The translations under genes were made by a program, and so were the position numbers. This document shows, piece by piece, positions 1 to 63,454 of a stretch of DNA of 63,454 nucleotides (position 1 is the first letter of the stretch; each line of letters begins with the position of its first letter). Below the pieces are notes generated by a model. That model was not told where the DNA came from, searched no databases, and was given only the letters and a program-made list of their open reading frames with translations. Location of the stretch: assembly GCA_903913215.1 (NCBI GenBank), contig CAIWKE010000016.1:1-63454 (forward strand), read 5' to 3'. The DNA comes from an uncultured Holophagaceae bacterium. Lineage in GTDB: Bacteria; Acidobacteriota; Holophagae; Holophagales; Holophagaceae.

Positions 1-361
1 CATGGAGCGCCGCACGGAGCTGCTGAAGAAGTCCGATAACGCCGGGCTCAAGGACCTGGAGAAGGAGTGCCTGGCCAACAACGCGAAGCACACGGACTGG
101 GAGTGCACCCGCGCCAAGATGGATACCACCGCGAACAAGAAGGCCCTCTACATGCACTGCCTGCCCGCGGACATCACGGACGTGAGCTGTAAGGCCGGTG
201 AAGTCAGCGCCGAGGTCTTCGAGCAGTACCGCATCCCGACCTACCACGAGGCGAGTTACAAGCCCTTCATCATCAGCGCCCTCATGTTCCTCACCCGCAT
301 GAAGGATCCCGGCGCCAAGCTCGAGCAGATCATCCAGCGCGGCCAGAACCTCTGCCTGTAA
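1..361 (+). CDS. ygeW: Knotted carbamoyltransferase, YgeW type (C-terminal part only)
   Basis: This is the last 119 residues of a reading frame that enters from the left edge; the ATG at position 2 is probably internal because the family runs to about 390-400 residues. The motif HCLPAD near residue 52 is the carbamoyltransferase signature, and the stretch around YRIPTYHEASYKPF fits the knotted YgeW branch rather than ornithine or aspartate transcarbamylases. YgeW proteins are encoded in purine/ureide catabolic islands; their physiological substrate is not settled. The gene lies 21 bases ahead of a PLP enzyme and is followed by ssnA and xdhC homologues, the usual company of ygeW. The catalytic N-terminal half (the STRT-type carbamoyl phosphate loop) lies outside the window, so activity cannot be judged. 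Confidence 0.8.
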   Translation, partial: MERRTELLKKSDNAGLKDLEKECLANNAKHTDWECTRAKMDTTANKKALYMHCLPADITDVSCKAGEVSAEVFEQYRIPTYHEASYKPFIISALMFLTRMKDPGAKLEQIIQRGQNLCL

Positions 362-382
362 TCACCTCAAAAGGAATCCGTC

Positions 383-1840
383 ATGTCCAAAATCGTCAAA
401 ACCTACAATCCCGAGGTTGTGAAGCGCACCGCCAAGCGCTGCAAGGAGCGGGGCATCATCATCCCGACCTTCGCGCAGATGCGGAATCCCGAGACCGCGC
501 CCGAGTCCGTCAAGGCCAAGCTGAAGACCATCGGCCTCTGGGACATCGAGCCTGCGAACCTCTTCCGCATCACCTGGAAGAATGATCCCGAGACAGGCCT
601 CTTCGGCGGCCCCAATTACCTGGAGATCCCCTCGGCCATCACCGGCGTGAAGGCCCGCATCATCGGCTTGGTCGGCAAGTACTTCCCCACCGGCGCCCAC
701 AAGGTTGGCGCCGCCTTCGCCTGCCTGGTGCCCCGCCTCGTGAGCGGCGAGTTCGATCCTGACTATCACAAGGCCGTCTGGCCCTCCACGGGGAACTACT
801 GCCGCGGCGGCGCCTTCGACTCAGCCGTGCTGGGCTGCACTGCTATCGCCATCCTGCCCGAGAACATGAGCCAAGAGCGCTTCACCTGGCTGGCCGAGAT
901 CGGCTCCGAAGTGATCGCCACCCCCGGCTGCGAGAGCAATGTGAAAGAAATCTACGACAAGTGCTGGGAGCTGAAGAACGACCCCAAGCACCTGATCTTC
1001 AATCAGTTCGAGGAGTTCGGTAATCCCGTCTGGCACTACAACGTCACGGGCCCCGCCGCGGAAGACGTCTTCAATGGCATCAAGACCGAGAAGACTCGCC
1101 TGGCCGGCTACGTCAGCGCCACAGGCAGCGCGGGCACCATCGCCGCCGGGGACTACCTCAAGACCCTCCACGCTGGCGTCAAGACCATCGCCACCGAAGC
1201 CATCCAGTGCCCCACCCTGCTCAACAACGGCTTCGGTGACCACCGCATCGAGGGCATCGGCGACAAGCACGTGCCCTGGGTCCACAACGTCCGAAACACT
1301 GACGCTGTGGCCGCCATCGATGACGAAGACTGCATGCGCGTCCTCCGCCTCTTCAACGAACCCGCTGGCAAGGCCTACCTGGCCACCCTGGGCGTTGACA
1401 CGGCCACAATCAACAAGCTGGAGCTCATGGGCATCAGCTGCATCTGCAATATGTTGGCGGCCATCAAGGCGGCCAAATACTGGGAGCTGGACGAGAACGA
1501 CGTGATCATCACGATCTTCACGGATAGTGCAGACATGTACCGCTCCCGTCTGGTGGAGCAGACCACCGAGCACGGCGCATTCACGACCATGGATGCCGCC
1601 AAGGCACACATCGGCAGCCTGGAGCGCCAGGCCACGGACAATTTCAAGGAACTGACCTATCCCGAGAAGAAGGCCATCCATAACCTGAAGTACTTCACCT
1701 GGGTCGAGCAGCAAGGGAAAACCTACGAAGAGATCAACGCCCAGTGGGATCCCGAATACTGGCGCCAGCTCTTCACCGAGGAGGCCGCCGAGTTCGACAA
1801 GCTCATCGTGGCCTTCAACGCTGAGGTGGCCCGCTCCTAG
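383..1840 (+). CDS. PLP-dependent beta-family enzyme of ygeW/ssnA purine clusters
   Basis: This 485-residue protein has a fold-type II (tryptophan synthase beta / cysteine synthase) pattern. TGAHKVGAAF puts the likely Schiff-base lysine at residue 107, PSTGNYCRGGAF is an asparagine/glycine loop for the PLP or substrate carboxylate, and YVSATGSAGTIAAGD near residue 240 resembles the phosphate-binding glycine loop. It sits where ygeX (2,3-diaminopropionate ammonia-lyase) is found in E. coli-type islands, but it is some 90 residues longer and does not read like DpaL, so I leave the reaction open: an ammonia-lyase or beta-replacement acting on an amino acid from ureide breakdown is the best guess. 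AAAAGGA at 369-375 is a good ribosome binding site for the ATG at 383. It probably forms an operon with the genes on either side. Confidence 0.8.
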   Translation: MSKIVKTYNPEVVKRTAKRCKERGIIIPTFAQMRNPETAPESVKAKLKTIGLWDIEPANLFRITWKNDPETGLFGGPNYLEIPSAITGVKARIIGLVGKYFPTGAHKVGAAFACLVPRLVSGEFDPDYHKAVWPSTGNYCRGGAFDSAVLGCTAIAILPENMSQERFTWLAEIGSEVIATPGCESNVKEIYDKCWELKNDPKHLIFNQFEEFGNPVWHYNVTGPAAEDVFNGIKTEKTRLAGYVSATGSAGTIAAGDYLKTLHAGVKTIATEAIQCPTLLNNGFGDHRIEGIGDKHVPWVHNVRNTDAVAAIDDEDCMRVLRLFNEPAGKAYLATLGVDTATINKLELMGISCICNMLAAIKAAKYWELDENDVIITIFTDSADMYRSRLVEQTTEHGAFTTMDAAKAHIGSLERQATDNFKELTYPEKKAIHNLKYFTWVEQQGKTYEEINAQWDPEYWRQLFTEEAAEFDKLIVAFNAEVARS

Positions 1841-1852
1841 GTCAAGATGGAT

Positions 1853-1880
1853 GGCAACCCCGGGGCGACCCGGGGTTGCC
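1853..1880 (+). promoter_or_regulatory. Perfect 12-bp stem-loop between PLP enzyme gene and ssnA
   Basis: GGCAACCCCGGG (1853-1864) is the exact reverse complement of 1869-1880, with a GCGA tetraloop. It starts 13 bases after the upstream stop codon. The following bases are only loosely T-rich (ATTTACCCTTCTTT), so it could be a weak intrinsic terminator, an attenuator, or a 3'-end stabiliser of the upstream message. It lies inside the longest possible ssnA frame, which argues that ssnA starts downstream at 1913. Confidence 0.7.
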
Positions 1881-1912
1881 GTCTCGATTTACCCTTCTTT
1901 ACGGTGATTCCC

Positions 1913-3244
1913 ATGTCCTCCCGCATGCTCATCCACAACGGCACCCTGATCACCCTGGGCGTGCCCTGCCAGGTGCTGGAAAAGCAGGCCCTGCTGGTGG
2001 AGGATGGCCGCATCACCCAGATCGGTCCCCGCTCGAGCATTCCCGGCCCCTTCACCAAGGTTATCGACGCCACGGGCAAGGTGGTCATGCCGGGCCTTGT
2101 GAACGCCCACATGCACTTCTATTCCACCCTGGTCCGAGGCCTGGGCAAGATGGCACCCAGCGCGACCTTCCAGGAGGTACTCGACAACCTCTGGTGGCGG
2201 CTGGACCGCAAGCTCAGCCTCGAGGATGTCGAGATGAGCGCACAGATCGTGCTCCTGGATGCCATCCGCAAGGGCACCACCACCCTGGTGGACCACCACG
2301 CCAGCCCCTTCGCCATTGGCGGTTCCCTGGACCGCATCGCGAAGGCCGTGAAGACCTCGGGTCTGAGGGCCAGCCTCTGTTACGAAGTCTCGGACCGGGA
2401 CGGCGCGGCCATCACCACCGAGGGCCTCGAAGAGAACGCCGCCTTCGCCCGGCGCTGCGCCAAGGACAAGGATCCCCAGCTGCGGGCCCTCTTCGGCCTC
2501 CACGCCGCCTTCACCCTGTCGGACCAGACCCTGGATCGCGCCGCCCTGCTGGGTCATGACCTGGGCGTGGGCTTCCACGTGCACGTGGCTGAAGCCGCCT
2601 CGGATGTCGCTGCCAACCTCAAGGAACACGGCCAGACCCCCGTGGCCCGCCTCCACGCCCACCGGCTCCTGGGCGAACAGAGCATCGCCGCCCACGCCGT
2701 ACATGTCACAGACAAGGACATCGACATCCTTGCCTCCACTGACACCTTTGTGGCCCACAACCCTCAGTCCAACCAGAACAACGCTGTGGGCATCGCGGAT
2801 GTGCTCGCCCTCGTGAACCGGGGCGTGCGCGTGGGCCTGGGCACCGACGCCATGACCGTGAACATGCTGGAGGAGATCCGCGTGGCCCTGTGGGCCCAGC
2901 ACCTCCGCCAGGACAACCCCAGCTGCGGCTTCATGGAGATCGCCAACAGCCTCTTCGTGCGCAACCCCGAGCTCGTGAGCCGCATGTGGGGCTTCCCGCT
3001 GGGCACCCTCACGGTGGGTGCCGCCGCCGACATCATCCTTGTGGACTACCACGCTCCCACGCCCCTGGACGGCAACACCGTGCTGGGTCACCTGATCTTC
3101 GGCATCTCCCAGGCTTCCGTGGACACCACCATCTGCGGCGGTCGGGTGCTCATGCAGGACAAGCGGCTTTGCATCGACGTGGATGAAGCGGCCCTGGCCG
3201 CCCGCAGCCGGGAACTGGCCGCCAAACTCTGGGACAGGTTCTAG
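1913..3244 (+). CDS. ssnA: SsnA-type amidohydrolase / aminohydrolase
   Basis: This is a 443-residue metal-dependent amidohydrolase of the SsnA branch in the cytosine deaminase/chlorohydrolase group. Seen: the N-terminal beta strand with LLVEDGRITQIG, the metal motif GLVNAHMHF near residue 60, FHVHVAEA around residue 203, a conserved histidine region (AAHAVHVTD), and GLGTDAMTVNM near residue 290 supplying the catalytic aspartate. SsnA proteins occur with ygeW, xdhC and selenium- or molybdenum-dependent purine hydroxylases and are expected to open or deaminate a purine-derived ring; the exact substrate is unknown here. The frame is open from an ATG at 1847, but that start lies before a perfect hairpin, so the ATG at 1913 is preferred. 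The next gene starts three bases after its stop. Confidence 0.82.
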   Translation: MSSRMLIHNGTLITLGVPCQVLEKQALLVEDGRITQIGPRSSIPGPFTKVIDATGKVVMPGLVNAHMHFYSTLVRGLGKMAPSATFQEVLDNLWWRLDRKLSLEDVEMSAQIVLLDAIRKGTTTLVDHHASPFAIGGSLDRIAKAVKTSGLRASLCYEVSDRDGAAITTEGLEENAAFARRCAKDKDPQLRALFGLHAAFTLSDQTLDRAALLGHDLGVGFHVHVAEAASDVAANLKEHGQTPVARLHAHRLLGEQSIAAHAVHVTDKDIDILASTDTFVAHNPQSNQNNAVGIADVLALVNRGVRVGLGTDAMTVNMLEEIRVALWAQHLRQDNPSCGFMEIANSLFVRNPELVSRMWGFPLGTLTVGAAADIILVDYHAPTPLDGNTVLGHLIFGISQASVDTTICGGRVLMQDKRLCIDVDEAALAARSRELAAKLWDRF

Positions 3245-3247
3245 ACG

Positions 3248-4387
3248 ATGAAGGGCCTGCTGGAGATCCTCGCTTCGCTGGACTCCCTCCAAGAGCCTGC
3301 GGCGCTGGCCACCCTGGTGCGGGTGAAAGGAAGCTCCTACCGCCGACCTGGGGCCCGCATGGTCTTCGGCAGCCAGGGTGATCAGACGGGCGTCATCAGT
3401 GCTGGCTGCCTGGAAACGGATCTCCAGGCCCGCCTGGACTTGGTGTTGCAGAGCGGCCAGCCCCAGGTGGCCGCTTTCGATATGGGCAATGACCTGGACC
3501 TGGTCTGGGGCACAGGCATGGGCTGCCAGGGCCGGGCCGACGTCCTCCTGGAAGCCGTTCAACCCGGCCCCGCCGCCCCCTGGCTCCGCCGCTGCGCGGA
3601 CCTGCTTGAACAGCGCCGCAGTGGCGCCCTGGCCACGGTGTTCGCCAACCGAGGTGGAACCGACCCGGTGCAGGTGGGCCAGCGCTTCCTCTTGGAATCC
3701 GACGGTCCCGGCCTGCCCCCGGCCCCCGGTCCCTTCGCCGAGGCCCTGGACGGGGCCCTACGCCAGGCCCTGGCCAGTGGCTGTGCGACCACGACCACCC
3801 TCCCCTGCGGCGATGGAGAAGTCGACCTGCTGCTGGAGCCCATCCTGGCCCCCTATGCCCTCTGGATCTACGGGGCCGGAGAGCATGCCCGGCCCCTCGC
3901 GCGCTTGGCCAAGGAGCTGGGCTGGTTCCTGGGCATCCTGGACCACCGCCCCGCCCTGGCCACGGCCGAGCGCTTCCCCGAGGCGGACCGCATCGTGGTG
4001 GGCCATCCCCCAGCTTCCCTGGCGGGCCTGCCCTTCGACGCGCGCAGTGCCGCCCTGGTGGTGAGCCACGTCTACGAAAAGGACCGCCAGGCCCTGGAGG
4101 TCCTCATCCGCCAGCCCCTGGGCTATCTGGGGCTCCAGGGCAACCGCACGCGCTGCGGCCGCCTGCTCCAGGACCTCCTGGATGCGGGCCTGGTGCTGAG
4201 CGAGGCCCAGCGGCAGATGATCCACTTCCCGGCGGGGCTGGACCTGGGCGCCGAGTCCCCGGAGGTCATCGCCCTCTCCATGCTGGCGGAGGTCCAGGCC
4301 GCCCTGGCCGGACACGCAGGCGGCAGCCTCCGGGACCGCCCCGGCTCCATCCATGGGGGGCCAGCCTCCACCAAGCTCAGTTCCTGA
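3248..4387 (+). CDS. xdhC: XdhC-family molybdenum cofactor insertion factor
   Basis: The 379-residue product has the two-part XdhC architecture. The N-terminal domain carries LATLVRVKGSSYRRPGARM and ISAGCLETDL (residues about 18-62), including the conserved cysteine. The C-terminal Rossmann-like domain contains LWIYGAGEHARPLARLAK (about 205-222) and the final GNRTRCGRLLQDL. XdhC proteins bind, sulfurate and hand over molybdenum cofactor to xanthine-dehydrogenase-type hydroxylases. No such hydroxylase is in the window, so it is presumably upstream of position 1 or elsewhere. The gene begins three bases after ssnA and ends the first tight block; the binding-protein gene follows after about 100 bases. 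Confidence 0.88.
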   Translation: MKGLLEILASLDSLQEPAALATLVRVKGSSYRRPGARMVFGSQGDQTGVISAGCLETDLQARLDLVLQSGQPQVAAFDMGNDLDLVWGTGMGCQGRADVLLEAVQPGPAAPWLRRCADLLEQRRSGALATVFANRGGTDPVQVGQRFLLESDGPGLPPAPGPFAEALDGALRQALASGCATTTTLPCGDGEVDLLLEPILAPYALWIYGAGEHARPLARLAKELGWFLGILDHRPALATAERFPEADRIVVGHPPASLAGLPFDARSAALVVSHVYEKDRQALEVLIRQPLGYLGLQGNRTRCGRLLQDLLDAGLVLSEAQRQMIHFPAGLDLGAESPEVIALSMLAEVQAALAGHAGGSLRDRPGSIHGGPASTKLSS

Positions 4388-4489
4388 GCCCCGATCCCGC
4401 TCCCTTCCCGTACCATCAGATCCAGTCTCCCCCTGCACTCCCACCCCCCCACCTATCGGGATTCCGGTTCCGAAAAACAGGAGAGAAGC

Positions 4490-5503
4490 ATGAAGACCTT
4501 CTTCACCACCGCCCTCACCGTGGCATCCCTCTCCGGGATGTTCGGCGGCAGCCTCCAGGCCGCCCCCCCCGCCACCGCCAAGATCCGCATCGCCCTCATC
4601 GTGGAATCCACGGTGGACGACAAGGGCTGGTGCCAGTCCATGCATGACGCCATCCTGGCAGTACAGAAGAAGCGCGGCGCAGCCAACGTGGAATACAGCC
4701 ACAGCGAGAAGATGAAGCCTGTGGACGCCGGCTCCGCCGCCCGCCAGTACGCCTCCAAGGGCTTCGATATCATCATTTGCCACGGTGCTCAGTACAACAA
4801 CCTGGTCACCGAGATCTCCGCCATCTTCCCCAATACCACCTTCGCCTATGGCACCAGCGCCAACATCGGCCCCAAGAACGTCTTCACCTACACGCCCTAC
4901 AGCGAGGAGACCGGGTACCTCAACGGCATCATCGCCGGCATGGTGACCAAGGCCAACAAGATCGGCAACGTGGGCCCGGTGGACGGGGGCGACTCCGCCC
5001 GCTACACCCGCGGCTTCATGCTGGGCGTGGCCAAGGCCAACCCCAAGGCCCAGGTCCGCGTGGCCTTCACCGGCAGCTTCGGCGACTTCGTGAAGGCCGG
5101 CGAACTGGCCCAGACCCAGCTGAAGGATGGCGCTGATGTCCTCACCGGTTCCGCCCAGCAGGCCATTGGTGCCCTGCGTGCCGTTGCCGCGGCGCCCGCT
5201 GGCATCTACTGGCTGGGCCAGGATCTCGCCCAGCTGGGCATCCCCGAAGGCACACGAGTCGTAGCCGCCTCAAGCTACAACTATGCTGCCGTGGTGGAAG
5301 CCATGATCACCAAGCGGGCTGCAGGCGTGAAGGGCGGCGAGAGCCTCCCCCTCCAGTTCTCCAACGGAGGCTTCCACTTCGAGTTCAATCCGAAAATGGA
5401 TGCCAAGGTCCTCACCCCGGCCATCAAGAAGGCCGTGGAGAAGGCCAAGGCCGACCTGACCTCCGGCAAGCTCGTGCTGGACTGGAAGGCCGTCAAGTTG
5501 TAG
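4490..5503 (+). CDS. BMP/PnrA-family ABC transporter substrate-binding protein
   Basis: This 337-residue protein starts with a Sec signal peptide (charged MK, hydrophobic core to about residue 22, then LQA-AP as the likely cleavage site); there is no lipobox cysteine, unlike many BMP lipoproteins. The mature part shows the family pattern: IRIALIVESTVDDKGW at the start, FDIIICHGAQYNNLV, a central NKIGNVGPVDGGD strand, and DVLTGSAQQAIGALRA. PnrA/BMP proteins bind purine nucleosides or related compounds, which agrees with the purine genes upstream and with the transporter genes that follow. AGGAGAG at 4480-4486 is a strong ribosome binding site. A hairpin separates it from the ATPase gene, which may let it be made in excess over the membrane parts. 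Confidence 0.88.
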   Translation: MKTFFTTALTVASLSGMFGGSLQAAPPATAKIRIALIVESTVDDKGWCQSMHDAILAVQKKRGAANVEYSHSEKMKPVDAGSAARQYASKGFDIIICHGAQYNNLVTEISAIFPNTTFAYGTSANIGPKNVFTYTPYSEETGYLNGIIAGMVTKANKIGNVGPVDGGDSARYTRGFMLGVAKANPKAQVRVAFTGSFGDFVKAGELAQTQLKDGADVLTGSAQQAIGALRAVAAAPAGIYWLGQDLAQLGIPEGTRVVAASSYNYAAVVEAMITKRAAGVKGGESLPLQFSNGGFHFEFNPKMDAKVLTPAIKKAVEKAKADLTSGKLVLDWKAVKL

Positions 5504-5553
5504 TCCGCTCCGCTCCAGATCGGCCCTTGGCAGATCTGGAGGTAGAAAAAACC

Positions 5554-5581
5554 GGCTCTCTGCGCATAGGCGCAGAGAGCC
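5554..5581 (+). promoter_or_regulatory. Perfect 12-bp stem-loop between binding-protein and ATPase genes
   Basis: GGCTCTCTGCGC (5554-5565) pairs exactly with 5570-5581 around an ATAG tetraloop. A run of six A lies just before it and no T-run follows on the + strand, so in the operon direction it is not a classical terminator; read from the - strand it would be one. In ABC operons such hairpins between the binding-protein gene and the transporter genes often protect the upstream message or reduce read-through. That role here is inference. Confidence 0.7.
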
Positions 5582-5602
5582 CTGTTAGTAGCAGGAGCAC
5601 CC

Positions 5603-7177
5603 ATGGCCGCCCACGAGCCCATTTCCGAGCTCCGGCTGGAGGGCATCACCAAGCGCTTCCCGGGCGTCCTCGCCTGCGATGGCATCTCCCTGCAGGTGAA
5701 GCGGGGCGAGGTGCTGGCCCTGGTGGGCGAGAACGGCGCCGGCAAGACCACCCTCATGAACATCATCATGGGGCTCTACCGACCGGACTCCGGAACCATC
5801 TCTGTGAACGGCGAGCCGGTCCACTTCAAGGCCCCTGGCGATGCCTACGCCCGCGGCATCGGCATGGTGCACCAGCACTTCATGCTCGTGCCCAACATGA
5901 CCGTGGCCGAGAACCTGGCCCTGGGACTCAAGGAGCTGCACCGCTTCCTGCGCCTGGACATCAAGGGGGCCGCGAAGCGCATCCGGGAGATTTCCGAGCG
6001 CTATGAACTGCCCGTGAATCCCGACGCCTACATCTGGCAGCTCTCCGTGGGCGAGCAGCAGCGGGTGGAACTGGTGAAGACGCTGTGCCTGGGCGCCCGC
6101 CTCCTCATCCTGGACGAGCCCACCTCAGCCCTCACGCCCCAGGAGACCGACGATCTCATCGTGCGGCTCCAGCGCATGGCCTCGGAGCTGGCCATCATCT
6201 TCATCAGCCACAAACTGAACGAGGTGAAGACGCTCTCGGACCGGGTGTCCATCCTGCGCCATGGCGCCGTGGTGTTCAACGGCCATACCGTCAATCACGA
6301 GCCGGCCGAGCTGGCGGCCCTCATGACGGGCCATGAGGTCTCGCTGCCCCACAACGAGGGCAGCGGCCTGCAGGGTGAAACCCTGCTCAACATCAAGGAC
6401 CTCTGCGTGCGTGGCGACCGGGGCAACCTGGTGCTGGACCACCTGAACCTGGAGCTGCGGGCCGGTGAGATCCTCGGCATGGCTGGCGTCTCGGGCAATG
6501 GCCAGCGGGAATTCGCGGATGCCCTGGCGGGTCTGCGCCCTGTGGAGTCCGGCCAGATGCTGTTCCAGAACCGCGACCTGGCGAACAAGACCCCCCGCGA
6601 GATCATCGAGTCCGGCATGGGCTATGTGCCCGAGGACCGCCAGACGGAAGGCATCGTGCCCTCCTTCTCCGTGAAGGACAACCTCATCCTCAAGGACTTC
6701 GGCACCGATCAGTTCAGCCGCATGTCCTTCCTCCGGCACAAGGCCATCGACGCCAATGCCGCGGAACTGAAGGTGCAGTTCGACGTGCGCTGCCCCTCTA
6801 CCAGCACCGCCACGGGATCCCTGTCCGGCGGCAACATCCAGAAGGTCATCCTGGCCCGGGAGATATCCCGCAGTCCCAAGGCCCTTGTCGCCGTGTACCC
6901 CACCCGGGGCATCGACATGGGCGCCCAGGAGTTCATCCACTCCCAGCTGCTGGAACGGCGCCGCCAGGGCGTGGGCATCATCCTCATCTCCGAGGAACTC
7001 GAAGAGGTCATGAACCTCTCGGACCGCATCGCTGTGATCTACAAGGGCCGCATCCTGAAGATCCTCTCCGCCGTGGAGGCCACCCGCGAAAGGCTGGGCA
7101 TCCTCATGGCCGGGTTGGAGGACTCGGAACAGCCACCACCGTCCCCCGCCGCCGCCCCGGGAGGGACCCATGAATAA
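5603..7177 (+). CDS. ABC transporter ATP-binding protein, duplicated (nucleoside type)
   Basis: The 524-residue protein contains two ABC domains, as in the sugar/nucleoside importers RbsA and NupO/YufO. Domain 1 (about 8-240) has Walker A GENGAGKTT, signature LSVGEQQRVELVK and Walker B LLILDEPTSAL. Domain 2 (about 260-500) has an atypical Walker A, GVSGNGQREFAD, lacking the GKT lysine, with signature LSGGNIQKVILARE and ALVAVYPTRGIDMGA in place of a normal Walker B. A degenerate second site is usual for this class, so only the first half probably hydrolyses ATP efficiently. It should energise import of the ligand bound by the preceding BMP protein. The 3' end overlaps the first permease gene by eight bases. 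Confidence 0.92.
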   Translation: MAAHEPISELRLEGITKRFPGVLACDGISLQVKRGEVLALVGENGAGKTTLMNIIMGLYRPDSGTISVNGEPVHFKAPGDAYARGIGMVHQHFMLVPNMTVAENLALGLKELHRFLRLDIKGAAKRIREISERYELPVNPDAYIWQLSVGEQQRVELVKTLCLGARLLILDEPTSALTPQETDDLIVRLQRMASELAIIFISHKLNEVKTLSDRVSILRHGAVVFNGHTVNHEPAELAALMTGHEVSLPHNEGSGLQGETLLNIKDLCVRGDRGNLVLDHLNLELRAGEILGMAGVSGNGQREFADALAGLRPVESGQMLFQNRDLANKTPREIIESGMGYVPEDRQTEGIVPSFSVKDNLILKDFGTDQFSRMSFLRHKAIDANAAELKVQFDVRCPSTSTATGSLSGGNIQKVILAREISRSPKALVAVYPTRGIDMGAQEFIHSQLLERRRQGVGIILISEELEEVMNLSDRIAVIYKGRILKILSAVEATRERLGILMAGLEDSEQPPPSPAAAPGGTHE

Positions 7178-8279
7178 GCAGAAGGTCATCTACGGCACCG
7201 TCGTCATCCTGGCGGTCAGCCTCATCGCGGCCCTGGTGGTGGCCCTGGTGCTGCTCTCCATCGGCGCCAGCCCCCTGGAGACCTACAAGACCATCCTCCT
7301 GGGTCCCCTCTCGGACCTCTTCGGCATGACCGAGGTGCTGGTCCGGGCCGTGCCCCTGCTCCTGGTGGGTCTGGGCATCGCCATCTCGTTCCGCAGCGGC
7401 ATCATCAACATCGGCGCCGAGGGCCAGATCCAGATGGGCGTCCTGGCCTCCACGGCCGTGGCCCTGGCTCTGCCGGGCCTGCCGAAGCTCTACCTGCTGC
7501 CCATGGCCCTCATGGCAGGAGCCCTGGCCGGAGCCATCTGGGGCGGCATTGCCGGCTGGCTGCGGGCCCGGCTGCAGGTGAACGAAATCCTCAGCACGGT
7601 GATGCTCAACTACATCGCGGGGCAGATCTACACCTTCCTCCTGCGTGGGCCCATGCTGGACCCGGCCGAGCGGGAGATGGGCTCAGGCACCCCCCAGTCC
7701 ATGCGCCTGCCCGATCACGTCATCCTTGACTACATCGTGCCGGGCACCCGCCTCCACACGGGCCTCATCCTGGCTCTCGTGATGGCCCTGCTGGTCTGGA
7801 TCCTGCTCTGGAAGACCACCCTGGGCTACCGCATGCGCGCTGCGGGTGCGGGCGCCAAGGCCGCACGCTACGCGGGCATCCCCGTGGAACGCTACCTCAT
7901 CGTGGCCATGCTCTTTGCAGGCGGCTTCGCGGGCCTGGCTGGCGCGGTGGAAGTCACGGGCGTGCACCACCGGGCCATCGAGGGCATCTCCTCGGGCTAT
8001 GGTTTTGCGGGCATCGTGGTGGCCCTCTTCGGCATGCTTCACCCGGCGGGCATCATCCCCTCCGCAGCCTTCTTCGGCGTCCTGCTCATCGGCGCCGACA
8101 TGACCCAGCGCTCTGCGGGTGTCCCCGCCAACATGGTGCTAGTGCTGCAGGGCGTCATCATCCTCTCCATCGTCTCGGCGCAAAGCTTCCTGCGAAACCC
8201 CTACGCCCAGGAGCGCCTGCTGCGCTGGTTCCAGAACCTCCTGCCCACTGCCCTCCGCACCAAGAAAGGGGGCCAGTGA
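7170..8279 (+). CDS. ABC transporter permease 1 (BPD_transp_2 family, nucleoside type)
   Basis: This 369-residue integral membrane protein starts with a hydrophobic segment (VVILAVSLIAALVVALVLL) and has about eight to ten further hydrophobic stretches. The conserved ISFRSGIINIGAEGQIQMG around residues 70-88 and the AAGAGAKAARYAGIPVERY loop near 225-243, which should contact the ATPase, mark it as the NupP/YufP-like permease of BMP-type nucleoside importers. Its ATG lies inside the ATPase gene and its TGA overlaps the start of the second permease, so all three are probably translationally coupled. Confidence 0.88.
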   Translation: MNKQKVIYGTVVILAVSLIAALVVALVLLSIGASPLETYKTILLGPLSDLFGMTEVLVRAVPLLLVGLGIAISFRSGIINIGAEGQIQMGVLASTAVALALPGLPKLYLLPMALMAGALAGAIWGGIAGWLRARLQVNEILSTVMLNYIAGQIYTFLLRGPMLDPAEREMGSGTPQSMRLPDHVILDYIVPGTRLHTGLILALVMALLVWILLWKTTLGYRMRAAGAGAKAARYAGIPVERYLIVAMLFAGGFAGLAGAVEVTGVHHRAIEGISSGYGFAGIVVALFGMLHPAGIIPSAAFFGVLLIGADMTQRSAGVPANMVLVLQGVIILSIVSAQSFLRNPYAQERLLRWFQNLLPTALRTKKGGQ

Positions 8280-9229
8280 TGCATCCCGTCGAGATGATCT
8301 ACAACGTGTTGTGTCTGGCCGTGCCCTTTTCCGTGGCCATCCTCCTGGCGGCCCTGGGCGAGAACTTCAACCAGCGGGCGGGCATCTTCAACCTGGGCTG
8401 CGACGGCATCATGTGCGTGGGCGCCTTCCTGGGTTTCATGGTCCCCTACAGCATCAAGGCCGGGGCCCTGCTCCCCTATGGCAATGTCCTGGGTGTGCTG
8501 GCGGCCATGACCGGCGGGGCCCTCCTGGGCCTGCTCTTCGCCCTGGTGACCGTCACCTTCCGGGCCTCCCAGGGCATCGCGGGCATCGGCCTCCAGATGC
8601 TGGGCTGGGGCCTTTCGGGCACCCTGTTCCGGCACTTCGTGGGCGGCGTCACGGGTGTGGAGGGCATCCATGTCTACGCCATCCCCGGCCTCTCCCGCCT
8701 TCCCTTCCTGGGCGGCGTGCTCTTCAGCCACACGCCCCTGGCCTACCTCGCCTTCCTCATGGTGCCCATCAGCTGGTTCCTACTCTACAAAACCCCCTGG
8801 GGTCTCAAGGTGCGGGCCGTTGGCACGCACCCCAGGGCTGCCGACACCATGGGCATCAACGTAGACCTGACGCGCTACCAGGCCCTCATGCTGGGCGGCG
8901 CCATGGCGGGTATGGCAGGCTCGTACCTGGCCCTCTGCCAGGCCAAGATGTTCTCTGACGATCTGGTCGCGGGGCGGGGCTTCATCGCTGTGGCCCTGGT
9001 CTACTTCGGCCGCTGGAGCCCCCTGGGCATCATGGGCGGCGCCCTGCTCTTCAGCATCGCCCAGTCCTTCCAGCTCTCCATGCAGGTCTGGGGCATCAAG
9101 TTCCCCTACGAGTTCGCGGTGATGCTGCCCTATGTGCTGGTCATCGTGGTCCTGGCCCTGGCCCGCAAGGCCCGCCAGCTGGGCCCCACGGACCTCGGGA
9201 AGCCCTACAACCGTGAGATGCGATTTTAA
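8279..9229 (+). CDS. ABC transporter permease 2 (BPD_transp_2 family, nucleoside type)
   Basis: This 316-residue membrane protein is the partner of the preceding permease (NupQ/YufQ-like). The signature NQRAGIFNLGCDGIMCVGA lies near residues 29-47 and the cytoplasmic coupling loop RAVGTHPRAADTMGIN around 180-195. A GTG at 8276 in the same frame is possible, but the ATG at 8279 shares its A with the TGA of the upstream gene (TGATG), a common re-initiation arrangement, so I chose 8279. The gene ends the transporter block; an imperfect GC hairpin follows. Confidence 0.87.
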   Translation: MHPVEMIYNVLCLAVPFSVAILLAALGENFNQRAGIFNLGCDGIMCVGAFLGFMVPYSIKAGALLPYGNVLGVLAAMTGGALLGLLFALVTVTFRASQGIAGIGLQMLGWGLSGTLFRHFVGGVTGVEGIHVYAIPGLSRLPFLGGVLFSHTPLAYLAFLMVPISWFLLYKTPWGLKVRAVGTHPRAADTMGINVDLTRYQALMLGGAMAGMAGSYLALCQAKMFSDDLVAGRGFIAVALVYFGRWSPLGIMGGALLFSIAQSFQLSMQVWGIKFPYEFAVMLPYVLVIVVLALARKARQLGPTDLGKPYNREMRF

Positions 9230-9235
9230 CCATCC

Positions 9236-9263
9236 GGGGGTTCCGCGCTACGCGCACACCCCC
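9236..9263 (+). terminator. Imperfect GC-rich hairpin after the transporter genes
   Basis: GGGGGT (9236-9241) pairs with ACCCCC (9258-9263), with an inner CGCG/CGCG pair (9244-9247 and 9251-9254). It follows the permease stop by six bases. No T-run follows, so it may act as a weak terminator or message end. The remaining gap to 9341 contains two copies of CCACAGCCCATAG-like sequence in tandem (about 9300-9328). Confidence 0.4.
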
Positions 9264-9341
9264 CCACGCCCACTCGCGGCCAAGCCGCTCCTGGGCTGGC
9301 CACAGCCCATAGTCCACAGCCCATAGCACCCCCGAGGCCAT

Positions 9342-9713
9342 ATGCCATTCGCCACTGACACCCTCATCACCGCCCTCCGCAAGGCGTACCCCACTTCCCA
9401 CGTGCGCCTGCTGCCGGAGCCGGCCATGTTTCTGCGCAGCAACACCGGGCGCACCTACACCGCTGAGGGCATGCAGATCACCTCCAAGGAGGGTGCTATG
9501 GACTACGCCAAGGCCTACATGAACGGACTCACGGAGCGGACCAAGGCCACCGAGGGTTTCGAGCTGAACCCGGAACACCCCTGGATCATCGGCGTCTTTC
9601 CGGGCAGCGAGACCTCAGCCCCCCTGATCTTCATCTTCGGCAACATCATCCGCTACGGCACCGAGTCCTGGGTCGAGGTGGGCTTCCCCACCTACGAGCA
9701 GCTGCAGTTCTAA
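9342..9713 (+). CDS. Small conserved-looking protein of unknown function
   Basis: I do not recognise this 123-residue protein. It has no signal peptide or membrane segment, and its composition is normal for a soluble mixed alpha/beta protein. A hydrophobic strand PLIFIFGNIIRYG lies near residues 93-105, and there are conserved-looking charged positions (TSKEGAMDYAKAYM, WVEVGFPTYEQLQF). It follows the nucleoside transporter genes by 112 bases on the same strand, with a candidate terminator between, so co-transcription is uncertain. The frame is convincing because third-position GC is high and no overlapping frame gives a better protein. A role in purine metabolism is only suggested by position. 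Confidence 0.6.
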   Translation: MPFATDTLITALRKAYPTSHVRLLPEPAMFLRSNTGRTYTAEGMQITSKEGAMDYAKAYMNGLTERTKATEGFELNPEHPWIIGVFPGSETSAPLIFIFGNIIRYGTESWVEVGFPTYEQLQF

Positions 9714-9724
9714 GTGAAAAACGG

Positions 9725-9752
9725 ATCACCACCAAGGCACGAAGACACCAAG
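9725..9752. repeat. Intergenic iteration, type A (CACGAAG repeats)
   Basis: The sequence around CACCACCAAGGCACGAAGAC in the gap between two convergent genes resembles the outer arms of a larger element at 30577-30889 (ATCACCACGAAGG...). It looks like a partial, single-armed copy of a dispersed intergenic repeat; only about 28 bases are clear. Confidence 0.45.
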
Positions 9753-9763
9753 TCTTGACGGAC

Positions 9764-10246
9764 TCAGCGCTTCCAGAATTCCCGATGCAGGGCCGCGATC
9801 TCGGCTTCCACTTCGGGCACGGGGCCGATGACCTCGATCTGTTTCTGGCCCCGGGCAAAGAGCTCCCGGCAGGGCAGGTCCAGGGTGGGGTTTTCCGTGT
9901 GGCCACCGGTGAATGCCAGGAGTTGGCGCTCCTCCAGGCCATAGACCAGGCGCCCGATGTTGGCCCAGTACTGGGTGCCGGCACACATGGCGCAGGGCTC
10001 CACCGTGGTGTAGAGGGTGCAGTCCGCCAAGTAGGCTGGCGGGAAGTTCGTGTCGGCGTTGCGGCACAGCACGGCCTCCGCATGGTTCACAGTGTTCACG
10101 TTGCCCTGCTCCAGCAGCACCGTCTCATGATCGGGGCCCACGAGGATGGCGCCGAAGGGGTGGTGGCCGAAGCCCACAGCCCGCTGGGCCACGGCGTTGG
10201 CACGGCGCAGATGCCGGAGGACCTGGTCGGGGGTGGGCGCGGGCAT
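9764..10246 (-). CDS. Nucleoside/guanine deaminase, CMP/dCMP-deaminase fold
   Basis: This 160-residue zinc hydrolase of the cytidine-deaminase-like superfamily has both zinc motifs: NHAEAVLCR (histidine plus catalytic glutamate, about residues 54-62) and TVEPCAMCAGTQ (two zinc cysteines, about 81-92). The family of this length includes guanine deaminase (GuaD of Bacillus) and tRNA adenosine deaminase TadA. The context of purine uptake and oxidation genes favours guanine deaminase, converting guanine to xanthine that an XdhC-dependent hydroxylase would use, but the sequence alone does not exclude another base as substrate. The gene faces the purine operon and ends about 50 bases from it. Its start is 44 bases downstream of the RpiR regulator stop on the same strand, so the two may be co-transcribed. 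Confidence 0.82.
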   Translation of the reverse strand: MPAPTPDQVLRHLRRANAVAQRAVGFGHHPFGAILVGPDHETVLLEQGNVNTVNHAEAVLCRNADTNFPPAYLADCTLYTTVEPCAMCAGTQYWANIGRLVYGLEERQLLAFTGGHTENPTLDLPCRELFARGQKQIEVIGPVPEVEAEIAALHREFWKR

Positions 10247-10290
10247 GGGAACTCCAGGGGGCGTGACCCGTTGCCTGGGCCTGCCGAAAC

Positions 10291-11196
10291 TCAGGGTTTG
10301 CTGATGCGCCCCAGGCTGAAGGCCCCGGGCTGCATGGGCAGCCAGTGGTTCACGAAGAGGGGCTGGGCCACCTTGTCCGCGGCCTTGAGGCGCTTGAGCG
10401 TGCCCGAATGGTCCTGGGCGGCAATGACGATGGCGAAGGCGTGGGCCAGAGCGGCAAACGTGGTGATGCTGCAGCTGAAGAGCAGGTCCTCGCTGGGCAC
10501 CGGGATGAGGATGTCCGCGCAGGCTTTCAGGGGCGAGTCAGCCCGGTCTGAGAAGGCCAGCACGGGGATGCCGCTCTCCTTGGCGAAGATGGCGGAGTCC
10601 ACAGTCTCCCGGCTGTAAGGCGCGAAGCTGAGGGCCACCAGCAGGTCGCCGGAGTCCAGGTTGGCCACCTGGTTGGAGAAGTCAGAGGGGTTTGCCGCGA
10701 TGCAAGGCAGCCCCGCCTGCGTGAGGTAGAACCCAAGGATCATGCTCATGACATGGGAGACGCCCCGGCCCAGAATCACCCGGTGACGGGCCGCCATGAG
10801 CAGCTTGGAGGCAGCCTCCAGGGTGGGCAGGTCCACCATCTGGATCAGCCGATTGAGATTCTCGCCGTCCCGGCGCGCCACCTCGGCCAGCGTGCCGTAG
10901 ACGTCCGAAGGCGATTCCATCAGTTCCAGATCCGCATCACCGGAGCGGGCATGGCAGGCCTCACGCAGGGCGTCGCGGAACTCGCTGAAGCCCTTGTAGC
11001 CCAGGCGCTTCGCGAAGCGCACCACGGTGCCCACGCTGACTTCGGCCCGCTCCGCCATGGACTCGATGCCCCAGAGGGCGCCCAGCAGCGGATCGGACAT
11101 CAAGGCGTCCGCAATGCGTCGCATGGCTTCCGGAAGTTCCCGGTAAGCCTCCGCAAGGCGCATCTGGATCGGTTGGGAGTCGGCTTGAGTGGACAT
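10291..11196 (-). CDS. RpiR/MurR-family transcriptional regulator
   Basis: The 301-residue protein has an N-terminal HTH_6 domain (about residues 10-85, with SMAERAEVSVGTVVRFAKRL as the recognition helix region) and a C-terminal SIS domain (about 125-265, with HRVILGRGVSHVMSM and DLLVALSFAPYSRETVD) that normally binds a phosphosugar. The frame is open to a GTG at 11235, but the ATG at 11196 gives a family-like N-terminus. Because it precedes the deaminase gene and faces the purine transport operon it may regulate those genes; the SIS domain raises the alternative that it senses ribose or another sugar phosphate from nucleoside breakdown. No operator can be named. It is divergent from the chemoreceptor-like gene at 11362. 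Confidence 0.85.
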   Translation of the reverse strand: MSTQADSQPIQMRLAEAYRELPEAMRRIADALMSDPLLGALWGIESMAERAEVSVGTVVRFAKRLGYKGFSEFRDALREACHARSGDADLELMESPSDVYGTLAEVARRDGENLNRLIQMVDLPTLEAASKLLMAARHRVILGRGVSHVMSMILGFYLTQAGLPCIAANPSDFSNQVANLDSGDLLVALSFAPYSRETVDSAIFAKESGIPVLAFSDRADSPLKACADILIPVPSEDLLFSCSITTFAALAHAFAIVIAAQDHSGTLKRLKAADKVAQPLFVNHWLPMQPGAFSLGRISKP

Positions 11197-11361
11197 TTCT
11201 GTTAGTGAGCATACCACTTGGCAGGGAAGCAACACCGATTCAAGGTCTACAGGATTTCATCTAAATCGCACCTCCGACCGATCCAGGGGTTGAGGGAGCC
11301 CCTGGGGAGATGCCGCACGGCCGCCTGCCCACCACCCTTGTCGCGTTCTTGTTGAGGCCCC

Positions 11362-12897
11362 ATGAATCTGCTGAAACACATCTCCATCCGCATCCGACTC
11401 CTGGTCATCATCGCGGGCTCCGCCCTGGCCCTGGTCTGCCTGGGTCTCTTCTCGGCCCACTACCTGAAGGAGATGGATGGGGTGTACGGCCGGGAAGCCC
11501 GGTTGAACTCGGCTCTGGAAATCGGGGCCGCAATCTCCGCCCTCCACGCCGACCTGCAGGCTCTGCCCCAGGGCGGCTCCCGGGTGGCCAGTTTGGAGCG
11601 GAACGGAAAAGACATCAAAATCAACTTGGAAGCCCTGGACCACAGCGAGGGCGGCGGCTCCCCAGAACTGAAGGCTGAGGTGGAGGCCTACCTGGCCCAG
11701 GCCCTCCAGCAAACCGATGCCGCGCTTCTGAACCCACGCTTCGCCGCCATCCAGGCGGCCCTGAACCGCTTCCGCGAATCCAAAGACTCCACCGGCGACG
11801 GCAGCCGCAAGATCCTCCAGGAGGCCACCTCCTTCAACACCTACCTCACGGCCTTCCTCATTCTCTGCGGCGCCGGCGTGGGCGCCATCATCGGATTCAG
11901 CATCGATTCCTCCCTCAGCAAGATCATGGGCCGCGTCCACGATTTGGCTGAGGGCGAGGGGGATCTCACTCAACGCATCGACCTGGCGGGCAGCGACGAA
12001 CTGGCCCGGGCGGCGGGCTACATCAACCTGTTCATCGAGAAGGCCCACGTCACCGTGTCCCATTCGGTCCACACAGCCAACGAGACGGCCCAGTCCAGCC
12101 GGGAGCTGGCGGGCATCTCCCGGGACCTGGCCGGGAATGTCTCCAGCCAGTACAGCCTGGCGGAAAAAAGCAGCGGCCTCATGAAGGACGTGGCCGGCAA
12201 CCTGGATGTCACCGAGGAGATGTCCATCAGCACGGCTGAGGCCTTGGAATCCACGGAGGCCCTGCTCAAGGGCTTTGTGGCCACCCTGAACCAGGTGGGC
12301 ACCATCGTCATCCACGAAGGTGAGATGCAGGCCGGTATGGCCACGCGCATGGAAGCCCTGAGCCGGGACGCCATGGGCATCAGCGAGGTGCTGGGCATGC
12401 TGGCCGATATCGCCAATCAGACCAACCTCCTGGCCCTCAACGCCTCCATCGAGGCCGCCCATGCCGGCGAATCGGGCAAGGGCTTCGCTGTGGTGGCGGA
12501 TGAGATCCGCCAGTTGGCCACCCGCACCCAGAACTCCCTGGATGCCATCGAAATCAATGTGAACGCCGTGGTCTCCGGGGTCGAGGCCGTCTATGCCGAG
12601 ACCGCTCGGGCTTCGGAGCAGATGCTCGTCGTGTCGGGCCAGACCCGCGATCTCCTGCAAGACGCCGATGCCACCGGCACGCGCCTGCGGGCCTCCCTGG
12701 ACACCTCCTCAGACCTGGTGAAGAAGACCACGTACATCGCCACCCGCACCAAGGAACTCATGGACATCATGAATGAACTGGTGGAGCTCTCCCACAAGAA
12801 CAAGGATTCCGCAGAAGGCGTGGACAGCGTCTCCGCCAATCTGGCCCTGAAGGCTGACGACCTCAGTGAAACCCTGAACCACTTCAAAGTGGACTAG
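11362..12897 (+). CDS. Methyl-accepting chemotaxis-like transducer
   Basis: This 511-residue membrane transducer has a first membrane helix at about residues 12-32, a periplasmic helical region of roughly 120 residues, a second helix around 155-178, a HAMP-like segment with [16 protein letters not shown] (about 193-208), and a cytoplasmic coiled-coil signalling region. The hairpin tip is clear: [20 protein letters not shown] at about 350-369, then [15 protein letters not shown]. It therefore belongs to the MCP signal superfamily. It sits three bases before a receiver/PP2C/ATPase gene and a STAS gene rather than next to cheA or cheW, so it may feed a partner-switching output instead of the flagellar motor; that is inference. 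It is divergent from the RpiR gene. A GAGG just upstream of the ATG is a modest ribosome binding site. Confidence 0.85.
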
Positions 12898-12900
12898 CCC

Positions 12901-14607
12901 ATGGCCTCCCAGCAACTCCCCCCTGAGCCCTTCTCTCGCCAGCTGCGGCTGTTGCTGGTGGAGGACGATCCCATCAGCTGCCGCCTGCTCCAGGCCCGTC
13001 TGGCCGGGGATTTCGCCGAGATCCTGGTGGCCGAGGATGGCGTGGCGGGACTGGAGCTCTTCCTAAAGGAAAGGCCCGACCTGGTGGTCACCGACTACCT
13101 GATGCCCGTGATGAACGGAATCAGCATGGTGGAGGAGTTCCGAAGCCGGAACATCCAGGTGCCTGTAATTCTCGTCACCGCCTCCATGGACACGGATCTG
13201 CTGGTAAAAGCCATCGACCTGGGCATTTCGTCCTTCCTGCACAAGCCCGTGACGGCCAAGAACCTGGCCCGCTCCATCGCCCTGGTGACAGGCCTCATCG
13301 AGCACGCCCACCTGCAGCGAAAAACTGTTGAGCAGGAACTGGCCCTCCTGCACTTCAAGGAGAAGTATCACGAGTCCCAACAGGAGCAGGCCTTCCGAAA
13401 GGAACTGAACATCCTGGAGAACGATCTCTACCTGCGGGACTGGCAGGGTCCGCAGGGCTCTCAATGGGTGGCCCAGGCCCTCTACATGCCCCACGACATC
13501 ATGTGCGGGGACAGCTACTCCCTGCGCCGCCTCCCTGACGGCGGCCTCCTGATCTACCTCGGGGATGCCATGGGCAAGGGCCTTGCTTCTTCCCTCACGT
13601 CCATGCTGGCGGTCTACCTCTTCAACCTGAAGGTGGACGCCCTACCCCCGGGCCACATCCTGCACTTCAGCACGTTCCTGGAGCAGTACACCCGCCTGAT
13701 CCAGAAGCGCCTGCTCGACGACGAGATCTTCTCCTTCTCGCTCTTCCACCTGGACGCGCAGAGCCCGGTGCTGGAAGCCGCCACCTTCGGCATGCCACCT
13801 ATCCTGCTCAAGGACGGCCAGGGCCTGGTGGCCTCCCTGTCCTGCAACAACCCGCCGCTCTCCACCTATCAGGAAGCCCTTCGCTGCGACTGCTATCCCT
13901 TGGACGGCATCCGTCAACTGCTCCTCTACTCCGATGGCCTCAACGAAGCCTTCCTCCAGGACGACTCCATGTACCGGGATCACCTGGACAGCGACTTCGC
14001 CGCGAGTCCCTGTGCGGACCAGCTCTGGAAGAAGTTCCGGGCCGTGGTGGAAACGCCGGAGGACGACCTCACCCTGCTCTTCCTTTCCCGGGTGGACCTG
14101 CCTGCGCTGCGCGAGGATAGCCGCTCCATCCCCAGCCGCCTGCGGGCAGTGGAAGCCGCCTGTGAGGACCTGGAGGCGCTCCTCGACATCTGGGGAACTC
14201 CAGACGATGCTCTGCGTAGCGGCTTCATCATGGCCCTCCGCGAAGCCACCCTGAACGCCTACGAACACGGCTCGCTCGCCATCAACGAGCAGGAGAAGCG
14301 GCGGCTCCTGGAGGGTAGCGACTACATGGAGTGGCTGGCCCAGAGGGAGAGCGCCCTGGACTCCACGATCGCCATCCACCTGTGCCAGGGTGAGTCCGAG
14401 GGCCATCCCTGGCTGCGGGCCCGGGTGCGGGATCCGGGCCAGGGCTTTAGGCCCCGCAAGCCCAATCCAGGCGGATCAGAGTTTGCCAGCCTGAACGGCC
14501 GCGGTCTCCGCCTCATGGAAAAGTATTCGGACACCCTCTATTTCAATGAACAGGGCAACGAAGTGTCTTTCATCAAGTTCTTGCCAAAGGAATCGCCATG
14601 CAGCTGA
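12901..14607 (+). CDS. Fused receiver / PP2C phosphatase / anti-sigma-type ATPase protein
   Basis: Three signalling domains occur in one 568-residue chain. Residues 16-130 are a receiver (LLVEDDPIS, phospho-acceptor Asp65 in VVTDYLMPVMNG, lysine in LHKPVTA). A linker helix (about 140-180) leads to a SpoIIE/RsbU-type PP2C domain (about 190-395; GDSYSLRRL, YLGDAMGKGLASS, LLLYSDGLNEAF). The C-terminal part (about 420-565) is a GHKL ATPase of the RsbW/SpoIIAB kind (ALREATLNAYEHG as N-box, RDPGQGF, GRGLRLMEKYSD). The protein thus combines the phosphatase and kinase arms of partner switching under receiver control, and the STAS protein encoded next, overlapping by ten bases, is its likely substrate. 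Upstream lies an MCP-like transducer. Such fusions occur in several phyla; the final target here is unknown. Confidence 0.87.
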   Translation: MASQQLPPEPFSRQLRLLLVEDDPISCRLLQARLAGDFAEILVAEDGVAGLELFLKERPDLVVTDYLMPVMNGISMVEEFRSRNIQVPVILVTASMDTDLLVKAIDLGISSFLHKPVTAKNLARSIALVTGLIEHAHLQRKTVEQELALLHFKEKYHESQQEQAFRKELNILENDLYLRDWQGPQGSQWVAQALYMPHDIMCGDSYSLRRLPDGGLLIYLGDAMGKGLASSLTSMLAVYLFNLKVDALPPGHILHFSTFLEQYTRLIQKRLLDDEIFSFSLFHLDAQSPVLEAATFGMPPILLKDGQGLVASLSCNNPPLSTYQEALRCDCYPLDGIRQLLLYSDGLNEAFLQDDSMYRDHLDSDFAASPCADQLWKKFRAVVETPEDDLTLLFLSRVDLPALREDSRSIPSRLRAVEAACEDLEALLDIWGTPDDALRSGFIMALREATLNAYEHGSLAINEQEKRRLLEGSDYMEWLAQRESALDSTIAIHLCQGESEGHPWLRARVRDPGQGFRPRKPNPGGSEFASLNGRGLRLMEKYSDTLYFNEQGNEVSFIKFLPKESPCS

Positions 14608-14897
14608 CCGGCACCGGGGAACACGAGCTCACTATTCAGGGGAACATCAAGACTGTTGATGACTACATGGAGATCCGCGAAGCCGCCACCAGCCTGCTGG
14701 CCAGCGGCGCCCGCACCCTTCATTTCCGCATCGAGGACTCCTTCTCCATGCCCTCGGCGGTGATCGGCTTCCTGGTGAAGCTGGTGAACCGGGACAAGAT
14801 CCAGGTCTCCATGGACATTCGGGATCAGCGCCTCTTCGAGCTGCTGCAGGAGCTCAGCCTGACCGGACTCTTCAAGGCCCGCTATATTCCTGGTTGA
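14598..14897 (+). CDS. STAS-domain anti-sigma-factor antagonist-like protein
   Basis: This single-domain 99-residue STAS protein resembles SpoIIAA/RsbV. Its start lies inside the end of the receiver/PP2C/ATPase gene and its TGA overlaps the TTG start of the large NRPS gene, so it is coupled on both sides. The segment EDSFSMPSAVIGFLVKLV (about residues 45-62) aligns with the region where SpoIIAA carries its phosphorylated serine (MDSSG). Here the pair reads Ser-Ala, so the phospho-site may be shifted or altered. It should be the phosphorylation switch controlled by the preceding protein. No cognate sigma factor is encoded nearby, so its partner may be a non-sigma protein. Confidence 0.8.
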   Translation: MQLTGTGEHELTIQGNIKTVDDYMEIREAATSLLASGARTLHFRIEDSFSMPSAVIGFLVKLVNRDKIQVSMDIRDQRLFELLQELSLTGLFKARYIPG

Positions 14898-17800
14898 GCC
14901 TCAGGCAGAGCCGGGGCCATTCACGAAAGCCCCCCGTGCCCCAGGACTCCAGCCCGCAGCCCCTCCACACCTGCTTCGAAGCCGCCGCCCGCCGCTGGCC
15001 TGAGGCCGTGGCTGTGGATGTTCCCCCTGGGCCGGACCGTCCCCTGCGCCGCACAACCACCTACGCCGAACTGGAGGCCATGGCCCACGGTATGGCCAGT
15101 ATTCTGCGCCCCCGTATGGGCCCGGACGCCATCGTGGCCATCCACTTGGGACGGGACACGGAGCACCTCTATGCCGCCCAGCTGGCGGTGCTCCAGGCGG
15201 GCGGGGCCTACACCTGCATCGAGACCAGCTTCCCCGACGAGCAGGTCCTGGCCATCCTCTCGGATGCCGAGCCCGTGGCCATCCTCACTGACACCGACGG
15301 TGCAACCCGACTGACTCGGCTTTACCCCGGAAGTCCGGTGCTGGAGGTCAGGGCCCTCTTGGCACAGACCACAGACCTGGAGCCGCTGCCCCCAGCCCCC
15401 TGGCTGAGCGGCGACAGCCTCGCCTACCTGATCTACACCTCGGGCACCACCGGCCGCCCCAAGGGCGTGATGATCCAGCACGCGGGAATCGTTGGCCTCG
15501 TGGCCGGGGACCTTCCGGAGTTCGGCCTGGGTCCCGGTGACCGCGTGGGCCAGGGCTCTTCCGCCGCCTATGACTCCTCCGTGGAAGAGGCCTGGCTGGC
15601 CCTGGCCGCTGGGGCCACAGTGGTGGTCCTGGACGACGCCACCGCGCGTCTGGGCCCGGACCTCATCCCGTGGTTGCGCTCCGAGCGGCTGACCGTCTTC
15701 TGCCCGCCCCCAACTCTGCTGCGGGCCACGGGCTGTGAGCGACCGGATCTGGAGTTGCCGGACCTGAAGCTGCTCTACGTGGGCGGCGAGGCCCTGCCCC
15801 AGGATCTGGCCGATCGCTGGGCCCGGGGTCGCCGGATGGTGAACGGCTACGGTCCCACGGAATGTTCCGTCACCTGCCTGCGGGCCGAGGTCCGGCCCGG
15901 CCATCCCATCACCATCGGCGCGGCCATCCCCGGGATGCAGGCCTGGGTTCTGGACGCAGACCTGAACGAAGTACCGCACGGCCAGCCCGGCGAGCTGTGC
16001 ATGGGCGGGCCCGGCCTGGCCCGCGGCTACCGGCACCAGCCTGAGGTCACGGCCCAGAAATTTCCTCTGCATCCAGCCTTTGGCCGCCTCTACCGCACCG
16101 GAGACCTGGTCCACCGGGCCCCGGACGGGGCCCACCATTACCACGGCCGCATCGACGCCCAGGTGAAGTTGCGAGGCTACCGCATCGAACTGGAGGCCAT
16201 CGAGACCCGCCTGGTGGAACACCCCGGCATCCGCGCAGCCGCCTGCACCGTCCAGGGCGAAGGCAGCCGCCAGGCCCTGGTGGCCTTCGTGATGGCAGAG
16301 GCGACAGCTGATGTGCCGGACGCCGAGGCGCTCAAGGCCTGGGTCCGTCGCAGCCTGCCTTCATACATGGTGCCCACTCACGTAGGCCATCTGGACAGCC
16401 TGCCCACCACCGTGGGTGGCAAGCTGGACCGCCGCCATCTGCCCCTCCTCAGCGCCGAACAGGATCCACTGGGGCCCGGCGATCCCCCCCGCAATCCCAT
16501 GGAGACGGCCATTGCCAGCGCCTTCCAGGCGGTGCTGCGCCTGCAGGGGCTGGCGCCCATCCACGCAGACTTCTTCAATGACCTTGGCGGGGACAGCCTG
16601 GGGGCCGCCATGGCGATCTCCCTCCTACGAGAGGCTCCGGAGACTGCGGGCCTCACGGTACGTGAGATCTATGAAGCCCCCACCGTGGCCCTGCTGGCCC
16701 TGCGGGTGCAGCCGCTCGCCGCCCACCCGCACATGGCCCCGCGTCCCGACACCCCCGGCAAGCCACCCCGCTCCTCCACCCTGGTCCAGACTCTGACCCT
16801 GCTGGGGGCCCTGGGCCTCGGCGCGCCCTTGGTCTACCTGACCACCTTCGAGGGGCTGCCGTTCCTGCTGCACCACCTGGGCCTCGTGCCCCTGGTCCTG
16901 CTGGCGCCCCTGCTTTCGGCTCTGGCCCTGAGCCTCTACACCCTGGGAGCCGTGGCCTTTGCCGTGTCGGCCAAGCGCCTGCTCATCGGTCGCTACGAGC
17001 CCCTGCGGGCGCCAGTCTGGGGCAGCTTCTTCATCCGCAACTGGCTGGTACAGCGGGCCGTGCGGCTGGTGCCCTGGACGCTGCTGGCGGGCACCGAGGC
17101 CCAAGCCCAGGTGCTGCGGGCCTTGGGCGCGCGCATCGGCCAGCGGGTCCACCTCCACCGGGGCGTGAACCTGTTGCAGGGGGGCTGGGACCTGCTGGAC
17201 ATCGGCGATGAGGCCAGCCTGGGTCAGGACGTCTCGCTGCATCTGGTGGACCTGGAGGTGGGCCAGGTGGTCGTGGCGCCCATCCGCATCGGTGCCGGGG
17301 CCCTGCTGGAAGTCCGGGCGGGCCTGGATGGCGACACGGTGGTGGGCGAGGGGGCCCAACTCACGGCCCTCTCCTCCCTCCATCGCGGCGCCGAGATTCC
17401 CCCGGGCCAGTGCTGGCATGGCATCCCCGCCGCAGCGCAGGGCCCGGCCCTGGAGGCCCCGCCCCTGCCCCAGGAAGGGCAGCTGAGCCCCTTCAGCTTT
17501 GGATGGCGCCTGATCCTGGCCCGCCTGGCCCTGGGTACCCTGCTGGCCCTGCCCGCGGACCTGCTCTTCCTGGGCCTGGCCCTGGCCCAGGGCTGGCAGC
17601 GGAATTGGGAGCAGGCATACTCAGGCCTCGCCCTGGCCGAGACCTGCCTGGCCCTGGTGCTCGGCATCCCCCTCACCTTGGCCCTGCAGGCCCTGGCCCT
17701 GCGGGCCCTGGGGCCCGCGCGCCCCGGTGTCCTGGGTCGCTGGAGCAACGCCTACCTGCGGGTCTGGCTGAAGACGGGCCAAGTGGACGCCGCCGGGGAG

Positions 17801-18883
17801 TGGCTCAGCGGCACCCTCTTCTGGCCCCTCTGGCTGCGCCTGGCGGGCATGCGCGTGGGACCCGGCTGCGAGATCAGCACCATCATCGACGTGGTGCCGG
17901 AGCTGGTGGACATCGGCGCCGAGACCTTCTTCGCCGATGGCATCTACCTGGGCGGACCGCGGGTGCAGCGAGGCACTGTGACGCTGGGAGCCACACGATT
18001 GGGGCGCAATACCTTCCTGGGGAACCACGCGGTGATCCCCGCCGGCCAGAGCCTGCCGGATGACATCCTCCTGGGCGTCTGTACCGTGGCGGATGAGACC
18101 CTCATCCAGAGCGGCACCTCCTGGTTCGGCCACCCGCCCTTCGAGCTGCCCCGCCGAGAGGTGGTGGCCTGCGACCGCAGCCTGACCCACACCCCTTCAG
18201 CCATACGCTATCTGAACCGCCTCTTCTGGGAGGCCCTACGCTTCACCCTGCCGGTCTTCCCCCTGCTGGTCTTCTTCGCCTGGGTGGAAGCCATCAGCCG
18301 ATGCGGGACGCTGGGGCCGTGGGTCTTCTACGGCCTGGCTCTGCCCCTGCTGACCTTGGCCAGCAACCTGGTCTTCCCCTTGGCCATCCTGCTGCTGAAG
18401 TGGGGCCTCCTGGGCCGGGTGCGGCCCGGCACCCATCCTCTCTGGTCCTGCTGGTGCAGCCGCTGGGACTTCCTCTACGTAGCCTGGGGCATGTACGCCC
18501 GGGGCCTCCTCGCCCAGTTGGAAGGCACGCAATGGCTCACCTGGTACCTGCAGGCCATGGGCCTCCACATCGGCCACGGCGCCGTGCTGGGACCGGGCTT
18601 CGCCCAGGTGGTGGATCCGGACATGATCCACATCGGGGATGGGGCCACGGTGCAGGCCATGTTCCAGGCCCACACCTTCGAAGACCGAGTCCTGAAGATC
18701 GACCGTGTCCACATCGAGGCGGGCGCCACCCTGGGCCACGGCACCGTGCCCCTCTACGGTGCGGTCATCGGCGCCCGCAGCTGCGTGTTGGCCCACAGCG
18801 TGATCATGAAGCGGGAACGGCTCCTGCCCGACACGGTCTACGAGGGCGCCCCGACCCGGCCCCAGGGCCAGGCCGAGGCCTGA
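14894..18883 (+). CDS. Pls/PosA-type non-ribosomal peptide synthetase with membrane LbH repeats
   Basis: This 1329-residue enzyme has an adenylation domain (about 25-535): A3 YTSGTTGRPKGVMIQH, A5 NGYGPTECSVT, A7 YRTGDLVHR, A8 KLRGYRIELEAIE, A10 lysine in VGGKLDRR. A carrier domain follows with Ser568 in LGGDSLGA for phosphopantetheine. The C-terminal 730 residues alternate membrane helices (about 630-705, 870-940, 1115-1180) with three left-handed beta-helix-like segments, the plan of epsilon-poly-lysine synthetase Pls and relatives, which lack condensation and thioesterase domains and make homo-poly(amino acids). The specificity pocket reads Asp235 and Glu239 in GrsA numbering (AAYDSSVEEAW), compatible with a basic amino acid. 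The TTG start overlaps the STAS stop. Product and location (inner membrane) are inferred. Confidence 0.85.
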   Translation: MSLRQSRGHSRKPPVPQDSSPQPLHTCFEAAARRWPEAVAVDVPPGPDRPLRRTTTYAELEAMAHGMASILRPRMGPDAIVAIHLGRDTEHLYAAQLAVLQAGGAYTCIETSFPDEQVLAILSDAEPVAILTDTDGATRLTRLYPGSPVLEVRALLAQTTDLEPLPPAPWLSGDSLAYLIYTSGTTGRPKGVMIQHAGIVGLVAGDLPEFGLGPGDRVGQGSSAAYDSSVEEAWLALAAGATVVVLDDATARLGPDLIPWLRSERLTVFCPPPTLLRATGCERPDLELPDLKLLYVGGEALPQDLADRWARGRRMVNGYGPTECSVTCLRAEVRPGHPITIGAAIPGMQAWVLDADLNEVPHGQPGELCMGGPGLARGYRHQPEVTAQKFPLHPAFGRLYRTGDLVHRAPDGAHHYHGRIDAQVKLRGYRIELEAIETRLVEHPGIRAAACTVQGEGSRQALVAFVMAEATADVPDAEALKAWVRRSLPSYMVPTHVGHLDSLPTTVGGKLDRRHLPLLSAEQDPLGPGDPPRNPMETAIASAFQAVLRLQGLAPIHADFFNDLGGDSLGAAMAISLLREAPETAGLTVREIYEAPTVALLALRVQPLAAHPHMAPRPDTPGKPPRSSTLVQTLTLLGALGLGAPLVYLTTFEGLPFLLHHLGLVPLVLLAPLLSALALSLYTLGAVAFAVSAKRLLIGRYEPLRAPVWGSFFIRNWLVQRAVRLVPWTLLAGTEAQAQVLRALGARIGQRVHLHRGVNLLQGGWDLLDIGDEASLGQDVSLHLVDLEVGQVVVAPIRIGAGALLEVRAGLDGDTVVGEGAQLTALSSLHRGAEIPPGQCWHGIPAAAQGPALEAPPLPQEGQLSPFSFGWRLILARLALGTLLALPADLLFLGLALAQGWQRNWEQAYSGLALAETCLALVLGIPLTLALQALALRALGPARPGVLGRWSNAYLRVWLKTGQVDAAGEWLSGTLFWPLWLRLAGMRVGPGCEISTIIDVVPELVDIGAETFFADGIYLGGPRVQRGTVTLGATRLGRNTFLGNHAVIPAGQSLPDDILLGVCTVADETLIQSGTSWFGHPPFELPRREVVACDRSLTHTPSAIRYLNRLFWEALRFTLPVFPLLVFFAWVEAISRCGTLGPWVFYGLALPLLTLASNLVFPLAILLLKWGLLGRVRPGTHPLWSCWCSRWDFLYVAWGMYARGLLAQLEGTQWLTWYLQAMGLHIGHGAVLGPGFAQVVDPDMIHIGDGATVQAMFQAHTFEDRVLKIDRVHIEAGATLGHGTVPLYGAVIGARSCVLAHSVIMKRERLLPDTVYEGAPTRPQGQAEA

Positions 18884-18908
18884 TCCGGGATCTTGCTACC
18901 CTAGGTGG

Positions 18909-19808
18909 ATGATCCGCCCCCTGAAAGCGAGCCCCATGCGCCCTGCCCTCTCCGCCGCCGCCCTGAAGTCCTGCGCCCTGCTGCTGGGTCTGGCCACCCT
19001 GGCCCGGGCCGAGGCACCCCTGGTGGAATCGACGCCAAACCAGGCCCCCGTCGTGGTGGTGGCCCCGGATGCCGAGGCCTTCCCCCGGCTGCCGGCCCTG
19101 CTCTGGACGGATACCAAGCAGGTCTTCCAGAGTCCTTCGGCCTGGACCTCCTCCGACTGGAACCACCTCTGGCTGGGGGCGGCTGGGTTGGTCGTGGCGG
19201 GCGTGGCCCTGGATTCGCCCATCGACAAGGCCTTCCAGCGCAGCGCCAAGCCCTCCTGGACCAACGCCGCCAAGAACGTGGAGTTCCTGGGGGGCACCGG
19301 CAGCATCCTCATCGCGGGTGGCGCCTACCTGGGCGGCGCGGCCTTGGATAACCGCGAAGTGCGCTCCGTGGGCATCGACCTGGGCATCTCCATGGCCATC
19401 GCCCAGCTCACCCTGACCATCCCCCTCAAGAACCTGGTGGGCCGCGACCGGCCCTCCAAGGACCAGGGCGCCGGCCACTTCCAGCCCCTGGGCGGCGGGC
19501 AGTCCTTCCCCTCGGGCCACACCACGCAGGCCTTCGTGCTGGCCTCGGTCATCAGCGAGCACGCAGACCAGACCTGGGTCACAGGCCTCAGCTACGGCCT
19601 GGCCTCCCTGGTGGGTGTGGCCCGCATGGAGCAGCGCCAGCACTTCCTGTCCGACGTGCTCGGCGGGGCCATCATCGGCACCTACGTGGGCCGCACTGTG
19701 ACCCGCTACAACCAGACCCAGCGCGACGCGACCAGCCACGTCAAAGTGGCCTTCCAGCCCCTGCTCAGCAGCGAATACAAGGGCGCCGTGGTAAGGGTGA
19801 GCTTCTGA
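18909..19808 (+). CDS. PAP2-superfamily phosphatase with signal peptide
   Basis: The 299-residue protein carries the three PAP2 motifs: KNLVGRDRPS (about residues 175-184), PSGHTTQAF (about 201-209) and RMEQRQHFLSDVLGG (about 240-254), giving the catalytic histidines and arginine. An N-terminal hydrophobic stretch (AALKSCALLLGLATLARA) looks like a signal peptide or first membrane helix; an ATG at 18936 would give a tidier signal. PAP2 enzymes remove phosphate from lipid phosphates such as undecaprenyl pyrophosphate or phosphatidate. It follows the NRPS gene by 25 bases and converges on dgkA, which makes the opposite type of substrate, so the pair may act in lipid carrier recycling. Confidence 0.87.
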   Translation: MIRPLKASPMRPALSAAALKSCALLLGLATLARAEAPLVESTPNQAPVVVVAPDAEAFPRLPALLWTDTKQVFQSPSAWTSSDWNHLWLGAAGLVVAGVALDSPIDKAFQRSAKPSWTNAAKNVEFLGGTGSILIAGGAYLGGAALDNREVRSVGIDLGISMAIAQLTLTIPLKNLVGRDRPSKDQGAGHFQPLGGGQSFPSGHTTQAFVLASVISEHADQTWVTGLSYGLASLVGVARMEQRQHFLSDVLGGAIIGTYVGRTVTRYNQTQRDATSHVKVAFQPLLSSEYKGAVVRVSF

Positions 19809-19831
19809 TTGTCGCACCGAGAAACAACGCC

Positions 19832-19920
19832 AACCGCTGAGAGCGCAGAGACAAGACGTCCAGCAGGGCGCTGAACATGCAGCCATATCTCCCTCTGCGC
19901 CCTCTGCGTCCTCTGCGGTT
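19832..19920. repeat. Intergenic inverted-repeat element, type B (GCAGAG iterations)
   Basis: The left arm AACCGCTGAGAGCGCAGAG (19832-19850) is roughly complementary to the right arm at 19891-19920, which reads CTCTGCGCCCTCTGCG followed by TCCTCTGCGGTT. Each arm is itself a run of 9-10-base GCAGAG units. The loop is about 40 bases. A second copy with the same arm order lies at 30704-30832. It lies between convergent genes and could serve as a transcript end, but there is no T-run. Confidence 0.7.
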
Positions 19921-19948
19921 AATCAGTCGATGGGTGCAACCTCGGCGC

Positions 19949-20332
19949 CTAGATCCAGCGCCGCCAGAAGGGCCCGAGACTCAGCAGCAGGGCCACGAAA
20001 GTGCCCAGGGCGCCCAGGCTGAAGATCAGCACAGCCCCAGCGGCGCAGTCCTTGGCAATCTTGATCGCCGGGTGCCGTTCCGGGTGCAGGTAATCGAGGG
20101 TGTGCTCCAGGGCTGTGTTGAACAGCTCGGCCCCCAGCACCATGGCGCAGTTCATGAGCAGCAGGGCCCACCAGATGGCCGCGGGCCGCACCACCAGGAG
20201 GAAGGCCAGCACGCCGACGGCCATGAGCGCCTGGGACTGGAAGCTGCGCTCCAGCCGCAGGCCCGCGCCAATCCCCGCCAGGCTGAAACCCAGGCGGCGC
20301 AGGAAGGACTGGTTCTTCACGGAGGATGGCAT
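19949..20332 (-). CDS. dgkA: Diacylglycerol kinase / undecaprenol kinase (DgkA family)
   Basis: This 127-residue membrane protein is of normal DgkA length. It shows an amphipathic N-terminus (NQSFLRRLGFSLAGIGAGL), three hydrophobic helices, and the family motifs ELFNTALEHTLDY (about residues 69-81) and KIAKDCAAGAVLIFS (about 91-105) that hold the catalytic glutamate and aspartate. The enzyme phosphorylates diacylglycerol or undecaprenol at the inner membrane using ATP. It is transcribed toward the PAP2 gene and away from the kinase gene at 20359, whose stop is 26 bases from its start, so it could be the last gene after the histidine kinase. Confidence 0.92.
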   Translation of the reverse strand: MPSSVKNQSFLRRLGFSLAGIGAGLRLERSFQSQALMAVGVLAFLLVVRPAAIWWALLLMNCAMVLGAELFNTALEHTLDYLHPERHPAIKIAKDCAAGAVLIFSLGALGTFVALLLSLGPFWRRWI

Positions 20333-20358
20333 GCCCCCATTGTGCCTGGAATTCGGCC

Positions 20359-22572
20359 TCAGGCCCCAGGCGGCCCTTCCAACCGGCTCAGGCGGTGCAG
20401 CAGCTCGTGCACATCCTCAGGGCTCAGGGGCTTGGAGATGTAAGAGTCCATGCCGGCCCCAACGCAAATGGCCCGGTCATCCTTCATGGCGTTGGCAGTC
20501 ATGGCGCAGATATGGACGCGGTGCCGGGGCGACGGGCCCTCCTCGGTGCGGATGCGGCGGGTGGCCTCCAGGCCGTCCATGACGGGCATCTGGACGTCCA
20601 TGAAGATGAGGTCATAGCCCTGCTGCCGCCACTTCTCGATGGCTTCCACCCCGTTTCCGGCGCACTCGATGAAGTGCTCACCCGTCCGGGCGATGGTTTT
20701 TTGCGCCACCAGTTGGTTAATGGCCAGATCGTCCACCAGGAGGATCTTCAAAGAACGGGCGGCCTGGACCGGGGCCGCAGCTGCCTTGGGCGCCACCTCC
20801 TCGGGTCGTGGCAGGTCAAAGGGCAGGGTGAAGGAGAAGGTGCTGCCCTCGCCGGGTTTGCTCTTGACCTCGAGGTGCCCCCCCATGAGCTCCGCAAGGC
20901 GCCGTGAGATGGCCAAACCCAGCCCCGTGCCACCGAAGACACGGGTGGTGGAGGAGTCCGCCTGGGTGAATTTGTCGAAGATCCGGCTGAGTTCCTGTTC
21001 GGGAATCCCGATGCCGGTGTCCACCACGGCAAAGGTCAGGGAGACCCGATGCTCATGCGCCTCGGCCACGGTGCAGCGGAGCACGACGCCCCCCTCGTGG
21101 GTGAACTTGATGGCATTGCCCAGGAGGTTGTTCAGCACCTGGCAGAGGCGGATTGGATCGCCCACCAGATACTCTGGGACCGCCTCAGCGATGTCCAGGC
21201 GCAGATCGATTCCGCTCTCCTCGGCCCCCAGCTGGAAGGGGTAGAGCGCGCCCTGGATGCGAGTCCGCAGGGAGAAGGGGATGGCTTCGATATCGATTTT
21301 CCCAGCCTCGACCTTGGAGAAGTCCAGCACATCGTTGAGGATGGTCAGCAGGTTGTCCGCGGAGGTCTTCAGCGAGCTCATGTAGGAGAGCTGCTCCTCC
21401 GTGAGGGGCGTGTCCATCATGAGCCGCGCCAGCCCGATGATGCCGTTCATGGGAGTGCGGATTTCATGGCTCATGGTGGCCAGGAATTCGCTCTTGGAGC
21501 GGCTGGCGGCCTCCGCCACCACCATGGCCTGCTTCAAGTGCACCAGGTGGTGCTGAATGCCCGCCACCAGCAGGATGAGCGCGGCCCCGGAGATGAAGAC
21601 CAGGGCGATGAGCCCCGGCACCAGATTGCCGGACTCATCCAGTTCCGGGACCCGGATAAAGGTGTGGATGGTATAGCCGTCCTCGGCTCGGGTGCGGCTG
21701 GCCAGCATGATGGGCGAGTTGTCACCGGGTAGCAGGAGCGAGTGGTGGGGATGGAAGCGAGGTTCCACATCCTCGATGCGGAGCGTGGCAAAGGTGGTGC
21801 GCTTGTATCTCTTGTTCAGCTCTGCGGCGCTGAGTTTGAAGAGGGGCGAGTTGTCCACGGCCAGGCCCTCGATGCTGTGGTCGCTGGAGATGACCACAAG
21901 GCCCAGTTCGTCCGTCACAAAGCAGTCAAAGCGCTTGAACCACTGGTCCAGGCGGGAGACGTCGATCTTGGCCACCACCACGCCGTTGACCTTGCCGTCC
22001 TTGATCACGGGAGCCGAGAAGAAAAATCCGGGAATATTGGTGGTCCGGCCCACGGCGTACTGTCGGCCACGCTGCCCCGCCAGGGCGCTCTTGCAGTAAG
22101 CGCGGTCCAGGTAGTTGATGCCGACGAAGGAGTCCGAGGTCGTGGCATTGCTGCTGGCGATGCAATCCCCGTTGGCGGCCAGGACCCAGATGATGTCCAC
22201 GCCAAGGTCCTTGGTGACGGTAGCCAGGTGCCGGTCCAGGGCCGCCAACGGCGGGTGGAGGGCCAGGGCCGCGCGCCGATGGGTCAGGGGCTGCTCCGCT
22301 GGGTGCGGCAGTCGGGCATAAACGTCAGGGGCCTGACGCACCTGGGCATCATCAGCCAGGGAGGCCGGCACTCCGTAGAGAGAGGCGATGGAGCGCTCGA
22401 AGTGGTCGTTGACCGCCTCGGCCTGCTGAGCCAAGTCATGAGAATGGCGCTGCAGGCCCACGGTCTGTCGGCGGCTCATGAAGAAAGTCACCACCAGGAT
22501 GGACACCAGGAGCCAGACCAACAGGCCTGCCACCAGGAGCCCCCACCGAGGTAGACGTTTCAACAGGGTCAT
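20359..22572 (-). CDS. Hybrid sensor histidine kinase with periplasmic Cache domain and receiver
   Basis: The 737-residue protein has one membrane helix at about 10-32, a periplasmic sensor of about 290 residues with Cache-type features ([44 protein letters not shown]), and a second helix at about 315-340. HisKA follows with His369 in [11 protein letters not shown], then HATPase ([51 protein letters not shown]), and a C-terminal receiver ([32 protein letters not shown]). The sensor resembles those that read small organic acids or amino acids, but the ligand is unknown. No separate response regulator sits beside it. Confidence 0.9.
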
Positions 22573-22645
22573 GGCGCTCCGAAGTGGACTGATTGCACCA
22601 CTCTATCGGCCCTGAGCAGCAGGTTCTGAAAAGTTTCGCTGGTTC

Positions 22646-24472
22646 CTAGAAAACGGCCTCGAGGGGAGCGATTTCGCCCGAGAGGATCGCCACGGCCTGA
22701 GCTGCCACCAGGGGCAGGCCCCGGTGGGCGAAGTGGATCGCCGCCTGCACCTTGTTGTGGTAGAAGGCCGCTTCGCGGCTCTCGGCCAGCAGGCCCTGGA
22801 CCGCGGCCTTATCGGTGCCATCCACGCCCCGCCCCTGGAGAAGAGCCTGGCTCTGCTTCTGGGCCAGAGTGGCCTGCTGGAGCAGCAAGTGGCCTGACAC
22901 CACATGGCCCAGCATGTCCAGCACGGGACCGGCATTGAGGACGGTGAGCTGGCCGCCGTTGGGTCGGGTGGGGATCTCCGTGAGCACGGTGCTGAGCGCC
23001 TTGAGGGCCTCGCCCAGTTGCTGCGCGGAATTGCCCAGCACAGGATCCGCCGCCAGGGTGGCCACTGTGGCGCCCACAGCCTTCAGGAGGGCCTTGAGTG
23101 GCTTGCCTTCTTGCATGCGGAACTTGCGACCCACCAGATCCAGGGCCTGGATGCCGTTGGTGCCCTCGTAGATGGAGGCGATCTTGCAGTCCCGCAGATA
23201 CTGTTCCGCTGGGTATTCCATGGTGTAGCCGTAGCCACCGTAGGTCTGGAGCGCCCACTCGGTAACCCGGAAGCCCCAGTCTGAGCACCAGGACTTGCAC
23301 ACGGGCGTCAGCAACTCCACGAGGCCCTGCCAGCGGTCCTTCTCCTCACCTTCGGAGACATGGGCCATGTCCATGCACCAGCCGCAGTAGGACACCATGG
23401 CACGCATGGCCTGGACGTAGGCCGATTGCATGAGCAGCATGCGCTTCACGTCCGGGTGCTGGACGATGGGCGACTGGCCAGGGCTGCGGCCCGCGCGCCC
23501 CTGAAGGCGCTCCTTGGCGTAGGCGATGGCGGCCTGGTGGGCGGCGGAGGCATTGCCCAGCCCCTGGACCCCCACCTCGTAGCGGGCGGCATTCATCATC
23601 TGGAACATCTGGGCCAGCCCCGAGCCCTCGGAACCCAGCAGGAAGCCCTGGCTGGCGTTGTTGATGCCGAAGACCAGACTGCAGGTGGGCGAACCGTGGA
23701 TGCCCAGCTTGTGCTCGATGCCTGCGCAGGTGACGTCATTGGGGGCGCCCAGGCTGCCATCGGCGTTCACGCGAATCTTGGGCACGACGAAGAGGCTCAG
23801 CCCCTTGGGGCCTGAGGGAGCATCCGGCGTGCGGGCCAGCACGGCATGGATGATGTTGGGCGTGAGCTCGTGGTCCCCGCTGGTGATGAAGATCTTCTCG
23901 CCGGTGATGAGGTAGGAGCCATCCGCCTGTTTGGTGGCTTTGGTGGTGAGGGCCCCCAGGTCGCTGCCCGCGCTGGCCTCCGTGAGGCACATGGTCCCGG
24001 TCCACTCACCGCTGTACATCTTCTCGACGTAGACCTTCTTCAGCTCCTCGCTGCCAAAGGTCTCAATGAGGTGGGCCGACCCGCGGGTGAGCAGCACCTT
24101 GAGGCCCAGGGCAGTGTTGGCGCCCATGAGGAACTCGCTGATGCCCGTGCCCAGGCACTCCGGGAGGCCCATGCCGCCGAACTCAGGGCTCATGCAGGCG
24201 CTGATCCAGCCACCCGAGGCCAGATCGTCGTAGGCGCCAGCGAAGCCGTCGGGCAGCTCCACCTTGCCGTTTACATAGCGGGCGCCCACGCGGTCGCCCA
24301 CCTCGTTGCATGCGGCCACACTGCCCTTGGCCACCTTGAGGGCCTCGTCCAGCACCATGCCGAGTTGCTCGCGGTCCACATCCTCGTAGGGCCCGGGCTT
24401 CAGGAGGGCGTCGAGGTCCAGCCACTCGAAGAGGTTGAAGCGGATATCGCGGTCGTCGTCGAGGAATTTCAT
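22646..24472 (-). CDS. Acyl-CoA dehydrogenase, long type (about 600 residues)
   Basis: This FAD-dependent acyl-CoA dehydrogenase has 608 residues, about 200 more than short/medium-chain enzymes because of an extra C-terminal helical domain, as in DmdC- and AcdA-like proteins. Seen: the FAD/substrate motif MCLTEASAGSDLGALTTKA (about 160-178), a YGGYGYTMEYPAEQYLRD stretch (about 418-435) and IYEGTNGIQALDLVGRKF, where the glutamate is the usual catalytic base position for this group. It should oxidise an acyl-CoA to its 2-enoyl-CoA. The acyl-CoA ligase gene lies 54 bases upstream on the same strand, so activation and first oxidation of a fatty or thio-substituted acid are probably encoded together. 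Confidence 0.9.
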   Translation of the reverse strand: MKFLDDDRDIRFNLFEWLDLDALLKPGPYEDVDREQLGMVLDEALKVAKGSVAACNEVGDRVGARYVNGKVELPDGFAGAYDDLASGGWISACMSPEFGGMGLPECLGTGISEFLMGANTALGLKVLLTRGSAHLIETFGSEELKKVYVEKMYSGEWTGTMCLTEASAGSDLGALTTKATKQADGSYLITGEKIFITSGDHELTPNIIHAVLARTPDAPSGPKGLSLFVVPKIRVNADGSLGAPNDVTCAGIEHKLGIHGSPTCSLVFGINNASQGFLLGSEGSGLAQMFQMMNAARYEVGVQGLGNASAAHQAAIAYAKERLQGRAGRSPGQSPIVQHPDVKRMLLMQSAYVQAMRAMVSYCGWCMDMAHVSEGEEKDRWQGLVELLTPVCKSWCSDWGFRVTEWALQTYGGYGYTMEYPAEQYLRDCKIASIYEGTNGIQALDLVGRKFRMQEGKPLKALLKAVGATVATLAADPVLGNSAQQLGEALKALSTVLTEIPTRPNGGQLTVLNAGPVLDMLGHVVSGHLLLQQATLAQKQSQALLQGRGVDGTDKAAVQGLLAESREAAFYHNKVQAAIHFAHRGLPLVAAQAVAILSGEIAPLEAVF

Positions 24473-24526
24473 TGGGGACCTCCGGCTAAACTATATGAAA
24501 CAGCAGAATGAGGCTGGGGTGGGACT

Positions 24527-26203
24527 CTACTTCAGTTCAGGGAACTGTTCTTCCCGGAACTCTGTGGGGGAATGGGTCTGCTCAGCGGCCCGCTTGCGCA
24601 GTTCCACCCGGCGGATCTTCCCGGAGATGGTCTTCGGCAGCTCGCCGAACTCCAGGATGCGGATGCGCTTGTAGGGGGAGAGCCGCTCGCGGATGAAGCG
24701 GAACAGGGCCAGGGCCGTTTCGCGGTTGGGCTCGAAGCCCGCGCGCAGAATAATGTAGGCCTTGGGCACCGCCAGCTTGAGGGGATCCGGGCTGGGCACC
24801 ACGGCGGCCTCAGCCACGGACTCGTGCTCGATGAGGAAGGACTCCAGCTCGAAGGGGCTGATGCGGTAGTCAGAGCTCTTGAACACGTCGTCAGCCCGAC
24901 CCACGAAGAAGAGATAGCCATCCTCGTCCCGAGTGGCCACATCGCCGGTGCGGTAGAAGCCCTCGGCCTCGGCCTTCTTCATCTTCGAGGGGTCATCGGC
25001 GTAGCCCACCATGAGGCCCAGGGGCCGGGGTTTCAGGCGCAGTGCGATCTCGCCCTCCAGGGCCTCCTTGCCGTCCAGGTCCAGCAGCACCACGTCGTAG
25101 CCCGGCAGGGGCAGGCCCATGGAGCCGGCCTTCACCGCCACGCCCGGAGAGTTGCCCACGATGGCCGTGGTTTCCGTCTGACCGTAGCCGTCCCGGATGG
25201 TGAGGCCCCAGGCCTTTTCCACCTGGCTGATGACCTCGGGATTCAGGGGTTCGCCAGCCCCCACCAGCCCGCGCAGCTTCACGGGGTAGGCCTTCAGGTC
25301 CTCCTGGATGAAGAGGCGCCAGACCGTGGGCGGGGCGCAGAGGGTGGTGACGCCTTTGTCCACGATGACCTGGAGGGTGGCCGAGGCGCTGAAGCGGGCG
25401 GCGCGGTAGACGAAGATGCAGGCACCGGCGTTCCAGGGGGCGAAGAAGCTGCTCCAGGCATGCTTGGCCCAACCCGGGGAGCTGATGTTGTAGTGGACGT
25501 CGCCTTCCCTCAGACCCACCCAGTACATGGTGCTCAGGTGTCCCACGGGGTAGGACTGGTGGGTGTGCAGCACCAGCTTGGGCTTGGCCGTGGTGCCCGA
25601 GGTGAAGTAGAGCAACATGGGGTCCGTGGCCTTGGTGGGTTGATCCGGCACGTAGGTGGTGGAGCCTGTGTAGAGCGCATCCACACTCATCCAACCCGGA
25701 GCCTCACCGCCCAGGGCGATGCGGGTGAGGCTGGGATCCATGGTCTCGAACTTCCCGACCTGGGCCACGTCCACCACCAGGTGGCGGATGCCGCCCCGCT
25801 CGATACGGTCCTCCAGGTCAGAGACCGAGAGGAGCAGGGTGGAAGGCACCAGCACGGCGCCCAGCTTGATGCAGGCCAGCACCAGTTCCCAGAGGGGCTG
25901 CACGTTGTCCAGCATGATGAGGACACCATCGCCCCGCTTCACGCCCAGGGCGCGCAGGGAGTTGGCCACCTGGTTGCTGCGCAGGGACATGTCCTGGAAG
26001 CTGACCTTGGCCTCGGTCCCATTTTCCTCCACGATCCAGAGGGCGGGATTGACGTTGCCCGTGGCGTAAACGTCGAAATAGTCCAAAGCCCAGTTGAAGG
26101 TCTCGAGACTGGGCCACTGGAATGCCTCCAGCGCTGCAGCTCGATTCTCTCGGTTCTGGAACAGGACATTCCGGGCATTGAGGAACGCCGCGCGCTCAGT
26201 CAT
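24527..26203 (-). CDS. Acyl-CoA synthetase (AMP-forming, medium-chain type)
   Basis: This 558-residue ANL-family ligase has the P-loop-like motif LYFTSGTTAKPKLVLHTHQS near residues 195-214, aromatic motif GYGQTETTAIVGN (about 335-347), YRTGDVATRDEDGYLFFVGR (about 415-434) and the C-terminal catalytic lysine in LPKTISGKIRR near residue 530. It activates a carboxylic acid to acyl-AMP and then acyl-CoA; the chain length cannot be read from sequence, though the overall pattern is closest to medium-chain ACSM-type enzymes. The PKTxSGK motif is the classical acetylation site that Pat/AcuA enzymes recognise, and a GNAT-ACD fusion gene is divergently transcribed 129 bases away. It heads an operon with the acyl-CoA dehydrogenase gene. 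Confidence 0.88.
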   Translation of the reverse strand: MTERAAFLNARNVLFQNRENRAAALEAFQWPSLETFNWALDYFDVYATGNVNPALWIVEENGTEAKVSFQDMSLRSNQVANSLRALGVKRGDGVLIMLDNVQPLWELVLACIKLGAVLVPSTLLLSVSDLEDRIERGGIRHLVVDVAQVGKFETMDPSLTRIALGGEAPGWMSVDALYTGSTTYVPDQPTKATDPMLLYFTSGTTAKPKLVLHTHQSYPVGHLSTMYWVGLREGDVHYNISSPGWAKHAWSSFFAPWNAGACIFVYRAARFSASATLQVIVDKGVTTLCAPPTVWRLFIQEDLKAYPVKLRGLVGAGEPLNPEVISQVEKAWGLTIRDGYGQTETTAIVGNSPGVAVKAGSMGLPLPGYDVVLLDLDGKEALEGEIALRLKPRPLGLMVGYADDPSKMKKAEAEGFYRTGDVATRDEDGYLFFVGRADDVFKSSDYRISPFELESFLIEHESVAEAAVVPSPDPLKLAVPKAYIILRAGFEPNRETALALFRFIRERLSPYKRIRILEFGELPKTISGKIRRVELRKRAAEQTHSPTEFREEQFPELK

Positions 26204-26332
26204 GGGTCTCTCCTGGATGTGGGGTCAGAAGGTCAATTTAGGATGGCGGGGGGCAGACGTCCACCACGAAACATGACAACTGGGACAAGAAACCCCTCCG
26301 GTCAGGATTGACTGGTCCCAAAGGCTGGTAGT

Positions 26333-28804
26333 GTGGACCCTAAACCCAGCCATGTGAGGTCCGCAGTGTTCAGCATCATCCCTGACGGCGCAGACTACCG
26401 GGAGTTCGCCCTGCTCATGGATGGCCAGGGCGTGCTGCTGCGGATGGCCAAGCCCGAGGACGTCGAGCGCGTGGCGGCCTTCATGCAGGGGGTCTCCCGG
26501 GAGTCACTTGCCATGCGCTTCATGGGGGCTGTCTCGGGCATCTCCCGCAAGTTCGTGGAGGAACTCTGCTCCGGGGATCCCCAGTTGCGGGCCTGCCTGC
26601 TGGCGGTGGAGGGCGAGGGCGCAGACCAGGAGGTCCTGGGTCTGGGCAACTACGTGGGCCAGGGGGGCAGCAATGCCGAGGTGAGCTTTCTGGTGGCGGA
26701 CAAGCACCAGGGCCGGGGCGTCAGCAGCCTCATCCTCGAGAAGCTGGCTGGCCTCGCCGCCGCGGCTGGCTACGTGGGGTTCGAGGCTGATGTGCTCTAC
26801 GAGAACGAGAAGATGACCAACGTGTTCCGGGACTCTGGATTCGAGACGCGCCGAGCCATGGAGGGCGGCATCATCCATGTGCAGTTCCCCCTCAGCGCCC
26901 CCCAGGCCCAGCGGGAACGGGCGGAGATCCGTGAGCGCGTGGCGGCCGCGAATTCCCTGGTGCCCCTCTTGCGACCCGAGATCGTGGCCGTGGTCGGCGC
27001 CTCCCGGGACCCAGGCTCCATGGGCAACGCCATCTTCCGCCACATCCTTCAGAGCCGCTTCAAGGGCGTGGTCTACCCCGTGAACCCCCATGCGCGGGCC
27101 ATCGAGGGCGTGCAGGCCTACTCCTCCCTGGCCTCCCTGCCCGAAGCCCCGGATCTCGTGGTCCTGGCGGTGCCAGCCTCCAAGGTGGTGGCCCTGGCCA
27201 AGGAAGCCCTGGACCGTGGCGCCCGGGGCCTGCTGGCCCTGGCGGCGGGCTTCGCGGAGTCCGGCCCCGAGGGAGCCCGCCGCCAGGAGCGGCTCATGCG
27301 CCTGGTCCGCAGCCGCGGGGCGCGCCTGGTGGGGCCCAACTGCCTGGGCCTCCTGAACACCAATGCCTCCGTGCAGCTCAACGCCAGCCTTGCCACAGCC
27401 ATGCCACCCCGGGGCCGGGTGGGCTTCTTCAGCCACTCCGCTGCGCTTGGCGTGGTGATCCTGCAGTACGCCGCCGAGCGCGGCCTGGGCTTCTCCACGT
27501 TCGTGTCCGCGGGCAACCGGGCCGATGTGTCCGGCAACGACCTGCTCCAGTACTGGGAGGAGGATCCCGATACCGACGTGGCCCTGCTCTACCTGGAGAC
27601 CTTCGGCAATCCCCGGCGCTTCGCCCGCCTGGCCCGGCGCATCTCCCACCGCAAGCCCGTGCTCTGCGTGAAGAGCGCCCGCAGCCATGCGGGCCGCCGC
27701 GTGGCTCAGGCCCACATCGGCGCGAGCCCGCGGAACGACGCCGAAGTCGAGGCCCTCTTCCACCAAGCCGGCGTGATCCGCGCGGACACCCTGGAAGACC
27801 TTTTCGACATCGCCCTGCTGCTCTCCCACCAGCCCCTGCCCCGGGGCAACCGGGTGGCCATCATTAGCAATTCCGGCGGCGTGGCCACCATCTGCGCCGA
27901 TGCCTGTGAGTCCCGCGGCATCCACATCTCCGGTCCCGGCGTCGTGGACCTCCATGCCATGGCCACGGCGGAACACTACGAAAAGGCCTGCCTGGAGGCC
28001 CTGATGCACCCGGAGGTCGATGCCCTCATCGCCACCTTCGCCTGCATCGGCGGCTGTGATCCAGGCATGGTGGCCCGGGCCATCCGCCGCGCCGCCGTTC
28101 GGGCCGAGCGCAGTACCGGTGTGGCCAAACCCACCCTGCTCTCCCTCATGGGCGTCAGCGGCGCCGTACCCGTGGGTGCCACCTCCCTAGGCGAAAGCGG
28201 CGGTATCCACCGCATCTTCCCCTCCTACCGCTTCCCGGAATCCGCCGCCCTGGCCCTATCTAAGGTGGTCCAGTACGCCCAGTTCCGCATGCAGCCCCCA
28301 GGTCGCATCCTGGGCTATGAGGGGCTGGATGCAGGCCTGGCCCGGCAGCAGGTGGAGCGGCACCTGGAGGGCCACCGGGAGGACGCGATGCCCCCCTTCG
28401 AGGAGGCCCAGGCCAAGGCCCTGCTGGCCTGCTTCGGCGTGCCCCTGGCCACGCAGGTCCCAGATCCCCCGGCAGCCAAGGGGGCCCATGTGACCTTGAG
28501 CCTGTCTGCGGACCCGGATTTTGGACCCATCTGGCGCTTCCGCCGCCCCGGCGTGGGCTCCATCCTGCGCCTCACCCCCCTCACAGACCTGGACATCACC
28601 GAAGTGCTTCAGAAGATGCACCTGGAGCCCGCCTGCGGCCTGGCGGAAACCCTGGGCCGCCTGACCCACCTGGTGGAGGAGCTGCCCTGGCTGCACAGCC
28701 TCGAGGCCCAGGTCCTGGCCCCCGCCACTGCGCTTGGCGGCGCCCTGCCCCTCCAGCCCGGGCTGCACCTGGTGTTTTCCCAGGCCGGCTTCCGCACGTC
28801 CTGA
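26333..28804 (+). CDS. GNAT-acetyltransferase / ADP-forming acyl-CoA synthetase-like fusion (Pat-like)
   Basis: The 823-residue protein begins with a GNAT domain (about 28-185; VSFLVADKHQGRGVSSLILE is the acetyl-CoA loop). A CoA-binding Rossmann domain follows (about 205-330; VAVVGASRDPGSMGNAIFRH) and a succinyl-CoA-synthetase-like domain (about 345-500; GFFSHSAALGVVIL where ligases have SQSG). The last 160 residues keep the outline of an ATP-grasp domain but lack clear nucleotide loops, so ligase activity is doubtful. Such proteins acetylate and silence AMP-forming acyl-CoA synthetases. Here the GNAT is N-terminal, the reverse of Salmonella Pat. The start is a GTG at 26333; GTGs at 26354 or 26366 are possible. 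AcuB- and AcuC-like genes follow. Confidence 0.85.
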   Translation: MDPKPSHVRSAVFSIIPDGADYREFALLMDGQGVLLRMAKPEDVERVAAFMQGVSRESLAMRFMGAVSGISRKFVEELCSGDPQLRACLLAVEGEGADQEVLGLGNYVGQGGSNAEVSFLVADKHQGRGVSSLILEKLAGLAAAAGYVGFEADVLYENEKMTNVFRDSGFETRRAMEGGIIHVQFPLSAPQAQRERAEIRERVAAANSLVPLLRPEIVAVVGASRDPGSMGNAIFRHILQSRFKGVVYPVNPHARAIEGVQAYSSLASLPEAPDLVVLAVPASKVVALAKEALDRGARGLLALAAGFAESGPEGARRQERLMRLVRSRGARLVGPNCLGLLNTNASVQLNASLATAMPPRGRVGFFSHSAALGVVILQYAAERGLGFSTFVSAGNRADVSGNDLLQYWEEDPDTDVALLYLETFGNPRRFARLARRISHRKPVLCVKSARSHAGRRVAQAHIGASPRNDAEVEALFHQAGVIRADTLEDLFDIALLLSHQPLPRGNRVAIISNSGGVATICADACESRGIHISGPGVVDLHAMATAEHYEKACLEALMHPEVDALIATFACIGGCDPGMVARAIRRAAVRAERSTGVAKPTLLSLMGVSGAVPVGATSLGESGGIHRIFPSYRFPESAALALSKVVQYAQFRMQPPGRILGYEGLDAGLARQQVERHLEGHREDAMPPFEEAQAKALLACFGVPLATQVPDPPAAKGAHVTLSLSADPDFGPIWRFRRPGVGSILRLTPLTDLDITEVLQKMHLEPACGLAETLGRLTHLVEELPWLHSLEAQVLAPATALGGALPLQPGLHLVFSQAGFRTS

Positions 28805-28819
28805 ATTCAGGAGCCACCG

Positions 28820-29449
28820 ATGTTCGTCAAAGACATAATGCGCAGTCCCGTCACGACCATTGCACCGAGCCTCACTCTGGGCGAGGCCTTCGCGCTGTTC
28901 CAGGCGCGGGGCTTTCGCCACCTCCCCGTGGTCGACCATGGGCGGCTGGTGGGCGTCCTCACAGACCGGGACCTGCGCCTCGCCACCAGCGCCCTCATCG
29001 CCAGCCCTCACAGGATTGAGGAGCCGGTCTCCACGTCCATGAGCCACCCGGTTCTCACTGCGGATCCGCTGGATCCTGTGGAGGACGCCGCCCGCATCAT
29101 GCGTGAGCACAAGATCGGCTGCCTGCCCGTGGTGGACGGCTCGGAGCTGGTGGGCATCCTCACAGGGATGGACCTGCTGGACGCCCTCATCAACCTCACC
29201 GGCGTTTCCAGGCCCTCCTCGCGCATGGAAGTTTCTCTCACAGATCGCCCCGGTGAGCTGGCCCACCTCACGGCCTTCCTGGCGGAGCGCAACGTGAACA
29301 TCCACTCCATCCTCACGAGCCCCGGTCCGGAAGGCGACATCCGCACGGTGCTCCGCCTGAACTCCAGCCAGATTCGCCCCCTGGCGGAAGCCATGCGGGC
29401 GGATGGCTTCACGGTCCTTTGGCCCCTGCCCAAGCCATGGCCACACTGA
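28820..29449 (+). CDS. acuB: CBS-CBS-ACT domain protein, AcuB-like
   Basis: This 209-residue regulatory protein has two CBS domains (about 1-60 with MRSPVTTIAPSLTLGEAFAL and RHLPVVDHGRLVGVLTDRD; about 72-130 with IGCLPVVDGSELVGILTG) followed by an ACT domain (about 137-205; VSLTDRPGELAHLTAFLAER). The same arrangement is found in AcuB of Bacillus subtilis, whose gene lies between the acetyltransferase acuA and the deacetylase acuC. CBS pairs usually bind adenine nucleotides and ACT domains bind amino acids or other small ligands, so it may sense energy state for the acetylation system; its biochemical role is not established even in Bacillus. It begins 15 bases after the GNAT fusion gene and overlaps the start of the deacetylase gene. 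Confidence 0.85.
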   Translation: MFVKDIMRSPVTTIAPSLTLGEAFALFQARGFRHLPVVDHGRLVGVLTDRDLRLATSALIASPHRIEEPVSTSMSHPVLTADPLDPVEDAARIMREHKIGCLPVVDGSELVGILTGMDLLDALINLTGVSRPSSRMEVSLTDRPGELAHLTAFLAERNVNIHSILTSPGPEGDIRTVLRLNSSQIRPLAEAMRADGFTVLWPLPKPWPH

Positions 29450-30573
29450 TCCATCGCCCGGAGTATGCCGGGTACGACTTCGGACCGGAGCACCCCTTCA
29501 CGCCCGCGCGGCTGGACATGCTCCTGGACCTCCTGCGGGCGCTTGGCCATGAGGTCAGGCCCCAGGCCGGCCCTGCGGCCACCCGGGAGGAGATCCTCAC
29601 GGTGCACGAAGAGGCCTACGTGGCCACCGTGGAGGCCCTGGACCGCGGCGAGCCCCGGCCCCTGGCGGAAGCCCACGGCTTGGGCACCCCGGACAATCCC
29701 ATTTTCCCGGGCATGGACCTGGCCGCCCGCTGGCTGGTGGGCGGTGCCCTCCACGGCGCCCGGCTGCTCATGGCGGGCACTGAGCGGCGCGTGCTGCAGC
29801 TGGGCGGGGGCCTGCACCACGCGCAAAAGGACCGAGCCGAGGGCTTCTGCCTCTACAACGACTTGGCCGTGGCCATCCAGGACATGGTGACCCAGGGCTT
29901 CCGAGTGGCCTATCTCGACATCGACCTCCACCACGGGGATGGTGTCCAGAATCTCTTCTACAACCACGACCAGGTCCTCACCATCAGCCTCCACGAATCC
30001 GGCCACTACCTCTTCCCGGGCACGGGCCATGTCCAGGAAGTGGGTGGACCGAAGGCCCTGGGCACCACGGTGAACGTGCCCCTGGAGCCCTACACCGGCG
30101 CCGAGGACTACCTGGCAGCCTTCGAGGCCGTGGTGCCCCGGGCCCTGGCCTGGTTTCAACCGGACATCCTGCTGGTGCAGGCGGGGGCCGACGCCCACTT
30201 CGAGGATCCCCTGGGGGACCTGGCCCTCACGACCCAGACCTTCCAGACGCTCTTCAACCGGATCCTGGAGCTGGCGGACCAGTACACGCAGGGCCGGGTG
30301 CTCTTCACCCTGGGCGGCGGCTACGAGGCCCACGTGGTGGCCCGGGTCTGGACCCTGCTCACCCTCACCGTCCTCGGGCTGCCCCTGCCGGAACGCCTGC
30401 CCCCGGAGTGGGCCGAGCGCTGGCGGAAGCTGCTGGGACCGGGCAACGGCGCCCGACTCCACGACCCTGTGCCAGCCTTCCCGGCCTTGCAGGGTGGCGA
30501 AGCACGAACCCGCCGCAACCGCGACATCGTGACCCGCCTACTGGACCATCTCGTGCCGCACTGGGAGGCCTGA
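29437..30573 (+). CDS. acuC: Histone-deacetylase-family protein, AcuC-like
   Basis: This 378-residue zinc-dependent deacetylase of the class I/II HDAC superfamily shows GGGLHHAQKDRAEGFCLYND (about residues 129-148), the metal-binding YLDIDLHHGDGVQNLF (about 167-182), LVQAGADAHFEDPLGD (about 247-262) and the GGGYEAHVVARVW loop with the catalytic tyrosine. AcuC reactivates acetyl-CoA synthetase by removing acetyl-lysine; the preceding GNAT fusion and CBS-ACT genes complete an acuABC-like set. The longest frame begins at 29419, but the ATG at 29437 gives the usual N-terminus (HRPEYAGYDFGPEHP). It overlaps the preceding gene by 13 bases. Confidence 0.88.
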   Translation: MATLIHRPEYAGYDFGPEHPFTPARLDMLLDLLRALGHEVRPQAGPAATREEILTVHEEAYVATVEALDRGEPRPLAEAHGLGTPDNPIFPGMDLAARWLVGGALHGARLLMAGTERRVLQLGGGLHHAQKDRAEGFCLYNDLAVAIQDMVTQGFRVAYLDIDLHHGDGVQNLFYNHDQVLTISLHESGHYLFPGTGHVQEVGGPKALGTTVNVPLEPYTGAEDYLAAFEAVVPRALAWFQPDILLVQAGADAHFEDPLGDLALTTQTFQTLFNRILELADQYTQGRVLFTLGGGYEAHVVARVWTLLTLTVLGLPLPERLPPEWAERWRKLLGPGNGARLHDPVPAFPALQGGEARTRRNRDIVTRLLDHLVPHWEA

Positions 30574-30576
30574 AAA

Positions 30577-30889
30577 GATCACCACGAAGGGTACAAAGGC
30601 GCCCTTTGGACGCAGGAAGGACAAGAAGGAAGATTTGCCAGGGAGAAGGCGAATGGAATTGAGAGTTCTGGCACTGCGTCGCGCCATCACCAAGCGATGA
30701 TTTAACCGCAGAGAGCGCAGAGGCCCACCAACCCACCCAGCCCGCAGGCCTCAGAACGGCAACGGTATTTCTTCTGTCCCAGCGCATTCAATCGGATTGT
30801 CTTTCTCTGCGCCCTCTGCGTCTTCTGCGGTTCATTGCTTTTCCTTCGTGCCCTTGGAAATTCCTCCATCATGCTCTTCGTGGAGATCC
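30577..30889. repeat. Outer inverted arms, type A (CACGAAG iterations)
   Basis: The left arm includes GATCACCACGAAGGGTACAA starting at 30577. The right arm includes CTTCGTGCCC near 30844-30853 and CTCTTCGTGGAGATCC at 30874-30889, i.e. the reverse complement of ACCACGAAG-like units. Complementarity is imperfect. A related single arm lies at 9725-9752. Confidence 0.5.
30704..30832. repeat. Inner inverted-repeat element, type B (GCAGAG iterations)
   Basis: AACCGCAGAGAGCGCAGAGG begins at 30704, and the right arm, CTCTGCGCCCTCTGCGTC then TTCTGCGGTT, ends at 30832. The arms match those of the element at 19832-19920 closely, while the central sequences differ. The repeat is non-coding and placed between convergent genes in both cases. 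Confidence 0.7.
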
Positions 30890-30905
30890 CTTTCCCCGTT
30901 CGATC

Positions 30906-32750
30906 TCAAAGCAGCATCGCCAGCGCCATCTGCGCCTCGTCCAGGGAGTAGGGCTTGTGGAGGATGGCCACGCGGCCCATGCCCCGCAGGCGGGCCAGGG
31001 CATGCTCATCGGCATAGCCCGTGGCAATGAGCACTGGCAGCTCCGGCCGGAGCACCCGCAGGCGGGCCAGAGTCTCGACGCCGTTCATGCCAGGCATATT
31101 GATATCCAAAACCACCAAGTCGACCTTCTGACCGCCCTCGATCATCCCCAGGGCCTCCAGCCCCCCCTCCGCCACTTGCACCTGGTGGCCCAAGGCCTCC
31201 AGGATGCCCGGGGCACTGAGCCGCACCAGGGGATCATCGTCCACCAGGAGGATCTGGGCGGCGGGCACTTGGCGCAGCCCCAGCGTGGGCATGTCCTGGA
31301 CCAGGCGGCGCTTCTCGCCGGGGATGAGGGGTAGCCGGATCCGCACCTTGGTGCCCTTGCCCAGCTCGCTCTGGATCTCGATGGTGCCGTTGTGAGCCTG
31401 CACCGTTCCGAAGACCAGGGAGAGGCCCAGCCCCGTCCCGCTGCCTGTGGGCTTGGTGGTGTAGAAGGGCTCCATGGCCCGCGACAGGACCTCCGGCGCC
31501 ATGCCAAGGCCCGTGTCCTCCACCGCCAGCACCAGCTCCTCTTCGCCCAGCATGGAAGTGCGCAGCCGCAGGGTGCCGCCTTCGGGCATGGCGTCCATGG
31601 CGTTCACGCAGAGGTTCATCAGGGCTGTGGAGATGGCCGTGGCAGCACCCATGAGCTTGGGCAGCTCCGGGGCAAGATCCAGTTCCAGCCGGATGCGCTT
31701 CAGCGTGGTGCTGGAAAGCAACTCTGCTTCCTTCTCCACCAGCTCGTTCAGGTCCACCAGATCCGCTTCCTGGACCTCTTTGCGAGCGAATTCCAGGAGG
31801 TTCTTCACCAGGTCCCGACCCCGCAGACTGGCCTCGAGGATGAGACCCGCCTGCCGGGTATTCTCCCCGCCCCGCCGCTGGATGAGGGTGGAAACGGCCA
31901 TGATGGCCGCCAGAATGTTGTTCATGTCGTGGGCGATGCCGCCCGCCAGGCGGCCAATGCTTTCCATGCGCTGCAGGTGGTAGAGCTGGGTCTGGAAGAA
32001 GTGGCGCTCCTCTTCGGCCCGGCGCCGGGCCGTGATGTCGTGGATGATGGAGTAGATGCGCGGCTCCCCGTCCACGGACAGGGGGCTGCTGAAGACCTCC
32101 ACGTCCCGGGTCGACCCATCCGCCAGCCGGTGCTGGAACTCGAAAGTGTTCTGCGTCTGCTGCTGGATGTGGTCGAGGACCGCCCTCAACTGGGGCGAGG
32201 GTTGGACGCTGAGATCCTGCATCCGCTTCTGGCAGAGTTCCTCGACCGTCCAGCCGTAGAAGCGCTCCGCAGCCAAGTTGGCGCTGACAATCGCGCCATC
32301 CATGGGGTTGATCACCAGCATCACCGCATGACTCTTCTCAAAGAGGCTCCGGTAGCGGTCCTCGGAGTCCTTGAGGGCGACCTCCGTGGCCTTGAGTCCG
32401 GTGAGGTCCTTGCCGAACACGGAGATGGCAATGGGCCGCCCCCCCTGCTCCACCAACTGGAACGCGAGGTCCAGGATCCGGTTTCCGGCGAAGACGCGGT
32501 ACTCAGTCTGGTAATGAGCCTCTGCGAGGGCCAGATTGAACATGCCCCGCCAGAGGCTCACGAATTCCGGATCCGTGAACAGTTCCTCGGGCCGGTCCCC
32601 CAGCTTGATCTTGATACCCCGTTGCTGCTCGAAGTAATCGCAGTAGCGCTCGTTGAAGGAGAGCAGGCCAAAATTCAATGGGTCCACGGACCAGATGAAG
32701 TCATCCCCCTGCTCGACGATCCGGGTCATCCTTTCTCTCGATTCAAACAT
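30906..32750 (-). CDS. PAS-PAS hybrid histidine kinase with C-terminal receiver
   Basis: The 614-residue protein has no membrane helices and is probably cytoplasmic. Two PAS domains span about 5-120 and 130-245 (NPMDGAIVSANLAAERFYGW; DGEPRIYSIIHDITARRRAE). The HisKA phospho-acceptor lies in RLAGGIAHDMNNILAAIMAV (about 270-289). The HATPase has LMNLCVNAMDAMPEGG, VEDTGLGMAPEVL and GSGTGLGLSLVFGTV, and a receiver follows at the end (ILLVDDDPLVR, LDINMPGMNG, LHKPYSLDEA). It senses an intracellular cue, possibly redox or a small ligand, through PAS. It lies 30 bases downstream of the hemerythrin gene on the same strand, so an oxygen-linked signal is plausible but unproven. Confidence 0.9.
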   Translation of the reverse strand: MFESRERMTRIVEQGDDFIWSVDPLNFGLLSFNERYCDYFEQQRGIKIKLGDRPEELFTDPEFVSLWRGMFNLALAEAHYQTEYRVFAGNRILDLAFQLVEQGGRPIAISVFGKDLTGLKATEVALKDSEDRYRSLFEKSHAVMLVINPMDGAIVSANLAAERFYGWTVEELCQKRMQDLSVQPSPQLRAVLDHIQQQTQNTFEFQHRLADGSTRDVEVFSSPLSVDGEPRIYSIIHDITARRRAEEERHFFQTQLYHLQRMESIGRLAGGIAHDMNNILAAIMAVSTLIQRRGGENTRQAGLILEASLRGRDLVKNLLEFARKEVQEADLVDLNELVEKEAELLSSTTLKRIRLELDLAPELPKLMGAATAISTALMNLCVNAMDAMPEGGTLRLRTSMLGEEELVLAVEDTGLGMAPEVLSRAMEPFYTTKPTGSGTGLGLSLVFGTVQAHNGTIEIQSELGKGTKVRIRLPLIPGEKRRLVQDMPTLGLRQVPAAQILLVDDDPLVRLSAPGILEALGHQVQVAEGGLEALGMIEGGQKVDLVVLDINMPGMNGVETLARLRVLRPELPVLIATGYADEHALARLRGMGRVAILHKPYSLDEAQMALAMLL

Positions 32751-32780
32751 GCAGTTGCTCCCTGCCTACACCCCTGGGCC

Positions 32781-33293
32781 TCATTCGGGCACTCCCAGGT
32801 TGAAATCATCCAAGTTGAAGACGCCGGCAAAGGCCTCCCCCCGAGCCAGTGCCAGTGCGTCATCCTGAGCCCTGGCAAACCGCACGTAGTCCATGTCCAT
32901 GTCTTCGATGTGATGGTGGAACCAGTCCGCCAGGAAGGCCGCGACCTCCATGGTAATGGCCTCACCCTCCATGAGGCTGGTCTGGAAGTGCCGGACCTTG
33001 GCGAAGAGCTGGCTATGCTCCGCCACGTGGGCCATGAAGCTGGGATAGCCCATCTCCTTCATGAAGGCCTCTTCGGTTTTGAAGTGGTTCACCGTGTAAC
33101 TGGCCAGGAACTTCAAGGCCAGGCGGATTTTCTGCGTAGCGGCCCCCTCCCGGAAAGAGGCAGCCAGAGTCTCTATGAACTCGAAGAGTTCCTGGTGCTG
33201 AAGGTCCAGGATGCCGATGCCCGTTTCGTAGCGCTCGCTCCAGGGAGCGATGGAAAGGTGGCCCTCGCGGGATTGCTCCATGGGATTGGGCAC
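32781..33293 (-). CDS. Bacteriohemerythrin
   Basis: This 170-residue hemerythrin-domain protein contains the iron ligands in GILDLQHQELFEFIE (about 28-42), NHFKTEEAFMKEMGYP (about 70-85), HVAEHSQLF (about 89-97) and WFHHHIEDMDMDY (about 124-136), the full set for a di-iron oxygen-binding site. The C-terminal 25 residues extend past the usual domain. A GTG at 33293, with GAGG placed about five bases upstream, is favoured over the ATG at 33281. It is preceded by a cheY gene whose stop is seven bases away and followed by a PAS kinase. Single-domain hemerythrins bind oxygen for delivery or sensing in microaerophilic bacteria; which applies here is unknown. Confidence 0.88.
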   Translation of the reverse strand: MPNPMEQSREGHLSIAPWSERYETGIGILDLQHQELFEFIETLAASFREGAATQKIRLALKFLASYTVNHFKTEEAFMKEMGYPSFMAHVAEHSQLFAKVRHFQTSLMEGEAITMEVAAFLADWFHHHIEDMDMDYVRFARAQDDALALARGEAFAGVFNLDDFNLGVPE

Positions 33294-33300
33294 GACGACC

Positions 33301-33663
33301 TCAGAGGACCTTGTTCACGACTTCCAGGAGCTTCTCGGGGCTGAAGGGCTTCACGATCCAGCCTGTGGCCCCCGCCTCTTTGCCGCGCATTTTCATGCTC
33401 ATGTCCGACTCCGTCGTCAGCACCAGGATCGGCGTGAACTTGAACTCCGGCAGCGCCCGCAGCCGCGCCACGAGCGTGAGCCCGTCCATGCGCGGCATGT
33501 TCACATCCGTGATGATGAGATCCAGCTTCTTGCCTTTCGCCACCTCCAGGGCATGCACCCCGTCCTCCGCCTCCAGCACGTCGAAGGCCGCCCCCTTCAG
33601 GGTGAACGCGATCATCTGCCGCATGGTGCTCGAATCATCCACCGTGAGAATGCAACGGGCCAT
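33301..33663 (-). CDS. CheY-like single-domain response regulator
   Basis: The 120-residue receiver-only protein has acid pocket TVDDSSTMRQMI, phospho-acceptor aspartate in LIITDVNMPRMDGL (about residue 53), threonine in VLTTESD and lysine in GWIVKPFSPEKLLEVV, the classical chemotaxis CheY pattern. The frame continues upstream to 33729, but the ATG at 33663 is preceded by AGGAGTT and gives the standard CheY N-terminus. It leads a probable operon with hemerythrin and the PAS hybrid kinase. No cheA is visible, so the kinase that phosphorylates it may be the neighbouring hybrid kinase or one elsewhere. Confidence 0.9.
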   Translation of the reverse strand: MARCILTVDDSSTMRQMIAFTLKGAAFDVLEAEDGVHALEVAKGKKLDLIITDVNMPRMDGLTLVARLRALPEFKFTPILVLTTESDMSMKMRGKEAGATGWIVKPFSPEKLLEVVNKVL

Positions 33664-34056
33664 CACCAACTCCTGCTGAGAGAAGGTCCACTTCCACCGC
33701 TCCCGGCGAGGCCGAGACGAGCAGGGCACTGCGCAAGTTGGAGAATGGCCCCCTGAGTCGGCAGGGCTCTGGAAAATGGCGTCATGCAGTGTTCTCCGGT
33801 GGATGGGGGCCTGAGCCTAATGGAAAAGGCGCAACCAGCTGAGTCCGTGTGGACCTGACTGGTTGCGCCTCTGACTTGCAGACCTGATGTCTACCCGGCA
33901 AGGCGTTCTGCCCCGAAGACAGAACTCGTTACGTAGGACTCTTTCGGCCTGGGGCGGCCCGGACCTTAGAAACGTGCGTGACAATACCCCTCTGGGTCCG
34001 CTGTATTTGGAATGATTCGACTTCCTGAGCAGGACGGCATCCGGCATGCCCCCTGC
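33664..34056. other. 393-base intergenic region with two strong hairpins; possible small RNA on - strand
   Basis: I find no convincing protein gene. Next to the response regulator end, 34025-34060 can fold as CTGAGCAGG/CCTGCTCAG with an inner GGCAT/ATGCC pair and overlaps that gene's stop codon. Some 155 bases further on the - strand a 12-bp hairpin (33827-33870) is followed by CCTTTTCC. The stretch between them can form further stems, such as GTTCTG/CAGAAC on the - strand, so a structured RNA of roughly 150-190 bases is possible. The remaining part upstream of cheY shows nothing specific. Confidence 0.5.
33827..33870 (-). terminator. Candidate intrinsic terminator
   Basis: AGGCGCAACCAG (33827-33838) is the exact reverse complement of 33859-33870, with a 20-base loop that holds a small GTCC/GGAC stem. 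On the - strand the hairpin is followed directly by TTTTCC. It lies about 190 bases past the response regulator stop codon, so it ends either that message or a separate small RNA. Confidence 0.65.
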
Positions 34057-34839
34057 TCAGCTTTTGGGGAGCTCTTCCAGCATCTGCCGCAGGCGCCCGA
34101 GTTCCTTGGACTTGAAGGCGTGGCGGGTCTGCTCCAGCACTTCGATGCTTTCCGCCACGGCCTTCTGGTAAGTCTCCAGGCGGGGGCAGAGCTGGATGGC
34201 GCAGGGCATGGGCGCGCTGCCATCCCCCAGGCTCGACTCGAAAAGGGCCTTCATGTCCAAGAGCACCCCGGCAATGTTGCCCATGGCGAGGCCGAGCACG
34301 TCCCGGGTGATATCCCGGTCGCGGCCATCGGCACTGCGGGCCGGGCTGACCTGGAGCTGATCCAGGTCCTGCACCCAGCCGGCCAGGCGACCCCGGGCAG
34401 AGCGGATGGCCAGGCGGGTACGGAGGTTGGCTCCGGTCCGGCGGATGGTCTCGGAGAGCACTTCCAGTTCCACAGGCTTGGTGAGGTAGGCGGCCACCGG
34501 GAGGTTCACAGCCCGCATGGCCGTGTCCACGCTGGGATGGGCCGTCACGAGGATGATGGGCAGGTCCGGTCGCTGAGCGCCCACGAACTGGATGAAGGCC
34601 AGGTCCTCGTTGCCGGGCATGCGGATATCGGAGACCAGCACGTCGAAGCCCTGGACCTCCAGGTGGGCCTTGGCCTCGGTGGCATCCCGGGCGGTCTCCA
34701 CCAGGAAGCCGTCCATGCGGAGCAGCTCGGCCATGGCGTTCAGGTAGATCTCCTCATCGTCCGCCAGCAGGACCCGGAGCGGGGAATCGATCGGAAGCAT
34801 CATGATGCTCAGCGTTTCGGCCTTGCGGCGGGGGCTCAT
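34057..34839 (-). CDS. Response regulator with helical C-terminal domain
   Basis: The 260-residue protein has an N-terminal receiver at about 18-135: VLLADDEEIYLNAM, phospho-acceptor in VLVSDIRMPGNEDL (about residue 69) and lysine in AYLTKPVELEVL. The C-terminal 120 residues are mainly helical and are not a DNA-binding, GGDEF, EAL or HD-GYP domain that I recognise; they may be an interaction domain. The ATG at 34803 is an alternative start that would remove a basic leader. It stands alone, divergent from deoC, and its stop codon lies in a hairpin. Confidence 0.8.
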   Translation of the reverse strand: MSPRRKAETLSIMMLPIDSPLRVLLADDEEIYLNAMAELLRMDGFLVETARDATEAKAHLEVQGFDVLVSDIRMPGNEDLAFIQFVGAQRPDLPIILVTAHPSVDTAMRAVNLPVAAYLTKPVELEVLSETIRRTGANLRTRLAIRSARGRLAGWVQDLDQLQVSPARSADGRDRDITRDVLGLAMGNIAGVLLDMKALFESSLGDGSAPMPCAIQLCPRLETYQKAVAESIEVLEQTRHAFKSKELGRLRQMLEELPKS

Positions 34840-34890
34840 GAGTATCGGCCGGATGCCATACTGGCAGAGTAGTGATTCATTGGAGCGGAC

Positions 34891-35601
34891 ATGACGGAAG
34901 CCTTACCCACACCCCCCGCAACCCATGCTGGCATCGACCGCGCCCTGGCCGCCCGGATCGACCACACCCTCCTGAAGCCAGAGGCCACAGCCACTGAGAT
35001 CGACCGGCTCTGCCAGGAAGCCAGGGAGTACGGGTTCTGGTCCGTCTGCGTGAACTCTGGCTGGGTTCGCCGAGCTAAGGCGCAGCTCCAGGGTTCCCCG
35101 GTGAAGGTGTGTTGCGTGGTGGGCTTCCCCCTGGGCGCCATGGACCCTGAGTCCAAGGCCTTCGAGACCCGGCAGGCCGTAGCCCACGGGGCCGACGAGA
35201 TCGACATGGTGCTCAACGTGGGTGCCCTCAAGTCCGGGGATCTGGCCCTGGTGGAACAGGACATCCGGGGGGTGGTGCAGGCCGCTCCGGGCCGCATCAC
35301 CAAGGTGATCCTGGAGACAGGCCTGCTCACGGACGAGGAGAAGGTCAAGACCTGCCTCATCTGCAAAGCAGCCGGGGCCGGTTTCGTGAAGACCTCCACG
35401 GGTTTCGCGAAGGGCAGCGCCGCCACCGAGGCCGACATCGCCCTCATGCGGAAGACCGTGGGGCCCGACATGGGCGTGAAGGCCTCTGGCGGGGTGCGCT
35501 CCCTGGCGGACGCCCAGAAGATGCTCGCCGCCGGGGCCACCCGCATCGGCGCCAGCTCTGGCGTGGCCATCGTCACCGGGGGCGTGGGACAGGGGTACTG
35601 A
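34891..35601 (+). CDS. deoC: Deoxyribose-phosphate aldolase
   Basis: This 236-residue class I aldolase of the DeoC family has a TIM barrel with [19 protein letters not shown] near the start, [16 protein letters not shown] (about 107-122), the helper lysine in KVILETGLL (about 144-152), the Schiff-base lysine in GFVKTSTGF (about 171-179) and [12 protein letters not shown] (about 204-215). It splits 2-deoxyribose-5-phosphate to acetaldehyde and glyceraldehyde-3-phosphate in deoxynucleoside catabolism. It is monocistronic here: divergent from a response regulator and followed by about 145 bases before the beta-oxidation genes. It may complement the nucleoside importer at 4.5-9.2 kb, though no deoxynucleoside phosphorylase is visible. 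Confidence 0.93.
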
Positions 35602-35745
35602 GCCTGAGCCAGACTTACTCCAGGTAGGCACAGGTTCAGCATTTGCGCACTTTTCAGGCGACAAGGGCCCGCTCCTTGTTCAGGATATGAGCACCCTCCA
35701 CCCGATGCGCGCCACCTGAACCAGCCCTGCCCGAAGGAGCCTCTC

Positions 35746-37380
35746 ATGAGCCTGCTGCCCGGCCAGATGATGCAGCTGCCACTGCTGATCTCAAGCCTCA
35801 TCACCCATGCGGCCCGCCACAGCGGTGATACGGAAATCGTCTCCAAACGCGTGGAGGGGGACCTCCACCGCTACACCTGGGCCAAGGCCGAGCTGCGCTC
35901 CCGCAAGCTCGCCCAGGCCCTGGCGCGCCTGGGCTGCCAGCCCGGCGACCGAGTGGGCACCCTGGCCTGGAACGGCTATCGCCACTTGGAGATCTACTAC
36001 GGCACCTCGGGTACAGGCCTGGTCTGCCACACGGTGAACCCCCGCCTCTTCCCGGACCAGATCACCTGGATCATCAACGATGCCGCGGACAAGGTCCTCT
36101 GCTTCGACCTGAACCTGTTGCCCCTGGTGGAGAAGCTGGCCCCCGCCTGCACCACGGTGAAGCACTTCGTGCTGCTGGGCTTCCGGGAGCAGCTGCCCCC
36201 TGAGACCGCCATTCCCAACCTGCTGGCCTACGAAGACCTCATCGCAGCAGAAGATGGGGACCTGGCCTGGCCCACCTTCGACGAGAACACGGCCTCCAGC
36301 ATCTGTTACACCTCCGGCACCACGGGCGATCCGAAAGGCGCCGTCTACAGCCACCGCTCCACAGTGCTGCACAGCTTCGGCGCGGCCCTGCCGGACTCCA
36401 TGAACATCAGCTCCCGGGACGTGGTGCTGCCCGTGGTGCCCATGTTCCATGTCAACGCCTGGGGCATCCCCTACTCCGCCGCCATGATCGGCTGCAAGCT
36501 GGTCTTCCCGGGCCCGCATCTGGACGGCAAGTCCCTCTACGACCTCTTCGAGGCCGAGCAGGTCACCTTCAGCGCCGGTGTGCCCACGGTCTGGCTGGGC
36601 CTGCTGAACCACGTGCAGGCGAACGGCCTGAAGTTCAGCTCCTTCAAGTCCACAGTCATCGGCGGCGCCGCCTGCCCGGCCTCCATGATCCAGACCCTGG
36701 AGGATGACTTCAACGTTGAGGTCGTCCACGCCTGGGGCATGACGGAGCTCTCACCCCTGGGCACCCTGTCCCGCCTGAGGTCCAAGCACCTGGGCCTCTC
36801 CAAGGCCGAGCAGCGGGCCCTCCTGGCCAAGCAGGGCAAGGTCATTTACGGCATCGATATGCAGATCGTGAATGCCGACGGCCAGGTCCAGCCCTGGGAT
36901 GGTGAGGCCTCCGGGGACCTCCTGGTGCGCGGTCACTGGGTCATCAACAGCTACTTCGGCAAGGCGAATGCGCCCTTGAGGGACGGCTGGTTCCCAACCG
37001 GGGACGTGGCCACCATCGACGCAGACGGCTTCATGCTCATCACGGACCGCAGCAAGGACGTCATCAAATCCGGGGGCGAGTGGATCAGCTCCATCGCCCT
37101 GGAGAACCTGGCCGTGGCCCATCCAGCAGTGCACCAGGCCGCCGTGATTTCCGTGGCCCATCCGCAGTGGGGTGAGCGGCCCCTGCTGACCGTGGTGCTG
37201 AAACCCGGCGCCACCGCCACCCGGGAGGATCTCCTGGCCTTCTACGAGGGCAAGATCCCCCGCTGGCAGGTACCCAACGATGTCATCTTCCTGCCTGAAC
37301 TGCCTCACACCGCCACCGGCAAGATCCAGAAGCTGAAGCTGCGCGAGGCCTTCCGCAACCACCAGTGGTCCGAGCTCTGA
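35746..37380 (+). CDS. Long/medium-chain fatty-acid-CoA ligase
   Basis: This 544-residue AMP-forming ligase of the ANL superfamily contains [20 protein letters not shown] (about 186-205), a conserved region [16 protein letters not shown] (about 229-244), [14 protein letters not shown] (about 328-341), [20 protein letters not shown] (about 413-432) and the catalytic lysine in [14 protein letters not shown] near residue 530. It resembles the 540-residue fatty-acid ligases that act on medium to long chains. AAGGAG upstream of the ATG is a good ribosome binding site. It heads a run with a fused hydratase/dehydrogenase and a thiolase, so it supplies acyl-CoA for beta-oxidation. No acyl-CoA dehydrogenase is in this run; the one at 22.6 kb could serve. 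Confidence 0.9.
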
Positions 37381-37416
37381 GCCCAACCTTCCACCTTCCT
37401 TCCAGGAGCAGCACCC

Positions 37417-40736
<3,320 letters not shown>

Positions 40737-40749
40737 CCCAGCCGGATTC

Positions 40750-41751
40750 ATGCAGATCGTCCACCCGCACCCACCTGCCCCCGGAGAGGCCCTGGAGCTT
40801 CTTCCGGGGCTCCGGTGGCTGCGCATGCCCCTGCCCTTCGCCCTGGACCATGTGAACCTCTGGCTGCTCCAGGACGAGGGTGGCTGGACCGCCGTGGACA
40901 CGGGCTTTGATGTGGCTCCCATCCGTGCGGCCTGGGATCAGGTTCTACCCGAGCACCCCCTGGTGCGCCTGCTGGTGACCCACTTCCACCCGGATCACCT
41001 GGGCCTGGCCAGCCACCTCCAGGCCCGCACGGGGGCCCCGCTATGGATCCCGCCCCAGGAATATGCTTTCGCCCAGTTCTATTTTCACCAGGTGGGTGGC
41101 TGCAGCGTGGCCGCCACCGCCAAAACCTTCCGCAGCCACGGCCTGCCCGACCCAGAACTCCAGGTACTCCAGCACCTAGGAAATACCTACCGCATAGGCG
41201 TGCCAGAGCTGCCCGAGACCTACCAGCCCATCCAGCCGGGCCAGACCTTGTGCATCGGTGGCCAAGCCTGGCGAGTGATCAGCGGCCACGGCCACTCCCC
41301 TGAGCATGCCAGCCTCCACTGTGCGGAGTTGGGGGTCCTCATCTCCGGGGACATGTTGCTGCCCCGGATCTCCACTAACATCGGCCACTCCCCCGCCACC
41401 CCTGCGGCCGACACCCTGGGCCGCTTCCTGGAATCCCTGGAGCACTTCCGGGATCTGCCCACCGATACCCTGGTCCTGCCCTCCCATGGCCTTCCCTTCC
41501 GGGGCATCCAGACGCGCATCGACCAGCTTCGGGCCCACCACGCAGAGCGCTGCGACGTGCTGCTGGAAGCCTGCCGGCCTGGGCCACAAAGTGCCTACGG
41601 CCTCATGCCAGCACTCTTCCAACGGGACATCCAGGATCCGCACCAGACCTACTTCGCCATGAACGAGGCCATCGCCCACCTGGTCTATCTGGAACGGCAG
41701 GGGAAGCTGACTCGACGGACAAATGGGGGCCGCATCCGCTTCTCGGCCTAG
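40750..41751 (+). CDS. MBL-fold metallohydrolase
   Basis: This 333-residue metallo-beta-lactamase-fold protein has the zinc motif THFHPDHLGLA (about residues 77-87), a second ligand in VISGHGHSPEHASLHCAE (about 176-193), an aspartate in LISGDMLLPRIST and a late histidine in VLPSHGLPFRG, so the di-metal site looks complete. The C-terminal helical extension with THAERCD-like helices is typical of LACTB2/RNase-Z-adjacent hydrolases. Position directly after fadA suggests it could act as a thioesterase or detoxify a lactone or thioester from beta-oxidation, but nothing in the sequence defines the substrate. It may be co-transcribed with the fad genes. Confidence 0.82.
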   Translation: MQIVHPHPPAPGEALELLPGLRWLRMPLPFALDHVNLWLLQDEGGWTAVDTGFDVAPIRAAWDQVLPEHPLVRLLVTHFHPDHLGLASHLQARTGAPLWIPPQEYAFAQFYFHQVGGCSVAATAKTFRSHGLPDPELQVLQHLGNTYRIGVPELPETYQPIQPGQTLCIGGQAWRVISGHGHSPEHASLHCAELGVLISGDMLLPRISTNIGHSPATPAADTLGRFLESLEHFRDLPTDTLVLPSHGLPFRGIQTRIDQLRAHHAERCDVLLEACRPGPQSAYGLMPALFQRDIQDPHQTYFAMNEAIAHLVYLERQGKLTRRTNGGRIRFSA

Positions 41752-42005
41752 AGCGCCGGGTGCCGGGTCATCCTGCGCCGCTCGGGCAGAAGACCGCCCC
41801 GGTACATGGCCTTCTTGGATTCATACCCCAGCGTCTGCTGGAGCGCCTCCGCCAGATCCCTGGGATCGAAGTAGGTGATTCCCTGAAACTCCCACTCCCA
41901 GCAGTCGGGGGAGTAGTAAACATTGAAGATGGCATCGCCAATTCGGCAACTTCCGCCGCTTGGAGTCCGGGCCGTGAGGGTTTTGATGGTGTCCTCCAGG
42001 GTCAT
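41748..42005 (-). CDS. Small protein of unknown function (85 residues)
   Basis: I do not recognise this protein. It is soluble, with no signal or membrane segment. The middle reads FNVYYSPDCWEWEFQGITYF, aromatic-rich like a small beta sheet, followed by a helix (LAEALQQTLGYESKKAMYR). The start is well supported: GAGGAGGT lies six bases ahead of the ATG at 42005, one of the strongest ribosome binding sites in the window. The stop overlaps the end of the MBL gene by four bases on the other strand. It lies between two unrelated operons, so context gives no function. Confidence 0.65.
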   Translation of the reverse strand: MTLEDTIKTLTARTPSGGSCRIGDAIFNVYYSPDCWEWEFQGITYFDPRDLAEALQQTLGYESKKAMYRGGLLPERRRMTRHPAL

Positions 42006-42091
42006 AAATTACCTCCTCGGGAAGAAGCCTCTCCTAATGTCGGTTCCTGGTGACCCAGGGCAATAGCCCCCTATAGCGTTATATGAACAAA

Positions 42092-42121
42092 CTTTCGGCC
42101 ACCCCGGGGGGTGGCCGAAAG
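42092..42121 (-). terminator. Intrinsic terminator of the TonB receptor gene
   Basis: CTTTCGGCCACC (42092-42103) pairs exactly with 42110-42121, extendable through the CCGGGG loop. On the - strand it is followed by TTTGTTC, and it lies 34 bases past the receptor stop codon. This is the clearest terminator in the window. Confidence 0.75.
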
Positions 42122-42154
42122 GTCTAAGTATCCAAGGCCCAATCGGGCCGGGGA

Positions 42155-45133
42155 TCAGAACACGAACTTGACGCCCAGCTGGGTGCGGCGGGGGGCCATG
42201 TAAGTCTGCGGGATGCTGAAGAGCCCGCCGTTCACGCTTTCGTTGACGGCGGTGACAGTCTGGCGGTTGAAGACGTTGAAGATGTCCAGGGTGCCGGACA
42301 GGTTCAGGTTCTTCTTCTTCCAGAAAGTCTGGGTGTAGCTCAGGTCCACCTGGTAGTGGGCAGGTAGGACCCGTGAGCCTGCGGGCTCGGCATAGCGGGC
42401 CGTATCGCTGGTGCTCGTGGAACCCGTGGCGGTGATGAGGGGCTTGTAGGGCAGGTAGGAATTCGCCTGCCAGTGCTGGCCCGACTGGTAGACGGCGAAG
42501 ACGCCCAGCTTGCCATCCCAGGGGAAGGAGTAGCTGCCGTAGAGCTTCAGCTTGTGGCGCTGATCGCCCGCTAGGTTGCCGTACTTGTTGTCCCAGATCT
42601 GGGTGCCGGCGCTATCCGCGATGTTCGAGGAACCCACGAAGATGTTGGAGTCATTGGCAGAGCCGTTACTGGAGTTGTCCTGGTCGAAGTTGCCGTAGTA
42701 GTGGCTCCAGGTGTAGGAGACGCTGGCGAAGGCATTGGCACCGCGCCACTCGGTCTCGGAGGAGACCTCGTAGAACTTGGTGAAGGCCCCATCCAGCTGG
42801 GCGATGACGGCGGACGTGTTGCCGTTCATGGCCGTGCCGCCGCCGCCCAGGTTGCTCAGCAGGGTGGCGAGGTTGGGAATGTAGAGGGTGTTGGGGACGC
42901 CCGCGGGCGGGTTGTAGACCACCCGAGAGTTGTTGGGGGTGTCTTCCCAGAAGTTCACACTCTTGCGGTAGCGGCCATAGAGGCGGCTCGTGAGGCCCTG
43001 ACCCAGGTCCTTGGTGGTGCCCACCAGGATTTCATCGGTGTGGCGAGGTTTGATGTCAGGGGTAAAGAGCTTGCCCATGGACACCGCGTCTGCGCCCTGG
43101 CCGATGAGCTTGCCGTTGGCGTCGAAGTAGACGTTGATGGTGCCCACCAGATTGCGGGCCCAGGAGGCGGCACGCGGCAGCGAGGACGTGGAGGGGACGT
43201 AGCGCGCGAAATTCGCGTAGACCGTGTCCTCCTTGGTGTAGTTCCAGGTCACGCCCAGCCTGGGCTGGAGGGTGTCCTTCCACTTGATCTCGTGCTCCAG
43301 GTAGGAGGCACCGGGAGCCAGCGCATAGCCAGAGGCCGTGCTGGAGTCATTGCGGATGCCCATACCGTACATCTTGTCATTGCTGATCAGCAGGCCGACA
43401 TTGAAGGTGAAGGCCTGCCAGCGGACCTTGTCGTTGAACTCGAGGTTCTGGGACTGGTACTCAGAGTGGATGCCCGCCGCATGGCCGAGGCCCTGCTGGT
43501 AGACCGAGGCCGAGTAGGTGTAGGGCAGGCCCACACCGATCAGGGCACTGGTGGGGATCTTGGAGTTGGCGAAGTTGGTGCTGATGGAGCCCCAGCCATT
43601 GGAGACGCGATAGAGATCCTCCATCTCCTTCCAGGTCTGGTAGCCCGCGTGCAGCTCGTGGGTCACCGTGGTGCCATAGGTGCCATCCCAGGCCAGCTGG
43701 TAGTTCTTGCGGAAGAAGTTGTCGGTGTTGATGGAGGGATAGCCACCGACGGTGCCGCCGCCGATGAAGCCAGCCGCAGTGGCCGTGGCCCCGGTACCGG
43801 CATAGCCGTACTGATTGATCAGGCCGATGAGGTTCGCATTGGTGCCGGCCTGGGCGACGGTGGGCAGGGTGAAGGCACCCTGAGTCGCGAGATGCGCGGG
43901 ATCCAGCAGGCTGGCGGCACTGTAGTCCAGGGTGGGATGCACGGCGGAGACAGTGTTCGGGTAGTCGCTAGAGTAGTTGCCGAAGTTCGTGAACTTGAAG
44001 TTCAGGTAGTTGTTGGGGGTGATGGCCCAGGAGGCCTCGATGGTGGTGATGGCCAAGGTGCCCTTGGCGCCATCACCCACGGAAGCCGGTGAGGTTCCGC
44101 CAATGCTGGTGTTGACGTCCGTCTCCGAGGAGTTGCGATAGCTGGCGTGGATGAGGATGTCGCTTGTGGGCGAATAGGTCAGCTTGCCGAAGTACTCGTT
44201 GCGCTTGGCACTGTACTCAGGGACCGGGCCATAGAGGTTAGAAGCATTCTGATGGCTGTCCGTGGGGCTGAAGAAGGACGCGAAGAAGAACAGCTTGTCC
44301 TTCACGATGGGACCGCCCACGTTGGCGACGCGGTGGAAGCTGCTGGTTTCGAACAGGCTGGTGCTGCCAGCAGGGCGGCGAGCCACAAGGCTGCCGGGAA
44401 TGTCCACCAGGATGATCTCACCGGCGAAGGTGTTGGTGCCCGACTTGCTGTTGGAGTTCATGGTGAAGCCAGCCGACCGGTTGAAGTCCGTGGCCGAGGC
44501 GCCGCCCTTGGTGATGGCCACCTGGTCGATGTCGTAGGAGGAGGCGTTCGAGCCCAGGGTGCCATACATGGGCAGGTTGACGTTGACGCCGTCCAGGAGG
44601 TGGACGTTGTCCTGGCCGCTGCCGCCGGCGTTGGGATCGCGGGTGCCCTGCTGGGAGTATGCGATGCCAGGGATGAGCTTAATCATCTCCTTGTAGCTCG
44701 TCAGGGGCATGGCGCCAAGGGTCTCCGAGCTGATGGAGGTCTTCAGCTCTGCGGAGGTGGCATCCACCATCGTGGCCTGGGAGACCACTTCAACCGTGGC
44801 ACCCACACTGGCGGCATCCACCATGCTCACGTTGACGGCGGTATTCTGCTGCAGGGCCACGGTGGCCGTGCGCTTCTCGGTCCCCTTGGTGGGGTTGGTG
44901 AAGGTCAGGACGTAGGCACCCGGGGGCAGGAAGGGCATGCGGTATTCGCCCGCCTCGTTGGTGACGGCCTTGCGGGGCATGGGGAGCACGTTGGAAGTGG
45001 CTTCGACCATGACACCAGATAGGCCCTTGCCCCCTTTCTGCGTGACCTTCCCCACGAGGGTTCCGGACTGCTGCGCCACCGCAGGCAGTGCGACCAAGAC
45101 CAGTGCCAAAGCACTCCAGTGCCTTTTGTGCAT
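42155..45133 (-). CDS. Oar-like TonB-dependent outer membrane receptor with CarboxypepD_reg domain
   Basis: The 992-residue receptor starts at the ATG at 45133, with GGAG six bases upstream, which gives a good signal peptide (MHKRHWSALALVLVALPAVA); the open frame runs further upstream to 45295 but that part is not protein-like. Residues about 25-105 form a carboxypeptidase-regulatory beta sandwich (GLSGVMVEATS, AGEYRMPFLPPGAYVLTF). A plug follows (about 115-235; SGQDNVHLLDGVNVNLPMYG, VAITKGGASATDFNRSAGF) and then a large beta-barrel ending in KFVF, with the terminal phenylalanine used for outer-membrane assembly. This plan is abundant in Acidobacteriota and Bacteroidota. With the sodium symporter upstream and the wall-sugar operon divergent, muropeptide or amino-sugar oligomer uptake is a reasonable inference. 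Confidence 0.88.
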   Translation of the reverse strand: MHKRHWSALALVLVALPAVAQQSGTLVGKVTQKGGKGLSGVMVEATSNVLPMPRKAVTNEAGEYRMPFLPPGAYVLTFTNPTKGTEKRTATVALQQNTAVNVSMVDAASVGATVEVVSQATMVDATSAELKTSISSETLGAMPLTSYKEMIKLIPGIAYSQQGTRDPNAGGSGQDNVHLLDGVNVNLPMYGTLGSNASSYDIDQVAITKGGASATDFNRSAGFTMNSNSKSGTNTFAGEIILVDIPGSLVARRPAGSTSLFETSSFHRVANVGGPIVKDKLFFFASFFSPTDSHQNASNLYGPVPEYSAKRNEYFGKLTYSPTSDILIHASYRNSSETDVNTSIGGTSPASVGDGAKGTLAITTIEASWAITPNNYLNFKFTNFGNYSSDYPNTVSAVHPTLDYSAASLLDPAHLATQGAFTLPTVAQAGTNANLIGLINQYGYAGTGATATAAGFIGGGTVGGYPSINTDNFFRKNYQLAWDGTYGTTVTHELHAGYQTWKEMEDLYRVSNGWGSISTNFANSKIPTSALIGVGLPYTYSASVYQQGLGHAAGIHSEYQSQNLEFNDKVRWQAFTFNVGLLISNDKMYGMGIRNDSSTASGYALAPGASYLEHEIKWKDTLQPRLGVTWNYTKEDTVYANFARYVPSTSSLPRAASWARNLVGTINVYFDANGKLIGQGADAVSMGKLFTPDIKPRHTDEILVGTTKDLGQGLTSRLYGRYRKSVNFWEDTPNNSRVVYNPPAGVPNTLYIPNLATLLSNLGGGGTAMNGNTSAVIAQLDGAFTKFYEVSSETEWRGANAFASVSYTWSHYYGNFDQDNSSNGSANDSNIFVGSSNIADSAGTQIWDNKYGNLAGDQRHKLKLYGSYSFPWDGKLGVFAVYQSGQHWQANSYLPYKPLITATGSTSTSDTARYAEPAGSRVLPAHYQVDLSYTQTFWKKKNLNLSGTLDIFNVFNRQTVTAVNESVNGGLFSIPQTYMAPRRTQLGVKFVF

Positions 45134-45368
45134 GTGTGTCTCCAAATATGAGGACGCGGAGCCGGGGGAGTTCCGGCGTCGTGGGAAGGCTTGAGATGCA
45201 GACTTTCTGTGTGGATCAGTTTTATATTGCCTGGATGGATTGTTCGAATGTTTTTCATGGCTGAAGGTGTTTTTTTTTCCGAAAGTCCACGCCATCCAAT
45301 GCCTATAACCCAGAGCTATGGATTTATAACTAGCACGCAGGCACTTCCGCAGGGACTGTCATCCGCCC

Positions 45369-46850
45369 TCAACTGGAGTCCGTGACCCAGGGCGGCCTGA
45401 TGGCCCAACTCAGGTTGCCCACCAGGATCGTCACGAGGCTGCCGATGACCGTGTGCCACGTGAAATCGATCTTCGTCGTGGCCAGCACCAGAACCATGGC
45501 CAGCAGCCCGCACACAAAGCCGATCATCGCGTCGACCTGGTTCGTCTTCGGGAAGAACAAGCCCAGGAAGAAGGTTCCCAGCAGGCCGCCGTAAGTGACC
45601 GACGCAATCTTCAAGCCCAGCTCGATCACCGGATTCTTCGTGTCCATGAACAGCATGGCGCCGCCAATGAGGAGGACGCCCCAGAGCAGGGTGAAGATGC
45701 GCGACCAGCGGAGCTCGCCCGCTTCATCCAGGGAGCGGCCCCACACCGTGAGCTTGAAGAGGTCAAGATAAGTGGAGGACGCCAGGGAGCTGATCGAGGA
45801 GGACAGGGTGCCCATGGCCGAGGCGAGCACGCCCGCCACCACCAGACCCGCCACCCCAGTGGGAAGGTTCTCCACAATGAACTTCGGGAAGACTTCGTCC
45901 GAGGTGGCCAGGCCCAGCTGCTGGAAGGTGGCGCCGCCGTAGAAGGCATAGAGGCAGAGCCCCAGCAGCAGGAAGAAGCCGAACTGCAGCAGGATGAAGG
46001 TGGCGTCCAGCATCAGGGCGCGCTGGCTGTCCCAGCGGCTGCGGCACCCCAGGAGGCGCTGCACCAGGAGTTGGTCCGTGCCATGGGAGGCCATGGTCAG
46101 GAAGGTTCCACCGAGCAGCCCCCCGAGCAGCGTGTAGGGCGCCCTGAGAAAGGAGGCGAGATCTATCCCGCCAGTGACATTGATGATCGCGAACTTGTGC
46201 TGGCCGTTCGTGGTGGCGAAGGTGACCACATCCGCCCAGCCGTGGGGCAGGCGGTGGAGGATGAGCAGCATGGAGGCCAGGGCCCCACCCAGATAGATGA
46301 AGAGCTGCACCACGTCCATGGCCACCACCGCCTTCAACCCGCCCAGGTAGGTGTAGATGAGCGTGAAGCCGCCGATCAGCAGGATGCTCGTGGGATAGTT
46401 CAGGCCCATGATGAGGTGGACGGGGATGGCCGTGGCGAAGAGGCGCACGCCCGATGCCAGCACGCGGGTGACGATGAACACCGAGGAGGTGAAGCGGCGT
46501 AGCGGGAGGCCAAAGCGCTTGCCAAGGAAGTCATAGGCCGTCTCCAGGTCGCCGCGGTAGTAAGCGGGAATGAACACGATGCTCACGATCAGGCGGCCGA
46601 TGAAGTAGCCCACCACCAACTGGAGGAAGAACAGGTTCCCCTTGAAGGCCAGGCCCGGGATGCTGATGAAGGTGAGGGTGCTGGTCTCGCTGGCGACGAT
46701 GGAGAAGCCCACGGACCACCAGGACAGCTCCTTCCCGCCCAGGAAGTAGTCCCGCGAGGAATGCTGCCGGCCCGAGATCAAGATGCCCGCCACCGTCACG
46801 CCCATGAGGTAGACCAGTACGATCAGGTAATCCAGAGGCTTGAAACCCAC
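45369..46850 (-). CDS. Sodium:solute symporter (SSS family)
   Basis: This 493-residue polytopic membrane protein has about 13 hydrophobic helices and SSS signatures: YFLGGKELSWWSVGFSIVAS (about 35-54), SIPGLAFKGNLFFLQ, a central FTLIYTYLGGLKAVVAMDVVQ (in part; about 153-173) and MASHGTDQLLVQRLLGCRS (about 255-273). The family co-transports sodium with sugars, amino acids, sialic acid and similar solutes. It starts with GTG, preceded by AGGA. The TonB receptor gene lies downstream on the same strand and a ROK repressor/NagA/MurQ operon is divergent, so an amino sugar, anhydro-sugar or muropeptide is a likely cargo; the sequence alone does not say which. Confidence 0.88.
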   Translation of the reverse strand: MGFKPLDYLIVLVYLMGVTVAGILISGRQHSSRDYFLGGKELSWWSVGFSIVASETSTLTFISIPGLAFKGNLFFLQLVVGYFIGRLIVSIVFIPAYYRGDLETAYDFLGKRFGLPLRRFTSSVFIVTRVLASGVRLFATAIPVHLIMGLNYPTSILLIGGFTLIYTYLGGLKAVVAMDVVQLFIYLGGALASMLLILHRLPHGWADVVTFATTNGQHKFAIINVTGGIDLASFLRAPYTLLGGLLGGTFLTMASHGTDQLLVQRLLGCRSRWDSQRALMLDATFILLQFGFFLLLGLCLYAFYGGATFQQLGLATSDEVFPKFIVENLPTGVAGLVVAGVLASAMGTLSSSISSLASSTYLDLFKLTVWGRSLDEAGELRWSRIFTLLWGVLLIGGAMLFMDTKNPVIELGLKIASVTYGGLLGTFFLGLFFPKTNQVDAMIGFVCGLLAMVLVLATTKIDFTWHTVIGSLVTILVGNLSWAIRPPWVTDSS

Positions 46851-46989
46851 AGGGGCATCCTTGAGTCAGGATCGGGACAGGGGACGATTCGGAGGTTATG
46901 TTTACAAAGTCAGGGGAGTTCACCCATGGTGGCCATGGCCGCAATGAATTACAAGTTTTTCCATATTTTTCATAAAGATTGTTTTCCCT

Positions 46990-47017
46990 TTGACGAGTAG
47001 TTTTAAGCCCCTATGAT
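46990..47017 (+). promoter_or_regulatory. Sigma-70-type promoter for the wall-sugar operon
   Basis: TTGACG (46990-46995) and TATGAT (47012-47017) are separated by 16 bases; each differs from consensus at one position. Transcription would start near 47024, giving a leader of about 60 bases before the ROK gene. The surrounding 46940-47060 is clearly AT-richer than the rest of the window, fitting a shared divergent control region with the symporter gene. No operator can be defined, though AT-rich TATTAATTTGTTTATT at 47039-47054 could be a repressor site. Confidence 0.6.
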
Positions 47018-47083
47018 GAGTTCACCCTGATCGAATCCTATTAATTTGTTTATTCACCGGACAAAGTCGGAACCCTCACAACC

Positions 47084-48268
47084 GTGAAAAAAGCCACGCA
47101 CCAGGCCACCAAGGCGCACAACACGACCCTCGTGTTGAAGACGATCTATCACAACGATCAGATCAGCCGGGCGGACATTGCGCGAGCGACCGGGCTCACG
47201 CGCACCACCGTCTCGGAGATTGTCGCCGACCTCATCGGGGCGGAACTGGTGCGGGAGACCGGGGTGGGCCCCAGCACCATCGGGAAGCCGCCCATCCATG
47301 TGGATTTCAACGCCGGTGCCCGTCAGCTCCTCTCCATCGACCTAGGCGGGACGGAATTCCGAGGGGCCCTGGTCAATCTCAGGGGGGACGTCCTGCAACG
47401 ACACTCCCTGCCCCTGGGCGACCGTAAGGGAGCAGCGGCCCTGCAGCTGGCCCATCGCCTGATCGAAGGGCTGCTGCCCCAGGCCAGCGCCCCCCTCCTC
47501 GGCATCGGCATCGGCACACCGGGTCTGGTGGACACGGAGAAGGCCATCATCCGCCAGGCGGTCAACCGGGACTGGACCAACCTGGACCTCCGGCAGGAAT
47601 TCGGAGTCCGCTACGGCATCCCCATCCACCTGGCCAACGACAGCCACGTGGCGGCCCTGGCCGAGAGCGCCTACGGCGGTCATGGGCCCGTGCCGAGCCT
47701 GGTGCTCATCAAGGTGGGGGCGGGCATCGGCTCGGGCATCGTGCTGGGCGGAGAGCTCTACTCTGGCGTCGGCTTCAGTGCGGGTGAGATCGGCCATCTC
47801 CGGGCGGTCAGGGGTGGCCTGCCCTGCACCTGCGGCAACAAGGGCTGCCTGGAAACCGTGGCCAACACCTCCGCCCTGCTCCGCCTAATGCGGGAGCAGG
47901 CCCTCCGCCATCCCGAGACGGCCTTCGGGTACGCACTGGCCGCCCAGGAACCCAGCCTGGAACTCCTGCGGCAGCTCCATGAGGTCCGTGATCCTCAAGC
48001 CCGCGCCCTGGTCCGCGATTTGGGCACCCATCTCGGCGTCGTGGCGGCCAGCCTGGTGGCCGTCCTGAATGTCCGCAAGATCGTCCTCTCCGGGCTGCCG
48101 ATCCTCTTCGGCGAGCCGCTCCTGGACGCCATGCGCTCCGAGATCCGGGCCCGTACCCTGCCCGAGCAGGCCCGGGAGACCGAGGTGTGTTTCTCCCTCC
48201 TCGGGTCTGACATCGTGATCCAAGGGGCCTGCGCCCTGGTCCTCCGCCATGAACTCAACCTTCCCTGA
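47084..48268 (+). CDS. ROK-family transcriptional repressor (NagC/Mlc-like)
   Basis: The 394-residue protein has an N-terminal winged HTH (about 15-70; ISRADIARATGLTRTTVSEI) and a ROK sugar-binding body: LLSIDLGGTEFRGALVNL (about 84-101), GIGIGTPGLVDTEKA, EIGHLRAV with the zinc histidine, and CTCGNKGCLETVANT (about 247-261) with the zinc cysteines. NagC-type ROK repressors are released by GlcNAc-6-phosphate, the substrate of the enzyme encoded next. It starts with GTG at 47084, about 60 bases after a strong promoter, and heads the wall-sugar operon, so it probably autoregulates it and the divergent symporter. A kinase role is unlikely because the HTH is intact. Confidence 0.88.
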   Translation: MKKATHQATKAHNTTLVLKTIYHNDQISRADIARATGLTRTTVSEIVADLIGAELVRETGVGPSTIGKPPIHVDFNAGARQLLSIDLGGTEFRGALVNLRGDVLQRHSLPLGDRKGAAALQLAHRLIEGLLPQASAPLLGIGIGTPGLVDTEKAIIRQAVNRDWTNLDLRQEFGVRYGIPIHLANDSHVAALAESAYGGHGPVPSLVLIKVGAGIGSGIVLGGELYSGVGFSAGEIGHLRAVRGGLPCTCGNKGCLETVANTSALLRLMREQALRHPETAFGYALAAQEPSLELLRQLHEVRDPQARALVRDLGTHLGVVAASLVAVLNVRKIVLSGLPILFGEPLLDAMRSEIRARTLPEQARETEVCFSLLGSDIVIQGACALVLRHELNLP

Positions 48269-48278
48269 GGGGCGTGGC

Positions 48279-49403
48279 ATGAACCACATCGAAGGCCACC
48301 TCCTCACCCCGAATGGCTTCCTGTCGGGATCCATGGACATCGACCAGGAGGGCCGGATCGCCCTTGTGACCGGTACTCCCGTCCCAGAGGACCAGGTCCG
48401 CCAGAGCCGTACACCGATCCTCCTGCCCGGCTGCATCGACCTGCATGTCCACGGCGGCGCCGACCACGACATCATGGAGGGAGGCGGGGCCGCCTTCCAT
48501 GTGGCGCGCTTCCACGCCCGCCACGGCACCACGGCCATGGCCGCCACGACCATGACGGCCCCGCCCGAAGATCTCGATGCGGCCTTCCGGGGCCTGGCCC
48601 CTTATGTGCGGCAGCGACCCATGGGCGGAGCTCGCATCCTGGGCGTCCACCTGGAGGGCCCTTACCTCAATCCAGCCCGCCTCGGCGCCCAGCCAGACCA
48701 CGCCCGGCCGCTGGCCATGGAGGAAGTCCGGGCCCTGCACGCCATCGCCCCCATCCTGCTGCTGACCCTCGCCCCGGAACTGGCTGCCAACCGGGAGGCC
48801 ATCAAGGGCCTCGTTGCGGCGGGCATCCGCGTGCAGGTGGGCCATACCCAGGGCACCTACGAGGAGGCCCTGGAAGCCCTGGACCTGGGCGCCACGGGCT
48901 TCACGCACCTCTTCAACGCCATGCCCGGCCTCCACCACCGCAACCCCGGCGTCGTAGGCGCGGCCCTGGCCAAGGCGCAGTTCGCCGAGATCATCCCCGA
49001 CCTCCTGCACGTGCACCCCGGCGCCATCCTCGCCGCCCTGCGCGCCATCCCCGGGCTCTACTGCGTGACGGATTCCACTGCCGCCGCGGGCATGCCCGAT
49101 GGCGATTACCAGCTGGGCTCCCACCGCGTCATCAAGTGCCTGGGCGGCGTGCGCCTCGCCGACGGCACCCTGGCGGGCTCGGCCCTCACCATGGACCAGG
49201 CTCTCCGCAACTTGGTGGACACCCTGGGCCTCAGCCTGCGTGAGGCCTCCCGCTGTGTCGCCACCCATGCGGCGGATCACCTGGGCCTCCGGGACCGAGG
49301 TCGGTTTGCCGTTGGCGCCTGGGCCGACGTGCTGGTGCTGGACCGGGACTTGAACCTCACCGGGGTCCTGGTGGAAGGAGAACGCCTTGACCCGAATGCT
49401 TGA
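48279..49403 (+). CDS. nagA: N-acetylglucosamine-6-phosphate deacetylase
   Basis: This 374-residue amidohydrolase is of NagA type: LPGCIDLHVHGGADHDIMEG (about 50-69), GVHLEGPYLNPARLGAQ (about 123-139, catalytic glutamate region), RVQVGHTQGTYEEAL (about 186-200), FTHLFNAMPGLHHRNPG (about 208-224) and YCVTDSTAAAGMPDG (about 261-275, catalytic aspartate). It converts GlcNAc-6-P to GlcN-6-P plus acetate. The ATG at 48249 overlaps the upstream gene, but the ATG at 48279, with GAGGGG about eight bases upstream, gives the normal N-terminus. The SIS deaminase gene overlaps its end by 17 bases. The step follows MurQ in muropeptide sugar recovery. Confidence 0.92.
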   Translation: MNHIEGHLLTPNGFLSGSMDIDQEGRIALVTGTPVPEDQVRQSRTPILLPGCIDLHVHGGADHDIMEGGGAAFHVARFHARHGTTAMAATTMTAPPEDLDAAFRGLAPYVRQRPMGGARILGVHLEGPYLNPARLGAQPDHARPLAMEEVRALHAIAPILLLTLAPELAANREAIKGLVAAGIRVQVGHTQGTYEEALEALDLGATGFTHLFNAMPGLHHRNPGVVGAALAKAQFAEIIPDLLHVHPGAILAALRAIPGLYCVTDSTAAAGMPDGDYQLGSHRVIKCLGGVRLADGTLAGSALTMDQALRNLVDTLGLSLREASRCVATHAADHLGLRDRGRFAVGAWADVLVLDRDLNLTGVLVEGERLDPNA

Positions 49404-50406
49404 GGAAGCCCTGGAGGCCCCCCTGGCCGCAGCGCGTCTGCTGGCCCATGACGCCGACGACTATCAGCGGCTGGGCGCCTTCCTGCGGGAGCACCCGCCC
49501 ACGGGCATCCTCACCCTGGCCCGGGGCAGCTCGGATCACGCGGCCCAGCACACGGCCTACCTCATCATGGCGCGCCTGGGCCGCCTGGTGACCTCCCTGC
49601 CCATGTCCCTGGTGACCCTCTACCACGCCCACCTGGCCCGGCCGGGACTGCTGGCCCTGGCCTTTTCGCAGTCGGGCCAGAGCCCAGACCTGGTGGATCC
49701 CACCCGCTACTTCACGGAGCGCGGCGCCACCACCGTGGCCTTTGTGAACGTGGCCGACTCGCCCCTGGCCCGGGAGGCCCAGCACGTGCTGGCCCTGCAT
49801 GCCGGCGAGGAACGCAGCGTCGCCGCCACGAAGTCCTTCCTGGCCCAACTCGTGGCAGGCGCCCGCCTCGTGGCCGCCTGGGAGGAGGAGCCCACCTTCG
49901 CCGCAGCCCTGGCCGAGCTGCCCCAGACTCTGGAAGTGGCAGCCCGGACGGACTGGTCCGCCGCCCTGCCCATCCTCCAACATGTCGAGCGCCTTTTCAT
50001 CTTGGGCCGCGGCACGGGCCTGGCCATCGCCTCCGAAGCGGCCCTCAAGCTGAAGGAGACCTGCGGCATCCAGGCCGAGGCGTTCTCCGGCGCCGAGGTG
50101 AGACACGGCCCCATGGCCATGGTGAAGGAGGGCTTCCCGCTCTTCATCTTCGCGCCGCGCGGCCCGGCCCAGGCAGGCCTCATCGCCCTGGCTCAGGACC
50201 TGCTGGCCCAGGGGGCCCAGGTGCTCCTGGCGGCTCCAGAAGGCGTGCCCGGCACCCTGCTGCCCCTGGTGCCCTCTGCCCACCCCGAACTGGACACGCT
50301 CAGCGCGATCCAGAGTTTCTATCCCATGGTGGAGGCCCTGGCCCGGGCCCGGGGCTATGATCCTGATCATCCGCCCCACCTCGCGAAAGTGACGCGCACC
50401 CGATGA
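49387..50406 (+). CDS. SIS-domain glucosamine-6-phosphate deaminase (NagB-II type)
   Basis: This 339-residue protein has two SIS domains and resembles the isomerase half of GlmS without the glutaminase part: ILTLARGSSDHAAQHTAYLI (about 40-59), LLALAFSQSGQSPDLVD, SVAATKSFLAQ, FILGRGTGLAIASEAALKLK (about 201-220), FSGAEVRHGP and, at the end, HLAKVTRT. Proteins of this form (NagB-II) deaminate glucosamine-6-phosphate to fructose-6-phosphate. The start is decided by the ribosome binding site: AGGAG at 49376-49380 is six bases from a TTG at 49387 but fifteen from the ATG at 49396. It sits between nagA and murQ, exactly where this step is required. Confidence 0.87.
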   Translation: MTRMLEEALEAPLAAARLLAHDADDYQRLGAFLREHPPTGILTLARGSSDHAAQHTAYLIMARLGRLVTSLPMSLVTLYHAHLARPGLLALAFSQSGQSPDLVDPTRYFTERGATTVAFVNVADSPLAREAQHVLALHAGEERSVAATKSFLAQLVAGARLVAAWEEEPTFAAALAELPQTLEVAARTDWSAALPILQHVERLFILGRGTGLAIASEAALKLKETCGIQAEAFSGAEVRHGPMAMVKEGFPLFIFAPRGPAQAGLIALAQDLLAQGAQVLLAAPEGVPGTLLPLVPSAHPELDTLSAIQSFYPMVEALARARGYDPDHPPHLAKVTRTR

Positions 50407-51293
50407 GCACCCTGCCCCGCACCGAAGAACCCCAGCCCGGCCACGAGCGCCTGGACGAGTACGGCATCCGCGAGCTGGTGGGCGTGCTGGTGGAGGACCA
50501 GGCCCTGGCCGCCAAAGCGGTGGCCGCCGCCGCTGATCAGCTGGCCCTGGCCGTGGCCGGTGCCGTGCTCCGCCTGGAGCGGGGGGGTCGCCTCATCTAC
50601 GTGGGCGCGGGCACCTCTGGGCGCCTGGGCCTCCTGGACAGCGTGGAGCTGAACCCTACGTTCTCCTGGCCCCATGACCGCGCCCTCTCCCTGCTGGCCG
50701 GAGGCCCCTCCGCCATCTACAAGGCCGTGGAAGGCGCTGAGGACAACGAGGCCCAGGGTGCTGCGGATCTGGCAGAACTGAGCCCCCGCCCCGACGATGT
50801 CGTGATCCTGCTGGCGGCCTCGGGGGCCACCCCCTACGCCCTGGGCGCCCTTCGGGCCGCCCGCAAGGCTGGCGCCTTCAGCATCGGCCTCGCCAACAAT
50901 CCCGGCGCCCCCCTGGCCGCGGGCGCTGACGTGGGCATCATCCTGGACACGGGCCCGGAGGTCATCTCCGGCAGCACCCGCCTCAAGGCCGGCACGGCCC
51001 AGAAGATCGCCTTGAACACCTTCTCGTCCGCCGTGATGGTGCGGCTGCACAAGGTCTTCGGCAACCTCATGGTGGACCTGCGTCCCACCAACGCGAAGCT
51101 GGTGCGCCGCTCGATCCGCCTCATCGGCCTGGCGGCGGGCGTGGACGAGAAAAAGGCCCGCGAGGCCTTCGAAGCCTGTGAGCGCCAGGTCAAACCGGCC
51201 ATCGTCACCCTCCTGAAGGGCATCGATCCCACGGAGGCCCGGGCGCGGCTGGCCGCGGCCCAAGGCAGCGTGCGCGCCGCCCTGCGGGCTTGA
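50403..51293 (+). CDS. murQ: N-acetylmuramic acid 6-phosphate etherase
   Basis: This 296-residue SIS-family lyase has the MurQ signatures IYVGAGTSGRLGLLDSVELN (about 65-84; the glutamate is catalytic), SLLAGGPSAIYKAVEGAEDN (about 98-117), TGPEVISGSTRLKAGTAQK (about 182-200), and a C-terminal helical part. It removes D-lactate from MurNAc-6-phosphate to give GlcNAc-6-phosphate for NagA. Its ATG overlaps the preceding TGA (ATGA). Presence in one run with nagA, a deaminase, a kinase, an AmpG-like permease and an amidase defines the operon as a peptidoglycan recycling or scavenging unit. Confidence 0.94.
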   Translation: MSTLPRTEEPQPGHERLDEYGIRELVGVLVEDQALAAKAVAAAADQLALAVAGAVLRLERGGRLIYVGAGTSGRLGLLDSVELNPTFSWPHDRALSLLAGGPSAIYKAVEGAEDNEAQGAADLAELSPRPDDVVILLAASGATPYALGALRAARKAGAFSIGLANNPGAPLAAGADVGIILDTGPEVISGSTRLKAGTAQKIALNTFSSAVMVRLHKVFGNLMVDLRPTNAKLVRRSIRLIGLAAGVDEKKAREAFEACERQVKPAIVTLLKGIDPTEARARLAAAQGSVRAALRA

Positions 51294-52582
51294 GCGTGGC
51301 CACGGAAAGCTCCCGCTCGCCCTGGGCCTGGGTTCCCACCCTCTACTTCGGCGAGGGCCTGCCCTACGTCTCAGTGATGGTCCTCTCCGTGGTCTGCTAC
51401 AAAAACCTCGGCGTACCCAACAGCGCCATCGCCCTCTACACCAGTTGGCTCTACCTCCCCTGGGTCATCAAGCCTCTCTGGTCGCCCGTGGTTGACCTGC
51501 TGGGCACGAAGCGGCGCTGGGTGGTCCTCATGCAGGCGGTGCTGGGCCTGGCTTTCCTCGCTCTGGCCCTCACGGTTCCAGGGCCGGCCTTCTTCCGCCT
51601 CAGCCTGGCGGCCTTCTGGATCCTGGCCTTCGCCTCTGCCACCCACGACATTGCCGCGGACGGCTTCTACCTGCTGGCCCTCAGTGAAAGGCGCCAGGCG
51701 GCCTTCGTCGGGCTCCGCAGTGTCTTCTACCGGGCGGCCATGATCGCGGGCCAGGGCGGCCTGGTGATGCTGGCGGGTCTGCTCAGTGCGCGCAGGGGCG
51801 ATCCGCGCCAGGGCTGGCTGGTGGTCTTCGGAGCCCTGGGTGCCTTCTTCCTGGGCCTCGCGGCGTGGCATCGCACCGCCCTGCCCCGCCCCGCCATCGA
51901 TGGCCCTGCGGATCAGGGCCTGGGCCTCTTCGCAGGCTCCCTGGCCACCTTCCGCAGCTTCTTCGCCCGCCCGGGCATGGGCCTGGCCATCGCCTTTTTG
52001 CTCACGTTCCGTCTGGGCGAGGCCCAGGCCATCAAGCTGGTGACGCCCTTCCTGCTGGATCCCGCGGCCAAGGGCGGCCTGGGCCTCAGCACCGCCCAGG
52101 TGGGCGTGGCCTATGGCACCGTGGGCATGCTGGCCCTCACGGCCGGGGGCATTGTCGGCGGCTTCGCGATCTCGCGCCTGGGCCTGCGGCGCTGGCTCTG
52201 GCCCATGACTCTGGCCGTGCACCTGCCCAACCTGGCCTTCGTGTACCTGGCCGCCACGCACCCGACCGGCCTGGGCGTCGTGGCCAGCGCCGTGGCCATT
52301 GAGCAGTTCGGCTACGGCTTCGGCTTCACCGCCTACATCATGTTCATGGTGATGATCTCCGAGGGCGCCCACAAGACCGCCCATTACGCCATCGCCACCG
52401 GCTTCATGGCTCTGGGCATGATGCTGCCGGGCATGGCCAGTGGCTGGATCCAGGAACGTCTGGGCTACCTGGCCTTCTTCATCTGGGTCTGCTGCGCCAC
52501 GGTACCTTCCGTGCTCATCACAGTCTTCCTCCGCATCGATCCCGCCTTCGGTCGCCGGGAGCAGACAGGAGTGGGGGCATGA
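51290..52582 (+). CDS. AmpG-like MFS permease (muropeptide transport)
   Basis: The 430-residue major-facilitator protein has about twelve hydrophobic segments. The start TLYFGEGLPYVSVMVLSVV, LGVPNSAIALYTSWLYLPWV and KPLWSPVVDLLGTKRRWVVL (about 44-63) match the AmpG branch, which carries GlcNAc-anhydroMurNAc peptides into the cytoplasm; the region SATHDIAADGFYLLALS (about 113-129) is also typical. A TTG at 51290, overlapping the murQ stop (TTGA), or a GTG at 51296 serves as start. Substrate assignment relies on family plus neighbours; other small MFS cargo cannot be excluded. Confidence 0.83.
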   Translation: MSVATESSRSPWAWVPTLYFGEGLPYVSVMVLSVVCYKNLGVPNSAIALYTSWLYLPWVIKPLWSPVVDLLGTKRRWVVLMQAVLGLAFLALALTVPGPAFFRLSLAAFWILAFASATHDIAADGFYLLALSERRQAAFVGLRSVFYRAAMIAGQGGLVMLAGLLSARRGDPRQGWLVVFGALGAFFLGLAAWHRTALPRPAIDGPADQGLGLFAGSLATFRSFFARPGMGLAIAFLLTFRLGEAQAIKLVTPFLLDPAAKGGLGLSTAQVGVAYGTVGMLALTAGGIVGGFAISRLGLRRWLWPMTLAVHLPNLAFVYLAATHPTGLGVVASAVAIEQFGYGFGFTAYIMFMVMISEGAHKTAHYAIATGFMALGMMLPGMASGWIQERLGYLAFFIWVCCATVPSVLITVFLRIDPAFGRREQTGVGA

Positions 52583-53715
52583 GCAGCCAGCCGCGCCTCG
52601 CCTCCCTGGACGCCTTCCGGGGCTTCGCCATCGCAGGCATGGTGCTGGTGAACAATCCGGGCAGCTGGAAGTACGTCTATGCGCCCCTGGACCACGCCGA
52701 GTGGAACGGCTGCACCTTCACGGATCTCATTTTCCCCTTCTTCCTCTTTGCCGCCGGGCTGGCCCTCGCCCTGTCCCTGGCGAATCGGACCCTGGCGGGC
52801 AGCGACCGCTTCAGCCTGCTGCGGAGCCTCCTGCGCCGGGCCGCCACCATCTTCCTCATCGGCCTCCTGCTGAACCTCTTCCCGGCCTTCCAGCTCTCCA
52901 ACCTCCGCGTGCTGGGCGTGCTCCAGCGCATCGCCCTCACGCTCATGGTGGCGGCGCCCCTGGTGCTCTGGGGCCGCTGGCGGACGCTGCTGACAGCGAT
53001 CCTCGGCCTCTTCGGCCTCTACCTGGTGCTCATGTTCCTGGTGCCCGTGCGGGGCGCAGATGGTCTGATCGCGGCTGGGCGCCTGCAGCCGGGCCAGGAC
53101 TTCGGCGCCTGGCTAGATCGGCTGGTACTGGGCGGCCACCTCTGGGCCCGGGCCCGCACCTGGGATCCCGAAGGCCTGGTGGGCACCTTGCCTGCCACGG
53201 GCAGCCTGCTGCTGGGCGCCCTAGCGGGTCACTACCTGGCGGCGCCAGCGCAACGCCTCCGCAAGTCCCTGGGCCTGCTCCTGGCGGGCCTGCTGCTCCT
53301 GGGCCTGGGCACCGGGCTGGACGCCTGGTTCCTGCCCATCAACAAGAACCTCTGGACACCGTCCTACGCGCTCTTCACCGGTGGCTGGTCCTGCTGCTTC
53401 CTGGCGGCCTTTCACACAGCCCTGGACGAGGCCCCGGAGTCCTTCCGCGCCCGGGCTCGGCAGCTCTGCCTGCCCCTCACCATCTACGGCATGAACGCCC
53501 TCTTCCTCTTCGTGTGCTCAGGCGTGGTGGCCCGGGTGATCCAGACGCTGCCGGCGGGCCATGGGCTGACCCTCAAGGAATGGCTTTTCCAGGCCCTTGC
53601 CCGGCTGCCGCTCACCCCGGTGAACGCCTCGCTGCTCTTCGCCCTGCTGTTCAACCTCAGCATGTTCGCCGTGGCCTGGCTGATGTGGCGGCGGAAGTGG
53701 TTCGTGAAGGTATGA
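52579..53715 (+). CDS. NagX-like acyltransferase (HGSNAT / DUF5009 family)
   Basis: This 378-residue membrane protein with about ten helices begins with LASLDAFRGFAIAGMVLVNN (about 7-26), includes DLIFPFFLFAAGLALAL, and has the family's VLQRIALTLMVAAPLVLWG (about 114-132). The family includes human heparan-alpha-glucosaminide N-acetyltransferase and bacterial NagX, encoded in many GlcNAc-utilisation regulons. In bacteria its biochemistry is not firmly established: transport or acetylation of an amino sugar across the inner membrane is proposed. It overlaps its neighbours on both sides (ATGA-type junctions), so it belongs to the same operon. Confidence 0.85.
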   Translation: MSSQPRLASLDAFRGFAIAGMVLVNNPGSWKYVYAPLDHAEWNGCTFTDLIFPFFLFAAGLALALSLANRTLAGSDRFSLLRSLLRRAATIFLIGLLLNLFPAFQLSNLRVLGVLQRIALTLMVAAPLVLWGRWRTLLTAILGLFGLYLVLMFLVPVRGADGLIAAGRLQPGQDFGAWLDRLVLGGHLWARARTWDPEGLVGTLPATGSLLLGALAGHYLAAPAQRLRKSLGLLLAGLLLLGLGTGLDAWFLPINKNLWTPSYALFTGGWSCCFLAAFHTALDEAPESFRARARQLCLPLTIYGMNALFLFVCSGVVARVIQTLPAGHGLTLKEWLFQALARLPLTPVNASLLFALLFNLSMFAVAWLMWRRKWFVKV

Positions 53716-55223
53716 ACCTCCGGGCGATCACCTGCCTGATGCTGGCGGTCCTGCTGGGCTGCGGGAGACCCGTCCTCCAACCCACGGCCGGAGCGCCCAC
53801 CAGCGCAGAGCCACCCGCCGCGCCCCGGGAATTCCGCGCCGTCTGGATCGCCACTGTGGCCAACATCGACTGGCCCAGCAAGCCGGGGCTGCCCGTGGTC
53901 CAGCAGCAGGCCGAGGCCCTGGACATCATCGGGAAGGCTCGGACCCTGGGTCTCAATGCCCTGATCCTCCAGGTGCGGCCCGGAGCGGACGCACTCTATG
54001 AATCGAGCCTGGAGCCCTGGTCCGAGTTCCTCACGGGGACCCAGGGGCAGGCTCCCGAGCCCCGGTACGACCCCCTGGCCTTTTGGATTCAGGAGAGCCA
54101 CCGGGCCGGACTGGAGCTGCACGCCTGGTTCAACCCCTACCGGGCCCGGCCCTCCGCAGCCCGCTCGGCCCTGGCGCCCAGCCATGTCGGGATCGCGCAT
54201 CCGCAGTGGGTGAGGTCCTACGGCGACCAGCTCTGGCTGGATCCCAGCGAGCCCGCAGCCGAGGCCCACACCCTGGCCGTCATCCTCGATGCGGTGCGGC
54301 GCTACGACGTGGACGGCGTGCACCTGGACGACTACTTCTATCCCTACCCCATCCAGGACGCCACTGGGCAGCCGCTCGACTTTCCCGACGGGGCGGCCTG
54401 GCAGGTCTACCTGGCAGGCGGTGGTAAAGAGCCCCGCGCCGAGTGGCGGCGCCACCACGTGGACCGCTTCATCGAGCGGCTCTACGCAGCCGTGCACAGC
54501 GCAAAACCCCAGGTGCGCGTGGGCCTCAGCCCCTTCGGCCTGGGCAAGCCAGAGCTGCGCCCCGCAGGCATCACCGGCTTCAGCCAGTACGACGAACTCT
54601 ACGCCCACCCGGAGCGCTGGCTCGATCAGGGCTGGCTGGATTACCTGGTACCCCAGCTCTACTGGAAGCGCGACTCGGTCGGCCAGGCCTTCGGCCCACT
54701 GCTGGACTACTGGCGCGCTCAGAACAAGCTCAGCAGGCATGTGTGGCCAGGCCTCTTCACCAGTCGGATCGGCGCCAAGGAGCCCTGGCCGGTGGCGGAA
54801 ATCCTAGGCCAGATCCAGCTTTCGCGGGAGCGGGGCGGGAATATGGGCCATGCCCATTTCAGCGCCGTGGCCCTTCGCCAGAACTATGGCGGCCTGAGTG
54901 TGCCCCTGGCCAGGCTCTACGGTGGCTCGGCGCTGGTGCCTGCCACGCCCTGGCTGCCGGCCGCAGCACCAGCGGTTCCCCGGGTTTCCATCAAGGCCTC
55001 GGCAGAGCCTGGACTGCTGCGTGTGGAGCCAACCTCGGGCGAGGCCTGGCTGCTGGCCCTGTGGGGGCGCTACGGCGAGACGTGGCACTTCTTCGCGGTG
55101 CCCGGCCAAGGGGGCTCCATTCCCGCCCGGATGGACGGCCAGGCGCTTGGCCAGGGCCTGGTCTCCGCCGTGGGCCGCACGGGGCTGGAAAGCTCGCGTG
55201 TGCCTGTGCTGGACGCACGATAA
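53712..55223 (+). CDS. GHL10-family glycoside hydrolase-like lipoprotein (DUF187/YngK type)
   Basis: The 503-residue protein has an N-terminal lipoprotein signal (ITCLMLAVLLGCGRP, lipobox cysteine at about residue 17), so it should be anchored in a membrane facing the periplasm. The body shows EFRAVWIATVANIDWP (about 37-52), ALILQVRPGADALYES, YRARPSA, VDGVHLDDYFYPYP (about 201-214, candidate catalytic acids) and LDYLVPQLYWKRDS, all typical of the GHL10 barrel. A further Ig-like C-terminal part starts near residue 425. The open frame extends back to 52440, but that overlaps the NagX gene; the ATG at 53712 overlapping its TGA is right. Enzymes of this group may cleave wall or exopolysaccharide sugars; the linkage here is unknown. 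Confidence 0.85.
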   Translation: MNLRAITCLMLAVLLGCGRPVLQPTAGAPTSAEPPAAPREFRAVWIATVANIDWPSKPGLPVVQQQAEALDIIGKARTLGLNALILQVRPGADALYESSLEPWSEFLTGTQGQAPEPRYDPLAFWIQESHRAGLELHAWFNPYRARPSAARSALAPSHVGIAHPQWVRSYGDQLWLDPSEPAAEAHTLAVILDAVRRYDVDGVHLDDYFYPYPIQDATGQPLDFPDGAAWQVYLAGGGKEPRAEWRRHHVDRFIERLYAAVHSAKPQVRVGLSPFGLGKPELRPAGITGFSQYDELYAHPERWLDQGWLDYLVPQLYWKRDSVGQAFGPLLDYWRAQNKLSRHVWPGLFTSRIGAKEPWPVAEILGQIQLSRERGGNMGHAHFSAVALRQNYGGLSVPLARLYGGSALVPATPWLPAAAPAVPRVSIKASAEPGLLRVEPTSGEAWLLALWGRYGETWHFFAVPGQGGSIPARMDGQALGQGLVSAVGRTGLESSRVPVLDAR

Positions 55224-55236
55224 TGAAGGCGGAGTC

Positions 55237-56175
55237 ATGATGCAGCCCGGTTCGAACACGCCGAAAGACCCACTGGCCCTGGGCATCGATGCCGGCGGCA
55301 CCGGCACCCGCTGGGCCCTGTTGCGCCCGGGGGGAGAGCTGGCCGCCGAGGGTGAGCTGCCGGGTTTCAGTGCCACGGAGTTACTGGGTTCGGGCGGGGC
55401 AGCTGTGGCCGCCCTGCTGGCGGAGCTGGCCCGGCAAGTGCTTGCCCAGGGCAGCCCCGCACGGGTCCACGCGGGTCTCACAGGCCTCGATGCGGGCAGC
55501 GAGGCCCTGGCCACCCTCATTGCCACGCCCCTGGGCCTGACCCCAGCGGCCGTGAGCCTGGGCAGCGACATCGAGACCGCCTACCGGGATCTCTTTGCCC
55601 CTGGGGAGGGCTATGTGGTCTACGCGGGGACCGGCTCCATCGCCGCCTTCCTGGATGATGCGGGCACCCTGCAGCGCGCTGGAGGCCGAGGCAGCCTCCT
55701 GGACGATGGCGGAGGCGGTTACTGGATCGCGCGCGAGGCCCTGCGGCTGGTCTGGCGCACCGAGGACGAGCGGCCCGGCGCCTGGCGCGAGTCGCCCCTG
55801 GCCCAGGAGCTCTTCGCGCAGATGGGCGGCTCGGACTGGGCCGTCACCCGGCAGTTTGTCTATGGCGGCAAGCGCGGCGATGTGGGCCGGCTGGCCCTGG
55901 CCGTGGCGCGGGCCGCGGACCGGGACCCCGTGGCCCTGGACCTCTTCCGCCGCGCGGGCGAAGAGCTTGGCCGCCTGGGCTGTGCCCTGCTGAATCGCTA
56001 TGGACCCCGCCCCGTGGCCCTCAGTGGCCGTGCCGCCACCCTGCACCCACGTCTGGCTGAGGCCATGGGCCAGTCCCTGCCCCCGGGCACACCATTCACT
56101 TGCCGCCCCTGCCAGGGGCACCACGCCGCCGCACGTCTCGCCCTCGCCGCCCTCCGCCAGGATGCCCAACCATGA
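55237..56175 (+). CDS. BadF/BadG-type amino-sugar kinase (GlcNAc / MurNAc kinase candidate)
   Basis: This 312-residue ASKHA-fold kinase has LGIDAGGTGTRWALL (phosphate-1 loop, about 15-29), a central YVVYAGTGSIAAFL (phosphate-2, about 124-137), GGRGSLLDDGGGGYWIAREA (about 150-169) and PVALSGRAATLHPRLAEAM (about 266-284). The BadF-type N-acetylglucosamine kinases and clostridial MurK (acting on both MurNAc and GlcNAc) have this length and pattern. Beside murQ, a MurNAc kinase is needed and no anmK is present, so a MurK-like role is attractive but not proven. The ATG at 55237 is followed by another at 55240; AAGG at 55226-55229 fits the first. It ends in an ATGA overlap with the amidase gene. 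Confidence 0.85.
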   Translation: MMQPGSNTPKDPLALGIDAGGTGTRWALLRPGGELAAEGELPGFSATELLGSGGAAVAALLAELARQVLAQGSPARVHAGLTGLDAGSEALATLIATPLGLTPAAVSLGSDIETAYRDLFAPGEGYVVYAGTGSIAAFLDDAGTLQRAGGRGSLLDDGGGGYWIAREALRLVWRTEDERPGAWRESPLAQELFAQMGGSDWAVTRQFVYGGKRGDVGRLALAVARAADRDPVALDLFRRAGEELGRLGCALLNRYGPRPVALSGRAATLHPRLAEAMGQSLPPGTPFTCRPCQGHHAAARLALAALRQDAQP

Positions 56176-56960
56176 AGCCTCTCCTTCCCTGCCTGCTCCT
56201 GCTGCTCGCCATCAGCTGCTTCCGCGGCCCCTGCATCGACCACTCCCTCAAGGCCAAGAGCCAGGACAGCCGTGCCCAGTTCCTCATCCTGCACTTCACA
56301 GGCGGCACCTGGGAGGCCTCAGTGAAGACGCTTACGGAAGAGAATGTGAGCAGCCACTACCTGGTGCGGGATAGTCCCGTGAAGGTCTATCAACTGGTGG
56401 ACGAGGGCCAGCGGGCCTACCACGCAGGGTTCAGCTCCTGGGAAGGCCAGACCCAGCTCAACGCCGCCTCCATCGGCATCGAGATCCAGAATCTCGGCGA
56501 TACTCCCGGGCCCAAGGGCATCGAATATCACGAGTATCCCAAAGCCCAGGTGGACGCCGTCATTGCCCTCGTGAAGGACATCGTAGCCCGGCATCAGATC
56601 CGCCCGGACCGCATCCTCGGGCACAGCGACATCGCCCCCCAGCGCAAGGTGGATCCCGGGCCCACCTTCCCCTGGAAGCGCCTGGCGGACGAAGGCCTCA
56701 TCCCCTGGCCCAAGCCCGAAGCCGTGGCCCAGCGGCGCCAGGTCTTTGAGGCAGTACCACCGGACGTGGCCTGGTTCCAGGCGAAGCTGGCCAAGCACGG
56801 CTTCGGCCTCGCGCAGAGCGGGCAGCTGGACCCGGAGACGCGGCAGGTGCTTTCTGTTTTCCAGATGAAGTACCGGCCTGCGGATTACACCGGCAACCCC
56901 GATGTGGAGACGGCGGCGATTCTGGATGTACTGACCACACCTGCCCCCCAGACAAAATAG
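56172..56960 (+). CDS. N-acetylmuramoyl-L-alanine amidase (AmiD/AmpD-like) with PG-binding domain
   Basis: This 262-residue Amidase_2 protein has an N-terminal LPCLLLLLAISCFRG with a cysteine near residue 16, suggesting a lipoprotein or exported enzyme like E. coli AmiD. The amidase domain shows FLILHFTGGTWEASVKTLTE (zinc histidine, about 38-57), SSHYLVRDSPVKVYQLVDEG, NAASIGIEIQNLG and ILGHSDIAPQRKVDPGPTFP (about 156-175) with the other zinc histidine and lysine/aspartate. The last 60 residues look like a peptidoglycan-binding domain (FGLAQSGQLDPETRQVLSVF). It removes stem peptides from MurNAc, and it is the last gene of the overlapping wall-sugar operon. Confidence 0.88.
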   Translation: MKPLLPCLLLLLAISCFRGPCIDHSLKAKSQDSRAQFLILHFTGGTWEASVKTLTEENVSSHYLVRDSPVKVYQLVDEGQRAYHAGFSSWEGQTQLNAASIGIEIQNLGDTPGPKGIEYHEYPKAQVDAVIALVKDIVARHQIRPDRILGHSDIAPQRKVDPGPTFPWKRLADEGLIPWPKPEAVAQRRQVFEAVPPDVAWFQAKLAKHGFGLAQSGQLDPETRQVLSVFQMKYRPADYTGNPDVETAAILDVLTTPAPQTK

Positions 56961-57023
56961 GGTTCGCGCAAGCTGTTCGATTGCCGTGTGATCGCAGCAT
57001 CGTCCTGAAAATCAAGTAATTAA

Positions 57024-57093
57024 TTTGCCGGGGATCCACGGGGATGGACGGGGATGGCAATAAGGTTTCTCATCCCCGCCCATCCCCGGCAAA
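57024..57093. repeat. Intergenic inverted-repeat element, type C (CGGGGATGG iterations)
   Basis: TTTGCCGGGGAT (57024-57035) is the exact complement of 57082-57093, and the interior continues with CGGGGATGG-type units on the left (57039-57057) and CATCCCCGCC on the right (57071-57080). Short iterated units within inverted arms follow the same plan as the type A and B elements, with a different sequence. It lies in the 244-base gap between the amidase and racemase genes; the rest of the gap shows no gene. Confidence 0.65.
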
Positions 57094-57204
57094 AAATGGT
57101 TTTTCAAAGAGGCCCCCAAAGATCCCGCAGCCACGCGACGGCCGAAGGCTGGCACCATGGCTGATCACCGGGCTAGGCGGGTGATCATAGCTTCAGGAGT
57201 CCCC

Positions 57205-58413
57205 ATGCGCGAGACGGCAACTGTCCCAGGGCAGGAGAGGGCCAAGGGTTCTGGCAGCTTCCTGCGCGCCCTCCTCGTCGGCACCCTGCTGGCGCTCACG
57301 CCCGTCCTGTCCCTGCTTGCCCAGACTGCCCCGGCAGCACCAGTCCACGTGGCCACCTTCGACTCGGGCTTCGGGGGCTACCTCACGGCCAAGAGCATCG
57401 AAGGCACGGCGACCACCCTCCTGCGGGACTACGACACCACCATCACCATCCATCACTATGGGGACACCAAGAACTTGCCCTACGGCGAGAAGTCGCCGGG
57501 CCAGATCGCCACCCTGGGCAGCGCCGGCGTGCTGCGGGCCTTCGAGCAGGGGGCGGACATGGTCTTCATCGCCTGCAACACGGCCTCCACCCAGTACGCC
57601 CGCATCCGCCAGGCTGTGGATGCCGCCTACCCCGGCCAGGACAAGCCCGTGGTCTCCATCATCGAGGCCTCGGCCCAGGAGGCCAAGCGACGCCTGGACC
57701 TGGCTCTGCAGCAGCGGCCCACGGCCATCCTCGCCATCCTCGCCACCCCCGCCACTGTGAAGAGCATGGTCTATCCGCGACAGCTGGCGGCCCTTTACGG
57801 CACGACCTTGGCGGAGGAGGGTGCCCGCAGCTTCCCCCAGGCCCGCTGGTACACGGCCAACGGTCCCAGCATCACCAGCCTCACCCAGAAGAGCGTCATC
57901 ACCCTGTCCGGTGGTCGCCACATCGAGGTCTTCCAGCTGGCTCCAGCCAACTGGGTGGAGCTCATCGAGCACGGCGGTGACGCCCAGGCCAAGCAGGTGG
58001 CCGTGCGCCGGGACTTGGCCTTGCTCCTACCTCAGCTGCCCAAGGATGCGGCCCCAGACGTGGTTGGCTATTTCTGCACTCACTATCCGATCTTCGACGC
58101 CACCATCCGCTCGGAGATGACCGCCCAGTGCCCTGTCGCCAGGTCCACCAGCTACATCTCCCAGGGCGCGCTCATGGCAGACCTCTTCAAGACTATGGCT
58201 GAGGCGCGCCTCAAGGGCCGCCAGCGCAAGGCCCCGGTGGACGCGCAGGCCCTGCAGGCCCTGGTGGACACCGCCCGCGCCAGCATCACCATCAGCGGCC
58301 AGAATGGCGCCGTCACCCGGGAGCTGGTCCGCACCATGTTCCCCAAGGATCCCGCGCCCCTGGTGGTCGAAGAGGACATGGGCAGCCTGGCGCCAGAACC
58401 CGCACCAAGATAG
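57205..58413 (+). CDS. Glutamate/aspartate racemase homologue with signal peptide
   Basis: The 402-residue protein starts at the ATG at 57205 (AGGAG at 57195-57199). Residues about 20-46 are a hydrophobic export signal (LRALLVGTLLALTPVLSLLA, then AQTAPAAP). The rest follows glutamate racemase MurI: VATFDSGFGGYLTAKSIE, HYGDTKNLPYGEKSP, first catalytic cysteine in VFIACNTASTQYARI, ILATPATVKSMVY and second cysteine in VGYFCTHYPIFDATI. MurI is normally cytosolic and about 270 residues, so both export and the extra 100 C-terminal residues are unusual. It may interconvert free D- and L-Glu or Asp released from peptidoglycan in the periplasm. It follows the wall-recycling operon after a 244-base gap and could be separate. 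Confidence 0.82.
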   Translation: MRETATVPGQERAKGSGSFLRALLVGTLLALTPVLSLLAQTAPAAPVHVATFDSGFGGYLTAKSIEGTATTLLRDYDTTITIHHYGDTKNLPYGEKSPGQIATLGSAGVLRAFEQGADMVFIACNTASTQYARIRQAVDAAYPGQDKPVVSIIEASAQEAKRRLDLALQQRPTAILAILATPATVKSMVYPRQLAALYGTTLAEEGARSFPQARWYTANGPSITSLTQKSVITLSGGRHIEVFQLAPANWVELIEHGGDAQAKQVAVRRDLALLLPQLPKDAAPDVVGYFCTHYPIFDATIRSEMTAQCPVARSTSYISQGALMADLFKTMAEARLKGRQRKAPVDAQALQALVDTARASITISGQNGAVTRELVRTMFPKDPAPLVVEEDMGSLAPEPAPR

Positions 58414-58421
58414 CTTCCAAC

Positions 58422-58751
58422 CTAGCCGCGCCGCCACACGTAACGATCGATGGTCTCAGGCTGGAAATCCACCTTGAGCCAGAAGGCACGGGCGGTGAAG
58501 CGGACCCGGTCGGCGATGATGAAGGCGTGGTTCCGCTTTAAGTGGTCGATGACTGCCCGGGCGATGCCCTGACCTTCGAATTCCGGGTAGATCATGATGG
58601 AGAACACGGTGAACTGAGTGGTCTCAATGCGGCACCGGGACTTGCCGACCTGCGTGCCCGCCTGTTCGATGTCGAACCAGTCGTAATCGCCAAGCCCCGG
58701 AGAGCGTGGCTGCTGGATCAGGGCCAGGTCGGGTCCGATGGTCTGGATCAT
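58422..58751 (-). CDS. Small GNAT-like N-acetyltransferase
   Basis: The 109-residue protein has a compact GNAT core: SIMIYPEFEGQGIARAVIDH (about residues 51-70) corresponds to motif A with the acetyl-CoA pyrophosphate loop (Q-x-x-G-x-A type, EGQGIA). The N-terminal strands are short and the C-terminal motif B is poor, so it is smaller than typical GNATs (about 140-160). Its start codon overlaps the stop of the deacetylase gene (ATGA), meaning acetyl-adding and acetyl-removing enzymes are probably made from one message. The target is unknown: a protein, a polyamine or another small amine are all possible. Confidence 0.6.
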   Translation of the reverse strand: MIQTIGPDLALIQQPRSPGLGDYDWFDIEQAGTQVGKSRCRIETTQFTVFSIMIYPEFEGQGIARAVIDHLKRNHAFIIADRVRFTARAFWLKVDFQPETIDRYVWRRG

Positions 58752-59506
58752 TGGGCGAATCCTTGACAGAAGGCGAGCACGTTGGCCCCCAGGTCTTTCA
58801 GGTAGTAGCCACCTTCCAGCACGGCGAAGCGGCGCCCGCGGCAGACCCGCCGGGACGCTGCTCCGATCAGGGCACCAAGGCGCTGGAAATCCGGCGTATC
58901 GAGCTTGTGACCAACATCATGCCGGTAGCCGTCGAACCCTGCGGAGACAGCGATGATGTCCGTCGGCCCGAGCTCTGCCAGACGCGTCTCCACCACTTCC
59001 AGGTATTCCCAAGAGGTGGCTGCGAAGGGGTTGAAGATCTCCGCCTGGGGCCAGTGGGCAAGCACCTCCCGGGTTCCGTCTCCTGTGTGGGCGTCGATGT
59101 CGATGACGAAGGCGCGCTCAATGCGCCGCTCCTCCCGCAGCACCAGCAGAGCCAAGGCGACATTGCTGAAGGTGCAGTGGCCCCAGGCGCTCAGGCGCGA
59201 GGCGTGGTGTCCCGGCGGGCGTACGCAGGCGAAGGCCGGTTCCCCTCCGTGGGCCAAACGGCCTGCCAGAATTGCGCCGCCGGCGGCCAGGCTGGCCATG
59301 GCGAACCGGGGCTGGTCCGCCCTCACCGTCTGCAGATAGGCCTCATCGTGGCCCAGCAGCAGCTGCTCCAGTGGCGCTGGCGAAGGGGCGATGGTCTCCC
59401 AGACCGAGGCCAGTCCACTCATGGCAGCTTCCATCCGGCCCACCAACCCGGCGTTGTCGGGGGCGTAAGTGGGATCCTCGAAGCGCGTATCGTAGACCAC
59501 CTTCAT
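58748..59506 (-). CDS. HDAC-superfamily deacetylase, divergent type
   Basis: This 252-residue zinc amidohydrolase of the histone deacetylase/acetylpolyamine amidohydrolase superfamily keeps VRPPGHHASRLSAWGHCTFS (about 94-113), metal ligands in FVIDIDAHTGDGTREVL (about 133-149), the aspartate in VSAGFDGYRHD (about 187-197) and the tyrosine loop EGGYYLKDLGANV. The usual HHGNGT reads HTGDGT, so one of the tandem histidine positions is changed although the ligating histidine remains. The protein is short and lacks the normal LHEyPGTG region. It may act on acetyl-lysine or acetylpolyamines. It sits six bases after the MBL gene and overlaps a GNAT gene. Confidence 0.8.
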   Translation of the reverse strand: MKVVYDTRFEDPTYAPDNAGLVGRMEAAMSGLASVWETIAPSPAPLEQLLLGHDEAYLQTVRADQPRFAMASLAAGGAILAGRLAHGGEPAFACVRPPGHHASRLSAWGHCTFSNVALALLVLREERRIERAFVIDIDAHTGDGTREVLAHWPQAEIFNPFAATSWEYLEVVETRLAELGPTDIIAVSAGFDGYRHDVGHKLDTPDFQRLGALIGAASRRVCRGRRFAVLEGGYYLKDLGANVLAFCQGFAQ

Positions 59507-59512
59507 GGCGCC

Positions 59513-60130
59513 TCACTCCTGAATGAGCGACTGGTGGACGTTGTCCAGGCAGGTGCGGATGAACTCTGTCGCATTCTGGAGAATGGGGCTGCCATGGCCT
59601 GGATAGATGGCTTGCACCTGCAGCCCAGCCAGCCGTTCAAGCGTGCTCACGTAGGCCTTGGGGTAGGCGCCCAAGTGATCGTTGATCCGGTACAGGGTGT
59701 CTCCGGAAAAGAGGATTCCCGTCTCAGGTAGAAACAGGCAGATGGAATCGTCCGAGTGGCCGGGCGTGTAAAGGATGAGGCCTGCCTGGTCGCCCACCAT
59801 CACAGCCTGATGATCATGCGTGGGCATGGGTCTCTGCCCTGCGGGAATCCAGGCATAGGTTTCCGGACCGAACTGCTGATCGATGGCCGGCAGCCCGCCG
59901 ATATGGTCGAAGTGGCAATGCGTGAGGATCACCTGCTCCACAGCCTGTTTGCCGATGCCCTTTGGCTGACGGGCCATCTCCTTCAGGAAGTACCAGAGGT
60001 TCCCTGGATCGGTACTGCCCGTGTCGATGAGCGTGTTGCGGTCGGTGGCCGTGTTGTTCTCGCCCAGCACCCAGTAGGAGACACAGGAATAGTCGTGGGG
60101 GTCGTCCCGGTGCAGGGGCAGGACGCGCAT
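59513..60130 (-). CDS. MBL-fold metallohydrolase, glyoxalase II-like
   Basis: This 205-residue protein has LTHCHFDHIGGLPAIDQQFG (about 70-89) with the zinc histidines and aspartate, LYTPGHSDDSICLFLP, ILFSGDTLYRIND and a final AIYPGHGSPI, so the di-metal site is complete. The N-terminus DPHDYSCVSYWVLGENN and ALIDTG-like strand are typical of hydroxyacylglutathione-hydrolase relatives. It may hydrolyse a thioester or lactone. Its start is three bases after the CheR-like gene stop and its stop is six bases before the deacetylase gene, so it is part of a compact four-gene operon. The substrate is not deducible. Confidence 0.8.
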   Translation of the reverse strand: MRVLPLHRDDPHDYSCVSYWVLGENNTATDRNTLIDTGSTDPGNLWYFLKEMARQPKGIGKQAVEQVILTHCHFDHIGGLPAIDQQFGPETYAWIPAGQRPMPTHDHQAVMVGDQAGLILYTPGHSDDSICLFLPETGILFSGDTLYRINDHLGAYPKAYVSTLERLAGLQVQAIYPGHGSPILQNATEFIRTCLDNVHQSLIQE

Positions 60131-60133
60131 GGC

Positions 60134-60748
60134 TCAGACCACAGGTTTCTGGAAGAGCGGGGTGCCCCGCTCCACCTGGATGAACCGGGTCGCGAAGGCC
60201 CTTGGCATGAGCTGGTTGCCGTCCAGGGCCAGGTAGCCCCCTGGCACGAGGGCCAGGTAGAACATGTCGAGCACCTTCACCTGGTCCTCGGGAGAGAAGT
60301 GCATCAGCACGTTCTTGCAGACGATGAGGGAGTGCCCGATCTCCGGCGCCTCCAAGGTCAGCAGATCGTGCTGGAGGTAGCGCACCCGCTCGCGGATTGC
60401 GTCGGTCAACCGGAAGACCTCCGGGTTGTCCGTGGCCTCGAAATACTGCTCCCGGTGCGGCGCGGGCACCCAGAAGATGTCCTGCCGGCTGTATTCGGCC
60501 GCGCGGATCCGGTCCGCGAACTGGGCGTAGTTGCTCTCCTCGTAATCCGTGGCGAGGACGTCCAGGTTGCGGAAGTGGAAAGCGCCCAGCTTCGCGGCAA
60601 AGAGAATGGCGATCGTGAAGGGTTCCTCACCCGAGGCGCAGCCCGCATCCCAGACCCGGATCGTTCTCGAGTGGCTGATGGCGGGAATGACGATGTCACT
60701 GATGGCATTCAGGGCATCTGTGTCTCTAAAAAAGGAGGTGTAGGCCAT
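60134..60748 (-). CDS. CheR-like SAM-dependent methyltransferase lacking the N-terminal subdomain
   Basis: The 204-residue protein corresponds to the catalytic part of the chemotaxis methyltransferase CheR: SFFRDTDALNAISDIVIPAI at the start, the SAM motif RVWDAGCASGEEPFTIAI (about residues 30-47), LATDYEESNYAQFAD, and HSLIVCKNVLMHFSPEDQVK (about 138-157) followed by LVPGGYLALDGNQ. True CheR proteins carry about 75 extra N-terminal residues forming a small helical domain that contacts the receptor; these are absent, and HSE at the end is replaced. The gene leads the MBL/HDAC/GNAT set and is divergent from a chemoreceptor gene, which could be its substrate. A different methyl acceptor is possible. 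Confidence 0.8.
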   Translation of the reverse strand: MAYTSFFRDTDALNAISDIVIPAISHSRTIRVWDAGCASGEEPFTIAILFAAKLGAFHFRNLDVLATDYEESNYAQFADRIRAAEYSRQDIFWVPAPHREQYFEATDNPEVFRLTDAIRERVRYLQHDLLTLEAPEIGHSLIVCKNVLMHFSPEDQVKVLDMFYLALVPGGYLALDGNQLMPRAFATRFIQVERGTPLFQKPVV

Positions 60749-61150
60749 GGCTGACTGAGCTTTCTCGGTGGACGGTCAAAGACACGGGTGGGAACGGAAG
60801 TGCGCTTCCCTGGCAGTGTAGTCCATCGAAAACCCGATCCCCGGGGTGGGATCAAGGTTGTGACCAGGCCTTGTCAGAGCAGTTCAGTGGCCTGGATTCA
60901 GGCATTTTTTTACCAGGCAAACAAACATCCACTGCCTGATTCGACTCTCCGCGATCAGCGGTCACAACTGTACCTGCGGCTCTTAGGTAAGGGTGTGATG
61001 ACCTTGATTGTCAGCCACAAGCCTGGGTGCTTAATGTCCAGATTAATGATAAACGAGGCATGAATCGATTGAGGGAAGGCAACCCGTCCTGTCTGAAAGT
61101 GAACCTTTCACGCCCATTACATTTCCACACCCTCTTCAAGGAGATGCTCC
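60749..61150. other. 402-base divergent intergenic region, no gene found
   Basis: This space between the CheR-like operon and the chemoreceptor gene is less GC-rich than the surroundings. It contains small inverted repeats: CCTGGATTCAGG around 60892-60903 and TGAAAG-TGAAC-CTTTCA near 61094-61110, the latter close before the chemoreceptor start and perhaps an operator. AAGGAG at 61138-61143 is the chemoreceptor ribosome binding site. I found no convincing sigma-70, sigma-54 or sigma-28 promoter. A 91-codon frame at 60788-61063 does not look like a protein. Confidence 0.5.
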
Positions 61151-63454
61151 ATGCGATTCCTCGACAACACCAAGATGGGACCCAAACTCATCGGGGCCTT
61201 CATGCTTGTGGCCGCGCTATTGGTGGGCATGGGGCTCCTGGGCAGCAACAAGATCCAGAGCATTGAGGCAGCTGACGCCGACCTCTATCTCAAGATGACC
61301 GTCCCGCTCGGTGAGATGGGGGACATCCGACAGGCCTTCCAGCGCCAGCGAGTCAATTTGCGAGACGCCATCATGACGGGAGATTCCGAAAAATTTGGGG
61401 GTCGGATCAAGGAACTCGAGGCAGAGCTGACGGCGCTAGAAGAGTCCTTTCAAAAGACCCTCCTGACCGATGAGGGCAAGGCTGCGTTCAAAACCTACAA
61501 GGATGCCAATTCAAAATATGATCAAGCCTCGATCAAGATTTTGGCCTTGGCCCAGGCCGGAAAATCGAAAGAGGCAGAAGCCATTTTGAGGGGCGATGGT
61601 GCCAAGGCAACTGCTGAAGTAAACAGTGCCCTGGATACTCTCCAGAAAATGAAGCTGTCGCTCGCCAAGAAGACGGCTGAATCCAACACCATCATGGCTG
61701 ATGGGGCCAGTCGCCTGATGTACATCATCATGGGCATTGCCGTAGTCTTCTCCGTGGGCATCGGCTGGATCCTCACCAAGTCCATCACCGGCCCCCTGGG
61801 CCAGGGCGTGGAGATGATGAAGGAGATGGCCAAGGGCCACCTGGGCACGCGCCTCAAGATGGAGCGCACCGATGAGATCGGCGACCTGGCCAAGGCCATG
61901 GACGGCTTCACAGACAACCTCCAGGGCATCGTGGGAGGCCTGCAGGAGATCGCCAAGGGCGACCTGAGCCGTGACTGGGTAGCTGCTGATGCCCAGGACG
62001 AGATCAACCCTGCCCTGAAGCAGGTCCGCACCAACCTGCAGGCGCTGGTCACTGATGCCGCCATGCTCAACCAGGCCGCCGTCGAAGGCAAGCTGGCCAC
62101 CCGCGCCGATGCATCCAAGCATCAGGGTGACTTCCAGAAGATCGTCTCCGGGGTCAATGAAACCCTCGACGCGGTCATCGGCCCCCTGAACGTGGCAGCC
62201 GAATATGTGGACAGGATCAGCAAGGGCGACATCCCGCCTAAGATCACCGACAACTACAATGGCGATTTCAACGAGGTCAAGAACAACCTGAACCAGTGCA
62301 TTGATGCGGTGAATTCTCTGGTCGCCGACGCCAATATGCTGTCGAACGCAGCCATGGAAGGCAAGCTGGCCACCCGCGCGGATGCATCCAAGCACCAGGG
62401 TGACTTCCAGAAGATCGTCACTGGTGTCAATCAAACCCTGGATGCCGTCATCGGTCCGCTGAACGTGGCTGCCGGTTACGTCGACCGGATCTCGAAAGGC
62501 GATATCCCACCCAGGATCACCGATACCTACAACGGTGACTTCAACACCCTCAAGAACAACCTCAATACCTGTATCGACGCCGTCAATGCGCTGGTGGCCG
62601 ACGCCAACCTGCTGGCCCAGGCGGCCATCGCCGGCAAGCTGGAAACCCGCGCCGATGCCTCCAAGCATCAGGGCGACTTCCAGAAGATCGTCGCCGGTGT
62701 CAATCAAACCCTGGATGCGGTGATCGCTCCGATCAACGATGTGCAACGGGTCATGGGGGCGATGTCCAATGGCGACATGACCGAGACCGTGACGCAGAGT
62801 TACCAGGGCGATTTCGACGTGCTCAAGCAGGCGATCAATACCACGGTGGCCAAGCTGACCGACACCATCGGCCAGATCAACTCGGCGGCCGAGGCTCTGA
62901 ACAATGCTGCTGGCCAGGTTTCGGCGACGGCGCAGTCGCTGTCGCAGTCGTCCTCGGAGCAGGCGGCCTCGGTGGAAGAGACCACCGCCAGCATCGAAGA
63001 GATGACGGCCAGCATCACCCAGAACACCGAGAACGCCAAGGTGACGGACAACATGGCTTCGAAGTCCTCGGTCGAAGCGACCCAGGGCGGCACGGCGGTC
63101 AAGGATACCGTCGAGGCGATGAAGTCGATCGCCGGCAAGATCGGCATCATCGACGACATTGCCTACCAGACCAATCTGCTGGCGCTCAACGCCGCGATCG
63201 AGGCGGCACGGGCCGGCGATGCGGGCCGCGGCTTCGCCGTGGTCGCCGCGGAAGTCCGCAAGCTGGCCGAGCGCAGTCAGGTCGCGGCACAGGAACTCGG
63301 GCAACTGGCCGCCTCCAGCGTCAAGACCGCCGAGCATGCCGGCGTGCTACTCGACGAAATGCTGCCGTCCATCAGGAAGACTTCCGCACTGGTGCAGGAA
63401 ATCGCCTCGGCATCGGCGGAGCAGAGCAGCAGCGTGGGCCAGATCAACGGCGCC
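61151..63454 (+). CDS. Methyl-accepting chemotaxis protein with tandem HAMP-like repeats (3' end missing)
   Basis: The gene is open to the window edge (768 codons seen). The first membrane helix is at about 13-32, followed by a periplasmic four-helix-bundle type sensor, and the second helix at about 186-208 ([20 protein letters not shown]). A HAMP domain follows, then three 91-residue repeats starting near residues 313, 404 and 495 (each beginning [20 protein letters not shown] or close), which read as extra HAMP-like units. The signalling region includes [18 protein letters not shown] and the tip [20 protein letters not shown] (about 664-683). It should be methylated and signal through CheA/CheW; the divergent CheR-like gene may be related. 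AAGGAG seven bases before the ATG supports the start. Confidence 0.9.
62087..62740 (+). repeat. Three tandem 273-bp coding repeats in the chemoreceptor gene
   Basis: GGCAAGCTGG recurs at 62087, 62360 and 62633, an exact 273-base (91-codon) spacing, and about 110 bases after each are nearly identical (for example GACTTCCAGAAGATCGTC in all three). The third copy diverges after about 110 bases. The repeats encode the HAMP-like units. High nucleotide identity suggests recent duplication or gene conversion. Confidence 0.9.

Follow-up and report, generated by a model that had tools for sequence, protein, structure and literature searches.

A conserved set of four genes, often located inside chemotaxis gene clusters, suggests an undescribed chemical tuning of cell navigation. 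In the window, i.e. the 63,454-nucleotide contig CAIWKE010000016.1 of an uncultured Holophagaceae bacterium, the set forms a compact operon on the minus strand (58422–60748) that encodes, in order of transcription, a CheR-type methyltransferase, an MBL-fold hydrolase, a minimal HDAC-family deacetylase and a 109-aa GNAT acetyltransferase. We tentatively propose, with a confidence a little short of even, that the operon serves a poly-HAMP chemosensory array as an accessory enzyme module, tuning it covalently via acetyl-CoA- and SAM-dependent modification. The initial annotation knew of no system with this composition, and we likewise found no description of the cassette among the papers listed in searches of one open-access library; most subscription papers lay outside this scope, which makes it weak evidence of absence.

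The four-gene operon and its divergent chemoreceptor

The four genes are separated by 3, 6 and −4 bases, and ORF analysis together with Pfam and fold matches bears out the tightly spaced four-enzyme composition originally noted. Gene 1 (60134–60748, minus strand) encodes a free 204-aa protein with no CheW fusion, hereafter the short CheR. It matches the SAM-binding CheR domain PF01739 (119.8 bits) and gives no Pfam match to the N-terminal all-alpha domain CheR_N (PF03705), in agreement with its description as a CheR that lacks the receptor-binding part. Gene 2 (59513–60130, minus strand; 205 aa) encodes the MBL hydrolase (Lactamase_B, 85 bits) with a complete HxHxDH…H…D…H metal site, each residue of which (H71, H73, D75, H76, H125, D144 and H179) is conserved in 31/31 sequences.

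Gene 3 (58748–59506, minus strand; 252 aa) encodes the HDAC (Hist_deacetyl PF00850, 119 bits). Its catalytic residues are conserved almost throughout: H100 and H101 in 62/62 sequences, D138 in 62/63, H140 in 63/63, and D192 and Y234 in 60/61 each. Among the 50 matches listed, the model aligns with solved HDACs with Z-scores of 31.1–34.4 over 244–252 residues. The HDAC fold includes acetylpolyamine amidohydrolases, although the fold alone does not settle polyamine specificity; near what we take to be the position of the HDAC10 gatekeeper Glu, the alignment has a gap and a Gly. While the cassette HDAC shares its fold and catalytic residues with the bacterial HDAC-like and acetylpolyamine amidohydrolases, it differs from them in length (252 aa versus 305–374 aa in the bacterial PDB chains among the matches listed) and in being tied to a GNAT and to chemotaxis genes.

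Gene 4 (58422–58751, minus strand) meets gene 3 in a 4-base overlap, ATGA, in which the GNAT start lies over the HDAC stop. The protein falls just below the Pfam cut-off (Acetyltransf_7, 25.6 versus 27 bits), but its AlphaFold2 model (pLDDT 95.8) matches solved GNATs in Foldseek (best E-value 2.6e-5, RimI), and on this modelled structure gene 4 has the GNAT fold, as expected of the very small GNAT originally proposed. The GNAT motif is R/Q-x-x-G-x-G/A; at this position the window protein reads E-G-Q-G-I-A and other relatives Q-x-x-G-x-G.

A divergent intergenic region of 402 bases (60749–61150) separates the operon from a poly-HAMP chemoreceptor gene (61151–63454, plus strand; 4HB_MCP_1, HAMP, three HAMP_2 and the MCP signalling domain), which is cut by the contig end. 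It is one of only two ORFs of the genome with HAMP_2, versus 23 above-cut-off MCPsignal matches. A simple scan for sigma-70-type promoters over 58300–61300 returned no site. PADLOC, for which no curated cut-offs were given, yielded only weak matches for the methyltransferase (mad2, 1.9e-5) and the MBL hydrolase (LmuA, 1.1e-4) and none for the HDAC and GNAT, and a defence system was dropped as a candidate.

Conservation of the cassette and its chemotaxis neighbourhood

Gene order and strand are kept in 25/54 scanned loci of one HDAC clade, counting some loci with wider gaps or an inserted gene, while contig ends truncate some of the remaining loci. Cassette carriers span Acidobacteriota, Spirochaetota, Desulfobacterales and Methanosarcinales/ANME-2, i.e. 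both bacteria and archaea, and the four proteins have correlated pairwise distances (r 0.93–0.97 across 23 loci, leaving out the incomplete L103, L096 and L113). The order persists across genera, which is how the initial annotation had proposed to recognise a functional unit. The unit, which the initial annotation took as a single one, holds across genera and phyla; it is composed, however, of two separable pairs, short CheR with MBL and HDAC with GNAT, each of which is also found alone in chemotaxis clusters. The GNAT accompanies 53/56 HDAC-clade members. Obligate GNAT–HDAC pairing is ruled out by L200, where a family GNAT follows the MBL gene and the HDAC is absent, and by G034, where it adjoins an HDAC remnant; because of these two loci, the balanced production of deacetylase and acetyltransferase first read from the overlap is not a rule.

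Chemotaxis genes lie in the examined stretch at 23/54 clade loci versus 0/26 HDAC loci outside the clade (nominal p 3e-5, Fisher test). Of these 26, eight each of further short HDACs and of outgroup HDACs are placed in the tree, and the other ten outgroup loci were assigned as non-clade by 28–32% identity alone. Where a receptor is visible at a short-CheR locus, a HAMP_2-repeat receptor lies nearby in 19/24 cases, the window locus included; here the HAMP_2 model drew on 7 sequences and the MCP model on 6, all from loci that were then searched with them, and Pfam's model served as the independent check. The earlier suggestion that the module is tied to the divergent chemoreceptor gains support. 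Greedy ORF calling picks wrong frames at G+C-rich loci, but the counts do not depend on greedy calls.

Examples of the linkage come from Desulfobacula. In L061 the genes run MCP, short CheR, MBL, HDAC, GNAT, CheR, CheD, receiver, an unassigned ORF, CheB, CheA, receiver, CheX and receiver, and in G022 the cassette is divergent from a chemotaxis operon assigned by BLAST (MCP, CheW, MCP, receiver, CheA, CheR, CheD and CheB). In the phylum of Desulfobacula the short-CheR family occurs in 18/395 genomes; the 18 short-CheR loci other than L061 have other che genes in 17 cases and a family MBL in 13. The wider short-HDAC family is present in 116/395 sampled genomes, with a GNAT at only 2 of the 30 best loci (flanks of up to 1.5 kb), which leaves a chemotaxis role for that whole family unsupported.

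Several observations count against the module reading, the occurrence of a family GNAT in the absence of an HDAC among them. Che genes are absent from the examined stretch at 31/54 clade loci, including 6 of the 9 Holophagaceae loci scanned; one of these six, L048, has a HAMP_2 receptor fragment (Pfam). Several che-less loci are on short contigs, and L058, L059, L067, L074, L086, L087 and L106 have no che gene despite about 7–8 kb on each side. In the window genome both CheA matches are on contigs other than that of the cassette. CheW was dropped as a phylogenetic profile: in a sample of 37/80 loci, with L087 left out, it was present in 32/32 clade-carrying genomes searched, and the test was non-discriminating because CheW was also present in 3/4 genomes with a non-clade HDAC.

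A distinct kind of CheR

Chemotaxis adaptation is a textbook case of reversible protein modification, and the short CheR resembles the methyltransferase of the CheR/CheB/CheD system in its fold, its PF01739 SAM domain and its place in che operons with MCPs. It differs in lacking the N-terminal domain, which the canonical CheR beside it in L061 does carry (PF03705), in its MBL, HDAC and GNAT companions, and in its signature CKNVLxH, with K and H where CheR has R and Y. To exclude canonical CheR, matches were kept in the family if they exceeded 90 bits or 33% identity. Family members begin at a conserved MA[FY]T.FFRD. The FFR arginine, which we take to be R79 of T. denticola CheR from a mapping that fits the residue alignment, is kept in 25/26 short-CheR sequences. 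The IYF tyrosine, presumably Y218 by the same fit, is replaced by His in 27/27 cassette members and in the further short CheRs whose alignment reaches this position (L213 ends before it). Judged by these aligned residues, short CheRs form a kind of their own, with the arginine present and the tyrosine exchanged for histidine. The absence of a tyrosine essential to receptor-methylating CheR also counts against the module reading.

Proposed role and alternative explanations

We propose that the cassette would work as two writer/eraser-like pairs of predicted activity. In one, the short CheR, a predicted SAM-dependent methyltransferase, would be matched with the MBL hydrolase, and the mark may be methyl or acyl; in the other, the GNAT would acetylate and the HDAC deacetylate, most likely on lysine, although the sequence fits a protein or small-molecule substrate alike. 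Together, the pairs would modify a protein of the receptor–CheA–CheW–CheY array, the predicted substrate, with covalent marks that they can also take off again, and signalling would thereby be tuned by the cell's SAM and acetyl-CoA state, atop CheR/CheB/CheD adaptation.

Alternatively, the adjoining receptor system may read a chemoeffector or internal signal that the enzymes synthesise, activate or break down, for example an acetylated and methylated amine, ester or thioester. In favour of this possibility, the MBL profile is nearest to LACTB2 (4ad9) and glyoxalase II (1xm8), followed by Bacillus paraoxonase and, lower, the PqsE thioesterase; the HDAC shares its fold with acetylpolyamine amidohydrolases; and some archaea and one planctomycete have an extra methyltransferase-like gene inside the cassette. 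However, the pairs separate yet stay tied to chemotaxis genes, which is unlike the prediction for a linear pathway, and no biosynthetic or transport gene recurs among 50 Pfam-scanned neighbour proteins, a minority of the neighbours, although isolated ones are present, such as a porin beside L073. We consider this explanation rather unlikely; the self-contained small-molecule pathway raised by the initial annotation has lost ground because cassette genes often sit in chemotaxis clusters.

It is also conceivable, though unlikely, that the short CheR has a structural role in the array, binding SAM but leaving receptors unmethylated, with the MBL protein as an ODP-like sensor and the GNAT as an acetyl-CoA sensor like PanZ. 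The second-ranked GNAT fold match, 4crz_B (TMq 0.73), is presumably PanZ, and CheW lies 35–125 bases away from the short CheR at 6/18 loci. The Pfam name of ODP (PF19583) leads us to presume an MBL-like fold, so that T. denticola would similarly have recruited a CheR-like part and an MBL-like protein to chemotaxis. In the passages on that system, the CheR-like domain is fused to CheW, lacks both essential residues, binds SAM, is thought to be inactive and is required for array order, while ODP senses oxygen and is coupled to a receptor gene; an HDAC or GNAT is not named in these passages (PMC7666581). The short CheR, by contrast, is free and retains the arginine, which is lost in the spirochaete CheW–CheR-like proteins L232 (CheW match within the same 458-aa frame), L226 and L235 (classed alike by residues). 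These three score only 32–44 bits on the short-CheR profile, below most canonical CheRs, and residues and scores together rule out that the short CheR is a free version of them. Membership in ODP, whose hallmark is oxygen binding at a diiron site, was dropped, with the window MBL at 18.8 bits against a cut-off of 27.2 (24.2 bits for its relative in L210), and the metal sites of HDAC and MBL are retained almost throughout. Finally, that the genes are mere neighbours with no common role is hardly credible: the set is patchy within the genus of the window (HDAC in 6/37 genomes, the window genome counted), but conserved gene order contradicts this reading, as do co-occurrence and correlated divergence across phyla and two domains of life.

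To our knowledge, acetylation in chemotaxis has been described mainly for E. coli CheY and CobB. CobB is reported to be the deacetylase of CheY (PMC2883070), and the acetylation state of a chemotaxis protein serves as a control layer there too; CobB, however, is a Sir2-type, NAD-dependent enzyme, whereas the cassette combines an HDAC-type enzyme with a GNAT, partly within che operons. A more specific form of the covalent-tuning proposal is possible, if doubtful: a lysine acetylation/deacetylation pair and a methyltransferase–hydrolase pair in bacterial and archaeal chemosensory operons may adjust poly-HAMP arrays by acetyl-CoA and SAM supply, as a second reversible layer beside CheR/CheB/CheD. 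As a portable combination of GNAT, HDAC, MBL hydrolase and altered CheR that recurs in the che clusters of methanogen relatives and several phyla, the cassette would offer defined enzymes for testing acetylation, and a bacterial HDAC subfamily gains a physiological context.

Composition of the cassette

The initial annotation had placed four open reading frames on the minus strand, and their coordinates match exactly: a short CheR at 60748-60134 (Pfam CheR, 119.8 bits, with CheR_N absent), an MBL protein at 60130-59513 (Lactamase_B, 85 bits), an HDAC at 59506-58748 (Hist_deacetyl, 119 bits) and a GNAT at 58751-58422, whose Pfam score of 25.6 bits falls slightly below the cut-off of 27. The genes are separated by 3 bases and 6 bases, and the last two overlap by ATGA. 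The structural matches of the GNAT model (pLDDT 95.8) include solved GNATs, among them RimI (5isv, 2.6e-5) and 4crz (5.3e-5), the latter presumably PanZ. The HDAC model (pLDDT 95.4) aligns with solved HDACs over 244-252 residues (Z 31.1-34.4, best 50 matches) and therefore forms a domain that is minimal yet complete. The window also contains a longer HDAC-family gene (29491-30363, plus strand, 293 bits), which is not part of the cassette. Convergent with the operon lies a glutamate-racemase-like gene (57157-58413, plus strand; TIGR00067 at 75.3 bits, below the cut-off of 146.65), the product of which carries a long N-terminal extension that, judged by eye, resembles a signal peptide.

Residues with established catalytic roles are conserved almost throughout. 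The HDACs keep the tandem His (62/62), the metal ligands D138 (62/63), H140 (63/63) and D192 (60/61), and the Tyr (60/61). Each of the seven residues of the binuclear site is kept in 31/31 MBL proteins, and the short CheR retains the FFR arginine (25/26) and D68 (26/26).

Distribution and the two separable pairs

In a sample of 60 genomes (the window's own, 36 of the same genus and 23 others), a close HDAC was found in the window genome and in five of the 36 congeners; a further search added a seventh carrier within the genus and a more distant one (63%) in another family, G110, while weaker matches outside the genus are different HDACs. The short CheR occurs in the same six genomes and in G027 (51%), the GNAT in the same six and in G034. 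Public genome contigs were then scanned with the HDAC alignment, and 80 of 428 relatives were kept. A tree of 100 HDACs places 56 of them in a single clade (support 100/99), and 53 of these are accompanied by a GNAT; among the other three, L064 and L102 stop at a contig end, and L091 lacks the gene although 789 bases remain. As annotated, the carriers comprise Holophagaceae, Spirochaetota, Desulfobacterales, Deltaproteobacteria, Latescibacterota, Planctomycetota, Ignavibacteria, betaproteobacteria and archaea of Methanosarcinales/ANME-2, although individual placements may be wrong since nearly all are MAGs.

Among the 54 clade loci of the scan, 25 keep all four genes in the same order and on the same strand; nine of the 25 are closely related Holophagaceae, and some have wide gaps or a gene within a gap. 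Across 23 loci the four proteins diverge in step: their pairwise distances correlate at r 0.93-0.97, a value partly raised by the carriers' shared history, and so the set looks inherited together. In archaea and a planctomycete (L068, L071, L076, L079, L096, L103), short CheR and MBL are separated by an extra methyltransferase-like gene of ~206 aa, which in L102 follows MBL. Several Holophagaceae (L047-L052) have large ORFs downstream of GNAT; those of L050 and L052 encode hybrid histidine kinases that carry PAS, GAF and receiver domains.

A short-CheR alignment search of 395 genomes from the phylum of Desulfobacula, presumably Desulfobacterota, returned 19 loci in 18 genomes. At the 18 loci other than Desulfobacula L061, the family MBL is present in 13 (one truncated by a contig end), in reverse order in L207 and L208, and no HDAC was found within the retrieved stretch; L196 has a weak GNAT piece downstream of its short CheR. 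In L210 the MBL lies 2 kb from the short CheR, with a FapA-like gene (5952-7394, minus strand) and a receiver gene in between, inside the chemotaxis cluster. Conversely, 23 clade loci have HDAC-GNAT as the only pair; in about half of these the upstream side is truncated. The genome G741 carries both pairs apart: one contig has short CheR and MBL adjoining CheA, and a separate one of 4.4 kb has CheD-HDAC-GNAT. The GNAT is not everywhere dependent on HDAC: L200 has short CheR-MBL-GNAT but no HDAC, and in G034 an MBL end and an intact GNAT surround a short HDAC remnant, perhaps an assembly fault given 520 contigs and 6% contamination. A wide short-HDAC family (L149-L176) occurs in 116/395 genomes of the same phylum; 28 of its 30 best loci (L147-L176) are without GNAT inside short flanks.

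Chemotaxis genes and poly-HAMP receptors

In L061 the cassette sits within a chemotaxis operon: MCP, short CheR, MBL, HDAC, GNAT, canonical CheR, CheD, receiver, an unassigned ORF, CheB, CheA, receiver, CheX, receiver. By BLAST of the retrieved stretches, MCP, CheA, CheB, CheD, CheW, CheX or full-length CheR lies near the HDAC at 23/54 clade loci vs 0/26 non-clade loci of the same scan (median stretch 10,020 vs 11,517 bases; p 3e-5 is nominal, the loci being related). At the other 31 clade loci these genes are absent from the retrieved stretch, in seven of them with 7-8 kb per side. CheW was found in 32/32 searched clade-carrying genomes, which adds little because 3/4 genomes with non-clade HDACs carry it too. 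The association holds for either pair: 17 of the 18 short-CheR loci other than L061 have further che genes (the exception, L196, is a 3.7-kb contig), MBL and short CheR lie among MCP, CheW, CheA, CheB and CheR in G027, of the window's genus and lacking HDAC and GNAT, and HDAC-GNAT alone directly follows CheD in L089 and precedes CheR, CheB and CheD in L085. In G022, also of this genus, an MCP-CheW-MCP-receiver-CheA-CheR-CheD-CheB operon diverges from the cassette.

The window's divergent gene is a chemoreceptor interrupted by the contig end, with 4HB_MCP_1, HAMP, three HAMP_2 and a signalling domain; both CheA matches lie on other contigs. Its genome has 23 MCPsignal matches over the cut-off and HAMP_2 in only two ORFs, this receptor and a second where contig C14 begins (L141, 1-3739), which has eight HAMP_2 by our own model and is followed by CheW. 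Both contig breaks, of C16 and C14, fall inside these receptors. HAMP_2 repeats are present at 19 of 24 short-CheR loci with a receptor ORF in view, the window included; in L073 another receptor piece is nearer. The remaining five are L057, L071 and L096 (broken frames), L204 (a 174-residue contig-end piece) and L207. In L078, which lacks short CheR and MBL, HDAC-GNAT is immediately preceded by a receptor with five HAMP_2, and another such receptor flanks L200, together with CheW. The independent Pfam model matched ten of 12 receptor proteins from these loci clearly (window, L048, L061, L069, L089, L093, L102, L109, L200, L210), L071 marginally and the second receptor of L210 not at all.

Possible functions

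Our tentative reading, which falls somewhat short of an even chance, is that the cassette reversibly modifies a protein of the poly-HAMP array. What the comparisons show is linkage, gene order, co-inheritance and conserved sites; the enzyme activities, their pairing and the substrate are inferred. The chief alternative, a small-molecule effector pathway, we consider less likely. A scaffold and sensor role, less likely still, would follow by analogy from Treponema denticola, where CheW-CheRlike lacks R79 and Y218, is regarded as inactive, binds SAM and is required for array order (PMC7666581). The short CheR differs in keeping the first essential residue and having an invariant His at the second. 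In our alignment the family splits three ways: canonical CheR has mostly FFR and CRNVxIYF, the CheW-CheR-like proteins of spirochaetes have lost the arginine and show RDxLS, and short CheR combines a retained FFR with CKNVLxH. Because the arginine is kept and His replaces the second residue, the short CheR may be an active methyltransferase that acts on another target, or its ability to methylate receptors may be gone.

Accessory modification enzymes of chemotaxis are a known kind of system, and the closest described effect is CheY acetylation with CobB (PMC2883070). Among the matches listed from the open-access literature, with subscription papers mostly outside its scope, no description of this composition was found. 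Under the array-modification reading, we infer that the GNAT would write and the HDAC would erase acetyl-lysine on a protein of the poly-HAMP array, and that short CheR and MBL would handle a second mark.
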